A DNA stretch of 64,000 nucleotides from Thermodesulfovibrio yellowstonii DSM 11347. GTDB lineage: Bacteria > Nitrospirota > Thermodesulfovibrionia > Thermodesulfovibrionales > Thermodesulfovibrionaceae. Shown here piece by piece: positions 1 through 64,000 of the stretch (position 1 is its first letter; each line of letters starts with the position of its first letter). The notes under the pieces are model-generated. The model saw only the letters and a program-made list of their open reading frames with translations, was not told the origin of the DNA and ran no database searches. The translations under genes and the position numbers were made by a program. The stretch spans positions 1,106,001-1,170,000 of the forward strand of contig NC_011296.1 in assembly GCF_000020985.1 (NCBI RefSeq), read 5' to 3'.

Positions 1-1307
1 AGCATATTATCATTTATTAAAAATGTCTCCGGATCGCTAACTTCATTTATTCCTAAGTCTGTCTCTAAGGGATTTACTATCTCTCCATTTAATGCTGCAA
101 GAGCACATACTACCGGTGATGCAAGATATACAAAGGCATCCTTTGTTCCTGAACGACCTTTAAAATTACGATTGTAGGAGCGAATTGAAACTTGGCCGCT
201 ACCAGGAGCTCCGCCCATTCCAATGCAGGGACCACAGGCAGATTCAAGTATTCTTGCACCTGCTGAAATCATTGCCTCAATATCGCCTTCCCGAGCAAGC
301 ATCTGATATACCTGCTTTGAGCCGGGATTTATAAAAAGAGTAACCTCCTCATTTACAGTCTTTCCTTTAAGAATAGATGCAACTGTTTTCATCATCTTGT
401 AGGAAGAGTTTGTGCATGAACCAATGCAGACCTGATTAACCTTCATACCTTTAAGTTCTCTTACAGCAACCACATTGTCAGGGCTATGAGGTTGGGCTAT
501 CATTGGTTCAATCTCTGAAAGGTCAAGCTCGATTATCTCAGCATATTCAGCATCCTCATCGGCCTCAAGGGGAATCCATTGATAATCTCTTCCCTGAGCT
601 TTGAGAAATTTTAGTGTGTTTTCGTCGCTTGGGAAAATTGATGTTGTTGCACCAAGCTCTGCTCCCATGTTTGTAATTGTTGCCCTGTCAGTGACAGAGA
701 GGTCTTTTACACCCTCACCACCATATTCAAATATCTTTCCCACACCTCCCTTAACAGTGAGCATTTTAAGGAGAGTAAGTATAACATCCATCGCTGTCAC
801 ATAAGGTCTTCTGAGCTTCCCATAGAGATTTATTTTTACCACTTTCGGCATGGTAAACTCAAAGGGCATTCCTGCCATAACAGAGGCTGCTTCAAGTCCA
901 CCAACTCCGATTGCAATCATTCCCATGCCTCCGCCCGTAGGAGTATGGCTGTCTGTTCCGAGGGCAATTAGTCCAGGTGCAGCAAATCTCTCAAGATGAA
1001 CTTGATGACATATTCCATTGCCTGGCCTTGAAAAATAAGCTCCAAAGCGGGCTGCAGCGGTTCTCAGAAAGAGATGGTCATCGGCGTTCATAAAATTGCT
1101 CTGAAGCATGTTATGGTCAACATATGAGACAGCAAGAGGCACTCTTACCTTATCCAAACCAATAGCCTCGAATTCAAGCCATGCCATTGTGCCAGTTGCA
1201 TCTTGTGTGTAAACTTGGTCAACTCTTACGCCAATCAGTTCTCCTTCTTTTACTTTTCCAGATACAATATGAGCTTCCAGTATTTTCTCTACAATATTCT
1301 TACCCAT
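1..1307 (-). CDS. acn: aconitate hydratase, 3' part outside window
   Basis: Interconverts citrate and isocitrate through cis-aconitate with a [4Fe-4S] cluster; cytoplasmic, TCA cycle. About 435 N-terminal residues lie in the window and the C-terminal swivel domain is cut off by the window edge. The aconitase signature ALGTDSHTPTGGGMG is present, as are two cluster-ligand stretches, GSCTNSS and ACGPCIGMGG. The N-terminus (MGKNIVEKIL) and the ATGTMAW stretch resemble both aconitase and 3-isopropylmalate dehydratase. The overall layout and the longer body favour the monomeric aconitase type found in Aquifex and deltaproteobacteria. The ATG at 1307 follows a GGAGGAG ribosome site by three bases. 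Certain of the superfamily, fairly sure of aconitase over LeuC. Confidence 0.85.
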   Translation of the reverse strand, partial: MGKNIVEKILEAHIVSGKVKEGELIGVRVDQVYTQDATGTMAWLEFEAIGLDKVRVPLAVSYVDHNMLQSNFMNADDHLFLRTAAARFGAYFSRPGNGICHQVHLERFAAPGLIALGTDSHTPTGGGMGMIAIGVGGLEAASVMAGMPFEFTMPKVVKINLYGKLRRPYVTAMDVILTLLKMLTVKGGVGKIFEYGGEGVKDLSVTDRATITNMGAELGATTSIFPSDENTLKFLKAQGRDYQWIPLEADEDAEYAEIIELDLSEIEPMIAQPHSPDNVVAVRELKGMKVNQVCIGSCTNSSYKMMKTVASILKGKTVNEEVTLFINPGSKQVYQMLAREGDIEAMISAGARILESACGPCIGMGGAPGSGQVSIRSYNRNFKGRSGTKDAFVYLASPVVCALAALNGEIVNPLETDLGINEVSDPETFLINDNM

Positions 1308-1347
1308 TGACTCCTCCTTGTAATAAATAGAAACTGTTTAAAAACTT

Positions 1348-1374
1348 GTAATTTATTGAAAATCAATAAACTAC
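1348..1374. repeat. palindromic intergenic repeat, copy 1
   Basis: Near-perfect inverted repeat (arms GTAATTTATTGA and TCAATAAACTAC, AAA loop). The same element recurs at 22617-22649 and 27227-27259. The flank ACTGTT-AAAAACTTGTA is also shared with copy 3. Here it lies between the divergent starts of the aconitase and lysA genes. Confidence 0.8.
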
Positions 1375-1505
1375 AGAACAGCCTCTTTCCAATATAAAGA
1401 ATCGCCTTCAGCCATGCCTCAGGATAACTCAAAAAAGGATTGTTCCTTACTTTATTAAAAATTAGTATAATATTATATCTTATAAAAATTCAAAAGGAGG
1501 ATACT

Positions 1506-2762
1506 GTGCACTTTTTCAGCCACAAAAAAGGAGAACTTTATGCAGAAGATGTGCCAGTAAAGGAGTTAATCAATAAATTTGGAACTCCTCTTTATATTTA
1601 CAGTTATGGCACTTTAATAAGACACATAAGAGCCTATGAGGAAGCTTTCTGTGAAGTTCCGCATATTATATGCTATGCTGTTAAGGCAAATTCTAACCTT
1701 GCCATCTTGAGAATTTTTGCTGAACTTGGTATTGGTGCAGATATTGTATCGGGGGGAGAACTTTTTAAAGCATTGAAAGCAGGAATAAAACCATACAAGA
1801 TTGTTTTTGCAGGTGTTGGTAAAACAGATGAAGAGATAGAATATGCTTTGAAAAATAACATACTTATGTTCAATGTAGAATCTGAAGCAGAACTTCATAA
1901 AATTAATGAGAAAGCTAAAAACCTTAAAAAAGTAGCTTCAGTTGCCTTAAGAGTGAATCCTGACATAGACCCAAAAACTCACAAATACATTGCTACAGGA
2001 CTAAAAAGCAGCAAATTTGGAATCCCTATTGAAAAAGCTCTTGATTATTATAAACTCGCTAAATCAATGAAAAATATAAAAGTTATAGGAATTCACAAAC
2101 ACATCGGTTCTCAAATTACAGAAACTTCTGCATATGTGGAGGCTTTGAACAAAATTCTTTCTCTCTATGACCAGCTCGCAAACTATGACATGGAAATTGA
2201 ATACATTGATATTGGAGGCGGACTGGGAATAACCTACAGAGACGAAGAACCTCCTCATCCAAAGGAACTGGCAGATGTATTAATACCTCTGGTAAAAAAT
2301 AAAAAAGGCAAACTAATAATTGAGCCTGGAAGATCAATTGTAGGAAATGCAGGAATCCTTGTTACAAAGGTTCTTTATACCAAAGAGACAGAGCAGAAAA
2401 ACTTTATCATAGTAGATGCAGGTATGAATGACCTCATAAGACCAACTCTTTATGGCTCTTATCATGAAATTCAACCTGTAACTCCCGGGAAAAAAGAGAA
2501 AATAGTAGCAGATATTGTTGGACCTATATGTGAATCAGGTGATTTTCTTGCAAAAGACAGAGAAATTGAGAAAGTATCTGCTGGAGAGTATCTTGCAGTT
2601 ATGAGCGCAGGTGCCTATGGATTCAGTATGTCCTCTAACTATAATAGTCGTCCAAGAGTTGCAGAAGTTCTTGTTAAAGGTGACCAATATGCACTTATAA
2701 GAAAACGTGAAACCTATAAAGATTTAATAAGGAATGAAATTGTACCGGAGGAGTTACTCTAA
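1506..2762 (+). CDS. lysA: diaminopimelate decarboxylase
   Basis: PLP enzyme (fold type III) that decarboxylates meso-diaminopimelate to L-lysine, the last step of lysine synthesis. The PLP lysine lies in YAVKAN (Lys60). A glycine-rich phosphate-binding GGGLGI, EPGRSIVGNAG, the substrate-binding GPICESGDFL and a C-terminal GAYGFSMSSNYNSRPR are all present. At 418 residues it has the normal family length. I start it at GTG 1506 because a strong AAGGAGG (1494-1500) sits six bases upstream; the in-frame extension to 1440 adds an unrelated hydrophobic leader. Its stop overlaps the dapF start by one base (TAATG), so the two are translationally coupled. Confidence 0.95.
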   Translation: MHFFSHKKGELYAEDVPVKELINKFGTPLYIYSYGTLIRHIRAYEEAFCEVPHIICYAVKANSNLAILRIFAELGIGADIVSGGELFKALKAGIKPYKIVFAGVGKTDEEIEYALKNNILMFNVESEAELHKINEKAKNLKKVASVALRVNPDIDPKTHKYIATGLKSSKFGIPIEKALDYYKLAKSMKNIKVIGIHKHIGSQITETSAYVEALNKILSLYDQLANYDMEIEYIDIGGGLGITYRDEEPPHPKELADVLIPLVKNKKGKLIIEPGRSIVGNAGILVTKVLYTKETEQKNFIIVDAGMNDLIRPTLYGSYHEIQPVTPGKKEKIVADIVGPICESGDFLAKDREIEKVSAGEYLAVMSAGAYGFSMSSNYNSRPRVAEVLVKGDQYALIRKRETYKDLIRNEIVPEELL

Positions 2763-3601
2763 TGGAAAAGATCAATTTTGTAAAAATGCATGGACTTGGT
2801 AATGACTTTATATTGATTGATTGTCTTAAAAATGATTTGCCAAAACCTCAAGAATTCGCAATTCATTACTGTAATCGTCGTTTTGGCATTGGTGCAGATC
2901 AACTCCTGCTTTTGTATCCATCTCAGATAGCAGATTTTAAGATGAAAATTTTTAATGCCGACGGCTCTGAAGTTGAAATGTGCGGAAATGGTATAAGATG
3001 TTTTGCAAAGTACATATGGGACAGAGGACTATCAAATAAAGATGTTCTTGAGGTGGAAACTCTTGCCGGAATTATTAAGCCAAAGAAAGTTGGAGAACTT
3101 GTTCAGGTTGATATGGGAAAGCCAGAGTTTCATCCTAATAAAATTCCAGTTGATGTAGAAGGAGACTCTGCCTTTGATTTAATGCTTGAAGTATCTGGAT
3201 GGCATGCAAGAATAAACTGTGTAAGTATGGGAAACCCCCATGCTGTGATATTCCTTGATGAAGAGCCTAAAAACTTTGCTGTTACAAAATACGGACCACT
3301 GATTGAAAACCATCCAATTTTTCCCAAAAGAACAAATGTTGAATTTGCTTATGTAAAAAACTCTTCTGAGATTGTGATGCGTGTCTGGGAAAGAGGAGCA
3401 GGAGAAACTCTTGCCTGCGGGACAGGAGCCTGTGCTACTGCAGTAGCCGCTATGGTTAAGGAATTTACAAACAAAAAAGTCACTGTACATCTGCTTGGTG
3501 GAGACCTTTTAATTGAATGGGCTGCTGATGGACATGTTTATATGACAGGACCAGCTCAGGAGGTTTTTGAAGGAGTTGTAAAAGTTCCACAAATTGGCTG
3601 A
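2762..3601 (+). CDS. dapF: diaminopimelate epimerase
   Basis: Interconverts LL- and meso-diaminopimelate without a cofactor, using two cysteines as acid and base. Both are visible: Cys74 in EMCGNGIRC and the second in ACGTGACAT near residue 219. The N-terminal KMHGLGNDF and GIGADQLLL stretches are typical, and 279 residues is the normal length. It follows lysA with a one-base overlap and supplies that enzyme's substrate (and cell-wall meso-DAP). Its last 46 bases overlap, on the opposite strand, the 3' end of the convergent AddB-like gene. Confidence 0.96.
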   Translation: MEKINFVKMHGLGNDFILIDCLKNDLPKPQEFAIHYCNRRFGIGADQLLLLYPSQIADFKMKIFNADGSEVEMCGNGIRCFAKYIWDRGLSNKDVLEVETLAGIIKPKKVGELVQVDMGKPEFHPNKIPVDVEGDSAFDLMLEVSGWHARINCVSMGNPHAVIFLDEEPKNFAVTKYGPLIENHPIFPKRTNVEFAYVKNSSEIVMRVWERGAGETLACGTGACATAVAAMVKEFTNKKVTVHLLGGDLLIEWAADGHVYMTGPAQEVFEGVVKVPQIG

Positions 3602-6339
3602 AAATCACAAAATTTACATTTATTTTTAAAATCAGAGGTTGGTTCAAAAGGTGTATTTTTATCTTTAATCTCATTAAGCAAGGTTTGCAAAATAATTGAA
3701 ACAATTTTTATACCTTCTTCTTGATCTATCTGAGTAAACGGATCAAATCTAACTTTTTCATCATTTATTAAAGATTTTCCAAGTAAAAAATAATGCCCCT
3801 TCAAATTAAGAGGATTAATGCTATATTTTCTTGAATATAGAAGCATGTATATAGGAATTTGAAGACTGCCAATATATTTTGACCAACTTTGTCTATCTGA
3901 TATATCAAGTTTATCAAATTTTATTTTATAGTTATTTTCATTTCCTGATGTTTTATAATCAACAATTATAATAGAGCTATCAATGTTTTCAACCAAGTCT
4001 ATCCTGTATTTAAAGCTTGTGTCAAATAGGCTTTCTTCTATAAGTTCTTCCACTTCAAGAATTTTCAATTGATGTTCTTTAGCCATTTTTCTGTAGTATT
4101 CTATTAATTCAGATAGTCTTTGAAGTATCTGAAATTTTATTAAATAGAGATTGCCTGTTATTTTACTACCATACTTTTTCAAAAATATATCGTTGACAAT
4201 TAGTTCAATATCATTTCCAAAATCTCCTGGATGAAGTTTTTTCCCTTTTCTTAATTTAAAATATTGTTTAAGTGATTCATGGACAATTATGCCGATATCA
4301 GAATGTTCAATCTCTGTAGAAATATCTTTTTTCTTTATTAACTTAAGTATGTAAAAGTAGTAAAACTTTAACCCACAATCAAGATAGACATCAATGGCTG
4401 ATGGTGAGAGACAAAGACTGTTTATAATTGTCATTATTTGTTCTGTTTTATAAATTTCTGAAGGTCTTTTTGCTGCCAGATTTACTGACCATGAAATTGA
4501 TTTTATTGGTATATTAAGTTTCTCGGAAACACTTTTTTCTATTTCCCATATAATTTTTTCAATAAATCTTGACCTTTCATTTTTATCATTCTTTATGTAA
4601 CAAAGATGCACCTCTTCTGCATTATTAACTAAAAGGGAAAAGTAGTAATAAATAAGCTTTTCTCTATCTTGATAGACAGGTAAGTCAATAATTTTTCTTA
4701 CGCTATAAGGTAGTAGATAATCTTCAGAAAGATCTGGGAAAACACCTTCATTTAAATCAAGGAAAATAACTTTTTTAAATTTGATATTCCTCGTCTCAAG
4801 AAATCCTAATATTTGCAACCCTTTTAATGGTGTTCCATGGAAAGGGACATTTTCAAATATTACAAGATTTTTAAAAAAATTGAAATAAGACTCTATATGT
4901 TCAAATTGAAAAGATTTTATTGTAGAGTTAGCTATTTTTTCAAATTGAGCAATAAAAAATTCAACATAAGGATAAAATAAATAATGAAATCTTGCTGTAG
5001 TTTTCTCATAAATAAAAAGCAAAACATCCTTGCAGTTATTTATAAATTCTTCAATGTTTCTAATTATTATAAATTTCTTTATTGTATTGTTATGAATTAG
5101 CTTGATATGCTCTTTTATATCATCAACTGTAAGATTAAAATCTTTCAAATTTGCTGATATTATTTCAGGCACTTCTTTTTCTAACCATTCAAGCTCAACA
5201 AATGGAGGAATTTCTTCAGATCTGAATAAATCTTCTATTTGATGAAAAATTATTCTGCTTAGTTCAGCGCTGTTTTTCACAAGAACATTTTTTGTATATG
5301 GATGGAGTACAAACTTAAAATAAGCTGGAACGTAAATTTGATTATTTTCCATTGAGTTTACTGCTTCAAAAAGATTATTAAAAAAACCATAAATTGGAGT
5401 TCTTGATAAAGGATATCCCATTGATATGTTATAATCCTCATCTTTTAAAAATGTAATACCCTGTCTTAATAAGGGGAAAAGTGTATCAGATTTTGGTAAA
5501 ACTATCACTGTTTTTTCATCAATTGGAAAGTTTTCTATAAGGTGTCCAACTACTTTGACTTCTGCATGAGTATCAGGACAGCTATATAAATTGATCTTAT
5601 CAAAAAGTTTTTTATTAAATTTCACTTCTTCTTGGAAAAGAAAATAGAAATTTTTTAAAGTCGCTAATTTTTGTAATATTTTTTTTTCAGAAGCTGTAAA
5701 AGCAAAAAAACCAGCATAAATTAAGTTGTTAAATTTTAAATAACTTTCTAAATCATCACTATCTGCTAATTTTCTATATCTTAATGCTCTTGTGCATAGA
5801 TTTCTATCTATTAATTCCTTATAAAAGTCTTCATAAACAATAGATAGAAATCGTAATTTTTCCTGAGATTTAGCTGGAATATCAATAAGCGTTTCTACTT
5901 CTTTAAGTTGATGTATAGAGATTCCCTCTATATATAGTTCTTCAAAAAGATTAAAAAGCTTAAATCCAAAGGAAATAAAATTGTCAAATTTTCTAAAAAA
6001 TGTTGTCAATAAATCATGTCTTAAACAAATTTCGTAAATAATTCCAACAGCTTCAACTGCTTCAATAAAACAGGCATTGCTTATTTTCTTAAATAAAAAG
6101 TTTACAAATTCATCTGCTGAAAAAATCAAAGGTGGAATAAAAGAGTGGTTTAGTCTCTGAGCAAGGGCTTTTTTTAAATAATATGAAGGTCTCTTACCAG
6201 GGAAAACAACGAGATTTTTAGAATAGTCATAGTTTTGAAATTCAAGCATTTCTATAACTTTTTGAATTAAATCATCAGAATGACCAACTACAACAATTTG
6301 TTCATCTTTCAGGAAACTTAGTTTCAATGTATTACTCAA
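3556..6339 (-). CDS. addB: AddB-like PD-(D/E)XK nuclease subunit
   Basis: Second subunit of an AddAB/RecBCD-type helicase-nuclease for double-strand-break end processing. The N-terminal part resembles an inactivated superfamily 1 helicase; I see no intact Walker A. The C-terminal domain has the nuclease features: EVEELIEES, then RIDLVEN and IIIVDYKTSG carrying the Asp and Lys. Cysteines for a probable [4Fe-4S] cluster bracket the domain: one in YLDCGLKFYY and three in CKFCDFQPIC. This cysteine layout is characteristic of AddB. The 927 residues are somewhat short for AddB and sequence drift is high, so the symbol is by role. It overlaps addA by 8 bases. Confidence 0.8.
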   Translation of the reverse strand: MSNTLKLSFLKDEQIVVVGHSDDLIQKVIEMLEFQNYDYSKNLVVFPGKRPSYYLKKALAQRLNHSFIPPLIFSADEFVNFLFKKISNACFIEAVEAVGIIYEICLRHDLLTTFFRKFDNFISFGFKLFNLFEELYIEGISIHQLKEVETLIDIPAKSQEKLRFLSIVYEDFYKELIDRNLCTRALRYRKLADSDDLESYLKFNNLIYAGFFAFTASEKKILQKLATLKNFYFLFQEEVKFNKKLFDKINLYSCPDTHAEVKVVGHLIENFPIDEKTVIVLPKSDTLFPLLRQGITFLKDEDYNISMGYPLSRTPIYGFFNNLFEAVNSMENNQIYVPAYFKFVLHPYTKNVLVKNSAELSRIIFHQIEDLFRSEEIPPFVELEWLEKEVPEIISANLKDFNLTVDDIKEHIKLIHNNTIKKFIIIRNIEEFINNCKDVLLFIYEKTTARFHYLFYPYVEFFIAQFEKIANSTIKSFQFEHIESYFNFFKNLVIFENVPFHGTPLKGLQILGFLETRNIKFKKVIFLDLNEGVFPDLSEDYLLPYSVRKIIDLPVYQDREKLIYYYFSLLVNNAEEVHLCYIKNDKNERSRFIEKIIWEIEKSVSEKLNIPIKSISWSVNLAAKRPSEIYKTEQIMTIINSLCLSPSAIDVYLDCGLKFYYFYILKLIKKKDISTEIEHSDIGIIVHESLKQYFKLRKGKKLHPGDFGNDIELIVNDIFLKKYGSKITGNLYLIKFQILQRLSELIEYYRKMAKEHQLKILEVEELIEESLFDTSFKYRIDLVENIDSSIIIVDYKTSGNENNYKIKFDKLDISDRQSWSKYIGSLQIPIYMLLYSRKYSINPLNLKGHYFLLGKSLINDEKVRFDPFTQIDQEEGIKIVSIILQTLLNEIKDKNTPFEPTSDFKNKCKFCDFQPICGTFTTPSKTS

Positions 6340-9300
6340 TCTGTTTAACCTCTCTTAAATCAAGATAGTAAAGATATCCATTGATTTTTTTATCTTTGAA
6401 AATTTCTGATAGTATATTCATATAAAGTTTTACTTGTAAAAAATGCTCCTTCTGAGGATGACCTGTTTTGTAATCAATTACAGTAACACTTTCTTTATCC
6501 TCAACAACTCTGTCAACTCTGTGAATGACACCGTTTTTGTCTATAATTTCAAATTCATTCAAGACTTTTTCATGCATTAAACTGAAAAATTTTTTTATAT
6601 CAGGATGATTTATCATATCAATTATCAATTCCTTTATCTCTGAAGCTGAAAAATTACCATAAAACTCTTTATTCAATATTTCTATCTGACTATTTAGTTT
6701 TTCCAAAACTTCTTCGTTAGCATATTCTATTTGTTCAAGAATTTTGTGTATAAACTCGCCTCTATTCTTTTCAGCGAAATGAACTATCTCATTTGACACG
6801 GAAAAATCAAATAATACTGGATAATGACTAGCCCGAATTTCTAAAGATTTAGGTAGTATTACTGATTCATCTTTAAATAATTTATTACCGATGTTACTAT
6901 TAAGGTATTCTGAAAGAATATCAAATGGAAATTTATCTTCATTATCAGTCCTGCATAAAATATATAATTCATCTTCTGCTCTTGTAAATGCAACATAAAG
7001 AGTATTCAACATCTCTGCAAGTTCTGATTTTTTCAAATCCTCTTTTATCTGTAAAAGAAATTCATTTTTCTCTGCCATCTTATCAGTAACTTTTAAAATA
7101 TGTATGCCCTCTTCTACGTCATGGAGAACATATCTATTTTTTGGAGTATGTTCATTCTTTAAATAGACAAAAACAATGGGGAAGCCTAATCCTTTGGCTT
7201 TATGGATAGTCATAACCTGTATAGCATTTATATCTGTTCCAAGATTTATGTTCCATATAGTTTCGTCATCCCCGGGACTTTCAAAAAAGTCTATCAATGC
7301 TTTAATATTGCTGTATCCTTTTTCTTCAAAATTTTTGATAAGCTCAAGTAGTTTAAGAAACGTTGCCTCTTCATCTGGCATAGTCTCAAACACTTTAAAA
7401 GTACTTAACGCAACAGAAAGTAAATCATAAACTGGCAAATATCCTGAAAAACGAAAGAGGTCTTTAAAATATCTGCCCCAAATATGAGGAAAATCTTTTT
7501 CAAAAAATTTATAAAGTGGAGATTTATCCCTATATTTTAAGAGAAATTCATCAGGGCAGAAATCTATTCCTTCATTGTTAATTAAATTTTTGAATATATC
7601 ACTCAACAAAAAAGCTGAAAAAGAAAAATCATCTATCGGAGAATCAAGAAATTGAAGAAAGCTTAAAATCTCTGAAGTAACTTTCCTTTTTCTAACATCA
7701 AGACTGCTGTAAGATATAAATGGTAATTGTAAATCATTTAACCATTGTGTTATGTTAACAACCTGTTCATTTTTAAAAGCAAGAATTGCTATATCTTTGA
7801 AAAGATAACCCCTATTAGTGACATCATATATGGTTTCAACAAGATATTTTTTTATATTGGTTTCTTCCTCTTCATCTTCACTGAATGTTTTAAGCTCAAC
7901 ATAGCCTTTTTCAAAAAATTTCTCTTCTGCAATCTGCTCACACTCATGAAGTCCTGTATATCTGGCAGGTTCACTATAAATAGGATGGTTTGAAATTTTA
8001 TCTTTAAAAATTTTCATTATAAAATCAATAATTACTTTCTTGCTTCTATAATTTTTATCAAGTGTTTTAACTATCTTGTTTGCTGATGGGAACACTTCAT
8101 TTTGCTCCAATGTTTTCATTATTTTATAATCTGCACCCCGAAAATTATATATAGCCTGCTTTGTATCACCAACAACAAAAAGACTTCCATTTTCAGCAAG
8201 TGCATTTTCAATTAAAAATTTTATGTTATTCCACTGCAATGGAGATGTATCCTGATATTCATCTATAAAAAAATGATGTATTTTTTCTCCGAGTCTAAAA
8301 TATATATCAGGAACAATTAAGTTATTAAGATATTTAGAAAGCATTTTATTGATATCTTCAATAAAAATCTTAAACTCTTTTTGTTTTATTTGACTCAGTA
8401 AATTTTCAAATCCTTTGTAAACTTCAAGATATGGTAAATAAAAAGTTAATGCATAATAAAAAGCATATTTACTTAGAATATCAATAAAATCGCTCCACAA
8501 GTTAACGATTTTTTCATATTTCGGTAATAGAGTTGAATTTTTAGGTTTATTTACAGGTGCTTTCTTAATCCCCCTTTCTAAAAGTTCTCTAAAATTTTTA
8601 TTTTCAATTATTCTATCAAAATCATCCAGAATCTTAGTTGAACGGGTTAGTTCAAGCCCTGAATCATTAATTTCTTTCTTCAGAAGTTGCATCATTTTTG
8701 TGAGTTCAACCTCAATATTATTTTTCATTTCTATATATTCCCCGGCAACTATAAACTCCTTGTCAGTACTATAAATTTTGGAATGTAATCCTTTAATTTC
8801 ATTAAAAATTGCATCCGCTGGGTTCCAGAGGTATGTTTTACTGTTTAAACTTATAATTTTTATAACCTTTTCAAAAAAATCGGCTTTAATAGAATTTTCT
8901 TCAATATCCTTTAAAAACAAATCATAACTGTATTGCATGAGAGATTGATTATTCATAAGAATTTCAAAATCTGGATTATAATCAAAATCAATTGCTGAAG
9001 CTTTAAAAACTGAAGTCATAAAACTATCAATAGTTTTTACTTGAAAATCTGAATAATTGTTGAGTATTTCATCAAGTATTTGTCCAGCTTTAAGGGAAAG
9101 TTCTTCAGGAGATAGACTTAGAAGTTCTGACAATCTATTTAAAGAATTTTCTTCTTTGCAATATAAATTCTTGAGCCATTCTATTATTCTATCTTTCATT
9201 TCATAGGAAGCATTGTTAGAAAAAGTTATGGCAAGAATATTTTTTAATGAATTATTTGGAATATCATCTGAAAGCAAAAAATATACAAATCTTTCGGTCA

Positions 9301-9379
9301 GGGCTGTGGTTTTTCCCGAACCAGCAGATGCTTTCAGAATAATATAATGTGGAAATTGGAGCTCTAAGCTCTTTGTCAT
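6332..9379 (-). CDS. addA: AddA-like UvrD-family helicase/nuclease
   Basis: ATP-dependent 3'-5' helicase with a fused C-terminal PD-(D/E)XK nuclease; forms the end-resection machine with the AddB-like protein encoded just downstream. Walker A is KASAGSGKTTALTERF near residue 16. Walker B is FFIDEYQDTSPLQW. VVGDTKQAIYNFRGAD is motif III, VMTIHKAKGLGFPIVF is motif V and YVAFTRAEDELYI is motif VI. The nuclease end carries HRVDRVV and VIDYKTGHP. Length 1015 residues, slightly shorter than Firmicute AddA. The gene pair is transcribed addA then addB with an 8-base overlap. Confidence 0.88.
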   Translation of the reverse strand: MTKSLELQFPHYIILKASAGSGKTTALTERFVYFLLSDDIPNNSLKNILAITFSNNASYEMKDRIIEWLKNLYCKEENSLNRLSELLSLSPEELSLKAGQILDEILNNYSDFQVKTIDSFMTSVFKASAIDFDYNPDFEILMNNQSLMQYSYDLFLKDIEENSIKADFFEKVIKIISLNSKTYLWNPADAIFNEIKGLHSKIYSTDKEFIVAGEYIEMKNNIEVELTKMMQLLKKEINDSGLELTRSTKILDDFDRIIENKNFRELLERGIKKAPVNKPKNSTLLPKYEKIVNLWSDFIDILSKYAFYYALTFYLPYLEVYKGFENLLSQIKQKEFKIFIEDINKMLSKYLNNLIVPDIYFRLGEKIHHFFIDEYQDTSPLQWNNIKFLIENALAENGSLFVVGDTKQAIYNFRGADYKIMKTLEQNEVFPSANKIVKTLDKNYRSKKVIIDFIMKIFKDKISNHPIYSEPARYTGLHECEQIAEEKFFEKGYVELKTFSEDEEEETNIKKYLVETIYDVTNRGYLFKDIAILAFKNEQVVNITQWLNDLQLPFISYSSLDVRKRKVTSEILSFLQFLDSPIDDFSFSAFLLSDIFKNLINNEGIDFCPDEFLLKYRDKSPLYKFFEKDFPHIWGRYFKDLFRFSGYLPVYDLLSVALSTFKVFETMPDEEATFLKLLELIKNFEEKGYSNIKALIDFFESPGDDETIWNINLGTDINAIQVMTIHKAKGLGFPIVFVYLKNEHTPKNRYVLHDVEEGIHILKVTDKMAEKNEFLLQIKEDLKKSELAEMLNTLYVAFTRAEDELYILCRTDNEDKFPFDILSEYLNSNIGNKLFKDESVILPKSLEIRASHYPVLFDFSVSNEIVHFAEKNRGEFIHKILEQIEYANEEVLEKLNSQIEILNKEFYGNFSASEIKELIIDMINHPDIKKFFSLMHEKVLNEFEIIDKNGVIHRVDRVVEDKESVTVIDYKTGHPQKEHFLQVKLYMNILSEIFKDKKINGYLYYLDLREVKQIE

Positions 9380-9422
9380 TAATTTAGTTTAATACATTAC
9401 AAATCCCTTAATCTATTAAGAA

Positions 9423-12143
9423 CTAAACTGAAGCTCTTATAACTTCCCTCCCTTTTTCTTTTAATTTTGCATGTGCTGCTGCAAGTTTAGCTATTGGAAC
9501 TCTATAAGGAGAGCAACTCACATAATTAAGACCGATTTTATGACAAAATTCAATTGATGCAGGGTCTCCTCCATGTTCTCCACAAATACCAAGCTTGAGA
9601 TTTTTATTCGTTTTTCTTCCCCTTTTAACCGCGATTTCCATAATCTGGCCAACACCCTCAGTATCTATTGATATAAATGGGTCTTCATCAATTATTTTAT
9701 GGTCAATATAAAAAGGCAAAAATTTACCTGCATCATCTCTTGATAGTCCATAAACAGACTGGGTTAAATCATTAGTTCCGAAAGAGAAAAACTCCGCTTC
9801 CTGAGCAATCTGGTCAGCTGTTATAGCAGCACGGGCAAGTTCTATCATGGTACCTACAGAATATTTGATTTTGACATTATAAGCTTTCATAACTTCTTCA
9901 GCTGTTCTTACTGTTAAATCTTTCATTATTTTGAGTTCATTGACATGGGCAACAAGAGGAATCATTATTTCTGGAATTACTTTTATCTTTTTCTTTGCCA
10001 ATTCGCAGGCTGCCTCCATTATTGCTCTTACCTGCATTTCATAAACTTCTGGATAAGTTATTCCAAGACGACAGCCTCTATGTCCAAGCATAGGATTGAA
10101 TTCTTCAAGAGATTTAATCTTTGCTTTTATTCTTCTTACAGAAACTCCCATATCATTTGAAAGCCCTTCTATTTCTTCTTCTGTTTTTGGTAAAAATTCA
10201 TGAAGTGGTGGATCAAGAAGTCTTATTGTTACAGGCAATCCCTTCATCTCCTTGAAAATACCAATGAAATCTTCTTTCTGATAAGGTTTGATTTTATCAA
10301 GAGCTTTTCTTCTCTGTTCAACAGTATCTGAAACAATCATCTCTCTGAATGCTTTAATTCTTTCTGCATCAAAAAACATATGTTCAGTTCTACAAAGCCC
10401 TATTCCTGTAGCACCAAAATCTCTTGCAACACGAGCATCCTTTGGAGTATCAGCATTTGCCCTTACCTGAAGTCTGCTAATTTCTTCAGACCATTTCATG
10501 ATTGTATAAAACTCCTGTGGAAGTTTAGGCATTACAAGAGGTGCTTCACCAAGAATAACCTCTCCTGTTGTTCCGTTTAATGTTATATAATCACCTTCTT
10601 TAACTTTAATATCTGAAACTGTAAAATATTTTTCTTCTTCATTAATATTGATCGCTCCACAACCAACAACACAGCATTTCCCCATTCCTCTTCCTACAAC
10701 TGCTGCATGAGATGTCATACCTCCCCGTGCTGTTAAAATCCCTTGAGCTGCAGCCATTCCTCCAATATCTTCTGGGGAAGTCTCATTTCTAACGAGAATA
10801 ACTCTCTCTCCTTTTTCTGCCCACTCTTCAGCATCCTGCGCAGAGAAAACAACCCTACCAACTGCTGCTCCAGGGCTTGCTGGTAAACCTTTAGCAATTA
10901 CTTTAACATTTGCTGTTGAATCAATTGTAGGATGAAGAAGTTGATTCAACTGTTCAGGTTCAATTCTTAAAAGAGCTGTTTTTTTATCAATAAGTTTCTC
11001 ATTAACCATATCTACAGCAATTTTTATAGCTGCTGCTGCTGTTCTTTTTCCAACTCTTGTCTGAAGCATGTAGAGTTTTCCTTCTTGAATAGTAAACTCT
11101 ATATCAAGCATATCCCTATAATGTTTTTCAAGCTTCTCGCATATTTTTTCAAGTTGTGCATAAATTTTAGGCATTCTTTTCTTAAGTTCTTCAATTTTAA
11201 GAGGCGTTCTGATTCCTGCTACAACATCCTCACCCTGTGCATTAGGTAGAAACTCTGCAAAAAATCTCTTTTCACCTGTAGATGGATTTCTTGTGAAACC
11301 TACACCTGTTCCAGAATTTTCACCCATATTACCATAAACCATTGCAACTATATTACAGGCTGTGCCAAGATCATCTGGTATTCCATGAAGTTTTCTATAT
11401 GTAACAGCTCTGTCACCATACCATGAATCAAAAACTGCTTTAATTGCCATTTTAAGCTGTTCATAGGGGTCTGATGGAAATTCTTTGCCTGTTTCCTTTT
11501 TATACAGCTCTTTATATTTTTTTACAATTGCTTTAAAATCTTTTGCATCAAGCTCTGTATCTAATTTGACACCTTTTTTCTCTTTAACTTTATCAAGTAA
11601 ATCTTCAAATTTCTTCCTATCTATATCAGTAACAATACTTCCAAACATTGTTATAAATCGTCTATAGGTATCATAAGCAAATCTTTCATTATTGGTTTTA
11701 TCTATAAGCCCCTTTAAAGTATCATCATTAAGTCCAAGATTGAGGACAGTATCCATCATTCCAGGCATTGAAAATTTTGCACCTGATCTTACTGATACAA
11801 GCAGAGGATTTTTGGGATCGCCAAATTTACATCCCATAGATTTTTCAACTCTTTTAAGATGAGTTAAAACCTCCTCCCACATTCCATTGGGAAATCTTTT
11901 TCCCTGCTTGAAATATTCGCGACAAGCTTCGGTAGTGATAGTAAATCCTGAAGGAACAGGAATGCCTAAATTGGTCATCTCTGCAAGTCCAGCTCCTTTA
12001 CCTCCTAATAAATCTTTCATCTGAGCTGTTCCTTCTGCTTTCCCATCTCCGAAGTAGTAAACATATTTTTTGTTAATCTTTGATTGTTTGGTTTTTGAAA
12101 CTTTTTTTAGAGGCTTTGTTTGTTTTTTAGTCTTTGATGCCAT
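9423..12143 (-). CDS. ppdK: pyruvate, phosphate dikinase
   Basis: Interconverts pyruvate, ATP and Pi with PEP, AMP and PPi; in anaerobes it links glycolysis and gluconeogenesis. The phosphocarrier His479 lies in GGMTSHAAVVGRGMGK. The ATP-grasp start GGKGAGLAEMTNLGIPVPSG and the C-terminal PEP/pyruvate barrel (LCRTEHMFF, MLGHRGCRL, SFGTNDLTQ, GICGEHGGDP) are intact. At 906 residues it is about 30 longer than classical PPDK, because of a lysine-rich N-terminal extension (residues 1-26) that looks disordered. The ATG at 12143 follows TAGGAGG, which supports the long form. Confidence 0.97.
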   Translation of the reverse strand: MASKTKKQTKPLKKVSKTKQSKINKKYVYYFGDGKAEGTAQMKDLLGGKGAGLAEMTNLGIPVPSGFTITTEACREYFKQGKRFPNGMWEEVLTHLKRVEKSMGCKFGDPKNPLLVSVRSGAKFSMPGMMDTVLNLGLNDDTLKGLIDKTNNERFAYDTYRRFITMFGSIVTDIDRKKFEDLLDKVKEKKGVKLDTELDAKDFKAIVKKYKELYKKETGKEFPSDPYEQLKMAIKAVFDSWYGDRAVTYRKLHGIPDDLGTACNIVAMVYGNMGENSGTGVGFTRNPSTGEKRFFAEFLPNAQGEDVVAGIRTPLKIEELKKRMPKIYAQLEKICEKLEKHYRDMLDIEFTIQEGKLYMLQTRVGKRTAAAAIKIAVDMVNEKLIDKKTALLRIEPEQLNQLLHPTIDSTANVKVIAKGLPASPGAAVGRVVFSAQDAEEWAEKGERVILVRNETSPEDIGGMAAAQGILTARGGMTSHAAVVGRGMGKCCVVGCGAININEEEKYFTVSDIKVKEGDYITLNGTTGEVILGEAPLVMPKLPQEFYTIMKWSEEISRLQVRANADTPKDARVARDFGATGIGLCRTEHMFFDAERIKAFREMIVSDTVEQRRKALDKIKPYQKEDFIGIFKEMKGLPVTIRLLDPPLHEFLPKTEEEIEGLSNDMGVSVRRIKAKIKSLEEFNPMLGHRGCRLGITYPEVYEMQVRAIMEAACELAKKKIKVIPEIMIPLVAHVNELKIMKDLTVRTAEEVMKAYNVKIKYSVGTMIELARAAITADQIAQEAEFFSFGTNDLTQSVYGLSRDDAGKFLPFYIDHKIIDEDPFISIDTEGVGQIMEIAVKRGRKTNKNLKLGICGEHGGDPASIEFCHKIGLNYVSCSPYRVPIAKLAAAHAKLKEKGREVIRASV

Positions 12144-12259
12144 TTGTAAAGTCCTCCTAAGTGAAAATTATTTATGTAGCTATTCATATTACAATGATAA
12201 AGAAATTTTTTTCAAGAAAATCTTGACTTTTTTAAAAAACTATTTTCAAACTAAGCTTC

Positions 12260-13420
12260 ATGGAAAAAATATTTGTTAAGCCTTTAAAAAGACACGGTAG
12301 TTTATGGATCTATCAAAATGAAATTTTGTCAGATATTACACATATCAATGCTGGTAGTTTGGTAAAAGTATTTGAAGAAAAAACAAATAAAATCATAGGC
12401 ACAGGTTACATAAATCCTCAATCAGTTATAGCAGTAAGGCTTCTCAGCTTCGGAGATGAACAAATTAATAAGAATTTTCTACGTGAAAGAATTCAAAAGA
12501 GCCATAAATACAGAGAAGACTTTTTGGGTTTAAAGGAAAGCTATAGATTAATCTTTAGTGAATCCGACTTTTTACCAGGATTAATAGTTGATAAATACGG
12601 TAAATGCCTTGTCATTCAGATATTAACTGCAGGAATGGAAAGATTGAAGGATTTAATTGTAGAAATACTTGATAAATTGCTTGTTCCTGAAGTAATTATC
12701 TTAAGGAATGACGCTCAACCAAGAGTCAAAGAAGGATTAAAGGTTGAAAAAATGGTTATAAAGGGTTGTGTTGATAACCTAATAATGACCAAAGAAGACG
12801 ATTTAAAATTTTATTTTGACCCTTTGCATGGGCAAAAAACAGGTTTTTTTCTTGACCAGCGAGAAAATAGACTCTATCTTAAAAGCCTCATAAGTTCAGG
12901 CGAAGGACTTGATTTATTCTGTTATGTAGGTGCATGGAGTATACATTTAGCTAAAAGGGGAGCAAACATAACAGGCATTGACAGTTCTGAAAAAGCAATT
13001 GAAATTGCAAAACAGAATGCAATGCTGAACAATGTGCAAGATAAATGCAGATTCATAAAAGCTGATGTCTTTGATTATCTCAGATGGGAAGCAAAAAAGG
13101 GTAAAAAATATGATTTCATCGTGGTAGACCCACCTGCCTTTGTTAAATCAAGACAGGAAAAGAAAGATGCTATTGAAGGTTATGTTAATCTAAACAGGAT
13201 GGCTTTAAAGCTGTTGAGAAAAAACGGTATTTTAGCGACTTCTTCTTGTTCTCAACATATTTCTGAGACTGATTTCTTAGAAATAATTAAAAAGACGTTT
13301 AAAGCTTCTAAAAAAACAGGAATACTTCTGTATAAAGGAACACAAAGCAAAGACCACCCGATTCTTCTTACAATGCCCGAGACATCCTACCTAAAGTGTT
13401 TAATGCTTAGAGTATTTTAG
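12260..13420 (+). CDS. rlmI: class I rRNA (cytosine-C5) methyltransferase, RlmI family
   Basis: SAM-dependent methyltransferase predicted to act on 23S rRNA. An N-terminal PUA-type RNA-binding segment (about residues 1-75) is followed by a central EEHEE-like region and a Rossmann domain. The FDPLHGQKTGFFLDQREN segment is diagnostic for the RlmI/YccW group. GLDLFCYVGAWSIHLA is the SAM-binding motif I, VVDPPAFVKS is motif IV, and ATSSCSQHI holds the catalytic Cys region. 386 residues is the normal length. It starts 116 bases from the divergent ppdK; no clear Shine-Dalgarno precedes the ATG. Confidence 0.88.
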   Translation: MEKIFVKPLKRHGSLWIYQNEILSDITHINAGSLVKVFEEKTNKIIGTGYINPQSVIAVRLLSFGDEQINKNFLRERIQKSHKYREDFLGLKESYRLIFSESDFLPGLIVDKYGKCLVIQILTAGMERLKDLIVEILDKLLVPEVIILRNDAQPRVKEGLKVEKMVIKGCVDNLIMTKEDDLKFYFDPLHGQKTGFFLDQRENRLYLKSLISSGEGLDLFCYVGAWSIHLAKRGANITGIDSSEKAIEIAKQNAMLNNVQDKCRFIKADVFDYLRWEAKKGKKYDFIVVDPPAFVKSRQEKKDAIEGYVNLNRMALKLLRKNGILATSSCSQHISETDFLEIIKKTFKASKKTGILLYKGTQSKDHPILLTMPETSYLKCLMLRVF

Positions 13421-13584
13421 AAGGGGCTCAGAACCATTTATTTATAACGCTGAAAACCAATTTCTGAACAGTATCCCATTAGAAATAGTAAAAAATTATA
13501 ATTGAAAAATTTTATATAGATTAAAACTATTGGACATATTAAATTTTCCTTTTTTAAAATTTCCGAAAAACTGGAGGAATAACC

Positions 13585-14853
13585 ATGTCCAAAGACTACA
13601 CGACATTATGGAAAGAAATAGGATTGAATTTAGGTAAACATGACGGGCTTCTCTCAGTTCTTTCCGATGCCTATAAAAACATTTATCTCTCCCAGAAAAA
13701 CAGACCTGAGGGAATGAAGTATTTTGATTTTGTCATATCTGAAGTTCATGGATTAAGAATTGAAGAGCTCTATGAAGCAAAGAAAGAAAAAAGAAAAGTA
13801 ATCGGCACATTTTGCGTATATGTCCCTGAAGAACTTGTTCTCGCAGTAGATGGAGTTTTTGTAGGGCTTTGTGCAGGTGCAGAAGTTGGATTTGAGGAGG
13901 CGGAAAAATATGTTCCGAGAAACACTTGTGCTCTAATCAAGGCATTTATGGGATTTAAGCTTTCAGGACTCTGTCCCTATGTGGAGCTAACTGATTTAAT
14001 TGTGGGAGAGACGACCTGCGATGGAAAAAAGAAAGCCTATGAAATATTTGATGAAATTACAAGAAAGATGTACGTTATGGAAATCCCTAATATGAAAAAT
14101 GACTCTGATAGAAAACTTTGGCTTGAGGAAGTAAGAAAATTTAAAGATAAAATTGAAGAAATCTCGGGCAAAGAGATAACGCTTAACCTTCTTAAAAAAG
14201 CGACAGAAATTGTTAACCAAAAAAGACTTGCCCTGCAAAGGCTTAGCAAACTAAGGGCATATGACCCTTCTCCAATTTCAGGACTTGATGCATTGCTTGT
14301 AAATCAGATTGCCTTTTACGATGACCCTGTAAGATTTACCATGAAAGTAAATGAACTCTGCGACGAACTTGAAGAGAGGGTCAGGAAAGGTAATGGTATC
14401 GCGCCAAAAGGAACACCGCGAATTCTTATATCAGGTAGTCCATTTGCAATACCTAACTGGAAACTTCATGCAATAGTGGAAAACAGCGGTGCTGTTGTTG
14501 TCGGTGAGGAGTCCTGTGTGGGAAGCAGAAATTTTAGAGAGTTGACCGATGAAAACTTTAACTCCCTTGAAGAAGGATTGGAAAAAATTGCAATGAGATA
14601 TATGGGAATTGATTGTGCCTGTTTTACTCCAAACAAAGAGAGAATTGACAATGTTAAAAGTCTCTTCAAAGAACTCAAGGCAGATGGTGTGATTCACTGT
14701 GCCCTTCAGTTCTGCACTCCCTATATGATGGAAGCATTCAAAATTGAGAAAAAGATTGATTTTCCCTACATGCGTATTGAAACAGACTACAGCATGGAAG
14801 ATTTTGGCCAACTTAAAACAAGAGTTGAAGCTTTTATTGAGACGCTCAGATGA
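13585..14853 (+). CDS. double-cubane-cluster reductase (HgdB/YjiM family)
   Basis: Member of the 2-hydroxyacyl-CoA dehydratase superfamily, most like E. coli YjiM and the double-cubane-cluster proteins (DCCP), which carry an [8Fe-9S] cluster and reduce small substrates at very low potential after ATP-driven activation. Cysteines typical of this group are Cys77 (GTFCVYVP), Cys96 (LCAGAE), Cys115 (PRNTCALIK), Cys130 (LCPY) and Cys145 (GETTCDGKKK). Unlike true dehydratases there is one polypeptide, not an alpha/beta pair. The activator gene follows with a four-base overlap. The physiological substrate of this family is unknown; the neighbouring rhodanese hints at a sulfur compound (inference). 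The strong GGAGGAATAACC site sets the start. Confidence 0.85.
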   Translation: MSKDYTTLWKEIGLNLGKHDGLLSVLSDAYKNIYLSQKNRPEGMKYFDFVISEVHGLRIEELYEAKKEKRKVIGTFCVYVPEELVLAVDGVFVGLCAGAEVGFEEAEKYVPRNTCALIKAFMGFKLSGLCPYVELTDLIVGETTCDGKKKAYEIFDEITRKMYVMEIPNMKNDSDRKLWLEEVRKFKDKIEEISGKEITLNLLKKATEIVNQKRLALQRLSKLRAYDPSPISGLDALLVNQIAFYDDPVRFTMKVNELCDELEERVRKGNGIAPKGTPRILISGSPFAIPNWKLHAIVENSGAVVVGEESCVGSRNFRELTDENFNSLEEGLEKIAMRYMGIDCACFTPNKERIDNVKSLFKELKADGVIHCALQFCTPYMMEAFKIEKKIDFPYMRIETDYSMEDFGQLKTRVEAFIETLR

Positions 14854-15641
14854 GCTTTCTTGGTATAGACATTGGTTCAAGATACATTAAAGCTGTTCTA
14901 ATTGAAAAAGGGACGGTTATAGATTGGTTTAAAATTGAAACATCCTACGAACCTCTAAAGAGAAGTTTAGAAATTTTAAAAAAATACAGTCCAATTAAAG
15001 CTGTTGCCACAGGTTATGGGAGACATCTTTTGAGTTTCAATGGAAATATTCCAACAATCACAGAAATTAAAGCCTTTGCAATTGGTGCAAGGGCTTTAAT
15101 GCCTTCTTGCAGAACCATAATTGACATAGGAGGACAGGATACAAAAATAATAAGTCTTGATGAAAGGGGAAATATAAAGAAATTTGAGATGAATGACAAA
15201 TGCTCAGCAGGAACAGGTAGATTTCTTGAGATAATGGCATCGGCATTGGCATACTCAATTGACGAATTTGGGAAAATAGAAGGAGAAATTGAAAGTCCCT
15301 TACAAATTAGCAGTATGTGCACTGTTTTTGCTGAATCAGAGGTTATTTCTCTTATATCAAAGGGGATATCCCGTGAAGAAATTGCCATAGCAATTCATAG
15401 AGCCATAGCAAAAAGGGTCATATCAATGCTTAAAAAGATATCCTTAGAGGAAGATATTGTCTTTGCGGGAGGATGTGCAGGAAATAGACTTCTTAAAAAA
15501 CTTATTGAAATTGATATCGGAAAGAGAATACTAATTCATGAAAAACATCATTTTGCCGGTGCTTTAGGCGCTGCAATTTATGCAGAAAAAAGCCTTATAG
15601 AAGAAGGAGGAGAGAAGGAGAATGAAAAGGTTTATTGTTAA
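14850..15641 (+). CDS. ATP-dependent activator of the double-cubane reductase (BcrA/BadF/HgdC family)
   Basis: ASKHA-fold ATPase that forms a homodimer with one bridging [4Fe-4S] cluster and injects a low-potential electron into its partner. ATP-site motifs are GIDIGSRYIKAV at the N-terminus, IIDIGGQDTKII (about 90-100) and FAGGCAGN near residue 205. The cluster cysteines expected for the family are in NDKCSAGTGRF and SSMCTVFAESE. 263 residues is the usual size for the YjiL/HgdC class. The ATGA overlap with the upstream gene indicates coupled translation, so the two products probably act together. Confidence 0.9.
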   Translation: MSFLGIDIGSRYIKAVLIEKGTVIDWFKIETSYEPLKRSLEILKKYSPIKAVATGYGRHLLSFNGNIPTITEIKAFAIGARALMPSCRTIIDIGGQDTKIISLDERGNIKKFEMNDKCSAGTGRFLEIMASALAYSIDEFGKIEGEIESPLQISSMCTVFAESEVISLISKGISREEIAIAIHRAIAKRVISMLKKISLEEDIVFAGGCAGNRLLKKLIEIDIGKRILIHEKHHFAGALGAAIYAEKSLIEEGGEKENEKVYC

Positions 15642-16425
15642 AATTTTTATCTTACTATCAATAAGTTTCATGGGCTTCAATTTTTCACAGGCTTCTGAAC
15701 AGTTTGATATTAATGACTCAATAATCAATGATAAATTCGAAGTTCCCCAAATATCTACAAATGAAATGAAAAAAGCATTAAAGAATGGTGCATTAATCAT
15801 TGATAACAGACCATACTTTGAATGGGCAGTAAGTCATATTCCAAGTGCAGTAACAGTATCACCAAAGCCCGGTATTAGTAAAGCTCTATATACCTCTGAC
15901 AAAGAGGAGATAAAGAAATTAGCAAATAATGACAAAAGTAAACTAATCATCTTGTATTGCGATGGCATATACTGTGGAAAAACAAAGCGAGTTTCAAAAG
16001 AACTCGTCCAAGAAGGATTTAAAAATGTTTACAGATATCAACTTGGTATTCCTGTATGGAGAGCTCTCGGCAATCTTACACAGTGCGAGATTGAGGGCAT
16101 AAGGTATATTTATGAAAAAGACGGAACAGCATATTTCATTGATAGCAGAAAAGAAGAGGAATTCAAATTTAAAGCTCTAAAGAACTCCAAAAACATACCT
16201 TTTGATAAAGTGATTGAAGGAAAGGATGTGGGTGAAATTTTCAAGGCAAAGGAAGATGGTAGATTACCTGTTGAAGACAGAAACGCAAGAATAGTAGTTT
16301 TTGGTAAAGATTTAAAACAAACTCTTAAAGTTGCTGAGGGATTGACAAAAGAGGCATTTCATAATGTTTGTTACTATACCGGAAACCTTGAGGATATTTT
16401 AAAAATTGAGGGAAATAAGAATTAA
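15622..16425 (+). CDS. exported protein with two rhodanese-like domains
   Basis: An N-terminal hydrophobic segment (about residues 5-24, ending FSQASEQ) looks like a Sec signal peptide, so the protein is probably periplasmic. The first rhodanese domain runs from about 45 to 155 and has Cys113 in LYCDGIYCGK, followed five residues later by Cys118 (Cys-X4-Cys). The second (about 165-265) is degenerate: VVFGKD replaces the active-site loop and no Cys is present. The start lies inside the activator gene (20-base overlap) after GGAGGAGAGAAGGAG, so it belongs to the double-cubane operon. The Cys-X4-Cys pair aligns with Cys-X4-TGA in the gene at 38861-40213. Substrate unknown. Confidence 0.8.
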   Translation: MKRFIVKIFILLSISFMGFNFSQASEQFDINDSIINDKFEVPQISTNEMKKALKNGALIIDNRPYFEWAVSHIPSAVTVSPKPGISKALYTSDKEEIKKLANNDKSKLIILYCDGIYCGKTKRVSKELVQEGFKNVYRYQLGIPVWRALGNLTQCEIEGIRYIYEKDGTAYFIDSRKEEEFKFKALKNSKNIPFDKVIEGKDVGEIFKAKEDGRLPVEDRNARIVVFGKDLKQTLKVAEGLTKEAFHNVCYYTGNLEDILKIEGNKN

Positions 16426-16478
16426 AAACTTATAAAAGTCCTTTGTTATCAACTAAAAAAAGAAAAAGGAGGAGCATT

Positions 16479-16688
16479 ATGAAGTATGGAGCAAGAAACG
16501 CAATCAATGCAAAGGTAAAGTCAGTGAAGAAAGGAGATGTAATGAGTCTGGTTAAATATGAGATTTTGGTTCCTGCTGAGATGGCATCTGTTCTTACAAC
16601 TGAATCCTGCGAAGAACTAAACCTTCAACCAGGAGACAATGTAAAACTAATCATAAAAGCCATACACGTGTTACCTGTAAAAGAGTAG
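16479..16688 (+). CDS. molbindin-type TOBE domain protein
   Basis: A 69-residue single Mop/TOBE domain protein that would bind molybdate or tungstate in the cytoplasm as an oligomer. The family pattern GARNAINAKVKSVKKGDVMS is followed by the second half TTESCEELNLQPGD and a closing IIKAIHVLPV. I start at ATG 16479 because AAAGGAGGAG lies just upstream; a 36-base in-frame extension upstream is not credible. It sits 53 bases after the rhodanese gene and could share its transcript. It may serve storage for the Mo/W enzyme encoded near 29-31 kb (inference). Confidence 0.85.
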   Translation: MKYGARNAINAKVKSVKKGDVMSLVKYEILVPAEMASVLTTESCEELNLQPGDNVKLIIKAIHVLPVKE

Positions 16689-16802
16689 ACTTTTATTAAA
16701 CTTTATGATTATAAGACCTTTAGATACAAAAAGGGAGGATTTTAAAAACAAAAGATTCTAAAATTTGACTAAAACTTCTTTTTTTAATTAAACTGTTTAA
16801 TT

Positions 16803-17543
16803 ATGCCTAAGAAATTTATTGTTGCCAACTGGAAGATGCATAAAACAGTGAGAGAAGCTCTTGCATTTCTGGACGAATTTATTCCAATTACTAAGGGGTT
16901 AAACGGCAGAGAGATAGGTATCGCACCAACTTTTATTTGTATTGAAAGCGTTGGCAAAGTTTTGATAAATACCAGCATAAAACTCTGTGCACAAAATGCT
17001 TTCTATGAAAACAAAGGAGCCTACACAGGTGAAGTATCTCCGGCAATGCTAAAGGATTGTGGTGTTGAATATGTAATAATCGGACATTCGGAAAGAAGAA
17101 AGTATTTTTATGAAAATGATGACATTATTAATAAAAAGATTCATGCTTGTATTAAAGAAGGATTGAAAGTGATTTTCTGTATTGGTGAAACCTTTGAAGA
17201 TAGACAGAACAATAAAACAATGGAAATTTTAAAAACTCAAATCAGAAATGGACTGTTGGAAATAAATTCTCCAGAAGCCCTTACAATTGCCTATGAGCCT
17301 GTATGGGCAATTGGAACAGGCGTTGTAGCCACTGAAGAGCAAATAAAACAATCACACTTGTTCATAAGGAATCAGCTTAAGGAAATCTATGGTGAAAGAG
17401 CTAATGAGGTTAGGATTCTTTACGGGGGGAGTGTGACTCCAGAAAACATCAAGTCTATTATGGCAATTGATAATGTTGAAGGAGTTCTGGTTGGTGGTGC
17501 AAGTTTAGATCCTTTAAAGTTTGCAAAAATTGTAAAGTATTAA
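16803..17543 (+). CDS. tpiA: triosephosphate isomerase
   Basis: Interconverts dihydroxyacetone phosphate and glyceraldehyde 3-phosphate. Catalytic residues are visible: Lys in NWKMHK (residue 11 region), His in IIGHSERR, Glu in AYEPVWAIGTG, and the C-terminal phosphate-binding ILYGGSVTPEN and GVLVGGASL. Its 246 residues match the family. No good Shine-Dalgarno precedes the ATG; the start is set by the conserved KKFIVANWKMHK. First gene of a closely spaced run that continues through secG. Confidence 0.97.
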   Translation: MPKKFIVANWKMHKTVREALAFLDEFIPITKGLNGREIGIAPTFICIESVGKVLINTSIKLCAQNAFYENKGAYTGEVSPAMLKDCGVEYVIIGHSERRKYFYENDDIINKKIHACIKEGLKVIFCIGETFEDRQNNKTMEILKTQIRNGLLEINSPEALTIAYEPVWAIGTGVVATEEQIKQSHLFIRNQLKEIYGERANEVRILYGGSVTPENIKSIMAIDNVEGVLVGGASLDPLKFAKIVKY

Positions 17544-17564
17544 TTATAAATTAAGGAGGATGTG

Positions 17565-17888
17565 ATGAAAACCTTACTTTTAATATTTCACATAATACTT
17601 TGTTTTGTAATGATTGCAGTAGTGTTACTTCACAGAGGTAAAGGAGCTGAACTTGGTCCTGCATTTGGTGGAGGGTCTTCACAGACACTGTTTGGACCAA
17701 GAGGTGCTGCCACATTTCTTAACAAGGTTGCAACCATAGTGGCTGTTTTATTTATGCTTTCATCATTCTTTCTGACCTACATCACTACAAGAAGTAAATC
17801 AGTCGTATCCGATGTAAATGTTCCTGTTCAAACTCAGCCAGTTCAACCAGCACAGCAACCAGTAGGAGAACAGCCTCAACAAAAATAA
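17565..17888 (+). CDS. secG: preprotein translocase subunit SecG
   Basis: Small inner-membrane subunit of SecYEG. Two transmembrane helices (about residues 2-22 and 51-72) flank the conserved loop GKGAELGPAFGGGSSQTLFGPRG (shown here only as the family hallmark, with the central GGGSSQTLFG). A Pro/Gln-rich tail follows. The ATG at 17565 is five bases after AAGGAGG; a GTG one codon upstream is also possible. The tpiA-secG adjacency is common in bacteria. Its stop codon touches the next start. Confidence 0.94.
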   Translation: MKTLLLIFHIILCFVMIAVVLLHRGKGAELGPAFGGGSSQTLFGPRGAATFLNKVATIVAVLFMLSSFFLTYITTRSKSVVSDVNVPVQTQPVQPAQQPVGEQPQQK

Positions 17889-19475
17889 ATGTTAAGAAAA
17901 TATGTTGGCTTTTTTCTGCTTCTAACATTATTTACAGTTTCATGTGAAAAAGCTCCTGATGTAAAAGAACCCTTTTGTCTGACAGGAGCTTCCTCTGCTG
18001 ATGCCAAAAGGCTTCTTCCACTATTTGCTTCTGATAGCGCAAGTGCTGATATTAGTGGAAGAATTTTTAATGGACTTACAAAGTATGACAAAGATTTAAA
18101 CATAGTTGGTGACCTTGCTGAAAGCTGGACAATATCAAAGAATGGTAAAGAAATAATTTTTCATTTACGAAAAGGAATAAAATGGCATGATGGTGTTGAT
18201 TTCACCTCAGATGATGTTGTTTTCACATATAAAGCAGTCACAGACCCTAAAAATCCAACACCTTACAGCAGCAATTACGGTCCTGTAAAAGAAGTAAAAA
18301 CAATTGATAAATATACGATAAAGGTAGTTTATGATAAGCCTTTTGCTCCTGCTCTTGAGTCATGGGGAATAGGTATACTACCCAAACATTTACTTGAAGG
18401 CAGGGAGTTATTCTCGTCTCCTCTTAATAGAAATCCGATTGGAACAGGTCCATATAAAATGAAAGAATGGATTACAGGACAAAGGATTATTCTTCAAAAA
18501 AATGAGGATTATTATGAAGGTGCGCCTTTTTTTGAAAAATTTATCTCACGAATTATCCCGGATCCTTCCACAATGTTTCTTGAATTAAGATTTGGTGGAA
18601 TAGATTTTATGGGACTTAATCCTGCCCAATATAAATATTACGGTGAAAAGTCATATTTTAAAAAATATTTTAATGTTTATAGATATCCTTCTTTTGGATA
18701 TACATATATTGGATACAATCTTAAAAATCCTCTATTTTCTGAAAAAAAAATCCGTCAGGCAATTGCTCATGCAATAAACAAAAAAGAAATAATTGAAGGA
18801 GTTTTACTTGGTTATGGAACTCCATGCACAGGTCCTTTTCCTCCAACTTCATGGGCATTTAATCCTGATGTAAGAGATTTTGAATACAATCCTGAAAAAG
18901 CAAAAAAAATTCTTTTTGAACTTGGCTGGAAACAGGATACAGATGGAATATTAACAAAAGATGGCAGAAAATTTTCGTTTATTTTGCTTGTTAATCAGGG
19001 AAATGAGGCAAGGCTGAAAACAGCCCAGATTATCAAGGAACAGCTTAAAAAAATAGGAATTGAACTTAATATAAGAGTTCTTGAATGGCAAAGCTTTCTT
19101 GAACTTGTTACAAAAAGGCAGTTTCAGGCAGTCTTGCTTGGATGGTCACTTTCTCGTGATCCTGATTTATATGATATTTTCCATTCATCTAAAACTAAGC
19201 CAGGAGAGTTTAATTTTGTAGGTTATAGTAATCCTCAGGTGGATAGACTTATTGAAAGAGCAAGAGAGATTCTTAGTAGAGAAGAAAGAAAAAAACTTTA
19301 CAGAAAAGTTCATGAACTTATTACTGAAGACCAGCCTTATACATTCCTTTATGTTCCAGATACAATAATTGCTGTTAATAAGAGGATAAAAGGTATTGAA
19401 TTAGCTCCTGCGGGAATCTGGTATAACTATATCCACTGGTATGTGCCAAAAAATCGTCTGGACTGGTATAATTAA
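17889..19475 (+). CDS. peptide/nickel-type ABC transporter substrate-binding lipoprotein
   Basis: Family 5 extracellular solute-binding protein, 528 residues, predicted to bind oligopeptides or a similar ligand in the periplasm. The first 19 residues form a lipoprotein signal ending in TVSC, giving a lipidated Cys19. The SBP_bac_5 core is clear: LAESWTISKNGKEIIFHLRKG, WHDGVDFTSDDVVFTYKA, NPIGTGPYKM, and a RQAIAHAINKKEII segment. The start directly follows the secG stop. No permease or ATPase genes accompany it here, so its transporter must be encoded elsewhere or it acts otherwise. Confidence 0.9.
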   Translation: MLRKYVGFFLLLTLFTVSCEKAPDVKEPFCLTGASSADAKRLLPLFASDSASADISGRIFNGLTKYDKDLNIVGDLAESWTISKNGKEIIFHLRKGIKWHDGVDFTSDDVVFTYKAVTDPKNPTPYSSNYGPVKEVKTIDKYTIKVVYDKPFAPALESWGIGILPKHLLEGRELFSSPLNRNPIGTGPYKMKEWITGQRIILQKNEDYYEGAPFFEKFISRIIPDPSTMFLELRFGGIDFMGLNPAQYKYYGEKSYFKKYFNVYRYPSFGYTYIGYNLKNPLFSEKKIRQAIAHAINKKEIIEGVLLGYGTPCTGPFPPTSWAFNPDVRDFEYNPEKAKKILFELGWKQDTDGILTKDGRKFSFILLVNQGNEARLKTAQIIKEQLKKIGIELNIRVLEWQSFLELVTKRQFQAVLLGWSLSRDPDLYDIFHSSKTKPGEFNFVGYSNPQVDRLIERAREILSREERKKLYRKVHELITEDQPYTFLYVPDTIIAVNKRIKGIELAPAGIWYNYIHWYVPKNRLDWYN

Positions 19476-19479
19476 AAAT

Positions 19480-20091
19480 ATGAAAATTCTATTGATAAAT
19501 TTATTTATTTTTCTATTTGCTAATCTTGTCTTTGCTCAGGATAACGCAATTACAAAGCTCAATAATGCTTACAAAAATATAAACGATGCAAGTGGAACTT
19601 TTATTCAAACAAGCTACATCAAAGACTTAGATAAAACTCAAAAATTTAAAGGGAAATTTTTTATAAAAGCTGATAGAATCAGATGGCAGTATGAAGGACA
19701 ATTTCCTCAGATTATTTATCTTAATAAAGAAACTCTCATTGTATACGACAAAATAAGAAAACAGGCAATACAGAGCAGTTTTTCAGAAGAAAAATATGGA
19801 CAACTTCCTCTTGCTCTTTTATCACGAATGGCTGACATTGAAAAAGATTTTGAAATTACAGAAAAATCAGAAAACACTTTAATCCTCATCCCTAAAACTA
19901 AAATGGGGAATATCAAAAAAATTGAACTTATCATTCATGAAGAAGACTTTCCAATAAAATCTCTCAAAATTACTGATAATGCATCAAATACAGTGAAGAT
20001 AGACTTTTATTCAGTAAAAATAAATATCAATCTTAAAGATTCTATTTTTAAATTCGTTCCCAAAAAAGATGACACAGTTCTAAAATATTAA
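19480..20091 (+). CDS. lolA: outer-membrane lipoprotein carrier LolA-like protein
   Basis: Periplasmic chaperone that ferries lipoproteins from the LolCDE complex to the outer membrane. A signal peptide (MKILLINLFIFLFANLVFA) is followed by a LolA fold: NAYKNINDASGTFIQTSY, GKFFIKADRIRWQYEG, IIYLNKETLIVYDK and a C-terminal IKSLKITD strand. 203 residues is normal. I start at ATG 19480, five bases after the upstream stop, because it begins the signal peptide. Sequence identity in LolA is generally low, so this call rests on the pattern and length. Confidence 0.82.
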   Translation: MKILLINLFIFLFANLVFAQDNAITKLNNAYKNINDASGTFIQTSYIKDLDKTQKFKGKFFIKADRIRWQYEGQFPQIIYLNKETLIVYDKIRKQAIQSSFSEEKYGQLPLALLSRMADIEKDFEITEKSENTLILIPKTKMGNIKKIELIIHEEDFPIKSLKITDNASNTVKIDFYSVKININLKDSIFKFVPKKDDTVLKY

Positions 20092-20119
20092 CAATTCTAT
20101 CAATTTCTTGGAGGTAAAA

Positions 20120-21070
20120 ATGGCTAAAAAAAGAATTGCTATTACAATGGGAGACCCTGCAGGAGTTGGACCTGAAATAATTGTTAAGGCATTTGCACAG
20201 GAAGATATATATAAAATTTGTAATCCTATTGTAATAGGAGATAAAGCCGTTATTAAAGAATTGATAAAGGTAATTGGAATGGATTTTGATTTAGATAACA
20301 TTGAGATGTTAAATCTAAATGAAATCAAAAATCCATCAAAATTATTAAAAGGGACTCCTTCTGAAGAATCAGGAAGAGCTTGTTTTTCTTATATAAGAAA
20401 AGCTGTAGAACTATACAGACTCGGAGTAGTACAGGCAATTGTAACATGTCCAATTACAAAAGTAGCTTTAAAAATGGCAGGACTTCCATGGCTTGGGCAT
20501 ACAGATATGCTTGCAGAACTAACAGATACAGAAGATTATGCAATGGCTTTTTATAGTGAACATCTAAAAGTAATTCTTGTAACAATTCATGTGCCTCTGA
20601 AAGAAGTTCCCTATTTAATAAAGAAAGAAAATGTAATAAAATCAATCTGTTTTGCAAAAAAAGCCTGCGATATGCTTCGTATAGAAAATCCTCGTATTGC
20701 AGTATGTGGACTTAATCCCCATGCAGGAGAAGAAGGGATTATTGGAAGAGAAGAAATTGAAGAAATCACTCCAGCAATAAAAGAAACAAAAGCTTTAGGC
20801 ATAAATGTTTCAGGACCTTATCCATCTGACTCTCTTTTCTGGCGAGCTTACAAAGGAGAGTTTGATATGGTTGTTGCTATGTATCATGACCAAGCACTTG
20901 CACCTTTTAAACTTGTTGCCTTTGACAAAGGAGTAAATTTCACAGTAGGTCTTCCATTTATCAGAACATCTCCTGACCATGGAACAGCTTATGATATAGC
21001 ATGGCAGGGAAAGGCTGAGCCAACAAGCCTCCTTGAGGCTATTAAACTTGCAGTAAGGATGGAGGTTTAA
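20120..21070 (+). CDS. pdxA: 4-hydroxythreonine-4-phosphate dehydrogenase
   Basis: NAD-dependent oxidation of 4-phosphohydroxy-threonine in DXP-dependent pyridoxal phosphate synthesis. Conserved blocks are RIAITMGDPAGVGPEI at the N-terminus, CPITKVAL, LPWLGHTDMLAE with a metal-binding His, GLNPHAGEEGIIGREE with the second His, and AMYHDQALAPFK with the third. 316 residues is typical. The ATG at 20120 follows TGGAGG by five bases; an upstream TTG is less likely. Its stop overlaps the next start by one base (TAATG). Confidence 0.95.
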   Translation: MAKKRIAITMGDPAGVGPEIIVKAFAQEDIYKICNPIVIGDKAVIKELIKVIGMDFDLDNIEMLNLNEIKNPSKLLKGTPSEESGRACFSYIRKAVELYRLGVVQAIVTCPITKVALKMAGLPWLGHTDMLAELTDTEDYAMAFYSEHLKVILVTIHVPLKEVPYLIKKENVIKSICFAKKACDMLRIENPRIAVCGLNPHAGEEGIIGREEIEEITPAIKETKALGINVSGPYPSDSLFWRAYKGEFDMVVAMYHDQALAPFKLVAFDKGVNFTVGLPFIRTSPDHGTAYDIAWQGKAEPTSLLEAIKLAVRMEV

Positions 21071-22170
21071 TGAAACTTTTTTCTCCTTTTGAGATTAAAA
21101 CAATTAAAATGAAAAACAGAATTGTTCGTTCAGCAACCTATGAAAAAATGGCTGATGAAGATGGTTTTGTAACTGAACAGTTGATAAATTTTTATGTGAA
21201 TCTTGCTAAAGGCGGTGCTGGACTCATAATTACAGGGAATGCTCTTGTACATGTATCTGGCAGAAGTGCTCCTAAAATGCTCTGCATTCATAATGATTTT
21301 TATATTGATGGCTTTAAAAAACTCACTTCTTCGGTTCATGAAGTAGGCGGTAAAATTGTAATTCAACTTAGTCACGGTGGAAGACAGTGTGCATCTATTT
21401 TTCTCTATGGAAATCCTCCTGTAGCACCATCAGCAGTCTATGAACCTGTGTATAAAGTGATGCCGAGAGAGCTTACTCAAGAAGAAATATGGGAAATAAT
21501 TGAATCTTTTGGTAAAGCTGCAAGAAGAGCAAAAGAGGCAGGATTTGACGGAGTTCAAATTCATGGAGCTCATGGATATCTTATTAATCAGTTTCTTTCT
21601 CCATACACAAACAGAAGAAATGACTACTGGGGAGGAGATGAAGAAAGGAGATTTCACTTTCTTGAAGAAGTATACAATAGCATAAGAGACAACGTTGGAT
21701 ATGACTATCCTGTCATGATAAAACTCAATGCCTGTGATTTTGTAAAAAATGGACTCACTCTCGAAGAAAGCCTAAGAATAGCAAAACGTCTTGAAAATAT
21801 GGGAATTGACGCAATTGAAGTAAGTGGAGGAATTGTAGAATCAAAAATAGAAGAAAGACCTGTGAGAATGAAGATTGACTCACCTGAAAAAGAAGCTTAC
21901 TTCAGAGAGTTCTCAAAAGAATTCAAAAAAAATCTAAAGGTTCCTATAATGCTTGTAGGAGGGATACGCTCTCGTCAAGTAGCAGAAGATATTTTGCAGA
22001 AAAATGACGCGGATTTAATATCTCTTTCAAGACCATTAATCCGTGAACCTGATTTACCAAATAAATGGATGAAAGGTAAAGAAAAATCTGATTGTATTTC
22101 TTGTAATGAATGTATGCGATTTATAAAATTAGACTATGTAAAATGCACCCAACTTGAAAAAAAGAGATAA
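21070..22170 (+). CDS. NADH:flavin oxidoreductase, Old Yellow Enzyme family
   Basis: FMN-binding TIM barrel of the OYE / 2,4-dienoyl-CoA reductase N-terminal class. Family hallmarks are KNRIVRSATYE, GAGLIITGN, QLSHGGRQ, the catalytic GVQIHGAHGYLINQFLSPYTNRR, and PIMLVGGIRS. The protein stops at 366 residues, directly after CISCNECM...VKC, so it keeps the cysteines that bind a [4Fe-4S] cluster in dienoyl-CoA reductases but lacks their C-terminal FAD/NADPH domains. Coupled to pdxA by a one-base overlap. The substrate cannot be told from sequence. Confidence 0.88.
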   Translation: MKLFSPFEIKTIKMKNRIVRSATYEKMADEDGFVTEQLINFYVNLAKGGAGLIITGNALVHVSGRSAPKMLCIHNDFYIDGFKKLTSSVHEVGGKIVIQLSHGGRQCASIFLYGNPPVAPSAVYEPVYKVMPRELTQEEIWEIIESFGKAARRAKEAGFDGVQIHGAHGYLINQFLSPYTNRRNDYWGGDEERRFHFLEEVYNSIRDNVGYDYPVMIKLNACDFVKNGLTLEESLRIAKRLENMGIDAIEVSGGIVESKIEERPVRMKIDSPEKEAYFREFSKEFKKNLKVPIMLVGGIRSRQVAEDILQKNDADLISLSRPLIREPDLPNKWMKGKEKSDCISCNECMRFIKLDYVKCTQLEKKR

Positions 22171-22689
22171 AATGCTTTAATTTAGTTGTTAAATTTAGCA
22201 ATGGTCATTTTGAGGGAGGAAGTCCAGAGAAATCTGTGCTAAAAGGGATATATTGAGCAAAAGCGAAGGGTTTCCTTATTTTTTTGTCATTCCAAGCACC
22301 CTCAATATGTGCAAGGAATTTCGCTTTTGTTCAACAGAAAAAAATAGATGGGATTCTTCGACTGATTATGCAGCCTCGGAATGACACTTTTACTGTCACC
22401 CCGAGCTTTAGCGAGGGGTCTCCTGTAAAAAAGGAGGGGATTCCTCACTTCGTTCGGAATGACAGAAAGAAAGTAGAATAACAGAAGAGAAACGCTTCTC
22501 GGAACAATAGAAGAGCATTGAAAGACGAAGAAAGGTTTTGAATGATAACAGGAAAAGCAAGAAATGACAGCACGTAAGGCAAAGTGGCAGATAAAGGTAA
22601 TTGAAAAATAAGAGGACTTGTAGTTTATTGATTTTCAATAAATTTTAAGTTTTTGGATGGTATCTCATAAAAGAAGAAGGAGGTAAATT
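22171..22689. repeat. gene-free intergenic segment rich in short interspersed repeats
   Basis: No credible coding sequence. It holds several inverted elements of the type TCATTCCGAACGAAGTGAGGA: at about 22371-22386, 22396-22424 (a CCCCGAGC...GCGAGGGG variant) and 22438-22464, plus palindrome copy 2 at 22617-22649. Related units recur at 27311-27430, 48704-48727 and 48962-48998. The ribosome site and TTG start of gatA close the segment. Confidence 0.7.
22617..22649. repeat. palindromic intergenic repeat, copy 2 (inverted orientation)
   Basis: Left arm CTTGTAGTTTATTGA is identical to copy 3, followed by TTTTCAATAAA and a diverged right arm (TTTTAAG instead of CTACAAG). Relative to copy 3 it reads in the reverse orientation, since the flank AAGTTTTTG matches copy 3's CAAAAACTT. 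It lies about 40 bases before gatA. Confidence 0.75.
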
Positions 22690-24144
22690 TTGGAACTGAA
22701 CAAATTGAAATTGACAGAGCTTGTCCCGTTAATCTCCAAGGGAGAAGTGAGACCACACGAAATAATAATAGATGTTTTCAAAAGAGTTCAGGAAGTTGAA
22801 GGTAAAGTTAAAGCTTATATCACTCTTACTGTTGAAAAAGCCTATGATATGGCAAGAGAGGCTGAAAATGCAATTTTTTCTGGAAAAAAAAGTTTACTAA
22901 CAGGAATTCCCATAGCAGTTAAAGACAATATCTGCACAAAAGGTATCCTTACTACCTGTGCCTCAAAAATACTTTACAATTTCTATCCTCCCTATGAAAG
23001 CACTGTAACCTCAAAACTTTTGAATAATAAATATATCCTTATAGGCAAAACTAACATGGATGAATTTGCCATGGGTTCTTCCACCGAAAATTCAGGATTT
23101 CATGTTACAAAAAATCCCTGGGATTTAGAAAGGGTCCCTGGTGGAAGTTCTGGTGGTAGTGCTGCTGCAGTAGCAGCTGATGAATGTATTGCTGCACTTG
23201 GCTCTGATACAGGTGGCTCAATAAGGCAACCTGCTTCATTCTGCGGAGTTGTGGGATTAAAACCAACATACGGAAGAGTTTCCAGATTTGGACTTGTTGC
23301 GTTTGCATCATCACTTGACCAAATAGGACCAATTACAAAATGTGTAGCTGATGCTGCTTTGTTAATGAATGTGATATCAGGACATGACCCTATGGATTCA
23401 ACATCTGCTCCTATTGAATCATCTGATTTTACAGAATATCTTGGCAAAGAAGTAAAGGGAATCAAAATAGGAATTCCTAAGGAATATTTTATAGAAGGGA
23501 TGGATAAAGAGGTTGAAGAAAGGATAAAAGATGCAATTAAGGAACTTGAATCTCTTGGTTGCATACCTGTTGAGATTTCATTGCCTCATACAGAATATGC
23601 TGTAGCAACCTATTACATTATAGCTACATCTGAAGCTTCCTCTAATCTCGCCAGATATGATGGTGTAAAATATGGGCTAAGAGTACAGGGTAAAGATTTA
23701 CTTGAAATGTATATGAAAACTCGCAGTAGAGGTTTTGGAACAGAGGTTAAAAGAAGAATCATGCTTGGAACTTATTCACTTTCAGCTGGATATTATGAAG
23801 CATACTATAAAAAAGCCCAGCAAGTAAGGACTCTAATCAAAAATGATTTTGAGAAAGCCTTTGAAAAAGTTGATTTTATTGTAACTCCAACAGCACCATC
23901 TCCTGCATTTAAAATTGGTGAAAAAATAGATGATCCACTTCAGATGTATCTTTCTGATATTTTTACAATTTCTGTAAATCTTGCAGGAGTGCCTGCAATA
24001 TCCCTACCCTGTGGATTTAGTGAAAAGGGATTACCAGTAGGACTACAAATAATAGGAAAACCATTTGATGAAGCAGGGATTTTACAATTAGCCTATGCCT
24101 ATGAACAATCAACACCATGGCATAAAATGAAACCTCTTTTATAA
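22690..24144 (+). CDS. gatA: Asp-tRNA(Asn)/Glu-tRNA(Gln) amidotransferase subunit A
   Basis: Amidase subunit that hydrolyses glutamine and delivers ammonia for transamidation of misacylated tRNA. The amidase triad is readable: Lys in IAVKDNI, cis-Ser in [14 protein letters not shown], and the nucleophilic Ser in [15 protein letters not shown]. 484 residues is standard. It uses a TTG start at 22690 with GGAGG at 22679-22683; no ATG or GTG is better placed. gatB follows after 10 bases. No gatC is in the window. Confidence 0.97.
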
Positions 24145-24154
24145 AGGAGAGAAA

Positions 24155-25582
24155 ATGCAATACGAAGCAGTGATTGGATTAGAAGTCCATGCTCAACTTT
24201 TAACTGAAAGTAAAATATTCTGTGGTTGCTCCACCCAGTTTGGAGCAGAACCAAATACACAGGTATGCCCTGTATGTCTGGGAATGCCAGGGGTGCTTCC
24301 TGTGCTTAATAAAAAAGCTGTAGAATACACGGTGAAAACAGGACTGGCTATGAACTGCAAAATTGCTCCTTACAGCAGATTTGCAAGAAAAAACTACTTT
24401 TATCCTGACCTTCCAAAAGGTTATCAGATAAGTCAGTATGAGTTACCTCTTTGCGAAGATGGATATCTTGAAATAATGCTTAATGGTACAAAAAGAAAAA
24501 TTCGCATAAAAAGAATCCATCTTGAAGAAGATGCTGGTAAAAATATACATGACCCATCTGGATACAGTTTTGTTGATTTCAATAGAACAGGAGTGCCTTT
24601 AATGGAAATAGTTTCTGAGCCTGATATTCGTTCACCTAAGGAAGCTGCTTTGTATATGAAAAAATTAAGAGCGATACTTAGATATCTCGGAGTCTGTGAT
24701 GGAAATCTTGAACAGGGCTCTCTTCGTTGCGATGCAAATGTCTCTGTCAGACCCGTTGGCTCAACCGAGTTTGGAGTAAAAACAGAGATTAAAAACATTA
24801 ATTCCTTTAGATTTGTTGAAAAAGCACTTGAGTATGAAATTAAAAGGCAGATAAAGCTTATAGAAAATGGTGAAAAAATTATACAGGAAACAAGACTTTG
24901 GGATTCTCAAACAGGCACAACTCAGTCTATGCGTTCAAAAGAGGAAGCACATGATTATAGATATTTCCCTGAACCAGACCTTGTTCCTGTTGTAGTTTCA
25001 GAAGATTGGATTGAAAAAATAAAAAAAGATATGCCTGAACTTCCAGACCAAAAAATTGAAAGATTCATTAAGGAATACGGATTACCTCAATATGATTCAG
25101 AGATATTAACCGAGGAAAAAGCACTTTCCGAATGGTTTGAAGAAGCAGTAAAACTTGGTGGAAAGCCTAAGGAAGTAGCTAACTGGATAATGGTTGAACT
25201 GTTAAGATTACTCAATGAAGAAGGAAAAGATATAAACGAATGTTCATTAAAACCTATACAACTTGTTGAATTAATTGAGTTAATTAATAAAGGCACAATA
25301 AACAGAAATACTGCTAAAGAAGTTTTTGAAGAAATGTATAAAACAGGTAAAACAGCTGAAGCCATTGTCAGGGAAAAAGGACTTACTCAAATATCAGATG
25401 ATAGTGTTATAATTGAGGCTATAAAAGAAGTTATGAATAAAAATCCTAAAGAAGTTGAAAGATTCAGAAATGGAGAGGAAAAATTGATAGGATTTTTTGT
25501 AGGACAAGTGATGAAAATTACCAAGGGGAAAGCAAATCCGAAACTTGTTAATGAACTTATTTTTAAAATTTTAAAAGAATAA
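24155..25582 (+). CDS. gatB: Asp-tRNA(Asn)/Glu-tRNA(Gln) amidotransferase subunit B
   Basis: tRNA-binding and kinase subunit of GatCAB. The N-terminal [20 protein letters not shown], the zinc cysteines in FCGCST and [28 protein letters not shown], and the C-terminal YqeY-like helical tail ending [16 protein letters not shown] are all present. 475 residues is normal. Starts after AAAGGAGAGAAA, 10 bases downstream of gatA, so the two are co-transcribed. Confidence 0.97.
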
Positions 25583-25586
25583 AATA

Positions 25587-25826
25587 ATGAAAACTATTAT
25601 AGCGATTTTAATTACAACCTTGATTTTATCAAATAATGCCTTTGCATTAAAGTGTGATAAATGTCATAAGGATGACAAATCTATTGAAAATATGTTGAAT
25701 CAACGTGGTATCAAAACAAAACAGGAATTAATAAACACATTACGTAATGGTCCCAAAGCAAAACTCCATAAAAACTTAACAAATGAAGATATTGAAGAAG
25801 CAGGAAAACAGTTAAATCTAAAATAG
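25587..25826 (+). CDS. tiny exported monohaem cytochrome c-like protein
   Basis: A 79-residue protein with a signal peptide of about 20 residues (ending NNAFA) and one haem-binding motif, CDKCH, right after the cleavage site. The rest is helical and charged. No Met is well placed as distal ligand; a His in KLHKNL is a candidate, so a bis-His haem is possible. It starts four bases after gatB. I do not recognise a named family; periplasmic electron carrier is an inference from the motif. Confidence 0.7.
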   Translation: MKTIIAILITTLILSNNAFALKCDKCHKDDKSIENMLNQRGIKTKQELINTLRNGPKAKLHKNLTNEDIEEAGKQLNLK

Positions 25827-25830
25827 ATTT

Positions 25831-26745
25831 TTAAACAAAATCCAGCCAGCGTTGATATTTAGAATTTTTACCTTTAACGATATCAAAAAATAAATTTTGA
25901 ATTTTTTCAGTTATTGGTCCCCGACTTCCAATTCCTATTGTTCTATCATCAACCTCTCTGATTGGAGTAATTTCAGCAGCAGTCCCTGTAAAAAATGCCT
26001 CATCTGAAATATAAAGTTCATCTCTTGTAAATCTTTCCTCTTTTGTCTCTATACTTAAATCTTTAGCAATAGTTAGAACTGTATCTCTTGTTATTCCTTC
26101 AAGAATTGAAGTCAAAGGTGTTGTTTTTAAAATCCCTTTTCTAACAATGAAAATGTTTTCACCACTTCCTTCAGATACATATCCTTCTGTATCAAGCAAT
26201 ACAGCCTCATCATATCCACATGAAATTGCTTCAATTTTTGCAAGTTGACTGTTAACATAGTAACCTGCCACCTTACCTCTTGACAGATTGGAATTAACAT
26301 GGTTTCTGATAAAAGATGAGGTTTTTACTCTGATCCCCTTTTGAAGTCCTTCTTCACCAAGATAAGCACCCCAACTCCAAACAGCTATCGCAACCTGAAT
26401 AGGATTATTTTTAGGATAAACCCCCATATTACCGTAACCAACAAAAACTATTGGTCTGATATAACAAGAGTTAATTTTGTTAACTCTAATAGTTTCCTTA
26501 ACAGCTTCAAAAATTTCTTCTTCTGTAAATGGAATCTTAAGAGTAAAAATATGGGCAGACTTAAAAAGTCTTTCAATATGATCTTTTAATCTAAAAACTG
26601 CAGGTCCCTGTTCAGTATTGTAACACCTTATTCCTTCAAACACTGCTAAGCCGTAATGAAGTGAATGGGTTAGAACATGAACCTTTGCATCATCCCAATT
26701 TACAAACTTACCATCCATCCATATCTTGTCTGTCTTAGGAAACAT
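25831..26745 (-). CDS. ilvE: branched-chain amino acid aminotransferase
   Basis: PLP fold-type IV enzyme that transaminates the keto acids of valine, leucine and isoleucine with glutamate. [26 protein letters not shown] and FEGIRCY form the N-terminus. [18 protein letters not shown] contains the Schiff-base Lys. EGSGENIF and the [20 protein letters not shown] block complete the active site. 304 residues is typical of the BCAT_I group. Convergent with the tiny cytochrome gene, four bases apart. Confidence 0.95.
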
Positions 26746-26856
26746 AGGTTATATTAAACCTCATTTTAAATTTATAAGTCAAGTTTTAAATTAAGTTCAG
26801 CTTAAACGATTTTAGAAATATCAAGAAATTAAAGTATTTTGTAAATAGAAAATTTT

Positions 26857-26885
26857 AAAGGGAGGGTGAAATTCCCTCCCTTTTT
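26857..26885. terminator. bidirectional rho-independent terminator
   Basis: Perfect inverted repeat GGGAGGG / CCCTCCC with a 7-base loop and a T run on the plus side (TTTTT) and TTTAAAATTTT on the minus side. It lies just 3' of the small exported protein gene on the minus strand and separates it from ilvE. Confidence 0.8.
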
Positions 26886-26890
26886 ATTCA

Positions 26891-27190
26891 TTAACAACCT
26901 TCAACAGCTTTCTTTTTCTTTGAGCCAGAAGTTCCTTCTTTACCTTTATCTTTTGTTACAACACCATCCTTAACTGTAACTTTGTCTCCAACCTTAATCC
27001 CTTTTACATCTTTTACCTCAACTGTAACTTCTTTACCATCAGCCTGTTTGATGGTAAGTTTTTTACCTTCAATCTTTGTAACCGTTCCTTTTACTTCAGA
27101 TGCTTTTTTAGCCTCAGCAGCAAAGGAAACAAAAGCAACTCCTAAAAGAAATGTCAATACAACAATTAATGCAATAGCCTTCTTCATCAT
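26891..27190 (-). CDS. small exported lysine-rich OB-like protein
   Basis: 99 residues. A signal peptide (MMKKAIALIVVLTFLLGVAFVSFAAEA) is followed by a short beta domain, EVKGTVTKIEGKKLTIKQADGKEVTVEV and GIKVGDKVTV (each under the family reading KGTVTKIEGKKLTI), similar to DUF5666-type periplasmic OB domains. The Lys-rich tail ends in a single Cys (AVEGC). Either of two adjacent ATGs could start it; AGGAGGTGAT gives better spacing to the second (27187). Function unknown. Confidence 0.7.
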   Translation of the reverse strand: MMKKAIALIVVLTFLLGVAFVSFAAEAKKASEVKGTVTKIEGKKLTIKQADGKEVTVEVKDVKGIKVGDKVTVKDGVVTKDKGKEGTSGSKKKKAVEGC

Positions 27191-27226
27191 ATCACCTCCT
27201 TTCTCTTATGAGAGACTGTTCAAAAA

Positions 27227-27259
27227 CTTGTAGTTTATTGAAAATCAATAAACTACAAG
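27227..27259. repeat. palindromic intergenic repeat, copy 3 (perfect)
   Basis: 15-bp perfect arms CTTGTAGTTTATTGA and TCAATAAACTACAAG around an AAA loop. It lies upstream of the small exported protein gene. Same element as 1348-1374 and 22617-22649. Confidence 0.85.
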
Positions 27260-27310
27260 CCCTGCTATTTTTCTATACCCCTAACTGTCCCGAAGGGTTA
27301 CAGCAAAAAT

Positions 27311-27430
27311 TGTCATTCCGAACGAAGTGAGGAATCTCCTCTGTTTTTAAGAGAACCCTCGGGCAATGACTCTTTGAGTCAGATTCCTCAGGCTCATTGA
27401 GACCCTTCGGAATGATAGTTAGTCAATTGT
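27311..27430. repeat. short interspersed repeats between the small exported protein and the nrfD-like gene
   Basis: Contains TGTCATTCCGAACGAAGTGA followed by GGAATCT, and about 60 bases on the inverted partner ending CCCTTCGGAATGATA. This is the reverse complement of the unit at 22438-22464. No coding potential seen. Confidence 0.65.
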
Positions 27431-27441
27431 TTACAATTATA

Positions 27442-28431
27442 TCAATATGGTGACAGTTTTGTTAACTGTCCTGCATAAACTATTGCTGCTCTTAAAATCA
27501 GTGTTCCGGCAAGAACAAGCACTGCTGCAAAATTCATTCTAAAAATCTGAGCCTTAGTAAACTCTCCATGAAATCCGTCTTCAAACTCTTTTAGTTCACC
27601 AAGTTTGATTCTTAATGCAAGAGGTAATAGTAGAAATATAGCTATCAGCGCTATGCTAAAAATAAAATGTTCACTTGTTAGTGAAAAGAAAGGCTCAATT
27701 GCTTTCTTGTATGGTGCTGTTGATGTATAAAGTCCATAAAAGAAAAGAAGTATAACCACAAGCTCTGCAACGATTAACCATATATCAATCTTTGTAAAAA
27801 GAAACTTTATTTCTGGCTTTTTTGCAATAATAACTATCATAGCTGCACCAGAAGAAAGAGCAGAGACTAAAAAGAGAATTGGTAGTGTTGCATTATTCCA
27901 AAGAGGGATCGCTGCAAAAGAGCTTAAAAGCACACCTGTATAAATTCCAAGAAATATTCCAAGAGCAAAATTCAATTTTGCAATTGTCCTCATTTTTGGA
28001 GCAAACTTTTCTGCAAGTTTTATTAAAAATGGTAATTTTAAGCGATGCCTTTGTTCCTTAGGAATTACAGCTAAGATATAAAGTGCATTTCCCAATAAAA
28101 CAGCTGGAACTCCCCATGTACCCCAAGACATGAGAGAAAGAGGTTGAAACGTTAAAAAACCCCAGATAAGACTTTGAGGTTTACCGAGGTCTATCATTAT
28201 GAACTGAGCACCAATAGCAAGAGTTATAAAAGCAATAAGAGGAGCTCTCACACACTGGGCAAGCTCTTCCACAGGTTGTTTTGGAATTCTTAAGTTAGCA
28301 ATTGAACACATAACAAGCATTCCTGCAGAAAGTCCACCAAGAAATAAATATATTACTATTCTCCAATCCCAAACCTCTAAATGGGGAAAGGTTATTGCAT
28401 TTGTTCCAGTTATACTTAGTTCTATCATCAT
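27442..28431 (-). CDS. nrfD: NrfD/PsrC-family membrane subunit of the molybdoenzyme
   Basis: Quinone-reactive membrane anchor of a polysulfide-reductase-type complex. 329 residues with about eight to nine hydrophobic helices. The family start is visible as WDWRIVIYLFLGGLSAGMLV, and the centre has a GTWGVPAVLLGNALYI stretch. Last gene of a three-gene operon (catalytic, Fe-S, membrane); its start overlaps the Fe-S subunit stop by four bases. It would pass electrons between menaquinone and the periplasmic subunits. Confidence 0.9.
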   Translation of the reverse strand: MMIELSITGTNAITFPHLEVWDWRIVIYLFLGGLSAGMLVMCSIANLRIPKQPVEELAQCVRAPLIAFITLAIGAQFIMIDLGKPQSLIWGFLTFQPLSLMSWGTWGVPAVLLGNALYILAVIPKEQRHRLKLPFLIKLAEKFAPKMRTIAKLNFALGIFLGIYTGVLLSSFAAIPLWNNATLPILFLVSALSSGAAMIVIIAKKPEIKFLFTKIDIWLIVAELVVILLFFYGLYTSTAPYKKAIEPFFSLTSEHFIFSIALIAIFLLLPLALRIKLGELKEFEDGFHGEFTKAQIFRMNFAAVLVLAGTLILRAAIVYAGQLTKLSPY

Positions 28432-28985
28432 AGACCTCCTGCAAATTTCTTTTTAATGTAAAAAACTCTGGGGCGCGTTCCAGCAAACTCAAGTCTCACA
28501 GATGAATCATATTTTCTTAACAATTCCGCTACTTCACTGTTTGAGTCTTCAAGATCTCCAAATATTCTTGACTTTCCAAGACATGTTTCAACACAGGCAG
28601 GTTTTTTGCCTTCCTTAAGTCTATGTTCACAGAAGGAGCATTTATCTGCATATCCCTTAGGATGAGAATATCTTGCATCATAAGGACACGCTAAAATACA
28701 GGCTTTACAGCCTATACATTTTTTTCTGTCTATCTGAACTGTTCCATCCTTTGCCCTGTGAGATGCTCTCGTTGGACAAGCATCTATGCATGGAGCTTCT
28801 TCACAATGATTACAGAGTTCACTTCTTAATTCCATTCTAAGACTCGGGAATTCTCCTCTTACTTCTTCTACAACGCGGGTTCTGAAATGCTCTTCAGGCA
28901 CATTGTTTTCTTTTTTACAGGCAATTACACAAGCCATGCATCCAATACATTTTTCCACGTCTATTACCATGACATACCTTGGCAT
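28428..28985 (-). CDS. four-cluster ferredoxin-like electron-transfer subunit (PsrB/DmsB type)
   Basis: 185 residues with four cysteine groups typical of [4Fe-4S] electron-transfer subunits of molybdoenzymes: CIGCMACVIACKKEN, CNHCEEAPCIDACP, CIGCKACILACPYDAR, and CSFCEHRL ... CVETC. It would wire the catalytic subunit to the membrane subunit on the outer face of the cytoplasmic membrane. It has no signal of its own, as expected for a partner hitch-hiking with a Tat substrate. One base separates it from the catalytic gene. Confidence 0.93.
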   Translation of the reverse strand: MPRYVMVIDVEKCIGCMACVIACKKENNVPEEHFRTRVVEEVRGEFPSLRMELRSELCNHCEEAPCIDACPTRASHRAKDGTVQIDRKKCIGCKACILACPYDARYSHPKGYADKCSFCEHRLKEGKKPACVETCLGKSRIFGDLEDSNSEVAELLRKYDSSVRLEFAGTRPRVFYIKKKFAGGL

Positions 28986-28986
28986 A

Positions 28987-31179
28987 TTAGACCTCCTTAG
29001 TAATCTTCACAAAGTTCACCCTCATACCTACACTTCCAGAAATTGGGTCAATTGCATATTTTGTTATCAACTGCTGATCATCAGCACCTCTTAAATATGC
29101 TCTGTGAAGAAGTTTTGATGTTGAACAAAATCCATGAACAAGATAAATGCAGTCTGGTCTAATTCTTTCTGTCACCTTTGCTCTAACTTTGTTACTTTTT
29201 ACTCCATCCTGATTTACCAAAACAATGTAATCTCCATGCTTCAGTCCCATTCTTTTTGCAACTTTTGCATTTATCCAAGCTACATTTTCTTCCATAAGTT
29301 CCCAAAGTGAAGGATTATTTGTTGTTCGTGAAAATGTATGAACTGGTGCTCTTCCATATATGAGCCTAAACCACCCTTCAGAAGGTTGTTCATGTTTTGT
29401 ATATTTTGGAATAGGATCAAAGCCATGTTTTTTCAATTCATTACTGTAAAGTTCAATTTTGCCTGAAGGCGTTTTAAATTTATAATCCTCTCCTTGAGAA
29501 AGATAGGGTTTAGCACTCTCTGGGAAGTCAATATATCCCTTTTGGCCAAGTTCAGCGTAATCAATTCCCCAAGCTTCAGCTTTTGCTTTCAAAAAGTCAT
29601 CAAAGGTATTCCATGGAAAGTATTCTTCAAGACCAAGCCTTTTACCAAGCTCTTTTGCTATCCACCAGCCAGGTTTTGTATCATACATTGGCTGAACCAC
29701 AGGCTGACGGAAAGATATTCCAAAACTTCTTTCTTTCACTGTAAAAAAGTCATCATGTCTTTCCAGATAGGTGCACTCAGGAAGGACCACATCAGCAAGC
29801 ATGACTCCGTCATAAGGCATCATGTCAACTGCCACAAGCAAGTCAAGCCTTTGGACAGCATTCAGAGTATCCCTTTGATTTGGCATAGCCTTCATTATGT
29901 TTGTTCCCGTTATAAACCATGCTTTTATTGGATAGGGATCCTCTGTAAGAGTTGCCTTTACAATAGCATGTGTTACTCCCTCTTCTCCTGCAAAAGGATA
30001 GTTTCCCTTATTTATCGCTGGTTTTTGTGGCTCAGGATAATCTTTGTCTGAAAGAAATACAGGTTCAAGTTTTTTCTTTGGATTTAGATATATGCCTCCA
30101 GGTCTTCCATAGGCTCCAAGAATTGCTGTCAAAATAGCAACAGCACGTTGTCTCTGAACATTATCAGAATACCAAGCAGTGTGTCTACCCGGATGTATTA
30201 AAACATTGGGTTTATTTTTACCTAATACTCTCGCGGTCTCAACAATACGTCCCGCAGGAATTTCTGTCTCTTTTTCTGCCCATTCTGGAGTATATTCCTT
30301 TACTGCTTGCGAGACTTCATTAAAGCCTGTGGTGTATTTTGCTACATAATCTTTATCATAGAGTCCTTCATTTATGATTATATTAATCCATGCAAGTAAA
30401 ATTGCTAAATCAGTTGTAGGTTTTATTGGTAACCAGTATTTTGCCTTACCTGCTGCAGTTGAAAATCTTGGGTCAAGAACAATAACTGTAGCACCTTTTC
30501 CTACAGCTTCAGCAAATTCTTGACATTGAGAATTGTGGGCATTTTCACCAAGATGACTTCCTATGAGAACAATTGCTTTGCTATTTTGTAGGTCAAGTCT
30601 TTCCGGATTTCCTACATCCTCTCCAAAGGTAAGTTCAAAAGCAACACCTCTTGCACCTCTACAGAGAGCAAATGAAGGCATGGCAAAATTTGGTGAGCCA
30701 AAAGCCTGAAGTAAATGCATAAAATATGTTGATACAGTTCCATGAGTTAGTAATCCTACTGATTCTGCTCCGTATTTTTCTTTAATTTTCTGCATCCTGT
30801 CAGCCACATATCCTAAGGCTTCATCCCATGATGCTTTTTTAAATTTAGCCTCACCTCTTGAGCCTGTATTAATTAGCGGAGTTTTTAGCCTGTCAGAATC
30901 ATAAAGAAGTCCTATACCGCCATGTCCTCTTGCGCAAAGCTTTCCACGAGAGTTTGGATGTAGAGGATTGCCATCAAGTTTAACAACTTTGCCATCCACA
31001 ACCTTGGCTATCACGCCACAGCGCCAAAAACACATTTCACAGGTAGTAGGAACATACTGGGGCAAAGAAACAGGTTTTTTGCCAAGAGCTAATACAGATT
31101 TTACAACTGGGGTGCTTGCTGCCGCGACACCGCCTGTTACAGCTGCAATTTTGAGAAAATCTCTCCTGGTAATACTCAT
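28987..31179 (-). CDS. Tat-exported molybdopterin oxidoreductase, polysulfide/thiosulfate reductase type
   Basis: Catalytic subunit with a bis-MGD cofactor, 730 residues. The Tat signal is SITRRDFLKIAAVTGG. An N-terminal [4Fe-4S] site is formed by CEMCFWRCGV and GKLCARGHGG. The probable Mo-ligating residue is the Cys in SFALCRGARG, as in PsrA/PhsA rather than the Ser of DMSO reductase. The gene order catalytic / four-cluster / NrfD matches psrABC. Likely substrates are polysulfide, thiosulfate or tetrathionate; sequence alone does not decide, and the direction could be oxidative. A GGGGGTGAGGGT site precedes the start and a good promoter lies at 31217-31245. Confidence 0.9.
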   Translation of the reverse strand: MSITRRDFLKIAAVTGGVAAASTPVVKSVLALGKKPVSLPQYVPTTCEMCFWRCGVIAKVVDGKVVKLDGNPLHPNSRGKLCARGHGGIGLLYDSDRLKTPLINTGSRGEAKFKKASWDEALGYVADRMQKIKEKYGAESVGLLTHGTVSTYFMHLLQAFGSPNFAMPSFALCRGARGVAFELTFGEDVGNPERLDLQNSKAIVLIGSHLGENAHNSQCQEFAEAVGKGATVIVLDPRFSTAAGKAKYWLPIKPTTDLAILLAWINIIINEGLYDKDYVAKYTTGFNEVSQAVKEYTPEWAEKETEIPAGRIVETARVLGKNKPNVLIHPGRHTAWYSDNVQRQRAVAILTAILGAYGRPGGIYLNPKKKLEPVFLSDKDYPEPQKPAINKGNYPFAGEEGVTHAIVKATLTEDPYPIKAWFITGTNIMKAMPNQRDTLNAVQRLDLLVAVDMMPYDGVMLADVVLPECTYLERHDDFFTVKERSFGISFRQPVVQPMYDTKPGWWIAKELGKRLGLEEYFPWNTFDDFLKAKAEAWGIDYAELGQKGYIDFPESAKPYLSQGEDYKFKTPSGKIELYSNELKKHGFDPIPKYTKHEQPSEGWFRLIYGRAPVHTFSRTTNNPSLWELMEENVAWINAKVAKRMGLKHGDYIVLVNQDGVKSNKVRAKVTERIRPDCIYLVHGFCSTSKLLHRAYLRGADDQQLITKYAIDPISGSVGMRVNFVKITKEV

Positions 31180-31216
31180 ACCCTCACCCCCTTATATTTG
31201 TTATACTAATAGTTAA

Positions 31217-31245
31217 ATACTACATAAAAATTTTTATTTTGTCAA
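31217..31245 (-). promoter_or_regulatory. sigma70-type promoter of the molybdoenzyme operon
   Basis: TTGACA (31245-31240), a 17-base spacer and TAGTAT (31222-31217) on the minus strand, about 38 bases upstream of the catalytic-subunit ATG. Confidence 0.6.
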
Positions 31246-31303
31246 TAGTTTTTCAAATAGGCTATGGGGGTATAATATAAGTGTGATAATTGATAAAGAA
31301 AAA

Positions 31304-31747
31304 ATGGATATAAAAAGAAGGTTCTTTCTAAAGAAAATGCTAAAACTATTTTTTACTTTTGTAGCATTAATATTTTCTTTTTTAGGGCTATCACTCTTAA
31401 AACCTGCAAATCCTAAAAAAAAGGAATACAGTTACTATGAAATACCAGAGGATAAGATTCCGAAAGAAGGAGTAAAAAAAATTAATATAGAAATTGGAAA
31501 CTTGCAAAAATCCTTAAAAATCTATCTTGTAAATGACGGAGATTCAATAATTGCTCTTTCTCCTGTATGCACCCATCTCGGCTGTTTTGTAAATTTTGAT
31601 AAAAATTCCAATGAATTTATATGTCCATGCCATGGTGGAAAATATGACAGTGAAGGGAAAGTCTTGAAATGTCCACCCAAAGAGCCTCTTCAAAGACTTC
31701 CTGTTAAAATAGAAAATAAAAAGATTTTTGTGGGAATAAAAATATGA
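31304..31747 (+). CDS. Rieske [2Fe-2S] protein
   Basis: High-potential iron-sulfur subunit of a quinol-oxidising cytochrome bc/b6f-type complex. The N-terminus KRRFFLKKML reads as a Tat motif followed by one transmembrane anchor. The cluster ligands are in CTHLGC and CPCHGGKYD. 147 residues from ATG 31304; a GTG at 31283 is in frame but would sit only seven bases after a TATAAT (31271-31276), so I prefer the ATG. The stop overlaps the cytochrome b start by four bases. Confidence 0.9.
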   Translation: MDIKRRFFLKKMLKLFFTFVALIFSFLGLSLLKPANPKKKEYSYYEIPEDKIPKEGVKKINIEIGNLQKSLKIYLVNDGDSIIALSPVCTHLGCFVNFDKNSNEFICPCHGGKYDSEGKVLKCPPKEPLQRLPVKIENKKIFVGIKI

Positions 31748-32388
31748 ACCTCATTGATTGGTTTCTTGATAGATTCAGACTTAAATCTACTCATAGAGGC
31801 ATTTTTGATAGAGACATCCCTGAAGGAATCAATTATTTTTACTGTTTCGGTGGTATTGCCTTTACTGCCTTTCTTATATGTCTCGTATCAGGGTTATTCC
31901 TTTCCTTTCATTATATTCCTTCTGAAAAAGAAGCCTATCAAAGCATTTTAAGAATTCATGAAGAGGTTTTCTTAGGAAAACTTCTCAGAGGAATTCACAA
32001 GTGGTCTGCCAATGTCTTGATTGTAAGCATAATTATTCATTCAATTAGGGTTTTTGTAACTAAAAGCTATCGTCCACCAAGAGAGCTTAATTGGATTGTG
32101 GGTTTAATTACCTTTGTTATTGTAATGCTTGAGGGCTTTACAGGATATCTACTACCATGGGATCAAAAGGCATATTGGGCTACAGTGGTTGGAACAAACA
32201 TAGTAGGTAGTATTCCTTTTGTTGGTCAAGCTTTGCTACTGATTGTAAGAGGAGATTATGAGGTATCAGGTGCTACTCTTTCAAGATTTTATAGTCTTCA
32301 TGTGCTGTGGTTTCCAGGTCTCATCATTCTTCTGCTTTGGGCACATTTTCATATGATTAAAAAACTCGGAATATCAAAGCCTCTATGA
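31744..32388 (+). CDS. petB: cytochrome b6-type subunit (haem-bearing N-terminal part)
   Basis: Four-helix quinol-oxidising subunit, 214 residues. The two histidine pairs are clear: HKWSANVLIVSIIIHSIR (13 residues between) and HVLWFPGLIILLLWAHFH (14 between). The 14-residue spacing in the fourth helix is the b6 rather than the mitochondrial b pattern. GFTGYLLPWDQKAYWATVV is the Qo-side signature. It ends after four helices and the remaining helices are in the next gene, so cytochrome b is split. Confidence 0.92.
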   Translation: MNLIDWFLDRFRLKSTHRGIFDRDIPEGINYFYCFGGIAFTAFLICLVSGLFLSFHYIPSEKEAYQSILRIHEEVFLGKLLRGIHKWSANVLIVSIIIHSIRVFVTKSYRPPRELNWIVGLITFVIVMLEGFTGYLLPWDQKAYWATVVGTNIVGSIPFVGQALLLIVRGDYEVSGATLSRFYSLHVLWFPGLIILLLWAHFHMIKKLGISKPL

Positions 32389-32744
32389 AAAAGAAATTTT
32401 ATCCCGATTACTTGATTGAGATTTTGTTTGTTGCCATTCTGACTTTTGAGTTAATACTGATTCTCACTTTTCTTTTTACACCCCTAATAGGTAGAGAGAT
32501 TGATTTTATTGCTGCCTATCAGCCAAGACCAGAATGGTATTATCTATGGCTTTTCTGGCTATTAAGATTCTTCTCTACTGATACAGTTTTTATAGGTGGC
32601 GTTTTATTACCATTAGGCATACTATCATTTTTAATCTTGATTCCCTGGATTGATAAAAAGATAGGCTGGAAATTGACAGCTTTGATAGCTTTTGCTTTTT
32701 TGTTGATATTTTTAATAACCACCATTATTGAAGCTATTTCCTAA
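32385..32744 (+). CDS. petD: subunit IV-like C-terminal part of split cytochrome b
   Basis: 119 residues, three hydrophobic helices, with the Qo-site motif PEWYYLWLFW that replaces PEWY of long cytochrome b. Four-base overlap with the upstream gene. Rieske, b6 and subunit IV genes are contiguous, but no c1/f-type cytochrome gene follows; the transcript runs into a decayed transporter gene. The electron acceptor must be encoded elsewhere. Confidence 0.88.
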   Translation: MKKKFYPDYLIEILFVAILTFELILILTFLFTPLIGREIDFIAAYQPRPEWYYLWLFWLLRFFSTDTVFIGGVLLPLGILSFLILIPWIDKKIGWKLTALIAFAFLLIFLITTIIEAIS

Positions 32745-33209
32745 TAGCCCTAAGGGGTATAAAAAATTTAGTAAAGGATTTAACAGGACTCTCATCCTTT
32801 TTAGGAGAAACAATAAAGTTAGTTGGAGTAGGTTTTACCTATCTGTCAACTCTTATATTTGGCCTTTTTCTGGTTATCTATCTTACGAAAACAGTAAAAT
32901 ATTGGAATCAAGTAAAAGCAGAATTCCACCATCCCGTTAAATCAAACTTCTTTCCAACAATATCTATCTCTCTTCTGTTGTTGTCCATTGCATATGATTC
33001 AATAAATCAAAGCGTGGCATACTCTATGTGGATTGTCGGTGTGATTTTATACTTTGTTTTTCTTATAAGAATTCTAACTTACAGGGTTATTTTTCTATAA
33101 ATTTTTAACATCTTTAGCTTTGATACTGACAACTTTAGTAATTGGAGTTGTAAGCATTAGGACAATTTATGCTATATCAAAGAGAGAGATTTGTGTAGAG
33201 GAGTCTTAG
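32745..33209 (+). pseudogene. decayed SLAC1/TehA-family (TDT) transporter
   Basis: Two pieces of one membrane protein survive in different frames. Frame A (32732-33100) reads GFTYLSTLIFGLFLVIYLTKT, EFHHPVKSNFFPTISISLLL and IRILTYRVIFL before a stop; the HPVKSNFFPTISISLLLLSI stretch is characteristic of SLAC1-like anion channels. Frame B (33102-33209) reads FLTSLALILTTLVIGVVSIR and ends KREICVEES, like the C-terminus of that family. About 180 central residues are missing, the frame has shifted, and frame A has no ATG or GTG start in its N-terminal part. I infer an internal deletion. The family call rests on memory of its motifs. Confidence 0.6.
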
Positions 33210-34519
33210 CTGTAAAGTTTTTTAATGAGAATCAATCTTTCAAAGTGATTCACTATGGGTTTATGGTAAGGCAGTCTGTGGGTTAAAGGATCATGTAGCA
33301 TAAAACTTGGTAGTTTCTTTAGTGAGGGTAAATACTTCTTTATAAATTTGCAGTCAGGATCAAATTTTTTAGCTTGAATTATAGGATTAAAGATTCTTAA
33401 AGGTTTAGGATCTGGACCTACAGAGGCATTCCACTGCCAATTTCCTACATTTACCACTTCATCATAATCAATGAGATGCTCCATAAAAAAGCTTTCTCCC
33501 CATCTCCAATCAATCATTAAATCCTTAGTTAAGAAGGATGCGACTATCATTCTTGCTCTGTTATGCATCCAGTTTTCCTGCTTTAGCTGAATAATTGCTG
33601 CATCAATCAAGGGATAACCTGTTTTTGCCTCAATAAAGGCTTTGTAAAGTTTTTCATCGTTTTGCCATCTTATCTTTCTTCTTTTTTCCTGAAACTCTAA
33701 GTTTTTAAATTGAGGGAAATTTAGCTTTATATGATACCAAAACTCTCTCCAAGCCAGCTCCTTTATGAATTGACAATCCTGCCCAGCAGCCTCTGAGGCT
33801 ACTCTGTAGATTTTTCTTAAGGAGATTAATCCAAATCTTATATAGGGTGAAAGCTTTGATGTTCCATCAATATCCAATCTATCGCGCAACTCTTCATATC
33901 TGTTAAAATCAAATTCCTTAAGTCTTCTTATCCCAAAATCTGGCTTCCACACTATGTTTTTTTCATGGCTTATCTCAGAGGCTACTATATCAATCTCTGG
34001 TTCATTAAGCTTAGGTGTATTAATTCTTTCTGGAGAGGATACCTCTGTGAGCCTAAGATTCTGTTCCCAGTATCTGTAAAATTTTGAATATATTTTCCTG
34101 TAAGGAATCTTATCTATTTCAGCAAGAAAGTTATCATTAAAGGTTACAAAATCAACACCTTCATTTAAACAGAGTTTTTTTACTGTTTCCTCTACTTCTT
34201 CCCCACTCCAGGAGAAAGCCCTATTTGTAAAAATAGCCTGAATTCCATATTTTCTTATTAAAGTAAGAAAAACCCTTTGTGGTTCATCATGAAAGCAGTA
34301 CAATCTTCCACCCTTCTTCTCTATCTCTTTGCTTAAGTGTTTGAGGGATTCTATTAGAAATCCAGTTCTTCTATCATAACTTTTAAATCTTTCAAGTATG
34401 CTCGGGATAAAAATAAATACAGGTATTACCTCAAATGAGTTCTGACATGCTTCAAAGAGGGCTCTGTTGTCATCAATCCGTAAGTCTCTTTTAAACCAGA
34501 AGATGACTCTCCTATACAC
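33206..34519 (-). CDS. phrB: deoxyribodipyrimidine photolyase
   Basis: Flavoprotein using light to split cyclobutane pyrimidine dimers. The antenna-domain start VIFWFKRDLRIDDNRAL, the FAD-binding LAWREFWYHI and the C-terminal HNRARMIVASFLTKDLMIDWRWGE (core motif RMIVASFLTK) followed by GNWQWNASVG are diagnostic of class I photolyases. 437 residues. The start overlaps the upstream DUF523/DUF1722 gene by 8 bases; that pairing is known from other bacteria (ybgA-phr in E. coli). A photolyase is unexpected if the host is a subsurface anaerobe. Confidence 0.95.
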   Translation of the reverse strand: MYRRVIFWFKRDLRIDDNRALFEACQNSFEVIPVFIFIPSILERFKSYDRRTGFLIESLKHLSKEIEKKGGRLYCFHDEPQRVFLTLIRKYGIQAIFTNRAFSWSGEEVEETVKKLCLNEGVDFVTFNDNFLAEIDKIPYRKIYSKFYRYWEQNLRLTEVSSPERINTPKLNEPEIDIVASEISHEKNIVWKPDFGIRRLKEFDFNRYEELRDRLDIDGTSKLSPYIRFGLISLRKIYRVASEAAGQDCQFIKELAWREFWYHIKLNFPQFKNLEFQEKRRKIRWQNDEKLYKAFIEAKTGYPLIDAAIIQLKQENWMHNRARMIVASFLTKDLMIDWRWGESFFMEHLIDYDEVVNVGNWQWNASVGPDPKPLRIFNPIIQAKKFDPDCKFIKKYLPSLKKLPSFMLHDPLTHRLPYHKPIVNHFERLILIKKLYS

Positions 34520-35426
34520 TTAAATCCTCTGGAAAAGGCTCAAGGTATTTCTGAAGTAGAATGTAATCATTTTCAAATCTGTAGGCAAAGTTTCTGAGAA
34601 GCTCAATAAGAACTCTTCGTTTAATCATGTTTTTTCTATATTTTTCCATAAGCTCTAAAAAGTGTGCACGTTCTCTCTGACTTAGATATCTTGATATATG
34701 CCCAAAAATATGGGTAAGTGTGTTTATATGTCTTGCTTTTGTTGGCTTTTTTCTAAAAACCTCAATAAATACTTCACCATACTTAGAAATTTTTTCAGTT
34801 ATATTGATTTTTCCATCCGCAACAATTCTTCCAAGAATTTTCAGATGTTGTTGGCTATATGTCATAAGAAGATATTTGTATTTCGTATGAAATCTCACCA
34901 AATCTGACTCTTTAAGATTTTTACTAAGAGCTTTAAATTCACAGAGAGCAAAAATTCTTGTTAAGAAATGATTTCTTATGTTTTCATCTCTTAGTCTTCC
35001 CTCATCCTCTATTGGAAGTAATGGAAAGGCTTTTTTTAGGCTTTCAGCAAGAAATCCGTCTGTTTTACCTATAACTACACCATCTCTGTAAAGTTTTGTT
35101 GATGAGACTCCACAGGAAGGAGACTTTGCCTTCAGGACAGCGCCATCTATTTTGTTTAATTGTTTAATTACATTTTCAACATAACTAATCATTTTATCGG
35201 TTAAATCTAATCCAGTTTCCTGTTGGATTAATCTCTTTTCATTGTTATTTTGTATAATGATTACAGGAACTCTTGGCACACCAAGTCCTATCTCAACCTC
35301 AGGACATAAATATACACAGTCAACATATCTCTTTAAATTTTCAACAAACTCATCAACAACCAGTCCACTATTGTATCTTACAGGCTCAAAAAAACATCTG
35401 CTGAATAGAATTTTTGGCTTTAGCAT
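34512..35426 (-). CDS. DUF523-DUF1722 fusion protein (YbgA-like)
   Basis: N-terminal DUF523 (about 1-155) with the conserved cysteines SRCFFEPVRYNSG, CPEVEIGLGVPR and KAKSPSCGVSS, followed by DUF1722 (about 185-300) with FHTKYKYLLMTYSQQHLKILG. No biochemical function is established to my knowledge. Its conserved neighbourhood is photolyase, and here the two genes overlap, so a role in the repair or stress response is an inference. 304 residues, intact. Confidence 0.88.
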   Translation of the reverse strand: MLKPKILFSRCFFEPVRYNSGLVVDEFVENLKRYVDCVYLCPEVEIGLGVPRVPVIIIQNNNEKRLIQQETGLDLTDKMISYVENVIKQLNKIDGAVLKAKSPSCGVSSTKLYRDGVVIGKTDGFLAESLKKAFPLLPIEDEGRLRDENIRNHFLTRIFALCEFKALSKNLKESDLVRFHTKYKYLLMTYSQQHLKILGRIVADGKINITEKISKYGEVFIEVFRKKPTKARHINTLTHIFGHISRYLSQRERAHFLELMEKYRKNMIKRRVLIELLRNFAYRFENDYILLQKYLEPFPEDLSV

Positions 35427-35449
35427 AATTTATATTATAATGATTGGAA

Positions 35450-36265
35450 ATGTTTGAACAAAAAATTCAAGCAATATCTCCAATTATACTTGCTCTAATT
35501 GCAGGTATTTTTACTTGGTTTATGACTGCTCTGGGTGCTTCAATGGTTCTGATGATAAAGAGAGTGAATCAAAAGATTTTTGATTTAGCACTGGGTTTTG
35601 CAGCAGGAGTTATGATTGCTGCAAGTTTCTGGTCACTCCTTCAGCCTGCAATTGAAATGTCTGAGAAATTAAACATAGTTTCTTGGTTACCACCTGCTGT
35701 AGGATTTATTCTGGGTGCTATTTTCCTTAGATTATTTGATATGATTATTCCTCATCTTCATCTCCAATCACCAATTCATGAAGCAGAGGGACTAAAAGTA
35801 TCTTTAAGAAGAAGCACTCTTTTGGTTTTAGCAGTTACCCTACATAATATTCCTGAAGGATTGGCTATCGGTGTTTCATTTGGAGCTCATGCATTAAAAC
35901 CAGAGGATGTAAGTTTAATCTCATCTGTTGTACTTGCCTTTGGAATAGGTATTCAAAATATTCCTGAGGGATTTGCCATTTCAATTCCATTAAGAGCTGA
36001 AGGTTTTTCAAGACTAAAAAGCTTCTCTGTTGGTCAAATCTCAGGAATAGTTGAACCAATATTTGCAGTAGTAGGAGTTCTGATGGTTGAAGTCATGCAA
36101 AATCTCCTACCCTATGCCTTGGGATTTGCTGCTGGAGCAATGATTTTTATCACAGCAGAGGAGTTGATTCCAGAATCACAGAAAAAGGGAAATTCCGATA
36201 TTGCAACAGCAGGACTCATTATAGGATTTACACTTATGATGATTCTTGATGTTGCCTTTAAGTGA
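35450..36265 (+). CDS. ZIP-family divalent metal transporter
   Basis: Inner-membrane Zn/Fe/Mn importer with eight helices. Two metal-site motifs are visible: LHNIPEGLAIGVSFG in helix 4 and GIQNIPEGFAIS in helix 5. A His-rich cytoplasmic loop (IPHLHL) precedes them and EELIPES lies near the end. About 271 residues from ATG 35450; an in-frame TTG two codons earlier is possible. A TATAAT-like box lies only about 15 bases upstream, so the message may be nearly leaderless. Its stop abuts the convergent wrbA stop. Confidence 0.9.
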   Translation: MFEQKIQAISPIILALIAGIFTWFMTALGASMVLMIKRVNQKIFDLALGFAAGVMIAASFWSLLQPAIEMSEKLNIVSWLPPAVGFILGAIFLRLFDMIIPHLHLQSPIHEAEGLKVSLRRSTLLVLAVTLHNIPEGLAIGVSFGAHALKPEDVSLISSVVLAFGIGIQNIPEGFAISIPLRAEGFSRLKSFSVGQISGIVEPIFAVVGVLMVEVMQNLLPYALGFAAGAMIFITAEELIPESQKKGNSDIATAGLIIGFTLMMILDVAFK

Positions 36266-36874
36266 TTAGGTGCTTTTAAGCCTTTTTGCTATCTCTGTAA
36301 GTCTTCTTCCAAAAGCTTTACAAATATTTGCCTCATTCTGATCAATCTCTCTTTTATTTTCAGCCTCTGCAATATGTCCTGGTCCATAAGGAGATCCTCC
36401 TCCCTTTGTTAGATATAAATCAGAAACTGAATAAGGAACTCCAACAATGATACAACCAAGATGAAGCAAAACAGTCATAAAAGTAAGAATTGTAGTTTCT
36501 TGACCTCCATGAAGTGTACCTGTTGAAACAAAAACTCCTGCTGGCTTCCCTTCAAAAACTCTCTGTATCCATAAAGGACCGAGTTGATCAATAACATTCT
36601 TAAGTTGCGCAGACACATTTCCAAACCTCGTGGGCGTTCCAAAGGCGTATCCATCCGCTTGTTTAAAATCTTCAAGAGTTACCAAAGGAACATCTTTCTG
36701 CATCTCTGCCCCTGCTTTCATGTCTGGCCTTGACTCTATAATATTTTCAGGAATTAATTCTGGGCATCTTCTTATTATAGGCTCTCCACCAGCTTCTTTA
36801 ACACCATCTGCTATCAGTTGTGCCATCTTGTAAGTATTCCCAAAAGTGCTGTAATAAACTATAAGAATTTTCAT
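36266..36874 (-). CDS. wrbA: NAD(P)H:quinone oxidoreductase, WrbA type
   Basis: Flavodoxin-like FMN enzyme making two-electron reductions of quinones. ILIVYYSTFGNTYKMAQLIADG is the FMN phosphate-binding start (core YYSTFGNT). FGTPTRFGNVSAQLKNVIDQ and STGTLHGGQETTIL are WrbA signatures. 202 residues, normal. Its stop directly abuts the stop of the convergent ZIP gene. Confidence 0.93.
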   Translation of the reverse strand: MKILIVYYSTFGNTYKMAQLIADGVKEAGGEPIIRRCPELIPENIIESRPDMKAGAEMQKDVPLVTLEDFKQADGYAFGTPTRFGNVSAQLKNVIDQLGPLWIQRVFEGKPAGVFVSTGTLHGGQETTILTFMTVLLHLGCIIVGVPYSVSDLYLTKGGGSPYGPGHIAEAENKREIDQNEANICKAFGRRLTEIAKRLKST

Positions 36875-36922
36875 CTTTGCACCTCGTTTAAAAGTAGTTA
36901 TCTAAATTATATCAAAATCAAG

Positions 36923-38809
36923 CTAAAACTTATGCTCAGGATTATGCAAAAGAATCTGTCTCAGTGTTTTCAATTCCTTATCACTAAATCTGCCTTTAAG
37001 TCTTTCAAGTTTTACAAGATTTTTTTTGTAAAGCCTCTCATACTCTTTATACTTTTTCTTATCAAATCTAATACTAAAATCTCCGGGGATAAACCATTTA
37101 TCAGTTAGATAGAGCCATGAGGCAAACTGAGATAGCTCAAAGCCCTTCAATACCTTTATCTTACTGTGCCAGAAATCCTTTAATCTTAACCCTTTTTCAT
37201 CGGCAACTATTTTATATCCTCCTTTAAATGGTTCTGCTCCCTGAATGTCTTCATACTGCCATGTTGAAACAGAAGTTTGAATGCTACTGTGGCAACTTTT
37301 ACAGTCCCTTGCTTTTCCAAATGGATGTGCTACTTCCTCAATTTGTAACCAAAGCAGATGTTTATCTCCTGAAGGAAGTCCATCAAAGGTACCGATAATT
37401 GCATACATATCCCTTGTTTCACCATTGGACCATCTAAATTTTATCTCTGTTGGTGCTACATCTTTCTTAATATTACTTACACTATGGGGAAAAATCTTAA
37501 CGGGAAACCATATGCCTTTTTGGTCTTTCATTAATATAAGAGGCTTTTGAATTCCGTAATAGAGAGAGTATTTTTTAAACGGATTAGGCTTTTCACCTAT
37601 GTATCCCTTACCCCAGACTGTTATCTGATATCCACCTGCCTCTGTTACATGACAGGCTGTACAGGTGAGATTCCTATGAACTGAGTTTGTAAGGGCTTTC
37701 TCTATCTCAATATGACAGTCTCCACAGGTTGCCTTACGTTGCATATCACCCATTCCTTTTTTACCTGTTTGGTGACAGTCTACACAGTGAATTCCCTTTG
37801 TAAAATGAATATCTGGCTTTCTTCCTTGAGGAATTGAATAAAACTTCCCTATATAGGTTTCTCCTCTTCTTGAGTGCCCTGAGCCGGTATGGCAGACTGA
37901 ATTTCCTCTTCCTCTTCCCATGCAACTCAATGAATCTGGAACTTTTATGAAGGCATGAGTGCCTCTTTCTCTGCTTGGTGCATAGTGGCAGTCAACACAT
38001 CCAGCATGGCATACATTGCAAAGTCTCTGTTTTGCAATTGCTTGTTCGGTAGTAAATGAAACATTTATTTCCTTTCTTATCTTTTCAGTATTTGTGAAAT
38101 CAAACTCTGCGATTTTAAGTATTTCCTCTGGAGGTAAATCTGCAAAGGATGGACCACAGTTGTGTGGTCCATAGGGTTCAAGCCATGTCTGCATAGTTCT
38201 TTGACGATAGTTTGTCGCCATTGTTGTGCTTCTGAATTGTTTTAACTCTTCTTGGTGACAACCTCTCTTTCCACATGTTTTTTCAGCTATTTTAGGATCA
38301 AAATTAAAAGTATAAGGATTTCTATCATGCCAGAGAATATTTCGCACCTCAGGATGAAGAGATACTCCATCATTTTCTCTCTTTTTTGGAAGAAGCTCAA
38401 AAAGAGCATTTCCCCCCATTGGAAATATTTTGTTTAGCTCTATCTCTTCCTTGCTGTAAACTTTGCTTCTCTCCACTGGTTCCGCACTTTCATTGACAAA
38501 GATTGCTTTTAACATTCCCTTATGTGCTTCATCTTTATCGTGAGCTCTTCCGTTACCTAAGTGACAGTCCCTACATTGAACTGTTTTATGTCCTGTCTGT
38601 TTTCTTACTTCTCCAAGTGTAACATAAAATTGAGGATATCCAAGCTCAGCCATTTTTTCCTTTGAACTGTGGCAATTTATACAACTTTCAGATGAATCCA
38701 TGTAGTATCCATAGCCTAAAAAGCCAACTATAAGTAGAAACTGAAGAAAAAAAACTGTTACAGTAAAAGGAGTAGCGAGATCACTTATTTTACCAAGTTT
38801 GAAGGACAT
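36923..38809 (-). CDS. membrane-anchored multihaem cytochrome c, 8 to 10 haems
   Basis: 628 residues: an N-terminal anchor helix (about 15-36) then a periplasmic domain with eight CXXCH motifs, beginning at residues 43, 79, 264, 271, 342, 362, 383 and about 533. Two atypical candidates follow the CX(n)CH form: CGKRGCH at 179 (CX4CH) and C296...CH307 (CX9CH). Electron transport from the quinone pool is likely, since the start resembles NapC/NrfH-type anchors, but no enzyme family is recognised. The long haem-poor segment 390-525 is beta-rich. It is followed on the same strand side by rhodanese genes, hinting at sulfur chemistry (inference). Confidence 0.85.
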   Translation of the reverse strand: MSFKLGKISDLATPFTVTVFFLQFLLIVGFLGYGYYMDSSESCINCHSSKEKMAELGYPQFYVTLGEVRKQTGHKTVQCRDCHLGNGRAHDKDEAHKGMLKAIFVNESAEPVERSKVYSKEEIELNKIFPMGGNALFELLPKKRENDGVSLHPEVRNILWHDRNPYTFNFDPKIAEKTCGKRGCHQEELKQFRSTTMATNYRQRTMQTWLEPYGPHNCGPSFADLPPEEILKIAEFDFTNTEKIRKEINVSFTTEQAIAKQRLCNVCHAGCVDCHYAPSRERGTHAFIKVPDSLSCMGRGRGNSVCHTGSGHSRRGETYIGKFYSIPQGRKPDIHFTKGIHCVDCHQTGKKGMGDMQRKATCGDCHIEIEKALTNSVHRNLTCTACHVTEAGGYQITVWGKGYIGEKPNPFKKYSLYYGIQKPLILMKDQKGIWFPVKIFPHSVSNIKKDVAPTEIKFRWSNGETRDMYAIIGTFDGLPSGDKHLLWLQIEEVAHPFGKARDCKSCHSSIQTSVSTWQYEDIQGAEPFKGGYKIVADEKGLRLKDFWHSKIKVLKGFELSQFASWLYLTDKWFIPGDFSIRFDKKKYKEYERLYKKNLVKLERLKGRFSDKELKTLRQILLHNPEHKF

Positions 38810-38829
38810 TTAAAATTATAGCAGAGAAA

Positions 38830-38846
38830 GGGAGCAGGTTGCTCCC
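38830..38846 (-). terminator. hairpin terminator of the three-rhodanese gene
   Basis: GGGAGCA / TGCTCCC stem with a 3-base loop, followed on the minus strand by TTTCTCT. It lies 15 bases past the stop of the rhodanese gene. The T run is short, so termination may be partial. Confidence 0.55.
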
Positions 38847-38860
38847 TCCTCTTGTAATTT

Positions 38861-40213
38861 TTAGTTTTCTGTTATTTTATATTTGCCGCCTTTTTTAATC
38901 TGAATGGTTGCATCAAGGAATTTTACATTGTATCCTGCTTCTTTAAGTATGTTGTAAGCCATTTCTGCTCTCATTCCAGTTGCACAGTGAACAACTATTT
39001 CTTTATCCTTTGGTAGTTCATTAAGCCTATCCTTAAGCTCGTTTACTGGTATGTTTTTAGCCCCTTTTATAATACCCATCTGTGTTTCCTCAGGATCTCT
39101 TACATCAAGTATAATCACATTGGCTGGAATTTTTCCTATAATCTTCTTGAATTCCTCTATACCAATTGTCCCGTGTTTTGGCTTTGGAATATATACAATC
39201 TCTTTCTTTAACTGTCCGGATAAAACCTCTCCACCAGCTTTCTTCCATGCTTCTATCCCACCTTCAAGATAAGAGGTATTTACATATCCCCATTTTCTTA
39301 TAATGTCAAAAGCTTTAAGTGAAAGTTTATCCTGTGTGCAATAAATTATAATCGGTGCATTTTTCTGTTTAGGGAATAATTTTTTTGCCTTGTCAAGTTC
39401 CGCGAGAGATATATTAATAGCACCCTTTATATGTTCCTTTTCTGCTTGCTCTCTTGGTCTTACATCAACCAATACATGAGGAATGTCTTTACTGATAAGT
39501 TCTTGTAAATACTTGACTGTTGAGGCAACAGGATAACCTTGTTTTTTCCACTCAGGAAGTCCATCTACAAATTGCTTTACATTGGTGTAACCTAATGCTT
39601 CTGCTCTCCGAGCAGATGAAGGCGTAAGAGCTCAAGTAGGACCTTGACAGTAGTATACAATTGAACTATTTTTATCCTTCGGTAATTTATCAATATGTTT
39701 ATCAAACTCTGCAAACCAGATGTTAATTGCACCAGGTATATGTCCCTCATTATATCTACCAGCAGGTCTACAATCAATTATGAGTGCACTTTTTGCATCA
39801 TAAATTTTTTTCATTTCATTAACTTTTATAACCTTTGAAGGGTCCACGGCAACTGGCGGTTTTACATTAATTAAAGTGGCGTAGAATTCGCCATTTTTCT
39901 CTACATAAGTAATAGCAATCTCTTTTTCTTTTGGTAATTTATTAAGGGGTTGATTCCAATTCTTTAGTTTGGTATTTTCGTCAAATTTGACAGTCCATAA
40001 AGCACCTGTATCAATTTGAATCATCGCAGCTTTTCCAGAGACAGTCTTCAAATTACCCCAAAGTTCTCCTTGCTTTGCAGTGTGACAACCAGGCAAAGAA
40101 CATCCCTTAGCTATGATAGGCTTTTGTTGAGATATACCCTGAGAGGCTAAAAAAGCTAAACATAAAGCAAAAATCAAACAAGTCAAAATCAAAGTTCGCC
40201 CTTTTTTACTCAT
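38861..40213 (-). CDS. exported three-rhodanese protein with in-frame TGA, probable selenoprotein
   Basis: Read through the TGA at 39634-39632 this is one 450-codon gene: signal peptide (about 1-28), a small domain with CSLPGCH (C38, C43, H44; CX4CH haem-like), a beta domain to about 130, then three rhodanese domains. Domain 1 carries YYC189-QGPT-TGA194 and continues ALTPSSARRAEALGYTNV, typical rhodanese helix. Domain 2 has Cys292 (IIYCTQ) and domain 3 Cys410 (VHCATGMRAE). The frame is open for 256 codons after the TGA. The paralogue at 15622 has Cys at the aligned site. A SECIS-like hairpin lies at 39600-39616. ATG 40213 follows AAAGGAGG. The alternative is a nonsense mutation. Confidence 0.7.
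39600..39616 (-). promoter_or_regulatory. candidate bacterial SECIS hairpin
   Basis: Perfect 7-bp stem TCTGCTC / GAGCAGA with apical loop GGA (or CGGAG if the closing pair opens) on the minus strand. The stem starts 15 nt and the loop 22 nt after the TGA at 39632-39634. Published bacterial SECIS rules ask for a loop 16-37 nt downstream with a G in the first two loop positions; both are met. Confidence 0.6.
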
Positions 40214-40235
40214 AAAACACCTCCTTTTTTCTATA

Positions 40236-40264
40236 AGTGTAACTTTATTTATAGATTTTGTCAA
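40236..40264 (-). promoter_or_regulatory. sigma70-type promoter of the TGA-containing rhodanese gene
   Basis: TTGACA (40264-40259), 17-base spacer, TACACT (40241-40236), minus strand, about 23 bases before the ATG at 40213. Confidence 0.65.
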
Positions 40265-40303
40265 TATATACCCATAAGCCCTTAAAGCTATACTATATTT
40301 AAC

Positions 40304-40333
40304 TTGACATTAAATCACTTTATTGTTTATACT
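40304..40333 (+). promoter_or_regulatory. sigma70-type promoter of the plus-strand rhodanese pair
   Basis: TTGACA (40304-40309), 18-base spacer, TATACT (40328-40333). The leader carries a small hairpin TCCTGC-TTT-GCAGGA at 40345-40359 before the GGAGG ribosome site. It diverges from the promoter at 40236-40264, with the two -35 boxes 39 bases apart. Confidence 0.6.
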
Positions 40334-40387
40334 CCCTTAGAGTATCCTGCTTTGCAGGAAATAATTCTGTAAGATGGAGGGGTTCCC

Positions 40388-40852
40388 ATGAAAAGATGGA
40401 GCAAGATTCTAATTGTAATCAGCCTTGTATTAATGTTAAGTAACTTTACTTTTGCAGCTACCCCATTAAGCGATGAGAGAGTTAAAGAAGCTAAACAATG
40501 TGGAATTCAGGAAGTTGATGTAAATTCCGCTAAAGAGTTGATTAAAAAAGGTGCAGTGATTTTAGATGTTAGGGAATATACTGAGTATGTTGCAGGTCAT
40601 ATTCCAGGTGCAATTTGGGCTCCAAGAGGATTATTAGATTTTCAGGCTTATGATTGGTTGCCAGATAAAGAAAAAACATATTTAGTTTATTGTAAGACAG
40701 GAGGAAGAGGAGCGGTTTCAAGTTGTGATCTTAAAAAACTTGGATATAAAAATGTCTACAATTTAAAAGGGGGATTTAATGCCTGGTCAAATTCTGGAGA
40801 GCCTGTAGAAAAAGGAGAGCCTCAAGGAATGGGTAAAGGTATAAAAAAATAG
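40388..40852 (+). CDS. exported single-domain rhodanese
   Basis: 154 residues: a signal peptide (about 1-23, ending FTFA), then one rhodanese domain with ILDVREYTEYVAGHIPGAIW and the active-site loop YCKTGGRGAVS (Cys102), ending LKGGFNAW. A Gly/Lys-rich tail follows. It probably acts on sulfane sulfur in the periplasm. Strong GGAGG site; starts a two-gene unit with the rhodanese 12 bases downstream. Confidence 0.88.
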   Translation: MKRWSKILIVISLVLMLSNFTFAATPLSDERVKEAKQCGIQEVDVNSAKELIKKGAVILDVREYTEYVAGHIPGAIWAPRGLLDFQAYDWLPDKEKTYLVYCKTGGRGAVSSCDLKKLGYKNVYNLKGGFNAWSNSGEPVEKGEPQGMGKGIKK

Positions 40853-40864
40853 GAAGGTGTTAAA

Positions 40865-41335
40865 ATGAAAGTCTTATTAGCAACTTTAGTAACTGTCTTA
40901 TTGTTTACCTTATCGGCTTTTGCTTATGATGTAGAGATGGCAAAAAAATTTGATGTCATGTTTTCTCAGATGACCCCAGAAGTTCTCGCAATGAGACCTT
41001 GTCAGATAACAACAAAAGATATACTTGAAATGATCAAAAAGAAAGAAGATTTTGTAATTCTTGACATAAGAACACCTGCAGAACAAAAACTTATAGCTCC
41101 TGTATGGAAAGACTCTCTTCTAATCCCAATGCATGAACTTTTTAAACCTGAAAACCTTGCAAAACTTCCAAAGAACAAAAAAATTGCAGTGCTGTGTCAC
41201 ACAGGGGATAGAGCTGCTGCTGCCACAATTGCCTTAAGAGCAGTTGGATTTTCCAATGCCTTCCAATTCAAAGGTGGAATAGCTGAATTTGCTAAAGAAG
41301 TAGGCAGGCTTGCAACAGAATATGTGAAAGAATAA
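40865..41335 (+). CDS. exported single-domain rhodanese
   Basis: 156 residues, signal peptide of about 20 residues (ending LSAFA), an N-terminal helix, then a rhodanese domain with VILDIRTPAEQ and the loop LCHTGDRAAAA (Cys111), ending FKGGIAEFAKEVG. The domain lacks the usual GHI-P-GA segment, replaced by LIAPVWKDSLLIP. It follows the previous rhodanese by 12 bases and is closed by a strong terminator. Confidence 0.86.
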   Translation: MKVLLATLVTVLLFTLSAFAYDVEMAKKFDVMFSQMTPEVLAMRPCQITTKDILEMIKKKEDFVILDIRTPAEQKLIAPVWKDSLLIPMHELFKPENLAKLPKNKKIAVLCHTGDRAAAATIALRAVGFSNAFQFKGGIAEFAKEVGRLATEYVKE

Positions 41336-41337
41336 AG

Positions 41338-41363
41338 AAAAGAGGGGCACTGTCCCCTCTTTT
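41338..41363 (+). terminator. rho-independent terminator of the rhodanese pair
   Basis: 10-bp stem AAAAGAGGGG / CCCCTCTTTT with a 6-base loop, ending in the T run. It begins two bases after the stop at 41335. Confidence 0.85.
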
Positions 41364-41415
41364 GTCTCTCACGCAATATGATTAATAAAAAACCATTAAG
41401 TTTTTTTATCTTTCC

Positions 41416-41445
41416 TTGACAAAATATAATATTTTAAGTTAATTT
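41416..41445 (+). promoter_or_regulatory. promoter of the tRNA pair
   Basis: TTGACA at 41416-41421 with an AT-rich -10 candidate (TTAATT/TAATTT) 17-18 bases downstream, about 12 bases before tRNA-Ile. The -10 is weak; the assignment rests mainly on the perfect -35. Confidence 0.5.
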
Positions 41446-41456
41446 AAATTGTTGAT

Positions 41457-41531
<75 letters not shown>

Positions 41532-41541
41532 TGTAAAATGT

Positions 41542-41614
41542 GGGGGTGTAGCTCAGTTGGGAGAGCGCCTGCTTTGCACGCAGGAGGTCGTGGGTTCGAA
41601 TCCCTTCACCTCCA
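41542..41614 (+). tRNA. tRNA-Ala (TGC anticodon)
   Basis: Acceptor GGGGGTG / CACCTCC with the G3-U70 wobble pair that defines alanine tRNA, anticodon loop TTTGCAC, and T-loop GGTTCGAATCC. CCA is not encoded. The Ile-Ala order is the usual ribosomal-spacer order, but no rRNA is nearby. Confidence 0.97.
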
Positions 41615-41639
41615 CTTTATTTTTCAGATTTGTTAAAAA

Positions 41640-42017
41640 TTATGATATTCTTTCAAGATTCTCTTCAATTAAATCTTTAATTACATAAACTAATTTTTTA
41701 CTTTTTCCCAATGGGTTTGTGCATAAAACTTCAAGTTGTGGATAAAGTTTTTTTATATTTTCAATAATCTTAGGAATATCAAAAGAAACATGACTTCCTG
41801 AAGATAAAAAAAATGGATGTATTATTATTCTTTTTGCGCCTTCTTCTACGCATTTAGTTATAGCCTCATCCACTGAGGGGCTACCATATTTAAGATAAGC
41901 ATATTTGATATCTTCAACCTTTTTGCCGAGAACAATTGCTAAGTCTTCAACCATAGAGTCTAAATTATTTATCTCTTTTTTAGGGCTTCCATGAGCTATG
42001 ATAATTATTTTATCCAT
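41640..42017 (-). CDS. cbiX: small sirohydrochlorin cobaltochelatase (CbiX-S type)
   Basis: Single-domain class II chelatase of 125 residues, which would work as a homodimer to insert Co2+ (or Fe2+/Ni2+) into a sirohydrochlorin-type macrocycle. The metal-binding histidines are in IIIAHGSPK and IHPFFLSSGSHVSFD. Last gene of the B12 cluster; it overlaps the btuF-like gene by 13 bases. The genomic context favours cobalt, although it is an early-pathway enzyme in an otherwise late-pathway cluster. Confidence 0.88.
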   Translation of the reverse strand: MDKIIIIAHGSPKKEINNLDSMVEDLAIVLGKKVEDIKYAYLKYGSPSVDEAITKCVEEGAKRIIIHPFFLSSGSHVSFDIPKIIENIKKLYPQLEVLCTNPLGKSKKLVYVIKDLIEENLERIS

Positions 42018-42796
42018 GTTTTTGCCTTATTTGTCATTTCTTCAATTCCTTCTATGATTCTTGGACTTAAATGATAAATTTTATCACTTATATAGTAAAC
42101 TTTACCATTTTTTACTGCATTAGTGTCTTTTAGTTTTAAAATCAAATTCTCTGATACAGAGGATTTGTGTCCGACACCAAAAAAAATAATATCTGGATTC
42201 ATTTTAATTATTCTTTCTATGTTAATTGATGAAAACTCGGCAATGTTTGTAAGCCCTAATAGATTCATGACTTCATTTATATGAGATGTCTTGCCTGCAA
42301 CAGTGAGTGGATCAGCCCATATTATAAATAACGCCTTTTGCCCTTTAAAAACCTTCCTTATTTTTCTTAGTTTTTTTTGAAATTCATAGGCGATACTTTT
42401 TGCTTCCTTTTCTTTGCCAATGACAATTCCAAGTCTTATTAATTCATTAGATATATCTTCAAGACTTTTAGGAGCATAGACATGTACCTTGATGCCGAGT
42501 TCTATTAGTCTGTTGTAAACTTCCTTAGGAGTAACATCTTTTGAAATTACTACAAGATCTGGTTTTAAAACTAATATTTTTTCATATGATGGATTGATCA
42601 TACCTCCTACTTTCGTTTTGTTTTTAATTTCCTCGGGCCATTTACAATAGTTTGATACAGCAACCAATCTGTCAGTGGCATTTAGATAATAAATTGCTTC
42701 TGTAACTGACGGTGCAAGGGAAATAATTCTTTGAACCTCAGCAAAAGATGATGTGGAAAAGAATAAAAATATTAGAAAAAATACCAGAATCTTCAC
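42005..42796 (-). CDS. btuF: cobalamin-type periplasmic binding protein (BtuF-like)
   Basis: 263-residue class III solute-binding protein with a signal peptide (about 1-19, ending SSFA). IISLAPSVTEAIYYLNATDRLVAVS, VGGMINPSYEKILVLKPDLVV and NPDIIFFGVG are the family pattern for corrinoid or siderophore binding (short cores quoted). Location in a B12 cluster argues for a corrinoid ligand. No btuC or btuD permease/ATPase genes lie in the window. Overlaps cobU by four bases. Confidence 0.85.
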   Translation of the reverse strand: MKILVFFLIFLFFSTSSFAEVQRIISLAPSVTEAIYYLNATDRLVAVSNYCKWPEEIKNKTKVGGMINPSYEKILVLKPDLVVISKDVTPKEVYNRLIELGIKVHVYAPKSLEDISNELIRLGIVIGKEKEAKSIAYEFQKKLRKIRKVFKGQKALFIIWADPLTVAGKTSHINEVMNLLGLTNIAEFSSINIERIIKMNPDIIFFGVGHKSSVSENLILKLKDTNAVKNGKVYYISDKIYHLSPRIIEGIEEMTNKAKTWIK

Positions 42797-43302
42797 TTTA
42801 TTCTCAAAGGCACTCCAGCAACCATTAAATAAGCTCTATCGCATATATCCATTACTTTATGATTGACAGTCCCTGCAAGGTCAACAAATTTTCTTCCAAG
42901 CTCATTTTCAGGAATTATGCCCAAACCAACTTCATTTGCCACAATAAATAAATGAATTTCATCTCTATATTTCCTCAATAAATCAAAAAATGCTTCTACA
43001 AATTCACAAAAATCATAGCCTTCAACAAGAAGATTTGTAAGCCATGTAGTTAAGCAATCAATTACCACAGATGAGTTCTGAGTAATTTTCATAATAGCCT
43101 CATTTAAGTTTATTGGCTCTTCTATAGTAATCCAGTGACTGCCTCTTTCTTTCTTATGCCTTTCTATGCGTTCCTTCATCTCCTCATCAATAACTCTTGC
43201 CGTTGCAATATAATAAAAATTTCTGTTTCCTGTTTTTTCTCCCTCTTTGAGTGCAAAATTGCTTTTTCCGCTTTTTATTCCACCGATTATAAATGTAATC
43301 AT
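42793..43302 (-). CDS. cobU: adenosylcobinamide kinase / guanylyltransferase
   Basis: Bifunctional enzyme that phosphorylates adenosylcobinamide and then adds GMP. The P-loop is FIIGGIKSGKSNFAL, followed by YYIATARVIDEEMKERIERHK and VVIDCLTTWLTNLL. The C-terminal FIVANEVGLGIIPENELGR is a CobU hallmark. 169 residues. It is separated from cobD by one base. Confidence 0.95.
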   Translation of the reverse strand: MITFIIGGIKSGKSNFALKEGEKTGNRNFYYIATARVIDEEMKERIERHKKERGSHWITIEEPINLNEAIMKITQNSSVVIDCLTTWLTNLLVEGYDFCEFVEAFFDLLRKYRDEIHLFIVANEVGLGIIPENELGRKFVDLAGTVNHKVMDICDRAYLMVAGVPLRIK

Positions 43303-43303
43303 G

Positions 43304-44344
43304 TCAACTCTCCAAAAACTTTTTTAGTTCTTTGAAAAATATTTCATTTTCAAATCTGGTTTTTACTGAAACCCTTATAAAATTTTCATTGAGTCCATAG
43401 AAATTTGAACAATCTCTAATAAGAATTCCTCTTGCTAACATATATTGGAAAATACCTTTTTTGTGAATTTCAATAAGATAAAAATTTGCCACAGATGGAA
43501 AATATCTGAGTTTGAGTTTATTCAATGAATATTCAAAAAAATCTTTTTCCATAAGGAAAAAATCATGACTCTGCTTTTTAAACTCTTCATCTTTGATTAT
43601 TTCTTCTGCTATACACTGCGATAAACTATTTATACTCCATGGCTGTCTATATCTCTTTATTCTTTCAATAGTTTTAAAAAAAGCAACAGCATAGCCGAAT
43701 CTAAGTCCTGCAAGTCCGTAAAACTTTGTGAGAGAGCGTAAAACAATAATATTTGATGATATTGAATCTCTGAGCAGAGTTTCATCGGGAGCAAAATCTA
43801 TAAAAGCTTCATCTAATACAAAAGTTGAATCCTCATAATGATTAGCCAGTTCCAAAATTTCTTTTTTATCTATTAACCATCCTGTTGGATTATTGGGATT
43901 GCAGATGAAAATCATCTCATACTTTCTTTTTTGCATTTTTTTGTTAATCATTTCAAAAATTTCTTCTTTATTCAAAGTAAAAACTTTTTCTACATCATCT
44001 ATCTCATTTACTCTACAAGCTTTCTCATATTCAATAAATGTGGGTTCTAAAATCAAAACAGAGTTAGGTTTTAATGCCTTTACTATTAGATAAATCAGTT
44101 CTGTTGAGCCATTTCCACAAACTATATTTTCAGGTGGAATTCTATAAAGTTCTGAAAAAGTTTTTATGAAAGCTCTTGCTTCAGTATCAGGATATTTATG
44201 TAGAAGTGGAAACCTTTCAAGAGCTTTTCTTTTTATTTTTTCTGGTAAATGTAGAGGATTAACAGAGGAGCTCATGTCTATAATTTCACAAATGGCTTTG
44301 CCTGTAATTTCTGAAGCAGTATAAATATCACCTCCGTGTCTCAC
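43304..44344 (-). CDS. cobD: threonine-phosphate decarboxylase (HisC-like)
   Basis: PLP fold-type I enzyme giving aminopropanol phosphate, the linker of the cobamide nucleotide loop. GGDIYTASEI at the N-terminus and DMSSSVNPLHLP are CobD traits. CNPNNPTGWL, FVLDEAFIDFAPDE and the Lys in RSLTKFYGLAGLRFGY form the PLP site. 346 residues. Its position between cbiB and cobU, not near his genes, supports CobD over histidinol-phosphate aminotransferase. Confidence 0.9.
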   Translation of the reverse strand: MRHGGDIYTASEITGKAICEIIDMSSSVNPLHLPEKIKRKALERFPLLHKYPDTEARAFIKTFSELYRIPPENIVCGNGSTELIYLIVKALKPNSVLILEPTFIEYEKACRVNEIDDVEKVFTLNKEEIFEMINKKMQKRKYEMIFICNPNNPTGWLIDKKEILELANHYEDSTFVLDEAFIDFAPDETLLRDSISSNIIVLRSLTKFYGLAGLRFGYAVAFFKTIERIKRYRQPWSINSLSQCIAEEIIKDEEFKKQSHDFFLMEKDFFEYSLNKLKLRYFPSVANFYLIEIHKKGIFQYMLARGILIRDCSNFYGLNENFIRVSVKTRFENEIFFKELKKFLES

Positions 44345-44371
44345 CTATTTACCTCCTCCACCGAAATAACC

Positions 44372-45349
44372 TCATATAATAGCCTCTCTAATTATGATTG
44401 ATAACAAAACAAAGATAAAACTACTTAAAATCACAAATTTAATGCAAAGATGAACATGATTTGATTTCACAATTTCTAAATCATCTCCAATATAGGGCTT
44501 TTTAAAAAGTACGCCTCCATAATAATTAGGACCTCCTATTCTTACTCCAACAGCTCCTGACATTGCTGCTTCAGGTATTCCACTGTTTGGACTGCTGTGA
44601 TTTTTTCCATCTCTCAGCATAATTTTCAATGCCCTCTTCCCAGATGAAAAACCAAGCATTATAAAGGCGATTAAAACAATCAGGAGTCCTGTTATTCTTG
44701 CCGGAATATAGTTAAAAATATCATCCATTTTAGCTGAAAACCACCCAAACTTCCTATATATTTCATTTTTATAACCAACCATTGAATCAAGGGTATTTAC
44801 AGTTTTATAGAGAAGTAGAAATGGAAAGCCTCCTATTAAAAAATAAAACAACGGTGCAATAACTCCGTCAGATAGATTCTCAGCAAGACTTTCAATAATT
44901 GCGATTCTTATTTTGTCTGCTGAAAGATTATCCGTATCCCTTCCAACGAGGGCTTTCAATGAAATTCTTGCCTGCTCCAAACTTTCTTCATTTAAAAGCC
45001 TATTTATCCTTTTAGCCTCCTCAATTAGCCCTCGTAAAGCAATAAATAAGCTTCCAGCTACTGCTAAAAGAATACATGAAAATAACCATGTTATCTCTGA
45101 TAGACTGCTCAGCTTATTTAGAAAATATACGAATATAACGGAAAATAAAAAAACAGAGACTGCAACGAATAAAAAGAGCAAAAAACCACCAAATCTACCA
45201 TTGAGTTTTCTTTTTCTTAAAAAATTTTCAGTTTTTTCAATAAGTTTGCCTATTGTCTTGACAGGATGATATTTTTTGGGATCTCCAATCAAAAAATCAA
45301 TTAAAAATGCTGAAACTATTATCCAACTGTCAACAAATAATATCTTCAT
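44372..45349 (-). CDS. cbiB: adenosylcobinamide-phosphate synthase
   Basis: Membrane enzyme joining adenosylcobyric acid to aminopropanol (phosphate). Four or five hydrophobic helices, with FLIDFLIGDPKKYHPVKTIG at the N-terminus, YKTVNTLDSMVGYKNE in the centre and HSSPNSGIPEAAMSGAVGVR near the C-terminus, all typical. I choose ATG 45349, which overlaps the cobQ stop in ATGA; an in-frame ATG at 45367 would add six residues. About 325 residues. Confidence 0.93.
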   Translation of the reverse strand: MKILFVDSWIIVSAFLIDFLIGDPKKYHPVKTIGKLIEKTENFLRKRKLNGRFGGFLLFLFVAVSVFLFSVIFVYFLNKLSSLSEITWLFSCILLAVAGSLFIALRGLIEEAKRINRLLNEESLEQARISLKALVGRDTDNLSADKIRIAIIESLAENLSDGVIAPLFYFLIGGFPFLLLYKTVNTLDSMVGYKNEIYRKFGWFSAKMDDIFNYIPARITGLLIVLIAFIMLGFSSGKRALKIMLRDGKNHSSPNSGIPEAAMSGAVGVRIGGPNYYGGVLFKKPYIGDDLEIVKSNHVHLCIKFVILSSFIFVLLSIIIREAII

Positions 45350-46827
45350 AGTCCAGCTATTTCCCATACTCTATTTATATCCAGATTTTTTTCAATAGTG
45401 TTTGCAAGAGTATCTATAAATGATTCTTTGAGTTTCTTCCATGAAAAACTATAATCAATTGGATTTAATCCCTTTTTAACTCTGTGTCTATTTATAAGCC
45501 ATCTTCTAAGACTGTCACTCTCAAATATTCCATGAATATATGTTCCCCAGACATTCCCACAGACTATTCCATCAAATAAAGTCTGATTCATTGAAGTCCT
45601 TGTTATTTTAAAAAGCCCGAGATGTCCGTAAGTTATTCCTTTATGAATTTCATAACCTGTAATTTTTATTGAAGGTTCTGAACATAAACAGCCTTCAACC
45701 TGAGTTGTTATTTTTTCAGGATAAAATAATGTTTCAACAGGAAGTAAACCTATTCCATCAAACTCTCTGAGTGAACTTTCAACCATATAGGGATCTATTA
45801 ACTTTTCACCAAGCATCTGAAATCCACCACATATTCCAATGATTTCAACTCCGTTCTTAGCAAGCTCTCTTAATGTTTGGTCAATCTTAAGCTCTCTCAA
45901 AAGTTTTAAGTCTTCAAATGTTTTCTTTGAACCAGGAATTATTATTATATCAGCACTCAGCAGATCTTCTTTTTTTAATGAATACATCAACTCAGTATCA
46001 GGCTCAAATCTCAAGGGCTCAAAATCATTGAAATTTGAAATATATCTTAGTCTGAGAACAACAATCTTAACTGGTGCATTAACTTTTTGGGCAAAAAAGT
46101 TGATTAGTCTCATAGAAACTCCATCTTCATCAGAAATTCCTGTTTCATCTAAATATGGAACAACTCCTAAACAGGGCTTGTTTATCAATTCTTCAAGTTT
46201 TTTAATTCCAGGCGAAAGAATATCCACATGGCCTCTGAATTTATTAATTATGAAACCTTTAAAAAGACTGTCATATTTTTCAAGAAGCTTCACAGTTCCA
46301 TAAAGAGAGGCAAAAACCCCTCCCCTGTCAATATCACCTACAAGAATAACTGGTGCTTTCAGATACTCTGCTACAGCCATATTCACTATGTCTTTTTCAA
46401 GAAGATTTATCTCAGCAGGGCTTCCAGCTCCTTCAATTATTAAAAAATCATGTTCTTTAAGTAAATAATTCAATGAATCTGTGACATTTTCCCAGAGTTT
46501 CTTTTTTTCAGAGTAAAAATCAATTGAGTTCAAGGTCTTATAAAGCTTCCCATGAACAACTATCTGAATACCCTGTTGCCCTGAAGGTTTAAGCAAAACA
46601 GGATTCATATGAACATTAGGAACTACACCCGCTGCCTCTGCCTGAATTGCCTGAGCCAGACCTATTTCTCCTCCATCTTCTGTAATAAAACTCTGAAGGC
46701 TCATATTTTGAGCCTTAAAAGGCGCAACTTTTATACCCCTGTTTTTAGTGATTCTACACAAAGCAGTAACAATTAAACTTTTCCCACAGTTTGAAGATGT
46801 CCCTTGTATCATTAATAACTTAGCCAT
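45346..46827 (-). CDS. cobQ: cobyric acid synthase (CobQ/CbiP)
   Basis: Glutamine-dependent amidation of four side chains of adenosylcobyrinic diamide. The N-terminal P-loop-like MIQGTSSNCGKSLIVTALCR and KAQNMSLQSF are followed by GDIDRGGVFASLYGT. The C-terminal glutaminase domain has the nucleophile in GICGGFQMLGE and YIHGIFES. 493 residues. The start overlaps the cobS stop by 16 bases. Confidence 0.96.
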   Translation of the reverse strand: MAKLLMIQGTSSNCGKSLIVTALCRITKNRGIKVAPFKAQNMSLQSFITEDGGEIGLAQAIQAEAAGVVPNVHMNPVLLKPSGQQGIQIVVHGKLYKTLNSIDFYSEKKKLWENVTDSLNYLLKEHDFLIIEGAGSPAEINLLEKDIVNMAVAEYLKAPVILVGDIDRGGVFASLYGTVKLLEKYDSLFKGFIINKFRGHVDILSPGIKKLEELINKPCLGVVPYLDETGISDEDGVSMRLINFFAQKVNAPVKIVVLRLRYISNFNDFEPLRFEPDTELMYSLKKEDLLSADIIIIPGSKKTFEDLKLLRELKIDQTLRELAKNGVEIIGICGGFQMLGEKLIDPYMVESSLREFDGIGLLPVETLFYPEKITTQVEGCLCSEPSIKITGYEIHKGITYGHLGLFKITRTSMNQTLFDGIVCGNVWGTYIHGIFESDSLRRWLINRHRVKKGLNPIDYSFSWKKLKESFIDTLANTIEKNLDINRVWEIAGL

Positions 46828-47594
46828 AATTTTTCACCTAATAAAAAACAAATGAGAAAAACTATCTCTGTTATTTCAACGGTTGCTCCAAGATGATCTC
46901 CTGTTATTCCGTTAAACTTTCTTTCAAAAAATTTTTTCAAAATATAAGAAATAAAAAAGAGAAAAAGCGCAATTAAAGGCAAAAAAATAAAATTTTTTTC
47001 AATAGTAAAATAAACCAGCAAAAAAATAGGTAAAACAGTAGAAATAATAACTTGCCATGAACTAATTTTCCCTATAAACAAAACCCCAAGTCCTGTAGTT
47101 CTTGCAGGTTTTCCATAATACATTAATGGAATTACTATCCATCTTGAAAAGCAAAACATAAATAAAAATATCAAAAATTGATTAATATCAATAAGTTCTT
47201 TTACAAAAGCAAATCTACAAAGTACATCTAAAACTAAGGCAACTGCTCCAGCAACTCCTATTACGCTGTCTTTCATTATTTGTAGTCTTTGCTGGAGGTC
47301 TTTTTCCTTCTGTCCCGTTCCTTTATAAAAAAGAGCATCAAAAGTATCTGAAAGCCCGTCAATGTGAAATATTCCTCTCACTGAAAATAAAAATACCAGT
47401 AAAATAATTGAAATAACTGAAGATGAAAAAATTTGTTTGAAGATGTTCACTAAAAAAATACAAAAAACTCCTTCTAAAAAACCTATAAAAGGGAAAAAAA
47501 TAATAGAGCGAATAAGCTCTTTTTCGTTTATTTCTTTGAATTTCAGAGGTAAAACTGTCAAAAACGAAAGAGCTATCAAAAATCTATTTATCAT
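46812..47594 (-). CDS. cobS: adenosylcobinamide-GDP ribazoletransferase (cobalamin synthase)
   Basis: Integral membrane enzyme joining alpha-ribazole to adenosylcobinamide-GDP. LSFLTVLPLKF at the start, the Asp-rich GIFHIDGLSDTFDALFYKG, GVAGAVALVLDVLCRF and GITGDHLGATVEITE are hallmarks. I start at ATG 47594 (260 residues); the 21-residue upstream extension runs back into cobT and lacks homology. It overlaps the cobT stop by 11 bases. Confidence 0.94.
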   Translation of the reverse strand: MINRFLIALSFLTVLPLKFKEINEKELIRSIIFFPFIGFLEGVFCIFLVNIFKQIFSSSVISIILLVFLFSVRGIFHIDGLSDTFDALFYKGTGQKEKDLQQRLQIMKDSVIGVAGAVALVLDVLCRFAFVKELIDINQFLIFLFMFCFSRWIVIPLMYYGKPARTTGLGVLFIGKISSWQVIISTVLPIFLLVYFTIEKNFIFLPLIALFLFFISYILKKFFERKFNGITGDHLGATVEITEIVFLICFLLGEKLWLSY

Positions 47595-48627
47595 TTTTAG
47601 ATACACCCGCTTCCTCAAAAGTTGACATTTCACGATAAATTTTAAGGCTTGCTTCAATAACTGTCATTGCAAGAGTTGCGCCAGTTCCCTCCCCGAGCCT
47701 GAGATTTAGATCAAGCAAAGGCTTAAGTCCCATAAAATCAAGAGCTTTTTTATGTCCTTTTTCAACAGAATTATGGGAAGCAAAAATATAATCTTTAACA
47801 AGTGGATTTATGCAATAAGCAATCAGAGCTCCTGCAGTAGAAATAAAACCATCAACTATAACTGGAACTCTCAACGATGCACAACCTAAAACAACCCCTG
47901 CTATTGCACCTATCTCAGGACCTCCAACCTTTGCTAAAACATCAATGGGATCTGATGCATCAGGTTTATTTATTTCAATTGCTCTTTTGATTACTTCAAC
48001 TTTTCTTTTAAAAGTCGTTTCATCTATCCCTGTTCCTCTACCTGTGACTTCTTCAACATCTGAATTTGTAAGAACGCTTACAACAGCAGATGAAACAGTT
48101 GTATTCCCAATTCCCATCTCTCCTGTGGCAAAGAGATTATAGCCTCTGGAATAGCATTCTCTCACTAATTCAATTCCGATGTCTACAGATTTTATTGCAT
48201 CATCACGACTAAGTGCATAGCCTTTTGCAATATTTCCTGAACCTTTTACAACTTTTTTTTTGATTAATCCATTAATCTCACTAAAATCATAATCAACACC
48301 AACATCAACAACTAAAACATCTGCTCCTGCATGCCTTGCTAAAACATTTATTCCTGCTCCACCTCTTAAAAAATTAAAGACCATCTGAGCAGTAACTTCC
48401 TTTGGATAGGCGGATACATTCTCTTCTGTGACTCCATGGTCAGAAGCAAAAACAAGCACAGCTTTTTTCTTTATTTCAGGCATAGCATCTTCATAGATAG
48501 CAACAACCCGCGATGCAATTTCCTCAAGCCTTCCAAGACTTCCCTGAGGTTTTGTTAGATTATTTAACCTTTTCCACGCAATATCAATAAATTCTTTTTT
48601 TAATGGCTCTATTTTAAGATTTAACAT
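47584..48627 (-). CDS. cobT: nicotinate-nucleotide--dimethylbenzimidazole phosphoribosyltransferase
   Basis: Makes alpha-ribazole phosphate, the lower-ligand precursor. KPQGSLGRLEEIA, VFASDHGVTEENVSAYP, GGAGINVLARHAGAD, ATGEMGIGNTTVSSA and LRLGEGTGATLAM, with the catalytic Glu in the last, are clear. 347 residues. A GAAGGAGGAATG site precedes the start. First gene of the tightly overlapped block cobT-cobS-cobQ-cbiB-cobD-cobU-btuF-cbiX. Confidence 0.96.
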   Translation of the reverse strand: MLNLKIEPLKKEFIDIAWKRLNNLTKPQGSLGRLEEIASRVVAIYEDAMPEIKKKAVLVFASDHGVTEENVSAYPKEVTAQMVFNFLRGGAGINVLARHAGADVLVVDVGVDYDFSEINGLIKKKVVKGSGNIAKGYALSRDDAIKSVDIGIELVRECYSRGYNLFATGEMGIGNTTVSSAVVSVLTNSDVEEVTGRGTGIDETTFKRKVEVIKRAIEINKPDASDPIDVLAKVGGPEIGAIAGVVLGCASLRVPVIVDGFISTAGALIAYCINPLVKDYIFASHNSVEKGHKKALDFMGLKPLLDLNLRLGEGTGATLAMTVIEASLKIYREMSTFEEAGVSKNDK

Positions 48628-49003
48628 AGTCTACATTCCTCCTTCTATAAATTTATTGGCACTCCTTTAGTTATCCTTATAAGTCATCCAGGATTTCTCT
48701 ATTCTGTCATTCCGAGGAGCATTAGCACTGAAAAATCTTCTCGTTTTCAAATCATAGAGATTTCTCAGAGGGCTTGATAAGCCACTTGGGATAACAATAA
48801 AGGAGGAGACCCTTCGGGCAAAGCCCTCAGGGTGACAGAAAAAGATGTAATTCCATCCCTTTCTATAATTCCACTCCATTCTATCATTCCAAATCAAGCG
48901 AAGTGAGCCCTGAGCTGTAGACGAAAGGTCTGCGAGCAATACCATTCGCTTTCTCCCATCCCTGTCATTCCGAGGAGCATTAGCGACGAGGAATCTCATC
49001 TCT
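48628..49003. repeat. gene-free segment with short interspersed repeats inside the B12 cluster
   Basis: Holds repeats of the type CTGTCATTCCGAGGAGCATTAGC at 48704-48727 and 48962-48984, plus a CCCTTCGGGCAAAGCCCTCAGGG hairpin-like unit near 48811-48834 (each core quoted under 24 bases). An open frame crosses it but reads only repeat sequence. The repeats separate the riboswitch-proximal pair (btuB and the DUF71 gene) from cobT. No second riboswitch is visible here. Confidence 0.65.
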
Positions 49004-49663
49004 TTACTCCCTTTCAATCTTGAGAAACCATTTTCCATCCTTAATAACCCTATCAACTATACGAAACTTAACTGCTTTCTTAAAAATAGGACCATCATAG
49101 ACAAAGGTATGATACTCACCTTTTTCACCACAGATATCTATGTTACCTAAGTTTTTTAAATCTTTAATGAAATCATCATCTATCTGCCTACCCAACCATT
49201 CCTTACCCAAAAATTCAGAATTTGTTGAACAGACTATAGCTTTAAAACCTAAATCAATAAATTCTTTGAGAAGTTTTTCTCTTGCTTCATTCCATAATGG
49301 CAATATTGCTTTTATTCCTGTCTCTCTGCATACCCTCTCAACCCAGTCTCTGTGCTCCTGAAGATCAATATCTCCAAATACGCCTGCCTTAATATCTTCT
49401 TTTTTCAGTTGCAAGATAGTATTCTTAAACTCTTTTTCATAGCTTTCCCATGTGGTTTTTCTTTGAATAATAGGGATTCCAATTGCTTCAGCCTGTAATC
49501 TCAGTAATTCTGAACCTATCCCGTGAGATCGTGAATAAATCCCATCTTCTGAAAGCATATTGACAAGACAAACAACTTGCCCACCCTTTGTCATTGCTCT
49601 ATAACAGGCTAACGAGCTTTCCTTCCCTCCACTCCATGAGATAAAAGCCTTTAAAATATCCAT
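49004..49663 (-). CDS. DUF71/COG2102 ATP-binding protein, B12-associated subgroup
   Basis: PP-loop-type ATP enzyme of the diphthine-ammonia-ligase superfamily, 219 residues. The P-loop variant is FISWSGGKESSLACYRA, and the family end GEYHTFVYDGPIF is present. Bacteria lack diphthamide, so that role is excluded. Published comparative genomics placed a DUF71 subgroup in B12 salvage, and this copy overlaps btuB by 13 bases downstream of a cobalamin riboswitch, which fits that idea. A precise reaction has not been shown. Confidence 0.85.
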   Translation of the reverse strand: MDILKAFISWSGGKESSLACYRAMTKGGQVVCLVNMLSEDGIYSRSHGIGSELLRLQAEAIGIPIIQRKTTWESYEKEFKNTILQLKKEDIKAGVFGDIDLQEHRDWVERVCRETGIKAILPLWNEAREKLLKEFIDLGFKAIVCSTNSEFLGKEWLGRQIDDDFIKDLKNLGNIDICGEKGEYHTFVYDGPIFKKAVKFRIVDRVIKDGKWFLKIERE

Positions 49664-51615
49664 TTAAGTCCTCCTATGATTGTTCTTCTTGGCATTGGAT
49701 AATACAGAACATACTCATACCCTTTATCAAATAAATTTTCTATGGATATTGTCAGTTCACAATTTTTTAATGGTCTGTATGAACCTTTGAGGTTTACAAC
49801 AGTAAAATCATTTTTAGTAATCACCTTCCCATAGTTTGAAGACGAAGGATTCCAGTCAACAACTTTTTCATCTCCAGCATAATTTGCAATCAATCTTAAA
49901 TCCCATTTATCTTTTCCTGCTTTTATTCCAAAAGCAGCAGTGGACTTTGGAATATATTGAAGAGTTTTTCCATACTTTTGTATCTCACTTTCATCTTTAC
50001 TTGAATATCTTGTATGATAGGTAAAGTTTAAAAAAGGTTCAAGAGAAAAATTTAAACCAACAAATAACCCAATATCATATGAAAAATTTCCTTCTATACC
50101 CTGAATTATAGCTCCTTCAACATTTTTAAAAGTCTGAGCTTTAAGGGTGCTATCGTAATAACTCAAGATTTTATCTTTGAATATTGAGTGAAAAAATGTA
50201 AGTTCACTCTTGAATAAATCCTTTGTACATGCAACTCCTACATCATATGATTTACTTTTTTCCGGTTTTAAATCTGAATTTCCTATGTAACGGGTTCCCC
50301 ATGAAGAAACATAATCAGTTGCAAGCTCATCAGGAGCAGGAGCTCTGAATGCAGTTCCAGCATTGCTCTTTATGGAAAGATTATCTGTAAGTTTGTATAT
50401 AATGCCTCCTCTTACAGTGACATGGTCAAGATTCTCCTTTCTTGGCTTTAAGCTTGTGATACCCTCTGTAGGCAGTATTTTATCTTCAAAATAGTCATAG
50501 CGAACCCCCGCATTTACTAAAAGTTTTTTATTGAATAAACTTAATCTTCCTTCAGAAAACAAACCATAACTATCATACTCCGAGTTTGGATTATAAGGAG
50601 CACCTGTGCTTCTTGAGCTTTTAACCTCTATCCTATCCCATTGCGCTCCAATAATAATTCTTTGTTCATTCATTGAAAATATTTTCTGAAGGCTTAAACC
50701 CTGTGTAGTTGTTTTTTTCAATGTAAGTTCCGAATTCCCTGTACTTCCTTCATGGTCTTCATCACTTATTTTCGTGAAATAATATCCTCCTTTAAAAGTC
50801 TCTGTTTTATACTCCAGATCAAATCTATTTCTTTCAATATCTTTGTAATCATCAAGATCTGGTGAGTATCTTGCTCCGGGAGAACCAATATCCCATCCCA
50901 TCCAGTGTTGAAATCCGAAAGATATATATTGCTTATCAAAAAAACTGTATCCAAAACGAGCTGACACAGTTTCATCATTATATCCTGTGTTTTTTATTTT
51001 TCCATAATCTCTGGTAGAATATTCATCCATTGAAGACCTGTTGGCTGAAACATAAAAATCAAACACACCTTTTTTACCATTCAAGTCACCTTTTGTTTTC
51101 CAGTATTTCCATGAACCTGCTTCACTTCCAATTGAACCATATATACCCTCTTGTTTCCCCTGCTTTGTAATTATGTTTATTACACCACCCATTGCTGAAG
51201 AACCATAAAGCACTGAAGCTGGTCCTTTGACAATTTCAATTCGCTCAATATCATCCACAGGAATTGTTGCAAGATTTACTGTTCCAGCTCTGTTCCCATT
51301 TATAAGTATTAGAACTCTGCTTTTAAGGTCATCAAAAAGGTCCGTTCTAAATCCTCTCAATCCAATACTGCTTGTAGATAATCCGGGATATTTGTGAACA
51401 TGACCAATTGATGATTCCACAATTAAATCCCCTGCATTTTTAGCGGTGGAATTTTTAATATCTTCCTGGGTTATAACCTGAATAGAATAAGGTACATCTT
51501 TTTTCGGTTCTTCAACTCTTGTTGCTGTTACAATGATTTCTTCAAGTTGGGATTCTTCTGCTAAGGCTGAATTGACAAGAAATATAAGACAGAAAAATAG
51601 AATAAAGAAAACCAT
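49651..51615 (-). CDS. btuB: TonB-dependent outer-membrane receptor, BtuB-like
   Basis: Outer-membrane beta-barrel that imports corrinoids with TonB energy. A signal peptide (MVFFILFFCLIFLVNSALA) is followed by a TonB box-like LEEIIVTATR, the plug domain (RVLILINGNRAG, IERIEIVKGPASVLYGSSAMGGVINI) and a 22-strand barrel ending in an aromatic Phe (GGLKWIF). About 654 residues from ATG 51615, which follows GGGAGGGG. The ligand call rests on the cobalamin riboswitch in its leader and the B12 genes downstream. Confidence 0.92.
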   Translation of the reverse strand: MVFFILFFCLIFLVNSALAEESQLEEIIVTATRVEEPKKDVPYSIQVITQEDIKNSTAKNAGDLIVESSIGHVHKYPGLSTSSIGLRGFRTDLFDDLKSRVLILINGNRAGTVNLATIPVDDIERIEIVKGPASVLYGSSAMGGVINIITKQGKQEGIYGSIGSEAGSWKYWKTKGDLNGKKGVFDFYVSANRSSMDEYSTRDYGKIKNTGYNDETVSARFGYSFFDKQYISFGFQHWMGWDIGSPGARYSPDLDDYKDIERNRFDLEYKTETFKGGYYFTKISDEDHEGSTGNSELTLKKTTTQGLSLQKIFSMNEQRIIIGAQWDRIEVKSSRSTGAPYNPNSEYDSYGLFSEGRLSLFNKKLLVNAGVRYDYFEDKILPTEGITSLKPRKENLDHVTVRGGIIYKLTDNLSIKSNAGTAFRAPAPDELATDYVSSWGTRYIGNSDLKPEKSKSYDVGVACTKDLFKSELTFFHSIFKDKILSYYDSTLKAQTFKNVEGAIIQGIEGNFSYDIGLFVGLNFSLEPFLNFTYHTRYSSKDESEIQKYGKTLQYIPKSTAAFGIKAGKDKWDLRLIANYAGDEKVVDWNPSSSNYGKVITKNDFTVVNLKGSYRPLKNCELTISIENLFDKGYEYVLYYPMPRRTIIGGLKWIF

Positions 51616-51620
51616 TTTCC

Positions 51621-51632
51621 CCTCCCGCGAGG
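51621..51632 (-). promoter_or_regulatory. hairpin masking the btuB ribosome-binding site
   Basis: CCTC-GCGG-GAGG on the minus strand: the right arm is part of the GGGAGGGG Shine-Dalgarno of btuB. It lies between the riboswitch and the ATG, so riboswitch folding could control translation by exposing or hiding this site. The stem is only 4 bp, so it would need help from neighbouring structure (for instance the hairpin at 51639-51655). Confidence 0.45.
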
Positions 51633-51638
51633 TTTTCT

Positions 51639-51845
51639 GGAAGTCTAAGACTTCCAACTGGATAGGTCTTCCGGCTTTGGGCTTCCTTTACCTACTTGCC
51701 CGCCTTCCCATCATGGTCTTACCCATAACAGTGGCTTATGCTTCAAATTCTCCGAATGCTTTGAGACATCTGAAGCTCGGGCTTTCGTTCCCTACACGGC
51801 TGCGGGGCAGCGGGGGATTCTCACCCCTCTTCCCTTAATCCAGTT
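51639..51845 (-). ncRNA. cobalamin riboswitch upstream of btuB
   Basis: On the minus strand the class signature runs in order: GGGAAGAGGGGTGAGAATCC, CCGCTGCCCCGCAGCCGTGT, GCCACTGTTATGGGTAAGA, GGGAAGGCGGGCAAGTAGG and the B12 box AAGCCGGAAGACCTATCC (51677-51660). The region ends in a hairpin GGAAGTC-TTA-GACTTCC (51655-51639). It binds a cobamide and represses the downstream importer when B12 is plentiful. Confidence 0.95.
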
Positions 51846-51852
51846 AGGTTAA

Positions 51853-51882
51853 AGTATAACAAATTATATCCAGAGGTTTCAA
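51853..51882 (-). promoter_or_regulatory. promoter of the riboswitch-btuB transcript
   Basis: TTGAAA (51882-51877), 18-base spacer, TATACT (51858-51853) on the minus strand, immediately upstream of the riboswitch. Confidence 0.6.
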
Positions 51883-52095
51883 AATGACTATTGCTTTGAT
51901 TTCAAGGAAATTGCCCGTAGTGAATATTTTTTAGAAAAAACTCAGGTATATAACTGCTTTAATATTGTCTATTTTGATTCTTGTCTCCCTATAGTTTGCT
52001 TCTGTTTATATCAGAGATTCAGTATTTTTTAGAACTTTGTAAAATTAAGGATAGAGTTTTTGAAAGAAAAATAATTGATTTTCAAGGTTTTTTTG

Positions 52096-52119
52096 GGAGG
52101 CAGCGGGAATCGAACCCGC
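52096..52119. repeat. left copy of the ssrA 3' end (putative attachment site)
   Basis: 24 bases starting GGAGGCAGCGGGAATCGAAC match 59830-59853, the 3' end of ssrA, at 23 of 24 positions and in the same orientation. No tRNA cloverleaf or rest of a tmRNA surrounds it. This is what an integration event at the tmRNA 3' end leaves at the far junction. Confidence 0.75.
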
Positions 52120-52341
52120 TGAAAGAGGGGATAACTTATTGAATTTATTGGATTTTATTTTTGAATCGGATAGAGTTCGGAGAGAGTTGCAAGAATTTAA
52201 TTTGTAAAATATTGCATAAATTCAATCTTAAAAATGCGAAAGGGAAAAAACATGACAGAAAAAATAAATTGAAGAAGTTTTTCCGATTAGATAAAATAGA
52301 AAAAGATAAATTTTATACTTTAAAGCTAAATATTAGGTAAA

Positions 52342-52653
52342 ATGAGCAAAAAAGTTAAAACATTAAAAGAAATTAGGACAATCTTAGAAAACCTTAAACC
52401 TGAATTAGTAAAAAAGTACAAAATTAAAGAGATTGGAGTGTTTGGTTCTTGGGTTCGCGGAGAACAAAAGAAAAATAGCGATATTGATATTCTTGTTGAG
52501 TTTGAGGAAAATGCAGGAATTAGCCTTTTTGACTTTATTGAAATAGAGGATTATTTAAGAAAAAAAGTGGGCATAAAAGTGGATTTGGTTGAAAAAAAAG
52601 CATTAAAACCTTATATAGGTAAGAATATATTAAGGGAAGTAATCTATTTATGA
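52342..52653 (+). CDS. mntA: MNT-type minimal nucleotidyltransferase (antitoxin)
   Basis: 103 residues with the pol-beta nucleotidyltransferase core GVFGSWVRGEQKKNSDIDIL (Gly-Ser, then Asp-X-Asp) and VDLVEKKALKP. In characterised MntA/HepT pairs the MNT protein AMPylates the HEPN toxin and silences it. It overlaps the HEPN gene by four bases. Confidence 0.9.
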   Translation: MSKKVKTLKEIRTILENLKPELVKKYKIKEIGVFGSWVRGEQKKNSDIDILVEFEENAGISLFDFIEIEDYLRKKVGIKVDLVEKKALKPYIGKNILREVIYL

Positions 52654-53000
52654 AAAGAGAGATAAAAGATTATTTGAATGACATTGTGGACGCAATGGAC
52701 AAGTCAATAACCTTCATATCTGAAATGAATTATGAGGAATTTGTCAAAGATACAAAAACTGTTTATGCGGTTATCAGGGCTCTTGAGATAATAGGCGAGG
52801 CTGTTAAAAAAATCCCTGGAAATATAAGAAAAAAATATTCTCAAATTCCATGGCAAAAAATGGCTGGGATGAGAGATAAACTAATTCATGAATATTTTGG
52901 TGTGATTTATGAAAGAGTCTGGGAAACAGTTAAAAGAGACATTCCTCAAGTAAAACCTTTAATTGAAGAAATTTTAGATATTATGAAGAAAAATAAATAG
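52650..53000 (+). CDS. hepT: HEPN/DUF86 toxin (HepT)
   Basis: 116 residues, all-helical, with the RNase motif R-X4-H-X-Y in MRDKLIHEYFGV and the DUF86 pattern RALEIIGEAVKKIP. HepT toxins cleave RNA when not modified by the MNT partner encoded just upstream (four-base overlap). Both motif residues are intact, so the pair looks functional. Confidence 0.9.
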   Translation: MKREIKDYLNDIVDAMDKSITFISEMNYEEFVKDTKTVYAVIRALEIIGEAVKKIPGNIRKKYSQIPWQKMAGMRDKLIHEYFGVIYERVWETVKRDIPQVKPLIEEILDIMKKNK

Positions 53001-53111
53001 GAAAAGGGCATAGGACTTAATAACCAACACATTTGTAGATTAGTTTGATAAAGATAATTTCAACATTTTTCTGAAATTCAATTATCTATTCGAATTAACA
53101 AAAAATTTGAT

Positions 53112-53216
53112 AGACTATATTGCGTAGTGGCTAAGCATTTTAAAAATGAAGGATTTTTAATAACAGCTTACCCCACAGATAAAGTAAAGGAAGATGATGT
53201 AATATGGGCAAAGTAG
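53112..53216 (+). pseudogene. remnant of a DUF2283-partner toxin-like protein
   Basis: Only the C-terminal piece is open: LYCVVAKHFKNEGFLITAYP then TDKVKEDDVIWAK and a stop. It resembles the end of small proteins often encoded directly upstream of DUF2283 genes. There is no start codon or N-terminal half in any frame; a stop (TAG) occurs just upstream in another frame. It overlaps the DUF2283 start by 13 bases, the spacing expected of an intact pair. Family assignment is tentative. Confidence 0.4.
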
Positions 53217-53416
53217 TAGTGTACTACAACAAAGATTCAGATACACTTGACATCTGGTTTGGAAATCATGAAGATGAGGTAATCTGCGAAGAAGCAGGAG
53301 AAAAAATAATTTTTAAGAAAGATAAAGAAGGAAAAGTAATCGGTATTGAAAAACTCTATGTTAGTAAAACTCTATGCATCAGTAAATCAATTTCTGTTGA
53401 GGTAGTGGTAGCCTAA
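53204..53416 (+). CDS. DUF2283 small protein
   Basis: 70 residues matching the DUF2283 pattern: VVYYNKDSDTLDIWFG, EEAGEKIIFKKDKEGKVIGIE and a short tail. Function not established; the family is often found as the second gene of toxin-antitoxin-like pairs. Its upstream partner is broken here. The ATG at 53204 follows AAAGGAAGATG. Confidence 0.75.
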   Translation: MGKVVVYYNKDSDTLDIWFGNHEDEVICEEAGEKIIFKKDKEGKVIGIEKLYVSKTLCISKSISVEVVVA

Positions 53417-53778
53417 AAATTTAGATTTATCTTATCTTTTCTTGGCAATCCATCTAACGATATCTACCAATGATTTAGTGAATCTGAAAGCCAATCCTAA
53501 AAGCCCCAGTGCAAAAAGTAATTTTCTCATAAAATATAATAACACTTTTTAAAATGCAATTAGCGCCTGATATCGTTGCTCTGGCTTCAATGGAAATCAA
53601 AGTAAATCTGTTGGGTTATGGTGTTTAACTTACGAAAAGAAACAAAAATTTCTTAGCAATAAGAGTGTTGCTATCAATGAAAACTTTATGCACTCTTTCC
53701 CATTTTTTTGATTATCTTTTTCTCTCTACGAGATTATTTTTATTTTCTTTGGAGTGTGAGATATTTTAGAATATTTTT
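53417..53778. other. intergenic segment in the island with one weak small ORF
   Basis: No strong gene. The minus strand holds a 32-codon frame (53432-53530) reading MRKLLFALGLLGLAF, then FTKSLVDIVRWIAKKR: a possible single-helix membrane peptide with a basic end. It has no ribosome site, so I do not call it a gene. Confidence 0.35.
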
Positions 53779-54447
53779 ATGAAAAAGATTAAATCTATAC
53801 CAAATTTTGATAGACCGCGTGAAAAGATGGAAAAGAAAGGTGCGAAGGCATTATCTGATCTTGAATTACTGGCTGTCTTGCTTGGGAGTGGAATAAAAGG
53901 CAAGGATGTCTTTGAAGTAGCAAGGGATATTTTAAAGTTGACTCAGGAAGACTTCAATAACTTGAATTTAGATAATCTGAAAAATATAGAAGGTGTTGGA
54001 CTTGCAAAGGCATGTCAGATTATGGCAGCCATAGAATTTTCAAAGAGATTTCTGCTAAAAGAGGGAATAAAGATTAAAAATGTTGATGATGTCCTTAAAA
54101 TAACTGAAGAATTAAAGGATAAAAAGCAGGAGTATTTCCTCAGTCTTACTTTAGATGGTGCATCTAATCTAATACAGAAAAGGACTGTTTTTATAGGCAC
54201 ATTAAACCATAGTATTGTTCACCCAAGAGAGATATTTGCTGATGCTATAAGCGACAGGGCTGCAGGGATTATATTTGTTCATAATCATCCCTCTGGTGAC
54301 TCTGAGCCAAGCAAACAGGATATTGAAATAACAAAGAGATTGGTTGAAATCGGTAAAATGTTAGGAATAGAAGTAATTGACCATATTATAATTAGTAAGA
54401 ATGGTTACTACAGTTTTCAGGCTGAGGGGATGTTAAAAAAGGAATGA
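53779..54447 (+). CDS. radC: RadC-family JAB/MPN protein
   Basis: 222 residues: N-terminal UPF0758/HhH-like helical part (PREKMEKKGAKALSDLELLAVLLGSGIKG, core PREKM and LLAVLLGSG) and a JAB metalloprotease-type domain with the metal motif VHNHPSGDSEPSKQDIE. A role in DNA repair was claimed historically but is not established; copies on mobile elements are common. Intact. Confidence 0.93.
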   Translation: MKKIKSIPNFDRPREKMEKKGAKALSDLELLAVLLGSGIKGKDVFEVARDILKLTQEDFNNLNLDNLKNIEGVGLAKACQIMAAIEFSKRFLLKEGIKIKNVDDVLKITEELKDKKQEYFLSLTLDGASNLIQKRTVFIGTLNHSIVHPREIFADAISDRAAGIIFVHNHPSGDSEPSKQDIEITKRLVEIGKMLGIEVIDHIIISKNGYYSFQAEGMLKKE

Positions 54448-54488
54448 TTTAAAGGGAAATTAGATAATTAATAAGGCATGAGTAAGCT

Positions 54489-54932
54489 ATGCACAAAATT
54501 TATCTTGATACCAACGTTTATAATCGTCCTTTTGATGATCAAGCACAAGTAAGAATTAGACTGGAAACGATAGCTATCTTTTCTATATTACAGAGTATCA
54601 AAAATAGAGAATATTCTCTTTTGTGGTCTTTTATGATTGACTATGAAAATAGTTTGAATCCTCATAATGATATTAGAGAAGAAATAGAAATGCTTTTTTT
54701 TCTTGCTGAAGAATTTATTTCACCAGATGATTTTATTTTTAATAAGGCAAAGGAATTTGAAGCTACTGGTATAAAACCAAGAGATGCTATTCATCTTGCC
54801 TGTGCATTGAAAGGTGGAGCTAACTATTTTTTGACTTGTGATGATAAACTAATAAAGAAGACATCTGAACTCAAAATAAATCTTAGGGTAATAAACCCTT
54901 TAAAATTTATTGAAGAGATGGAGGTGAAATAA
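54489..54932 (+). CDS. PIN-domain ribonuclease toxin
   Basis: 147 residues with PIN acidic residues in IYLDTNVYNRPFDD, a middle Glu in DYENSLNP, and GIKPRDAIHLACALKGGANYFLTCDD near the end. Two bases before the next small gene, which looks like its antitoxin. The usual order is antitoxin first, so this module is inverted. Confidence 0.88.
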   Translation: MHKIYLDTNVYNRPFDDQAQVRIRLETIAIFSILQSIKNREYSLLWSFMIDYENSLNPHNDIREEIEMLFFLAEEFISPDDFIFNKAKEFEATGIKPRDAIHLACALKGGANYFLTCDDKLIKKTSELKINLRVINPLKFIEEMEVK

Positions 54933-54933
54933 A

Positions 54934-55140
54934 ATGGCTGAAATGGCAAGTGATTTGGAAATAAGAAAGAAAGGATTGAGTATTTTATTCAAGACTCTTG
55001 GAGAGGTAGATGCTTTGAGATTTCTTTCTCTGATTACCTATGAAAAGAGAGATTATTTGAAAATTCAGGATGAATTGTTTGCAGGAATGACAGTGGAAGA
55101 AATATATAAAAAAGCAAAAGAGCATTTTGAGAAAAAGTAA
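54934..55140 (+). CDS. probable antitoxin of the PIN module
   Basis: 68 residues with LEIRKKGLSILFKTLGEVDALRFL (core LEIRKKGLSIL) and MTVEEIYKKAKEHF, a pattern seen in small proteins paired with PIN genes. Start ATG follows GGAGGTGAAATAA, inside the end of the PIN gene. No DNA-binding motif is obvious. The antitoxin role is by context. Confidence 0.7.
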   Translation: MAEMASDLEIRKKGLSILFKTLGEVDALRFLSLITYEKRDYLKIQDELFAGMTVEEIYKKAKEHFEKK

Positions 55141-55182
55141 AATTTCTCAAGTGTAAATGAAGAAAAACTATAGGATAAAATC

Positions 55183-57237
55183 ATGCCAAATTTGACAGAT
55201 TATGACATTCAATTTCTCATAGAAAAACTCCAAAAAGGTGAACCGATACCTGAAGATTATAAGTATAAGCTTTTTCCTATAAAGCAAAAGGAATATGAGC
55301 TTGTATATGCTGGCAAGATGCGGAAGGAAGATGTTCTTGCTAATGAGGATGGTGTTTTCCCAGTTCCATTGCAGGTTGAAAAGGTCTTCAATAGTGATGA
55401 GCATCCAGCAGGTGATAAAGAATGGCGTAATATGATAGTTTTTGGTGATAATCTTCAATTCTTAAAAACCGTCTACGAAAATAAAGATCCTCTGATTAAG
55501 GATAGGGTAAAAGGTAAGGTAAAGCTTATTTATATTGACCCACCTTTTGGGACAGGTGATGAATATGATGCAAATAGAGGGCAGAAGGCATACAGTGCGA
55601 GGGCAAAAGGCGCTGAGTTTGTGGAGTTTCTTCGAAGACGCTTAATACTTGCAAGAGAGATATTGGCAGATGATGGAAGCATATTTGTTAGGCAGGATTA
55701 TCACTTTGGGCATTATGTGAAAGTGATAATGGATGAGGTTTTTGGTAAGGAAAACTTTCTTAATGAAATTATTGTAGCAAGAATTACAAAAAAAGGATTT
55801 GGAGCTAATAGATATCCAACCGCAAATGATTATCTGTTTTGGTATTCTAAAACATCCGATTATTTCTTCAAACCTTATAGAAAACCACTAAATTCTAAAA
55901 AAGAAAAATGGCATTCTATGGACTCAATGTCAGGAGGTAGAAAGACTGGGGAACCCCGATTTATATTAGGTGAGATGCGATATCCTCCCAAGGGACGCGT
56001 TTGGACTTTTAGTCAAGAACGAATATTTGAAATGGAAAAAGAAGGGTTAATAAAATTGAATTCGAAAGGGCGACCAATATATAAAGTACTTACACAAGAA
56101 GGAGAACCTTTGGATTCAAACTGGACAGACATACCTGGCTATTCTTTCACCACTGATTACCCCACTGAAAACTCCGAACAACTTCTTGAAAGAATTATTA
56201 AATCAACTACCCAACCCAATGACCTCGTCCTTGATTTCTTTGCTGGTTCTGGCACAACTGCTGCTGTAGCAGAAAAACTTGGCAGGCGTTGGATTGTCTG
56301 TGATATTGGGAAGCTCGCCTTTTACACTATGCAGAAAAGGATTCTTACTATTCAGGATAGCAAAGATTTAGAGAATCCAAAGAAGAAGTACGGGAAGAAG
56401 GCAAGGAGTTTTATAACTGTCAACACAGGACTTTATGATCTCAAAAAAGTCTTTGAACTTAAAAAAGATGATTATATTAAATTTGTTATGAATCTCTTTG
56501 AGGTTGAGCCCATAGAGAAAAAAATCGCTGGTATTAAGATAGATGGTCAAAAAAAGGATGGTTATTATGTCCTAATATATCCCTACTGGCAGTTCAAGGA
56601 TGCAGCAGTGGATGAAGAGTACATTGAAGATCTCCATTCACATATTGGCAAAAGGATTGGTGGTAGGCTTTATATCATAGCGCCTGCAAATTACGTGGAC
56701 TTTATAAGTGATTATCATGAGATAGAAAAGACAAGATATTACTTTCTTAAGGTGCCTTATCAAATTATAAAGGAACTTCATAAGGTGCAGTTTAAGAAAT
56801 TCAGACAACCTCAGAGTAAAAGAAATGTCAATGACCTTGATGATGCTATTGGTTTTCATTTTATTAGACAGCCAGATGTTGAATCAAAAGTAATAAAGAA
56901 AAATGGCAAACTTGAAATCAACATAACCAAATTCTTATCAAACTATCTTGAAGAAGAAACAGGAAATGAGTTGAAAAACTTTGAATCTCTTGCTATGGTG
57001 CTTATTGATAAAGATTATAATGACAAAGAATTTGTAATGGATGAGTTTTATTTTGCTGAAGATCTCCTATCAGAAAAAAAAGAGGATGAGACAGAAGATG
57101 AAATAAAAGAAGAGTTATCACATCAGGAAAAAATAGTCATTCCACTAAATAAAGATGAGTGCGGTGACACGATTATGGTCATCTATATTGACATCTACGG
57201 TAATGAATTTAAAGAAGTATTTCAACTGAGGGAATAA
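55183..57237 (+). CDS. mod: Type III restriction-modification DNA methyltransferase (Mod)
   Basis: 684-residue amino-methyltransferase of the beta arrangement: motif IV IYIDPPFGTGDEYD at about 119-122 precedes motif I DLVLDFFAGSGTTAAV at about 350. VFGDNLQFLKTVYE and the target-recognition region lie between and after. It methylates adenine (inferred from DPPF) in a non-palindromic site and supplies specificity for Res. The res gene follows by two bases. No simple-sequence repeat for phase variation is visible. Confidence 0.93.
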   Translation: MPNLTDYDIQFLIEKLQKGEPIPEDYKYKLFPIKQKEYELVYAGKMRKEDVLANEDGVFPVPLQVEKVFNSDEHPAGDKEWRNMIVFGDNLQFLKTVYENKDPLIKDRVKGKVKLIYIDPPFGTGDEYDANRGQKAYSARAKGAEFVEFLRRRLILAREILADDGSIFVRQDYHFGHYVKVIMDEVFGKENFLNEIIVARITKKGFGANRYPTANDYLFWYSKTSDYFFKPYRKPLNSKKEKWHSMDSMSGGRKTGEPRFILGEMRYPPKGRVWTFSQERIFEMEKEGLIKLNSKGRPIYKVLTQEGEPLDSNWTDIPGYSFTTDYPTENSEQLLERIIKSTTQPNDLVLDFFAGSGTTAAVAEKLGRRWIVCDIGKLAFYTMQKRILTIQDSKDLENPKKKYGKKARSFITVNTGLYDLKKVFELKKDDYIKFVMNLFEVEPIEKKIAGIKIDGQKKDGYYVLIYPYWQFKDAAVDEEYIEDLHSHIGKRIGGRLYIIAPANYVDFISDYHEIEKTRYYFLKVPYQIIKELHKVQFKKFRQPQSKRNVNDLDDAIGFHFIRQPDVESKVIKKNGKLEINITKFLSNYLEEETGNELKNFESLAMVLIDKDYNDKEFVMDEFYFAEDLLSEKKEDETEDEIKEELSHQEKIVIPLNKDECGDTIMVIYIDIYGNEFKEVFQLRE

Positions 57238-57239
57238 TC

Positions 57240-59819
57240 ATGATTGAGATAAAGACATACAAGACTAAAGACCTTGTATTAGAAGTAAGCAAATCCTATG
57301 ACCCAATAAAACTTGACCTTTCAAGATGGGATAGGTTTATTGATGTGCTTTGCGGTGATAGGCAGTATCAAAAAGAGGCTATTGAGAATGCAATTGTATA
57401 TCTTGCATCGGGTAGGTATAAATCAATTGAGGACTTAGTGGAAGAAAACTGGGAAAAAAATCCTGAGCTACATACGAGATATAGAAGCCTTGATGAATAT
57501 TTTCATCACATTCAATTGCCTCACAAACTTTCAGCAACCATAGACCTTGCCACAGGCACAGGAAAGAGTTATGTAATCTACGGTATTGCTCAGATAATGC
57601 TTGGATTAGGACTTGTTGATAAGGTGCTTGTTCTGTGTCCATCACTTACTATTGAAAAGGGCTTAATGGAAAAATTTATCTCATTGAGTGGTGATAGCAA
57701 ACTCAAACAGACACTTCCACCTGATGCAGTATATAAAAATCCCCGTATAATTGATGCAAATAGCACAATCAAAGATGGTGACATCTGCATTGAAAATATC
57801 CATGCTGTTTATGAAAAGACAGGCTCATCAATAAAGGATAGCTTGATAGGTAATGGTGAGAGAGTGCTGATTTTAAACGATGAGGTGCATCATGCTTATA
57901 ACAAAGTAACAGGAAGGGATAAAGAGAGTCAATCAATAAAAAAGTGGAAAGATTTTCTCTTAAATCCTGATTATAACTTTAAATACATGCTTGGTTTTAC
58001 AGGCACAGCCTATGTTGAAGATGAATATTTTAACGATGTTATCTATAGATACTCTTTAAGGCAAGCAGTTGATGATAAGGTAGTAAAGATGGTTGATTAT
58101 GTAAGTAAAGACGAAAGTATTGACCAGTATGAAAAATTTCAAAAAATATATGACAATCACGTAGAAAATCAGAATAAATATAGAAGAATTAAACCTCTTA
58201 CCATCCTCATTACAAAGGATATAACTAATGCAAAAAGGCTCACAGAAAATCTTAAAGAGTTCTTATCTAAAAAAGAAGGTCTTCCTATGGAAGAAATAGA
58301 AAAAAAGGTTTTAATAGTAACCTCTGCTCAGGAACACAAGGCAAATGTAGCAAGACTTAAAGATGTAGATGACAAAGAAGACCCTATTGAATGGATTGTA
58401 TCTGTATCAATGCTTACGGAGGGCTGGGATGTAAAAAATGTCTTTCAGATTGTTCCATGGGAAGATAGGGCATTTAATTCAAAACTTCTTATTGCACAAG
58501 TTTTAGGAAGAGGGCTTAGAGTGCCTCCAGAATATCAATCCCCTCAACCAAGGGTAAAGGTTTTTAACCACGATGCATGGAGTAGAAATATAAAAGGACT
58601 TGTGGATGAGATTCTTGAAATAGAGATGAAGCTTGTAAGCTCTGTTTTAAAAGAAGGAGAGAGGGCAAAATATAACTTTACCCTTTATAACATTAATTAT
58701 GATAAAGAGCCTCAGGAAAAGGAAGCTAAAAAGGAGACCGAAGTTTTTGATTATACAAAGGGATATATTGAACTCATATCCCAGGTAGAAGATATTGAAA
58801 AAGGCACTGAATATGCAAGTCTTGCCGGTGAGGTTTATTCTAAAAACACTCTAATTGAATATAACACTTATACAGTAGATGAAATTGTAAACAAGATTTA
58901 TGAAGAATTCAAAACAAGGGATTGGGAAGGCAGAATCCTCCAGCTACTTGATGGTGAATATACCAAAAATAATCTTCCACCTAAGGATATTATAAAAAGC
59001 ATCATAAGAAAATCTATGGATAGAAGGGGGATTAAAGGCGATAGGCTTGTTGAAAAGAATAGACAAAGGATACTTCAGGCATTTGGAACATTACTAAGGA
59101 AAAAAGGGAAAACCGTAGTTAATGTTAGAAAGGTTAGTGAGCCGATACCAATTAATACAGATAGTATGGACAGAGAGTCTCTTGCTGTAGGTAATTTAAG
59201 ACACGGAGCAACAGTTTTTTACACAGATAATTTTGAAAATGAAATTAGTGGTGAGGTAAAAGATATTCTTATAGAAGTTAAGAAAGATGAGAGTCTTCCT
59301 AAGAGTGCTGAAAAAGAGATTAATCAATTCTTGTTCAAGACGCCTCTTGATCTTGTATTAACCAAAGGGGAGCCTGAGAGAAAGTTTGTTGAACAATTGG
59401 TCAAACGAGAAAATGCTGAAAAGATTGATGCTTGGATAAAATCGCGAGACCAGGGTTTTTACAGTATTGAATACTCATGGCGTAAAGGAGAACATCCTCA
59501 GAAGAATCAGTTTTTTAATCCAGACTTTTTTATAAAAATTAAAAAGGAAGACACAGAACATATTATTGTTGTTGAAGTTAAAACAGATGGTGATGATTCC
59601 ATTGAAAATAAGGCAAAACTTAGATGGGCAAAACAGCACTTCTCAGATTTGAACAAAGAGTTAGAGAATGCAGATATTAGGCAAAAGTATATATTTCATT
59701 TTTTAAGTCCCATTAGTTATGAAGAATTTTTCCAGTATTTAAGAGATGGAAGACTGATTGCAGGAATGTTCAGGAGTGATATTGAAGATAAACTTGAAAG
59801 GAATGGACAGAATGAATAG
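57240..59819 (+). CDS. res: Type III restriction enzyme Res subunit
   Basis: 859-residue superfamily 2 helicase plus nuclease. Walker A ATGTGKS (104-110), the DEAD-box variant LILNDEVHHAYN, TGTAYVED, and the motif VI-like LIAQVLGRGLRVP are intact. The C-terminal PD-(D/E)XK nuclease shows NPDFFI and VVEVKTDGD. It translocates or slides on DNA and cuts when two Mod sites face each other. Its stop lies 7 bases from the ssrA 3' end, at the island edge. Confidence 0.93.
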   Translation: MIEIKTYKTKDLVLEVSKSYDPIKLDLSRWDRFIDVLCGDRQYQKEAIENAIVYLASGRYKSIEDLVEENWEKNPELHTRYRSLDEYFHHIQLPHKLSATIDLATGTGKSYVIYGIAQIMLGLGLVDKVLVLCPSLTIEKGLMEKFISLSGDSKLKQTLPPDAVYKNPRIIDANSTIKDGDICIENIHAVYEKTGSSIKDSLIGNGERVLILNDEVHHAYNKVTGRDKESQSIKKWKDFLLNPDYNFKYMLGFTGTAYVEDEYFNDVIYRYSLRQAVDDKVVKMVDYVSKDESIDQYEKFQKIYDNHVENQNKYRRIKPLTILITKDITNAKRLTENLKEFLSKKEGLPMEEIEKKVLIVTSAQEHKANVARLKDVDDKEDPIEWIVSVSMLTEGWDVKNVFQIVPWEDRAFNSKLLIAQVLGRGLRVPPEYQSPQPRVKVFNHDAWSRNIKGLVDEILEIEMKLVSSVLKEGERAKYNFTLYNINYDKEPQEKEAKKETEVFDYTKGYIELISQVEDIEKGTEYASLAGEVYSKNTLIEYNTYTVDEIVNKIYEEFKTRDWEGRILQLLDGEYTKNNLPPKDIIKSIIRKSMDRRGIKGDRLVEKNRQRILQAFGTLLRKKGKTVVNVRKVSEPIPINTDSMDRESLAVGNLRHGATVFYTDNFENEISGEVKDILIEVKKDESLPKSAEKEINQFLFKTPLDLVLTKGEPERKFVEQLVKRENAEKIDAWIKSRDQGFYSIEYSWRKGEHPQKNQFFNPDFFIKIKKEDTEHIIVVEVKTDGDDSIENKAKLRWAKQHFSDLNKELENADIRQKYIFHFLSPISYEEFFQYLRDGRLIAGMFRSDIEDKLERNGQNE

Positions 59820-59825
59820 CCTTTT

Positions 59826-60175
59826 TGGTGGAGGCGGCGGGAATCGAACCCGCGTCCGAAGGTGCTACTTCTAAGCATCTACATGCTTAGTGGAAGTTTT
59901 AGGATTCGGAAGTTAGCTCGCCCTTCCACAGGCTCTCTAAGCTCCTACAACCCTTAGCTCTCCCTAAGGCATCGGGTTTGTGCCTTAGGATAGCTCTGAT
60001 TTATGACGCCTTGCCCAAGCCTCAGAGCAGAACTTGGGAAGACGGCTGCTTTTAATTAAGCAGCGAGTGCCAATTCGTTGTTGGCAGTTGTGTTTTCCCT
60101 ACCTGTTTTACGTGGTGGCAGGAACCACGGCATGCAGCTTAGCCCTCACTACCTCCGTCGAGTCCTTTCGCCCCC
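59826..60175 (-). ncRNA. ssrA: tmRNA
   Basis: 350 nt transfer-messenger RNA for ribosome rescue. The 5' end GGGGGCG pairs with the 3' CGCCTCC and includes G3-U70; the 3' ACCA is encoded. The tag frame reads GCC AAC AAC GAA TTG GCA CTC GCT GCT TAA, giving ANNELALAA. The 5' GGGGGCGAAAGGACTCGACG and T-arm GGGTTCGATTCCC are diagnostic. The last 24 bases are also the right junction of the island. smpB is encoded 10 bases upstream on the same strand. Confidence 0.97.
59830..59853. repeat. right junction repeat (3' end of ssrA)
   Basis: GGAGGCGGCGGGAATCGAAC and four more bases, direct repeat of 52096-52119 with one mismatch (G for A at the seventh base). It includes the tmRNA T-arm and acceptor 3' strand, a common attachment site of tyrosine integrases. 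Confidence 0.75.
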
Positions 60176-60185
60176 TTGTTAAAGA

Positions 60186-60635
60186 TCATTTGTTTTTTAG
60201 GGCACGCTCAATTTCTCTTTGAGCTTCTTTCTTTTTAATTATATCTCTTTTTTCGTATTTCTTTCTACCCCTTGCAAGAGCTATTTCAACTTTTACATAT
60301 GGTCCTTTGAAATATATCTTAAGCGGAATCAGTGTATAGCCCTGCTGCTGAATTTTGCCTCTCAATCTTTCTATTTCTTTTTTATGTAAAAGCAGTTTTC
60401 TTGTTCTCAAAGGGTCATGATTGAAAATATTTCCGTGACTGTAAGGACTTATGTGACAGTTGAGGAGCCATGCCTCATTGTCTTTAATTATGACGTAACT
60501 GTCTTTAAGATTTGCTTTGCCCTGTCTTAGAGATTTTACCTCTGTTCCTGTAAGAACTATTCCTGCTTCAATTGTTTCATCAATGAAGTAATCAGCATAA
60601 GCTTTTTTATTCTGGCAGACTATTTTTATGGACAT
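60186..60635 (-). CDS. smpB: SsrA-binding protein
   Basis: Binds tmRNA and brings it to stalled ribosomes. [29 protein letters not shown] (core [18 protein letters not shown]), [19 protein letters not shown] and the basic tail [20 protein letters not shown] are all standard. 149 residues. The start follows no strong Shine-Dalgarno but is set by homology. Encoded just upstream of its RNA partner ssrA. Confidence 0.97.
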
Positions 60636-60672
60636 TTTTGATTTACTCTGCTTACAGCAGAGGATTTCTTCT

Positions 60673-60858
60673 TCAGGCGATTACTCTGCTTTGCTGTAAT
60701 ATACACTTTTCAGTTACAACACCATTGGGAGTGAATATCTCAAACTTCCCATCCTCAATCATATCAACGACTTTTAGAGCATGAAGTATTTCCAATAATG
60801 TTTGCTGTATTTTCTCTACAGGTATTTCTTTAAATTCTATTTCTAATTTTGCTTTCAT
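60673..60858 (-). CDS. small conserved-looking protein of unknown function
   Basis: 61 residues: [37 protein letters not shown] and a C-terminal segment with one Cys. It reads as a beta-alpha-beta domain without membrane or export signals. It lies 8 bases after the aminopeptidase gene and 37 before smpB on the same strand, so it is probably part of their transcript. I do not recognise a family. Confidence 0.6.
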
Positions 60859-60866
60859 AAAAAATA

Positions 60867-61994
60867 TTATATCAGAAGAATACCTTTTTCAAGAATTTTT
60901 ATCTCTTCATTTTTATCAGTGAGCCCAAAAACTGTTGGTTCAAAGAAAATAAAATCCTGATGAAATGGAGTTCTCACTTTTCCTCCAAAAGAAGAATTAT
61001 CACCCAAAGCGATATGAACTGTGCCGAGTATTTTTTCTGATTCAAGTATGTTGTCTGGCTTGCTTGCTTTATCATTTGTACCTATTCCCAGTTCGGCAAT
61101 ATTTTTATTTTCTTCTCTCTCATTAAGTTTCTTTTCAAGCTCTTCTTTATAAGGCTCTGTTCCTTCAATGGAAGCAACTTTTCCCTTTTTCACACTCATA
61201 ATCAAAGGGCTTTCAAGTTTTCTTGTTGGTGCCCACTCTACTACAAGTGTCCCTTCAGCAGTATTTTCAATTGGTGCAAGAAATACCTCTCCTGCAGGGA
61301 GGTTACCAAAAGAGCCTTTACGGGTTAAAATTCCTGAATCCACATGAACTTTTCTATTTCCTTTTTCAAAGGTTATATTCGTTCCATTCGGAGTTTCTAT
61401 CCTTATTTTTTTTACTCTGTCAAGAAATTTCTTTATTTCTTCAGATCTTTTATGAACTTCTTTCCAGTCTGCTTTCATAGCACCATCAAGCATTGAAGGG
61501 TCAAAAAGAGGCATGCTTGCATATCTTGTTCCGCAACATTTTGTTAAAAGGTCTCTAAAGTTTGTATGGCTTGTGGAAAAATTAGAAAGTGCGATTACAG
61601 CATTTACAGCATCGGCTTTATGTTGCCTTATAACTCTTTTAACTTCAGAAAGTTCCCTTTTTGATATCTTCTTTAAAATCAGTTTATTAAAAAGCCCTTT
61701 ATCATTAAGTTTATCTATAATTTTCTTTCCAAAAGCAAGATTCCACAACTCTTTAGGCGGTTCAATTCCATGAGAGCCTGTGGCTGGATACTCAAAATAA
61801 ACTATTTTTTTGCAGAAATTGTTCCCTATATCTTTCAACTTTAGAGCAATATCCCTGAGAGCTTTTCTTCTATCTTTTTCATATCCGGAAAGAGTTTCAT
61901 CGCATCTTATCAGGTCTGTAAACAGAAGAACTTTTTCATGGGATTTCACTTTTAAATTTATCCTGAATATATTTTCAAGAGGTTCAAGATTCAT
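60867..61994 (-). CDS. M29-type (thermophilic) aminopeptidase-like protein
   Basis: 375 residues. The C-terminal half has the aminopeptidase T-like blocks [28 protein letters not shown] (core [15 protein letters not shown]), LGIGTNDKA, and [15 protein letters not shown] with metal-binding residues. The N-terminal half (DLIRCDE, RDIALKL) is more diverged. Likely a metal-dependent exopeptidase in the cytoplasm. Its ATG overlaps the purF stop by four bases. Confidence 0.8.
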
Positions 61995-63403
61995 TCAAAA
62001 AGCTCCAGTTGACTGACTTTTTTAGATTGGAACTCAATTGGATATTTGCAGTTAAAACAGGCCATGCAGTAAATATCAGAATTAGGAATTACCTTTCTTA
62101 ATCCTTCAATACTTAGATAACCAAGAGAGTCCGCTGTTGTGTATTTTCTTATTTCTTCAATTTTATGAGATGAAGCTATCAGTTCCTGTCTTGTTGGAGT
62201 ATCTATTCCGTAAAAACAAGGACCTATTGTAGGAGGAGAGCTAATTCTCATATGAACTTCTTTCGCACCCCCAAGTTCTCTAAGCATTTTTACTATTTTT
62301 TTTGAAGTTGTTCCTCTAACAATTGAGTCATCTATAACTATAACTCTCTTACCCCTCAAAGCATCTCTCACTGGATTAAGTTTTACTTTAACTCCAAAAT
62401 GTCTAATGCTTTGTTTTGGCTCTATGAATGTTCTTCCAACATAGTGATTTCTTATTAATCCAAACTCAAAGGGAATTCCGCTTTCTTCAGCATATCCCAA
62501 AGCTGCCGGTACACCTGAATCAGGAACAGGAATAACCAGATCAGCTTCAACCGCATGTTCTCTTGCAAGCTGCCTACCAAGTTCTTTTCTTACTGTGTTT
62601 ACACATATATGATCAAAAATATAACTATCTGGTCTGGCAAAATATATAAATTCAAAAACACAGTGAGCTGGTTTAACAGAATTAAATATCTTGATTGAGT
62701 TTAATCCATTTTCATTGATTATCAGCATCTCCCCTGGATTAATGTCTCTTATATAATTTGCTCCAATTAAATCAAAAGCACAAGTTTCAGAAGCAACCAC
62801 ATAAGAATCTTTAATTTGCCCTAAGGCTAAAGGTCTAATTCCATAAGGATCTCTAATAGCAATTAATTCTGTTTCAGTCATGAGCAAAAGGGAAAAAGCT
62901 CCTGATATTTGTCTTACTGCATTTGCAATCCTTTCTCTTGGCTCACCGCTTTTAGCTCGTGCAATAAGATGAAGAATTATCTCGCTATCAGATGTGCTCT
63001 GGAATATAGCTCCGTCTCGTTCAAGCCTTTGTTTCAGAGGGTCAATATCAATCAAATTTCCATTATGGGCAATTGCAATACTTCCAAGACTATATGTAGC
63101 CATTAGCGGCTGAACATTTTCTATAGTGCTTGAACCTGTTGTAGAGTATCTATTGTGACCTATTGCAATGTGTCCAGGTAGTTTTTTTATAACCTTCTCA
63201 TTAAAAATATCCGCAACAAGTCCTAAGGATTTTTCAAGAAAAAGCTTCGTTCCATCAGAAGAGCATATGCCAGCTCCTTCTTGTCCTCTGTGCTGAAGCG
63301 CATAGAGTCCAAGATAAGTTAAATTGGCAGCTTCAGGATGTCCAAAGATGCCAAATACACCACATTCTTCATGGATATTGTGAAAAAGGTTATCGTTATT
63401 CAT
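61991..63403 (-). CDS. purF: amidophosphoribosyltransferase
   Basis: First step of purine synthesis: PRPP plus glutamine gives phosphoribosylamine. The Ntn nucleophile is the Cys in [11 protein letters not shown], residue 14, so a 13-residue propeptide must be removed. [13 protein letters not shown] and [16 protein letters not shown] (PRPP loop) follow. Four cysteines, in AHCVFEF, GPCFYG and YCMACFNC, match the [4Fe-4S]-containing Bacillus type. 470 residues. Confidence 0.97.
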
Positions 63404-63475
63404 TTTATAAAAAACCTTTTATTAAATTTTAACATACAAGAACTTTTGATTCCTATAAATTTTTGATATAATTAA

Positions 63476-64000
63476 ATGGAAATGAAACAGGTCATCTGGA
63501 GAGAGCTTGAAAAAATAAGCAGTATTTTTTCTTCCTATCCTGGAGTTCTGAAAAATGCCGTAAATTTAATTGAAAAATTAAAGCATTCAACTTATTCTCT
63601 TACAATAGCACAGGAAATAGAAAATCATTATATAAAATACGCAGGCTTTTATTTAAAAAATTCTCATGGATATGAGGCAACTTGCACATTAATTAATTAT
63701 TTAATTCAGGGTTTTCAACAAAGTGATGAAAAACAAGCATTTTTAAAGGCTATTTTGAAAATTATCATGAAACTTCTTGAAGAAGAAGAGGTGGTTAAAA
63801 ACTGCTCTTACAGAAAAATTATTTCAGATATTTTTGAATATTTAAACACCATTGAACTCTACCATTATATCCCTCAACTTGGAGTTTTGAAAAATATAGG
63901 CAAAGAAATCATAAAAAAAGAAATCAAAGATTCTCAATTAATGAATTCCTTTATAAAACTTTATCAAAAGTATATTCAGACATTTTATTCATTGTGTCTG
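63476..64000 (+). CDS. unidentified protein, 5' part only
   Basis: Open from ATG 63476 (MEMKQVIWRELEKISSIFSS) to the window edge, 175 codons with no stop. It is helical, rich in Lys, Glu, Ile and Leu, with YHYIPQLGVLKNIG and LYQKYIQTFYSLCL toward the cut end. No signal peptide. Divergent from purF. I do not recognise a family from this part; the domain that would name it may lie beyond the window. Confidence 0.7.
   Translation, partial: MEMKQVIWRELEKISSIFSSYPGVLKNAVNLIEKLKHSTYSLTIAQEIENHYIKYAGFYLKNSHGYEATCTLINYLIQGFQQSDEKQAFLKAILKIIMKLLEEEEVVKNCSYRKIISDIFEYLNTIELYHYIPQLGVLKNIGKEIIKKEIKDSQLMNSFIKLYQKYIQTFYSLCL

Follow-up and report, generated by a model that had tools for sequence, protein, structure and literature searches.

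Rhodanese-like selenoproteins have been published as forms 1–5 (PMC13188914), and rhodanese selenoproteins have indeed been found in metagenomic surveys, as the first-pass annotation of the DNA studied here had stated, namely in the Sargasso Sea and ocean surveys. Forms 1–4 (PF00581/NF041203; PMC13188914) share with the protein described below a bacterial rhodanese domain that has selenocysteine (Sec, U) in or near the catalytic loop; however, none of them is described in PMC13188914 as a three-domain protein with a haem motif. Form 1 (WP_010941598) is listed as UxxS, which, compared on the listed motif alone, fits the U-x-x-S of most relatives of our protein, the protein itself having U-x-x-T. 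Form 3 (NF041203, LYCAU) has CxU, whereas ours has Cys-x4-Sec, and the score of our protein against NF041203 (rhodanese_LYCAU), summed over three domains, is 99.9 of the 115 bits at which membership begins. Form 5, TsoB (NF045694, UxxxxU), has by its listed motif the reactive residues at the same loop positions, 1 and 6, and its rhodanese part aligns with residues 127–238 (E 1.6e-25). In contrast to our protein, which has Cys at position 1, TsoB carries Sec at both positions together with a DsbD-like part, and its description names neither a haem motif nor a triple rhodanese; our protein scores 89.3 of 805 bits against NF045694. None of the NCBIfam selenoprotein models reaches its cut-off on our protein.

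The best structural matches are the tandem-domain rhodaneses Pseudomonas thiosulfate sulfurtransferase (1yt8), EanB and YnjE, for which no Sec is reported; the whole-length TM-scores against multi-domain rhodanese structures are 0.19–0.28, and the likeness is therefore at the domain level only. Sud of Wolinella is a periplasmic polysulfide-sulfur transferase that serves Psr, and is a Cys enzyme of one domain, not known to carry haem or Sec. Our protein resembles Sud in setting and proposed role: it is an exported rhodanese near a Psr/Phs-type molybdoenzyme, with a proposed part in sulfane-sulfur handling. Sec rhodaneses are thus already known, but a haem-rhodanese selenoprotein, and in particular the architecture of a haem motif followed by three rhodanese domains, was not found described in the open-access literature.

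Here, we examined a gene in a 64,000-nt stretch (the window) of the genome of Thermodesulfovibrio yellowstonii DSM 11347. The gene and its parts are as follows.

38861..40213, minus strand: selenoprotein gene, complete, 450 codons including Sec194, for an exported product with a haem-c motif, an OB-like domain and three rhodanese domains
40130..40213, minus strand: predicted N-terminal signal peptide or membrane helix, residues 1 to ~28, hydrophobic in homologues as well (model helix 3–24)
40082..40102, minus strand: haem-c-type motif CSLPGCH (CX4CH), residues 38–44
39863..40066, minus strand: six-stranded OB-like barrel in AlphaFold models, residues 50–117
39521..39841, minus strand: rhodanese domain 1, with the loop Cys189-QGPT-Sec194 (model: strand 184–188, loop, helix 196–206)
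39647..39649, minus strand: codon of the catalytic Cys189
39632..39634, minus strand: in-frame TGA, codon 194, interpreted as selenocysteine
39600..39616, minus strand: bSECIS-like hairpin TCTGCTC-GGA-GAGCAGA, 7 bp, with the G-starting apical loop GGA, 15 nt past the TGA
39236..39517, minus strand: rhodanese domain 2, whose catalytic Cys is replaced in most relatives (IYCTKD, LYSYDT, VYDQKG and others)
38906..39172, minus strand: rhodanese domain 3, with a conserved HCxTGxRA loop and Cys410, invariant in alignment A1

The gene starts with the ATG at 40213, directly 5' of which inspection of the sequence finds the ribosome site AAGGAGGTG, and its frame runs through 193 codons to the TGA at 39634–39632 and then through 256 open codons to a TAA ending at 38861. 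Re-reading the gene bore out the earlier proposal that this TGA is the only one in frame, that it completes a Cys-x4-TGA arrangement in the first rhodanese loop (YYC(189)QGPT-TGA(194)-ALTPSSARRAEALGY), and that the protein continues as a rhodanese across it: a genome search reads through exactly one TGA, and PF00581 matches three domains (193.7 bits, E 8e-58, over the curated cut-off), which places the product in the rhodanese superfamily. An ORF finder splits the gene into two ORFs (39632–40264 and 38861–39472), as would be expected if the TGA were a true stop that ended a 193-residue haem protein, with the downstream part a separate or decaying ORF. However, the open run past the TGA is 256 codons here versus at most 67 among the 17 window ORFs of at least 150 amino acids that have a TGA stop, and dN/dS in a pairwise test was about 0.03 on each side of the TGA (against the relative L025, dN 0.045 and dS 1.84 upstream, dN 0.043 and dS 1.68 downstream). 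This strong purifying selection past the TGA, the recurrence of this TGA across dozens of species, where the only other common state is Cys, and the Sec machinery and covarying hairpin described below make a true stop extremely improbable.

Relatives at E 1e-15 or better are present in 76 of the 396 genomes of the phylum, and a collection scan with a 16-sequence alignment gave Thermodesulfovibrio (L099, L102 and L118) as named near relatives. The expectation that homologues would carry either Cys or TGA at codon 194 held for 78 of 79 named relatives from Nitrospirota, Desulfobacterota, SAR324, Betaproteobacteria and Geobacter-type genomes (62 TGA, 16 Cys, 1 neither), and an overlapping set of 58 full-length aligned sequences from the phylum gave 48 TGA, 7 Cys and 3 neither. 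The state switches between Sec and Cys at least 5–6 times on the tree, while the Cys189 column is invariant in both alignments (A1 and A2). The same TGA is present in many independent assemblies, and a misread TGC or TGT is therefore excluded; as for a general recoding of TGA, for example as Trp or Cys genome-wide, 17 of the window's 48 long ORFs end at a TGA in the ordinary way. Nothing was found in favour of error or recoding, and their joint probability is practically negligible.

The same design, with the haem-attachment motif in front, recurs in dozens of related bacteria. This widespread selenoprotein subfamily has no dedicated NCBIfam model and is therefore likely mis-annotated as two broken ORFs. 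One genome (G290) encodes both a Sec version (L111) and a Cys version (L117) of the full-length protein; as a naturally occurring pair, these would allow the contribution of selenium to be tested. More generally, what the protein gains from selenium can be tested directly on its natural versions with Sec and with Cys, which in some cases share a genome.

The 7-bp hairpin with a GGA loop starting 15 nt past the TGA, reported by the first-pass annotation, was found again at 39616–39600. It is a stem-loop close behind the TGA and has the hallmark of bacterial SECIS elements, a small apical loop containing G (PMC1088965). On its own the hairpin is unremarkable: the fold z-scores of the single hairpin are −0.5 to −1.5, and chance alone would place about 0.1 such 7-bp hairpins within the allowed spacing. 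Its significance stems from conservation. The hairpin lies at the same distance from the TGA in 82 distinct TGA genes, and a pair between two third-codon positions forms in all 82 of them (TA 43, CG 23, TG 16), compared with 7 of 19 (37%) Cys homologues, three of these 19 controls being divergent or possibly misaligned. Because both sites are synonymous, this pair is unexplained by protein conservation. The folding energy relative to synonymous shuffles differs only modestly, with a mean z of −1.15 for TGA genes and a higher −0.48 for Cys genes. The strong signal is the pair of third-codon positions, although its sequences are related and the shuffle p-values are thus not independent. Taken by comparison across genes, the hairpin is under selection at the RNA level.

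The host, a Thermodesulfovibrio and a sulfate-reducing-type bacterium, has a single-contig genome of 2,003,803 bases, and the proposed search of it for selA, selB, selC and selD recovered all four: selA (617 bits), selB (385 bits), selC (tRNA-Sec, anticodon TCA, i.e., UCA) and selD (376 bits). The selD gene has an in-frame TGA of its own, and this site in SelD (L055; KAAG-U-AAKIGPGDL) is an independent sign of active Sec decoding in the same genome. Among 36 genomes tested, selA was present in 35, and the single genome without it (G186) carries the Cys form of the rhodanese. Read-through of the TGA is supported because dN/dS is near 0.03 on both sides and the hairpin is conserved. On this comparative evidence, UGA194 is almost certainly decoded as Sec by the host's own SelA, SelB, SelC and SelD via the hairpin directly downstream, and it is near certain that the gene at 38861–40213 encodes a genuine selenoprotein.

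Behind the signal sequence, 77 of 79 relatives have a C-x2-4-CH motif, as CxxCH in most and as CX4CH in Thermodesulfovibrio, and its C and C-H are invariant in 42 aligned N-terminal domains; a CXXCH-type motif in an exported protein is that of a c-type cytochrome. Neither a recognised cytochrome c fold or family nor a convincing Pfam family was found for the N-terminal domain, whose best cytochrome match is Cytochrom_C552 (E 0.0025, in 8 of 42 members). The motif suggests covalent attachment of haem, with CX4CH as a less common spacing; the region has low confidence in the AlphaFold models, which were predicted without haem. The model of our protein has a mean pLDDT of 88.7. The OB-like barrel that follows has CusF as its best PDB match (E 2.5e-4, TM 0.56/0.70), a similarity at the fold level only, and structure matches support the rhodanese fold of the domains behind it. 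In the rhodanese loop of domain 1, Cys189 is at position 1 and Sec194 at position 6. Domain 2 is degenerate and probably structural. The conserved N-terminal haem-c motif, the OB-like barrel, the degenerate state of domain 2 and the surrounding genes for sulfur respiration and cytochromes are new relative to the first-pass annotation, which had proposed a redox or persulfide pair of Cys189 and Sec194. Such a pair may well form, and the loop geometry and the invariance of Cys189 fit it.

Based on these features, the protein is probably a periplasmic redox sulfurtransferase, a triple-rhodanese selenoprotein with a haem-c motif in which Cys189 would accept sulfane sulfur, Sec194 would act as the resolving residue and the haem would exchange electrons. 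In the proposed mechanism, polysulfide, thiosulfate or a protein persulfide would donate sulfane sulfur to Cys189, and Sec194 would attack the persulfide to give a Cys-S-Se-Sec bond (selenenylsulfide) and release HS-; electrons from neighbouring multihaem cytochromes could then regenerate the Cys-Sec pair via the haem. The reverse, oxidative direction would also be possible. Domain 2 would be mainly structural, and domain 3, with its HCxTGxRA loop, may serve as a second sulfur carrier. The protein may thereby act in the respiration or disproportionation of sulfur compounds, as a redox-coupled relative of the Sud-type periplasmic polysulfide carriers. Selenocysteine, rhodanese chemistry and a haem-c motif are in any case joined in one exported protein of sulfur-cycling bacteria.

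A more specific version of this proposal is that the Cys-Sec pair is connected through the protein's own c-type haem to multihaem cytochromes. In those Nitrospirota and Desulfobacterota that carry out sulfur respiration or disproportionation, the protein would then reduce (or oxidise) polysulfide or sulfane sulfur in the periplasm. We offer it tentatively, as a possibility that is rather doubtful at present. For elemental sulfur, the first step is still unknown (PMC8780430), and the mechanisms of disproportionation are incomplete (PMC12998232); if the haem connection were true, the protein would fill a gap as the first enzyme to act on elemental sulfur or polysulfide.

The genes around the selenoprotein gene bear on these proposals and on the alternatives to them.

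36923..38809, minus strand: c-type cytochrome with an N-terminal membrane helix and nine C-x2-4-CH motifs (nine haem motifs), directly downstream of the selenoprotein gene
40388..40852 and 40865..41335, plus strand: two divergent single-domain exported rhodaneses with Cys and no TGA, conserved as neighbours in the genus
27442..31179, minus strand: Phs/Psr-type molybdoenzyme operon (PhsA-like 28987–31179, Fe-S 28428–28985, NrfD/PsrC-like 27442–28431)
31283..32744, plus strand: Rieske Fe-S, cytochrome b6 and petD-like genes, as context

The Phs/Psr-like operon and the Rieske/cytochrome b6 genes lie within ~12 kb of the selenoprotein gene, and the operon, 6 kb away in the window, is linked to it by vicinity only. 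The nine-haem cytochrome, which has weak matches to ExtM, ExtN and NrfH, adjoins the rhodanese gene in the Thermodesulfovibrio relatives (L098–L101 and L118). In other lineages, 12-haem cytochromes follow the gene, either with a cytochrome b (L141) or alone (L136, L145), and the Sec gene of L111 is followed by a cytochrome of the octahaem tetrathionate-reductase family (542 bits to TIGR04315), a type for which nothing above the cut-off was found in the genus Thermodesulfovibrio. Eight-haem cytochromes follow the Cys genes of L155, L166 and L171, and a PhsA-like molybdoenzyme stands beside Geobacter-type Cys genes; the Cys loci with neighbours of these two kinds are L155, L159, L166 and L171. 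At most Nitrospirota loci, no conserved partner was found beside the gene.

An exclusive partnership between the rhodanese and the nine-haem cytochrome was also considered and was rejected: the cytochrome is kept in species that lost the rhodanese (G052, G079 and G087), and because it persists after this loss it is not an exclusive partner. In G052 and G079 (L190, L191), the selenoprotein gene is cleanly absent from its place between the genes for the nine-haem cytochrome and the divergent rhodanese, and in G072 (L193) the selenoprotein gene and the cytochrome are both decayed fragments.

This context of cytochromes and sulfur-oxyanion reductases also speaks against a function in periplasmic thiol/selenol redox protection, such as peroxide reduction or disulfide exchange, in which the rhodanese fold would be a scaffold for the Cys-Sec pair. 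The resemblance of Cys-x4-Sec to a redox pair, the free replacement of Sec by Cys among relatives, and the fact that the majority of known selenoproteins are thiol oxidoreductases (PMC9312934) would suit such a function, but domain 3 retains the rhodanese catalytic loop and neither a thioredoxin-fold nor a DsbD partner was seen next to the gene, and we consider redox protection unlikely.

A selenoprotein that reduces or detoxifies selenite, tellurite or metal oxyanions, comparable to the rhodanese ExtH and the cytochromes ExtM/N/O/P of Geobacter-type operons, appears less likely still. The adjacent cytochrome weakly matches ExtM, ExtN and ExtO, and the cytochrome b at 31744–32388 matches ExtP; however, all of these matches are under the family cut-offs (31.5/800, 24.9/200, 24.5/200 and 243.6/290 bits), ExtH is absent from the matches listed for the selenoprotein up to E 10, and no outer-membrane conduit was seen next to the window gene. 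A redox sulfurtransferase remains our preferred reading of the protein.

Several further rhodaneses were encountered. The exported rhodanese at 15622–16425 in the window has the Cys-x4-Cys sequence YCDGIYC that had been noted from the sequence; it has two domains, and in view of its match to the rhodanese portion of the TsoB model (68 bits, E 3.5e-19), it may be a TsoB relative with Cys. At nine loci (L086, L088–L092, L094, L096 and L183), single-domain exported rhodaneses of 130–160 amino acids have Cys-x4-TGA (FYCRGxGU, FYCSGSTU), and these probably represent a second, wider selenoprotein group, which occurs in this phylum and also in a Geobacter MAG. Another locus (L084; G203:C102, frame 0) has both loop positions encoded by TGA (FYUGGYHU), like the UxxxxU of TsoB, and may be decaying or mis-assembled because its frame breaks further on. 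Two Desulfopila-type genomes (L181, L182) encode paralogous three-domain lipoproteins with YCGGPTU and no haem motif, that is, the same Sec site in a lipid-anchored version. Finally, the window contains a cobalamin riboswitch (51644–51858) and a tmRNA gene (59826–60175), both on the minus strand.
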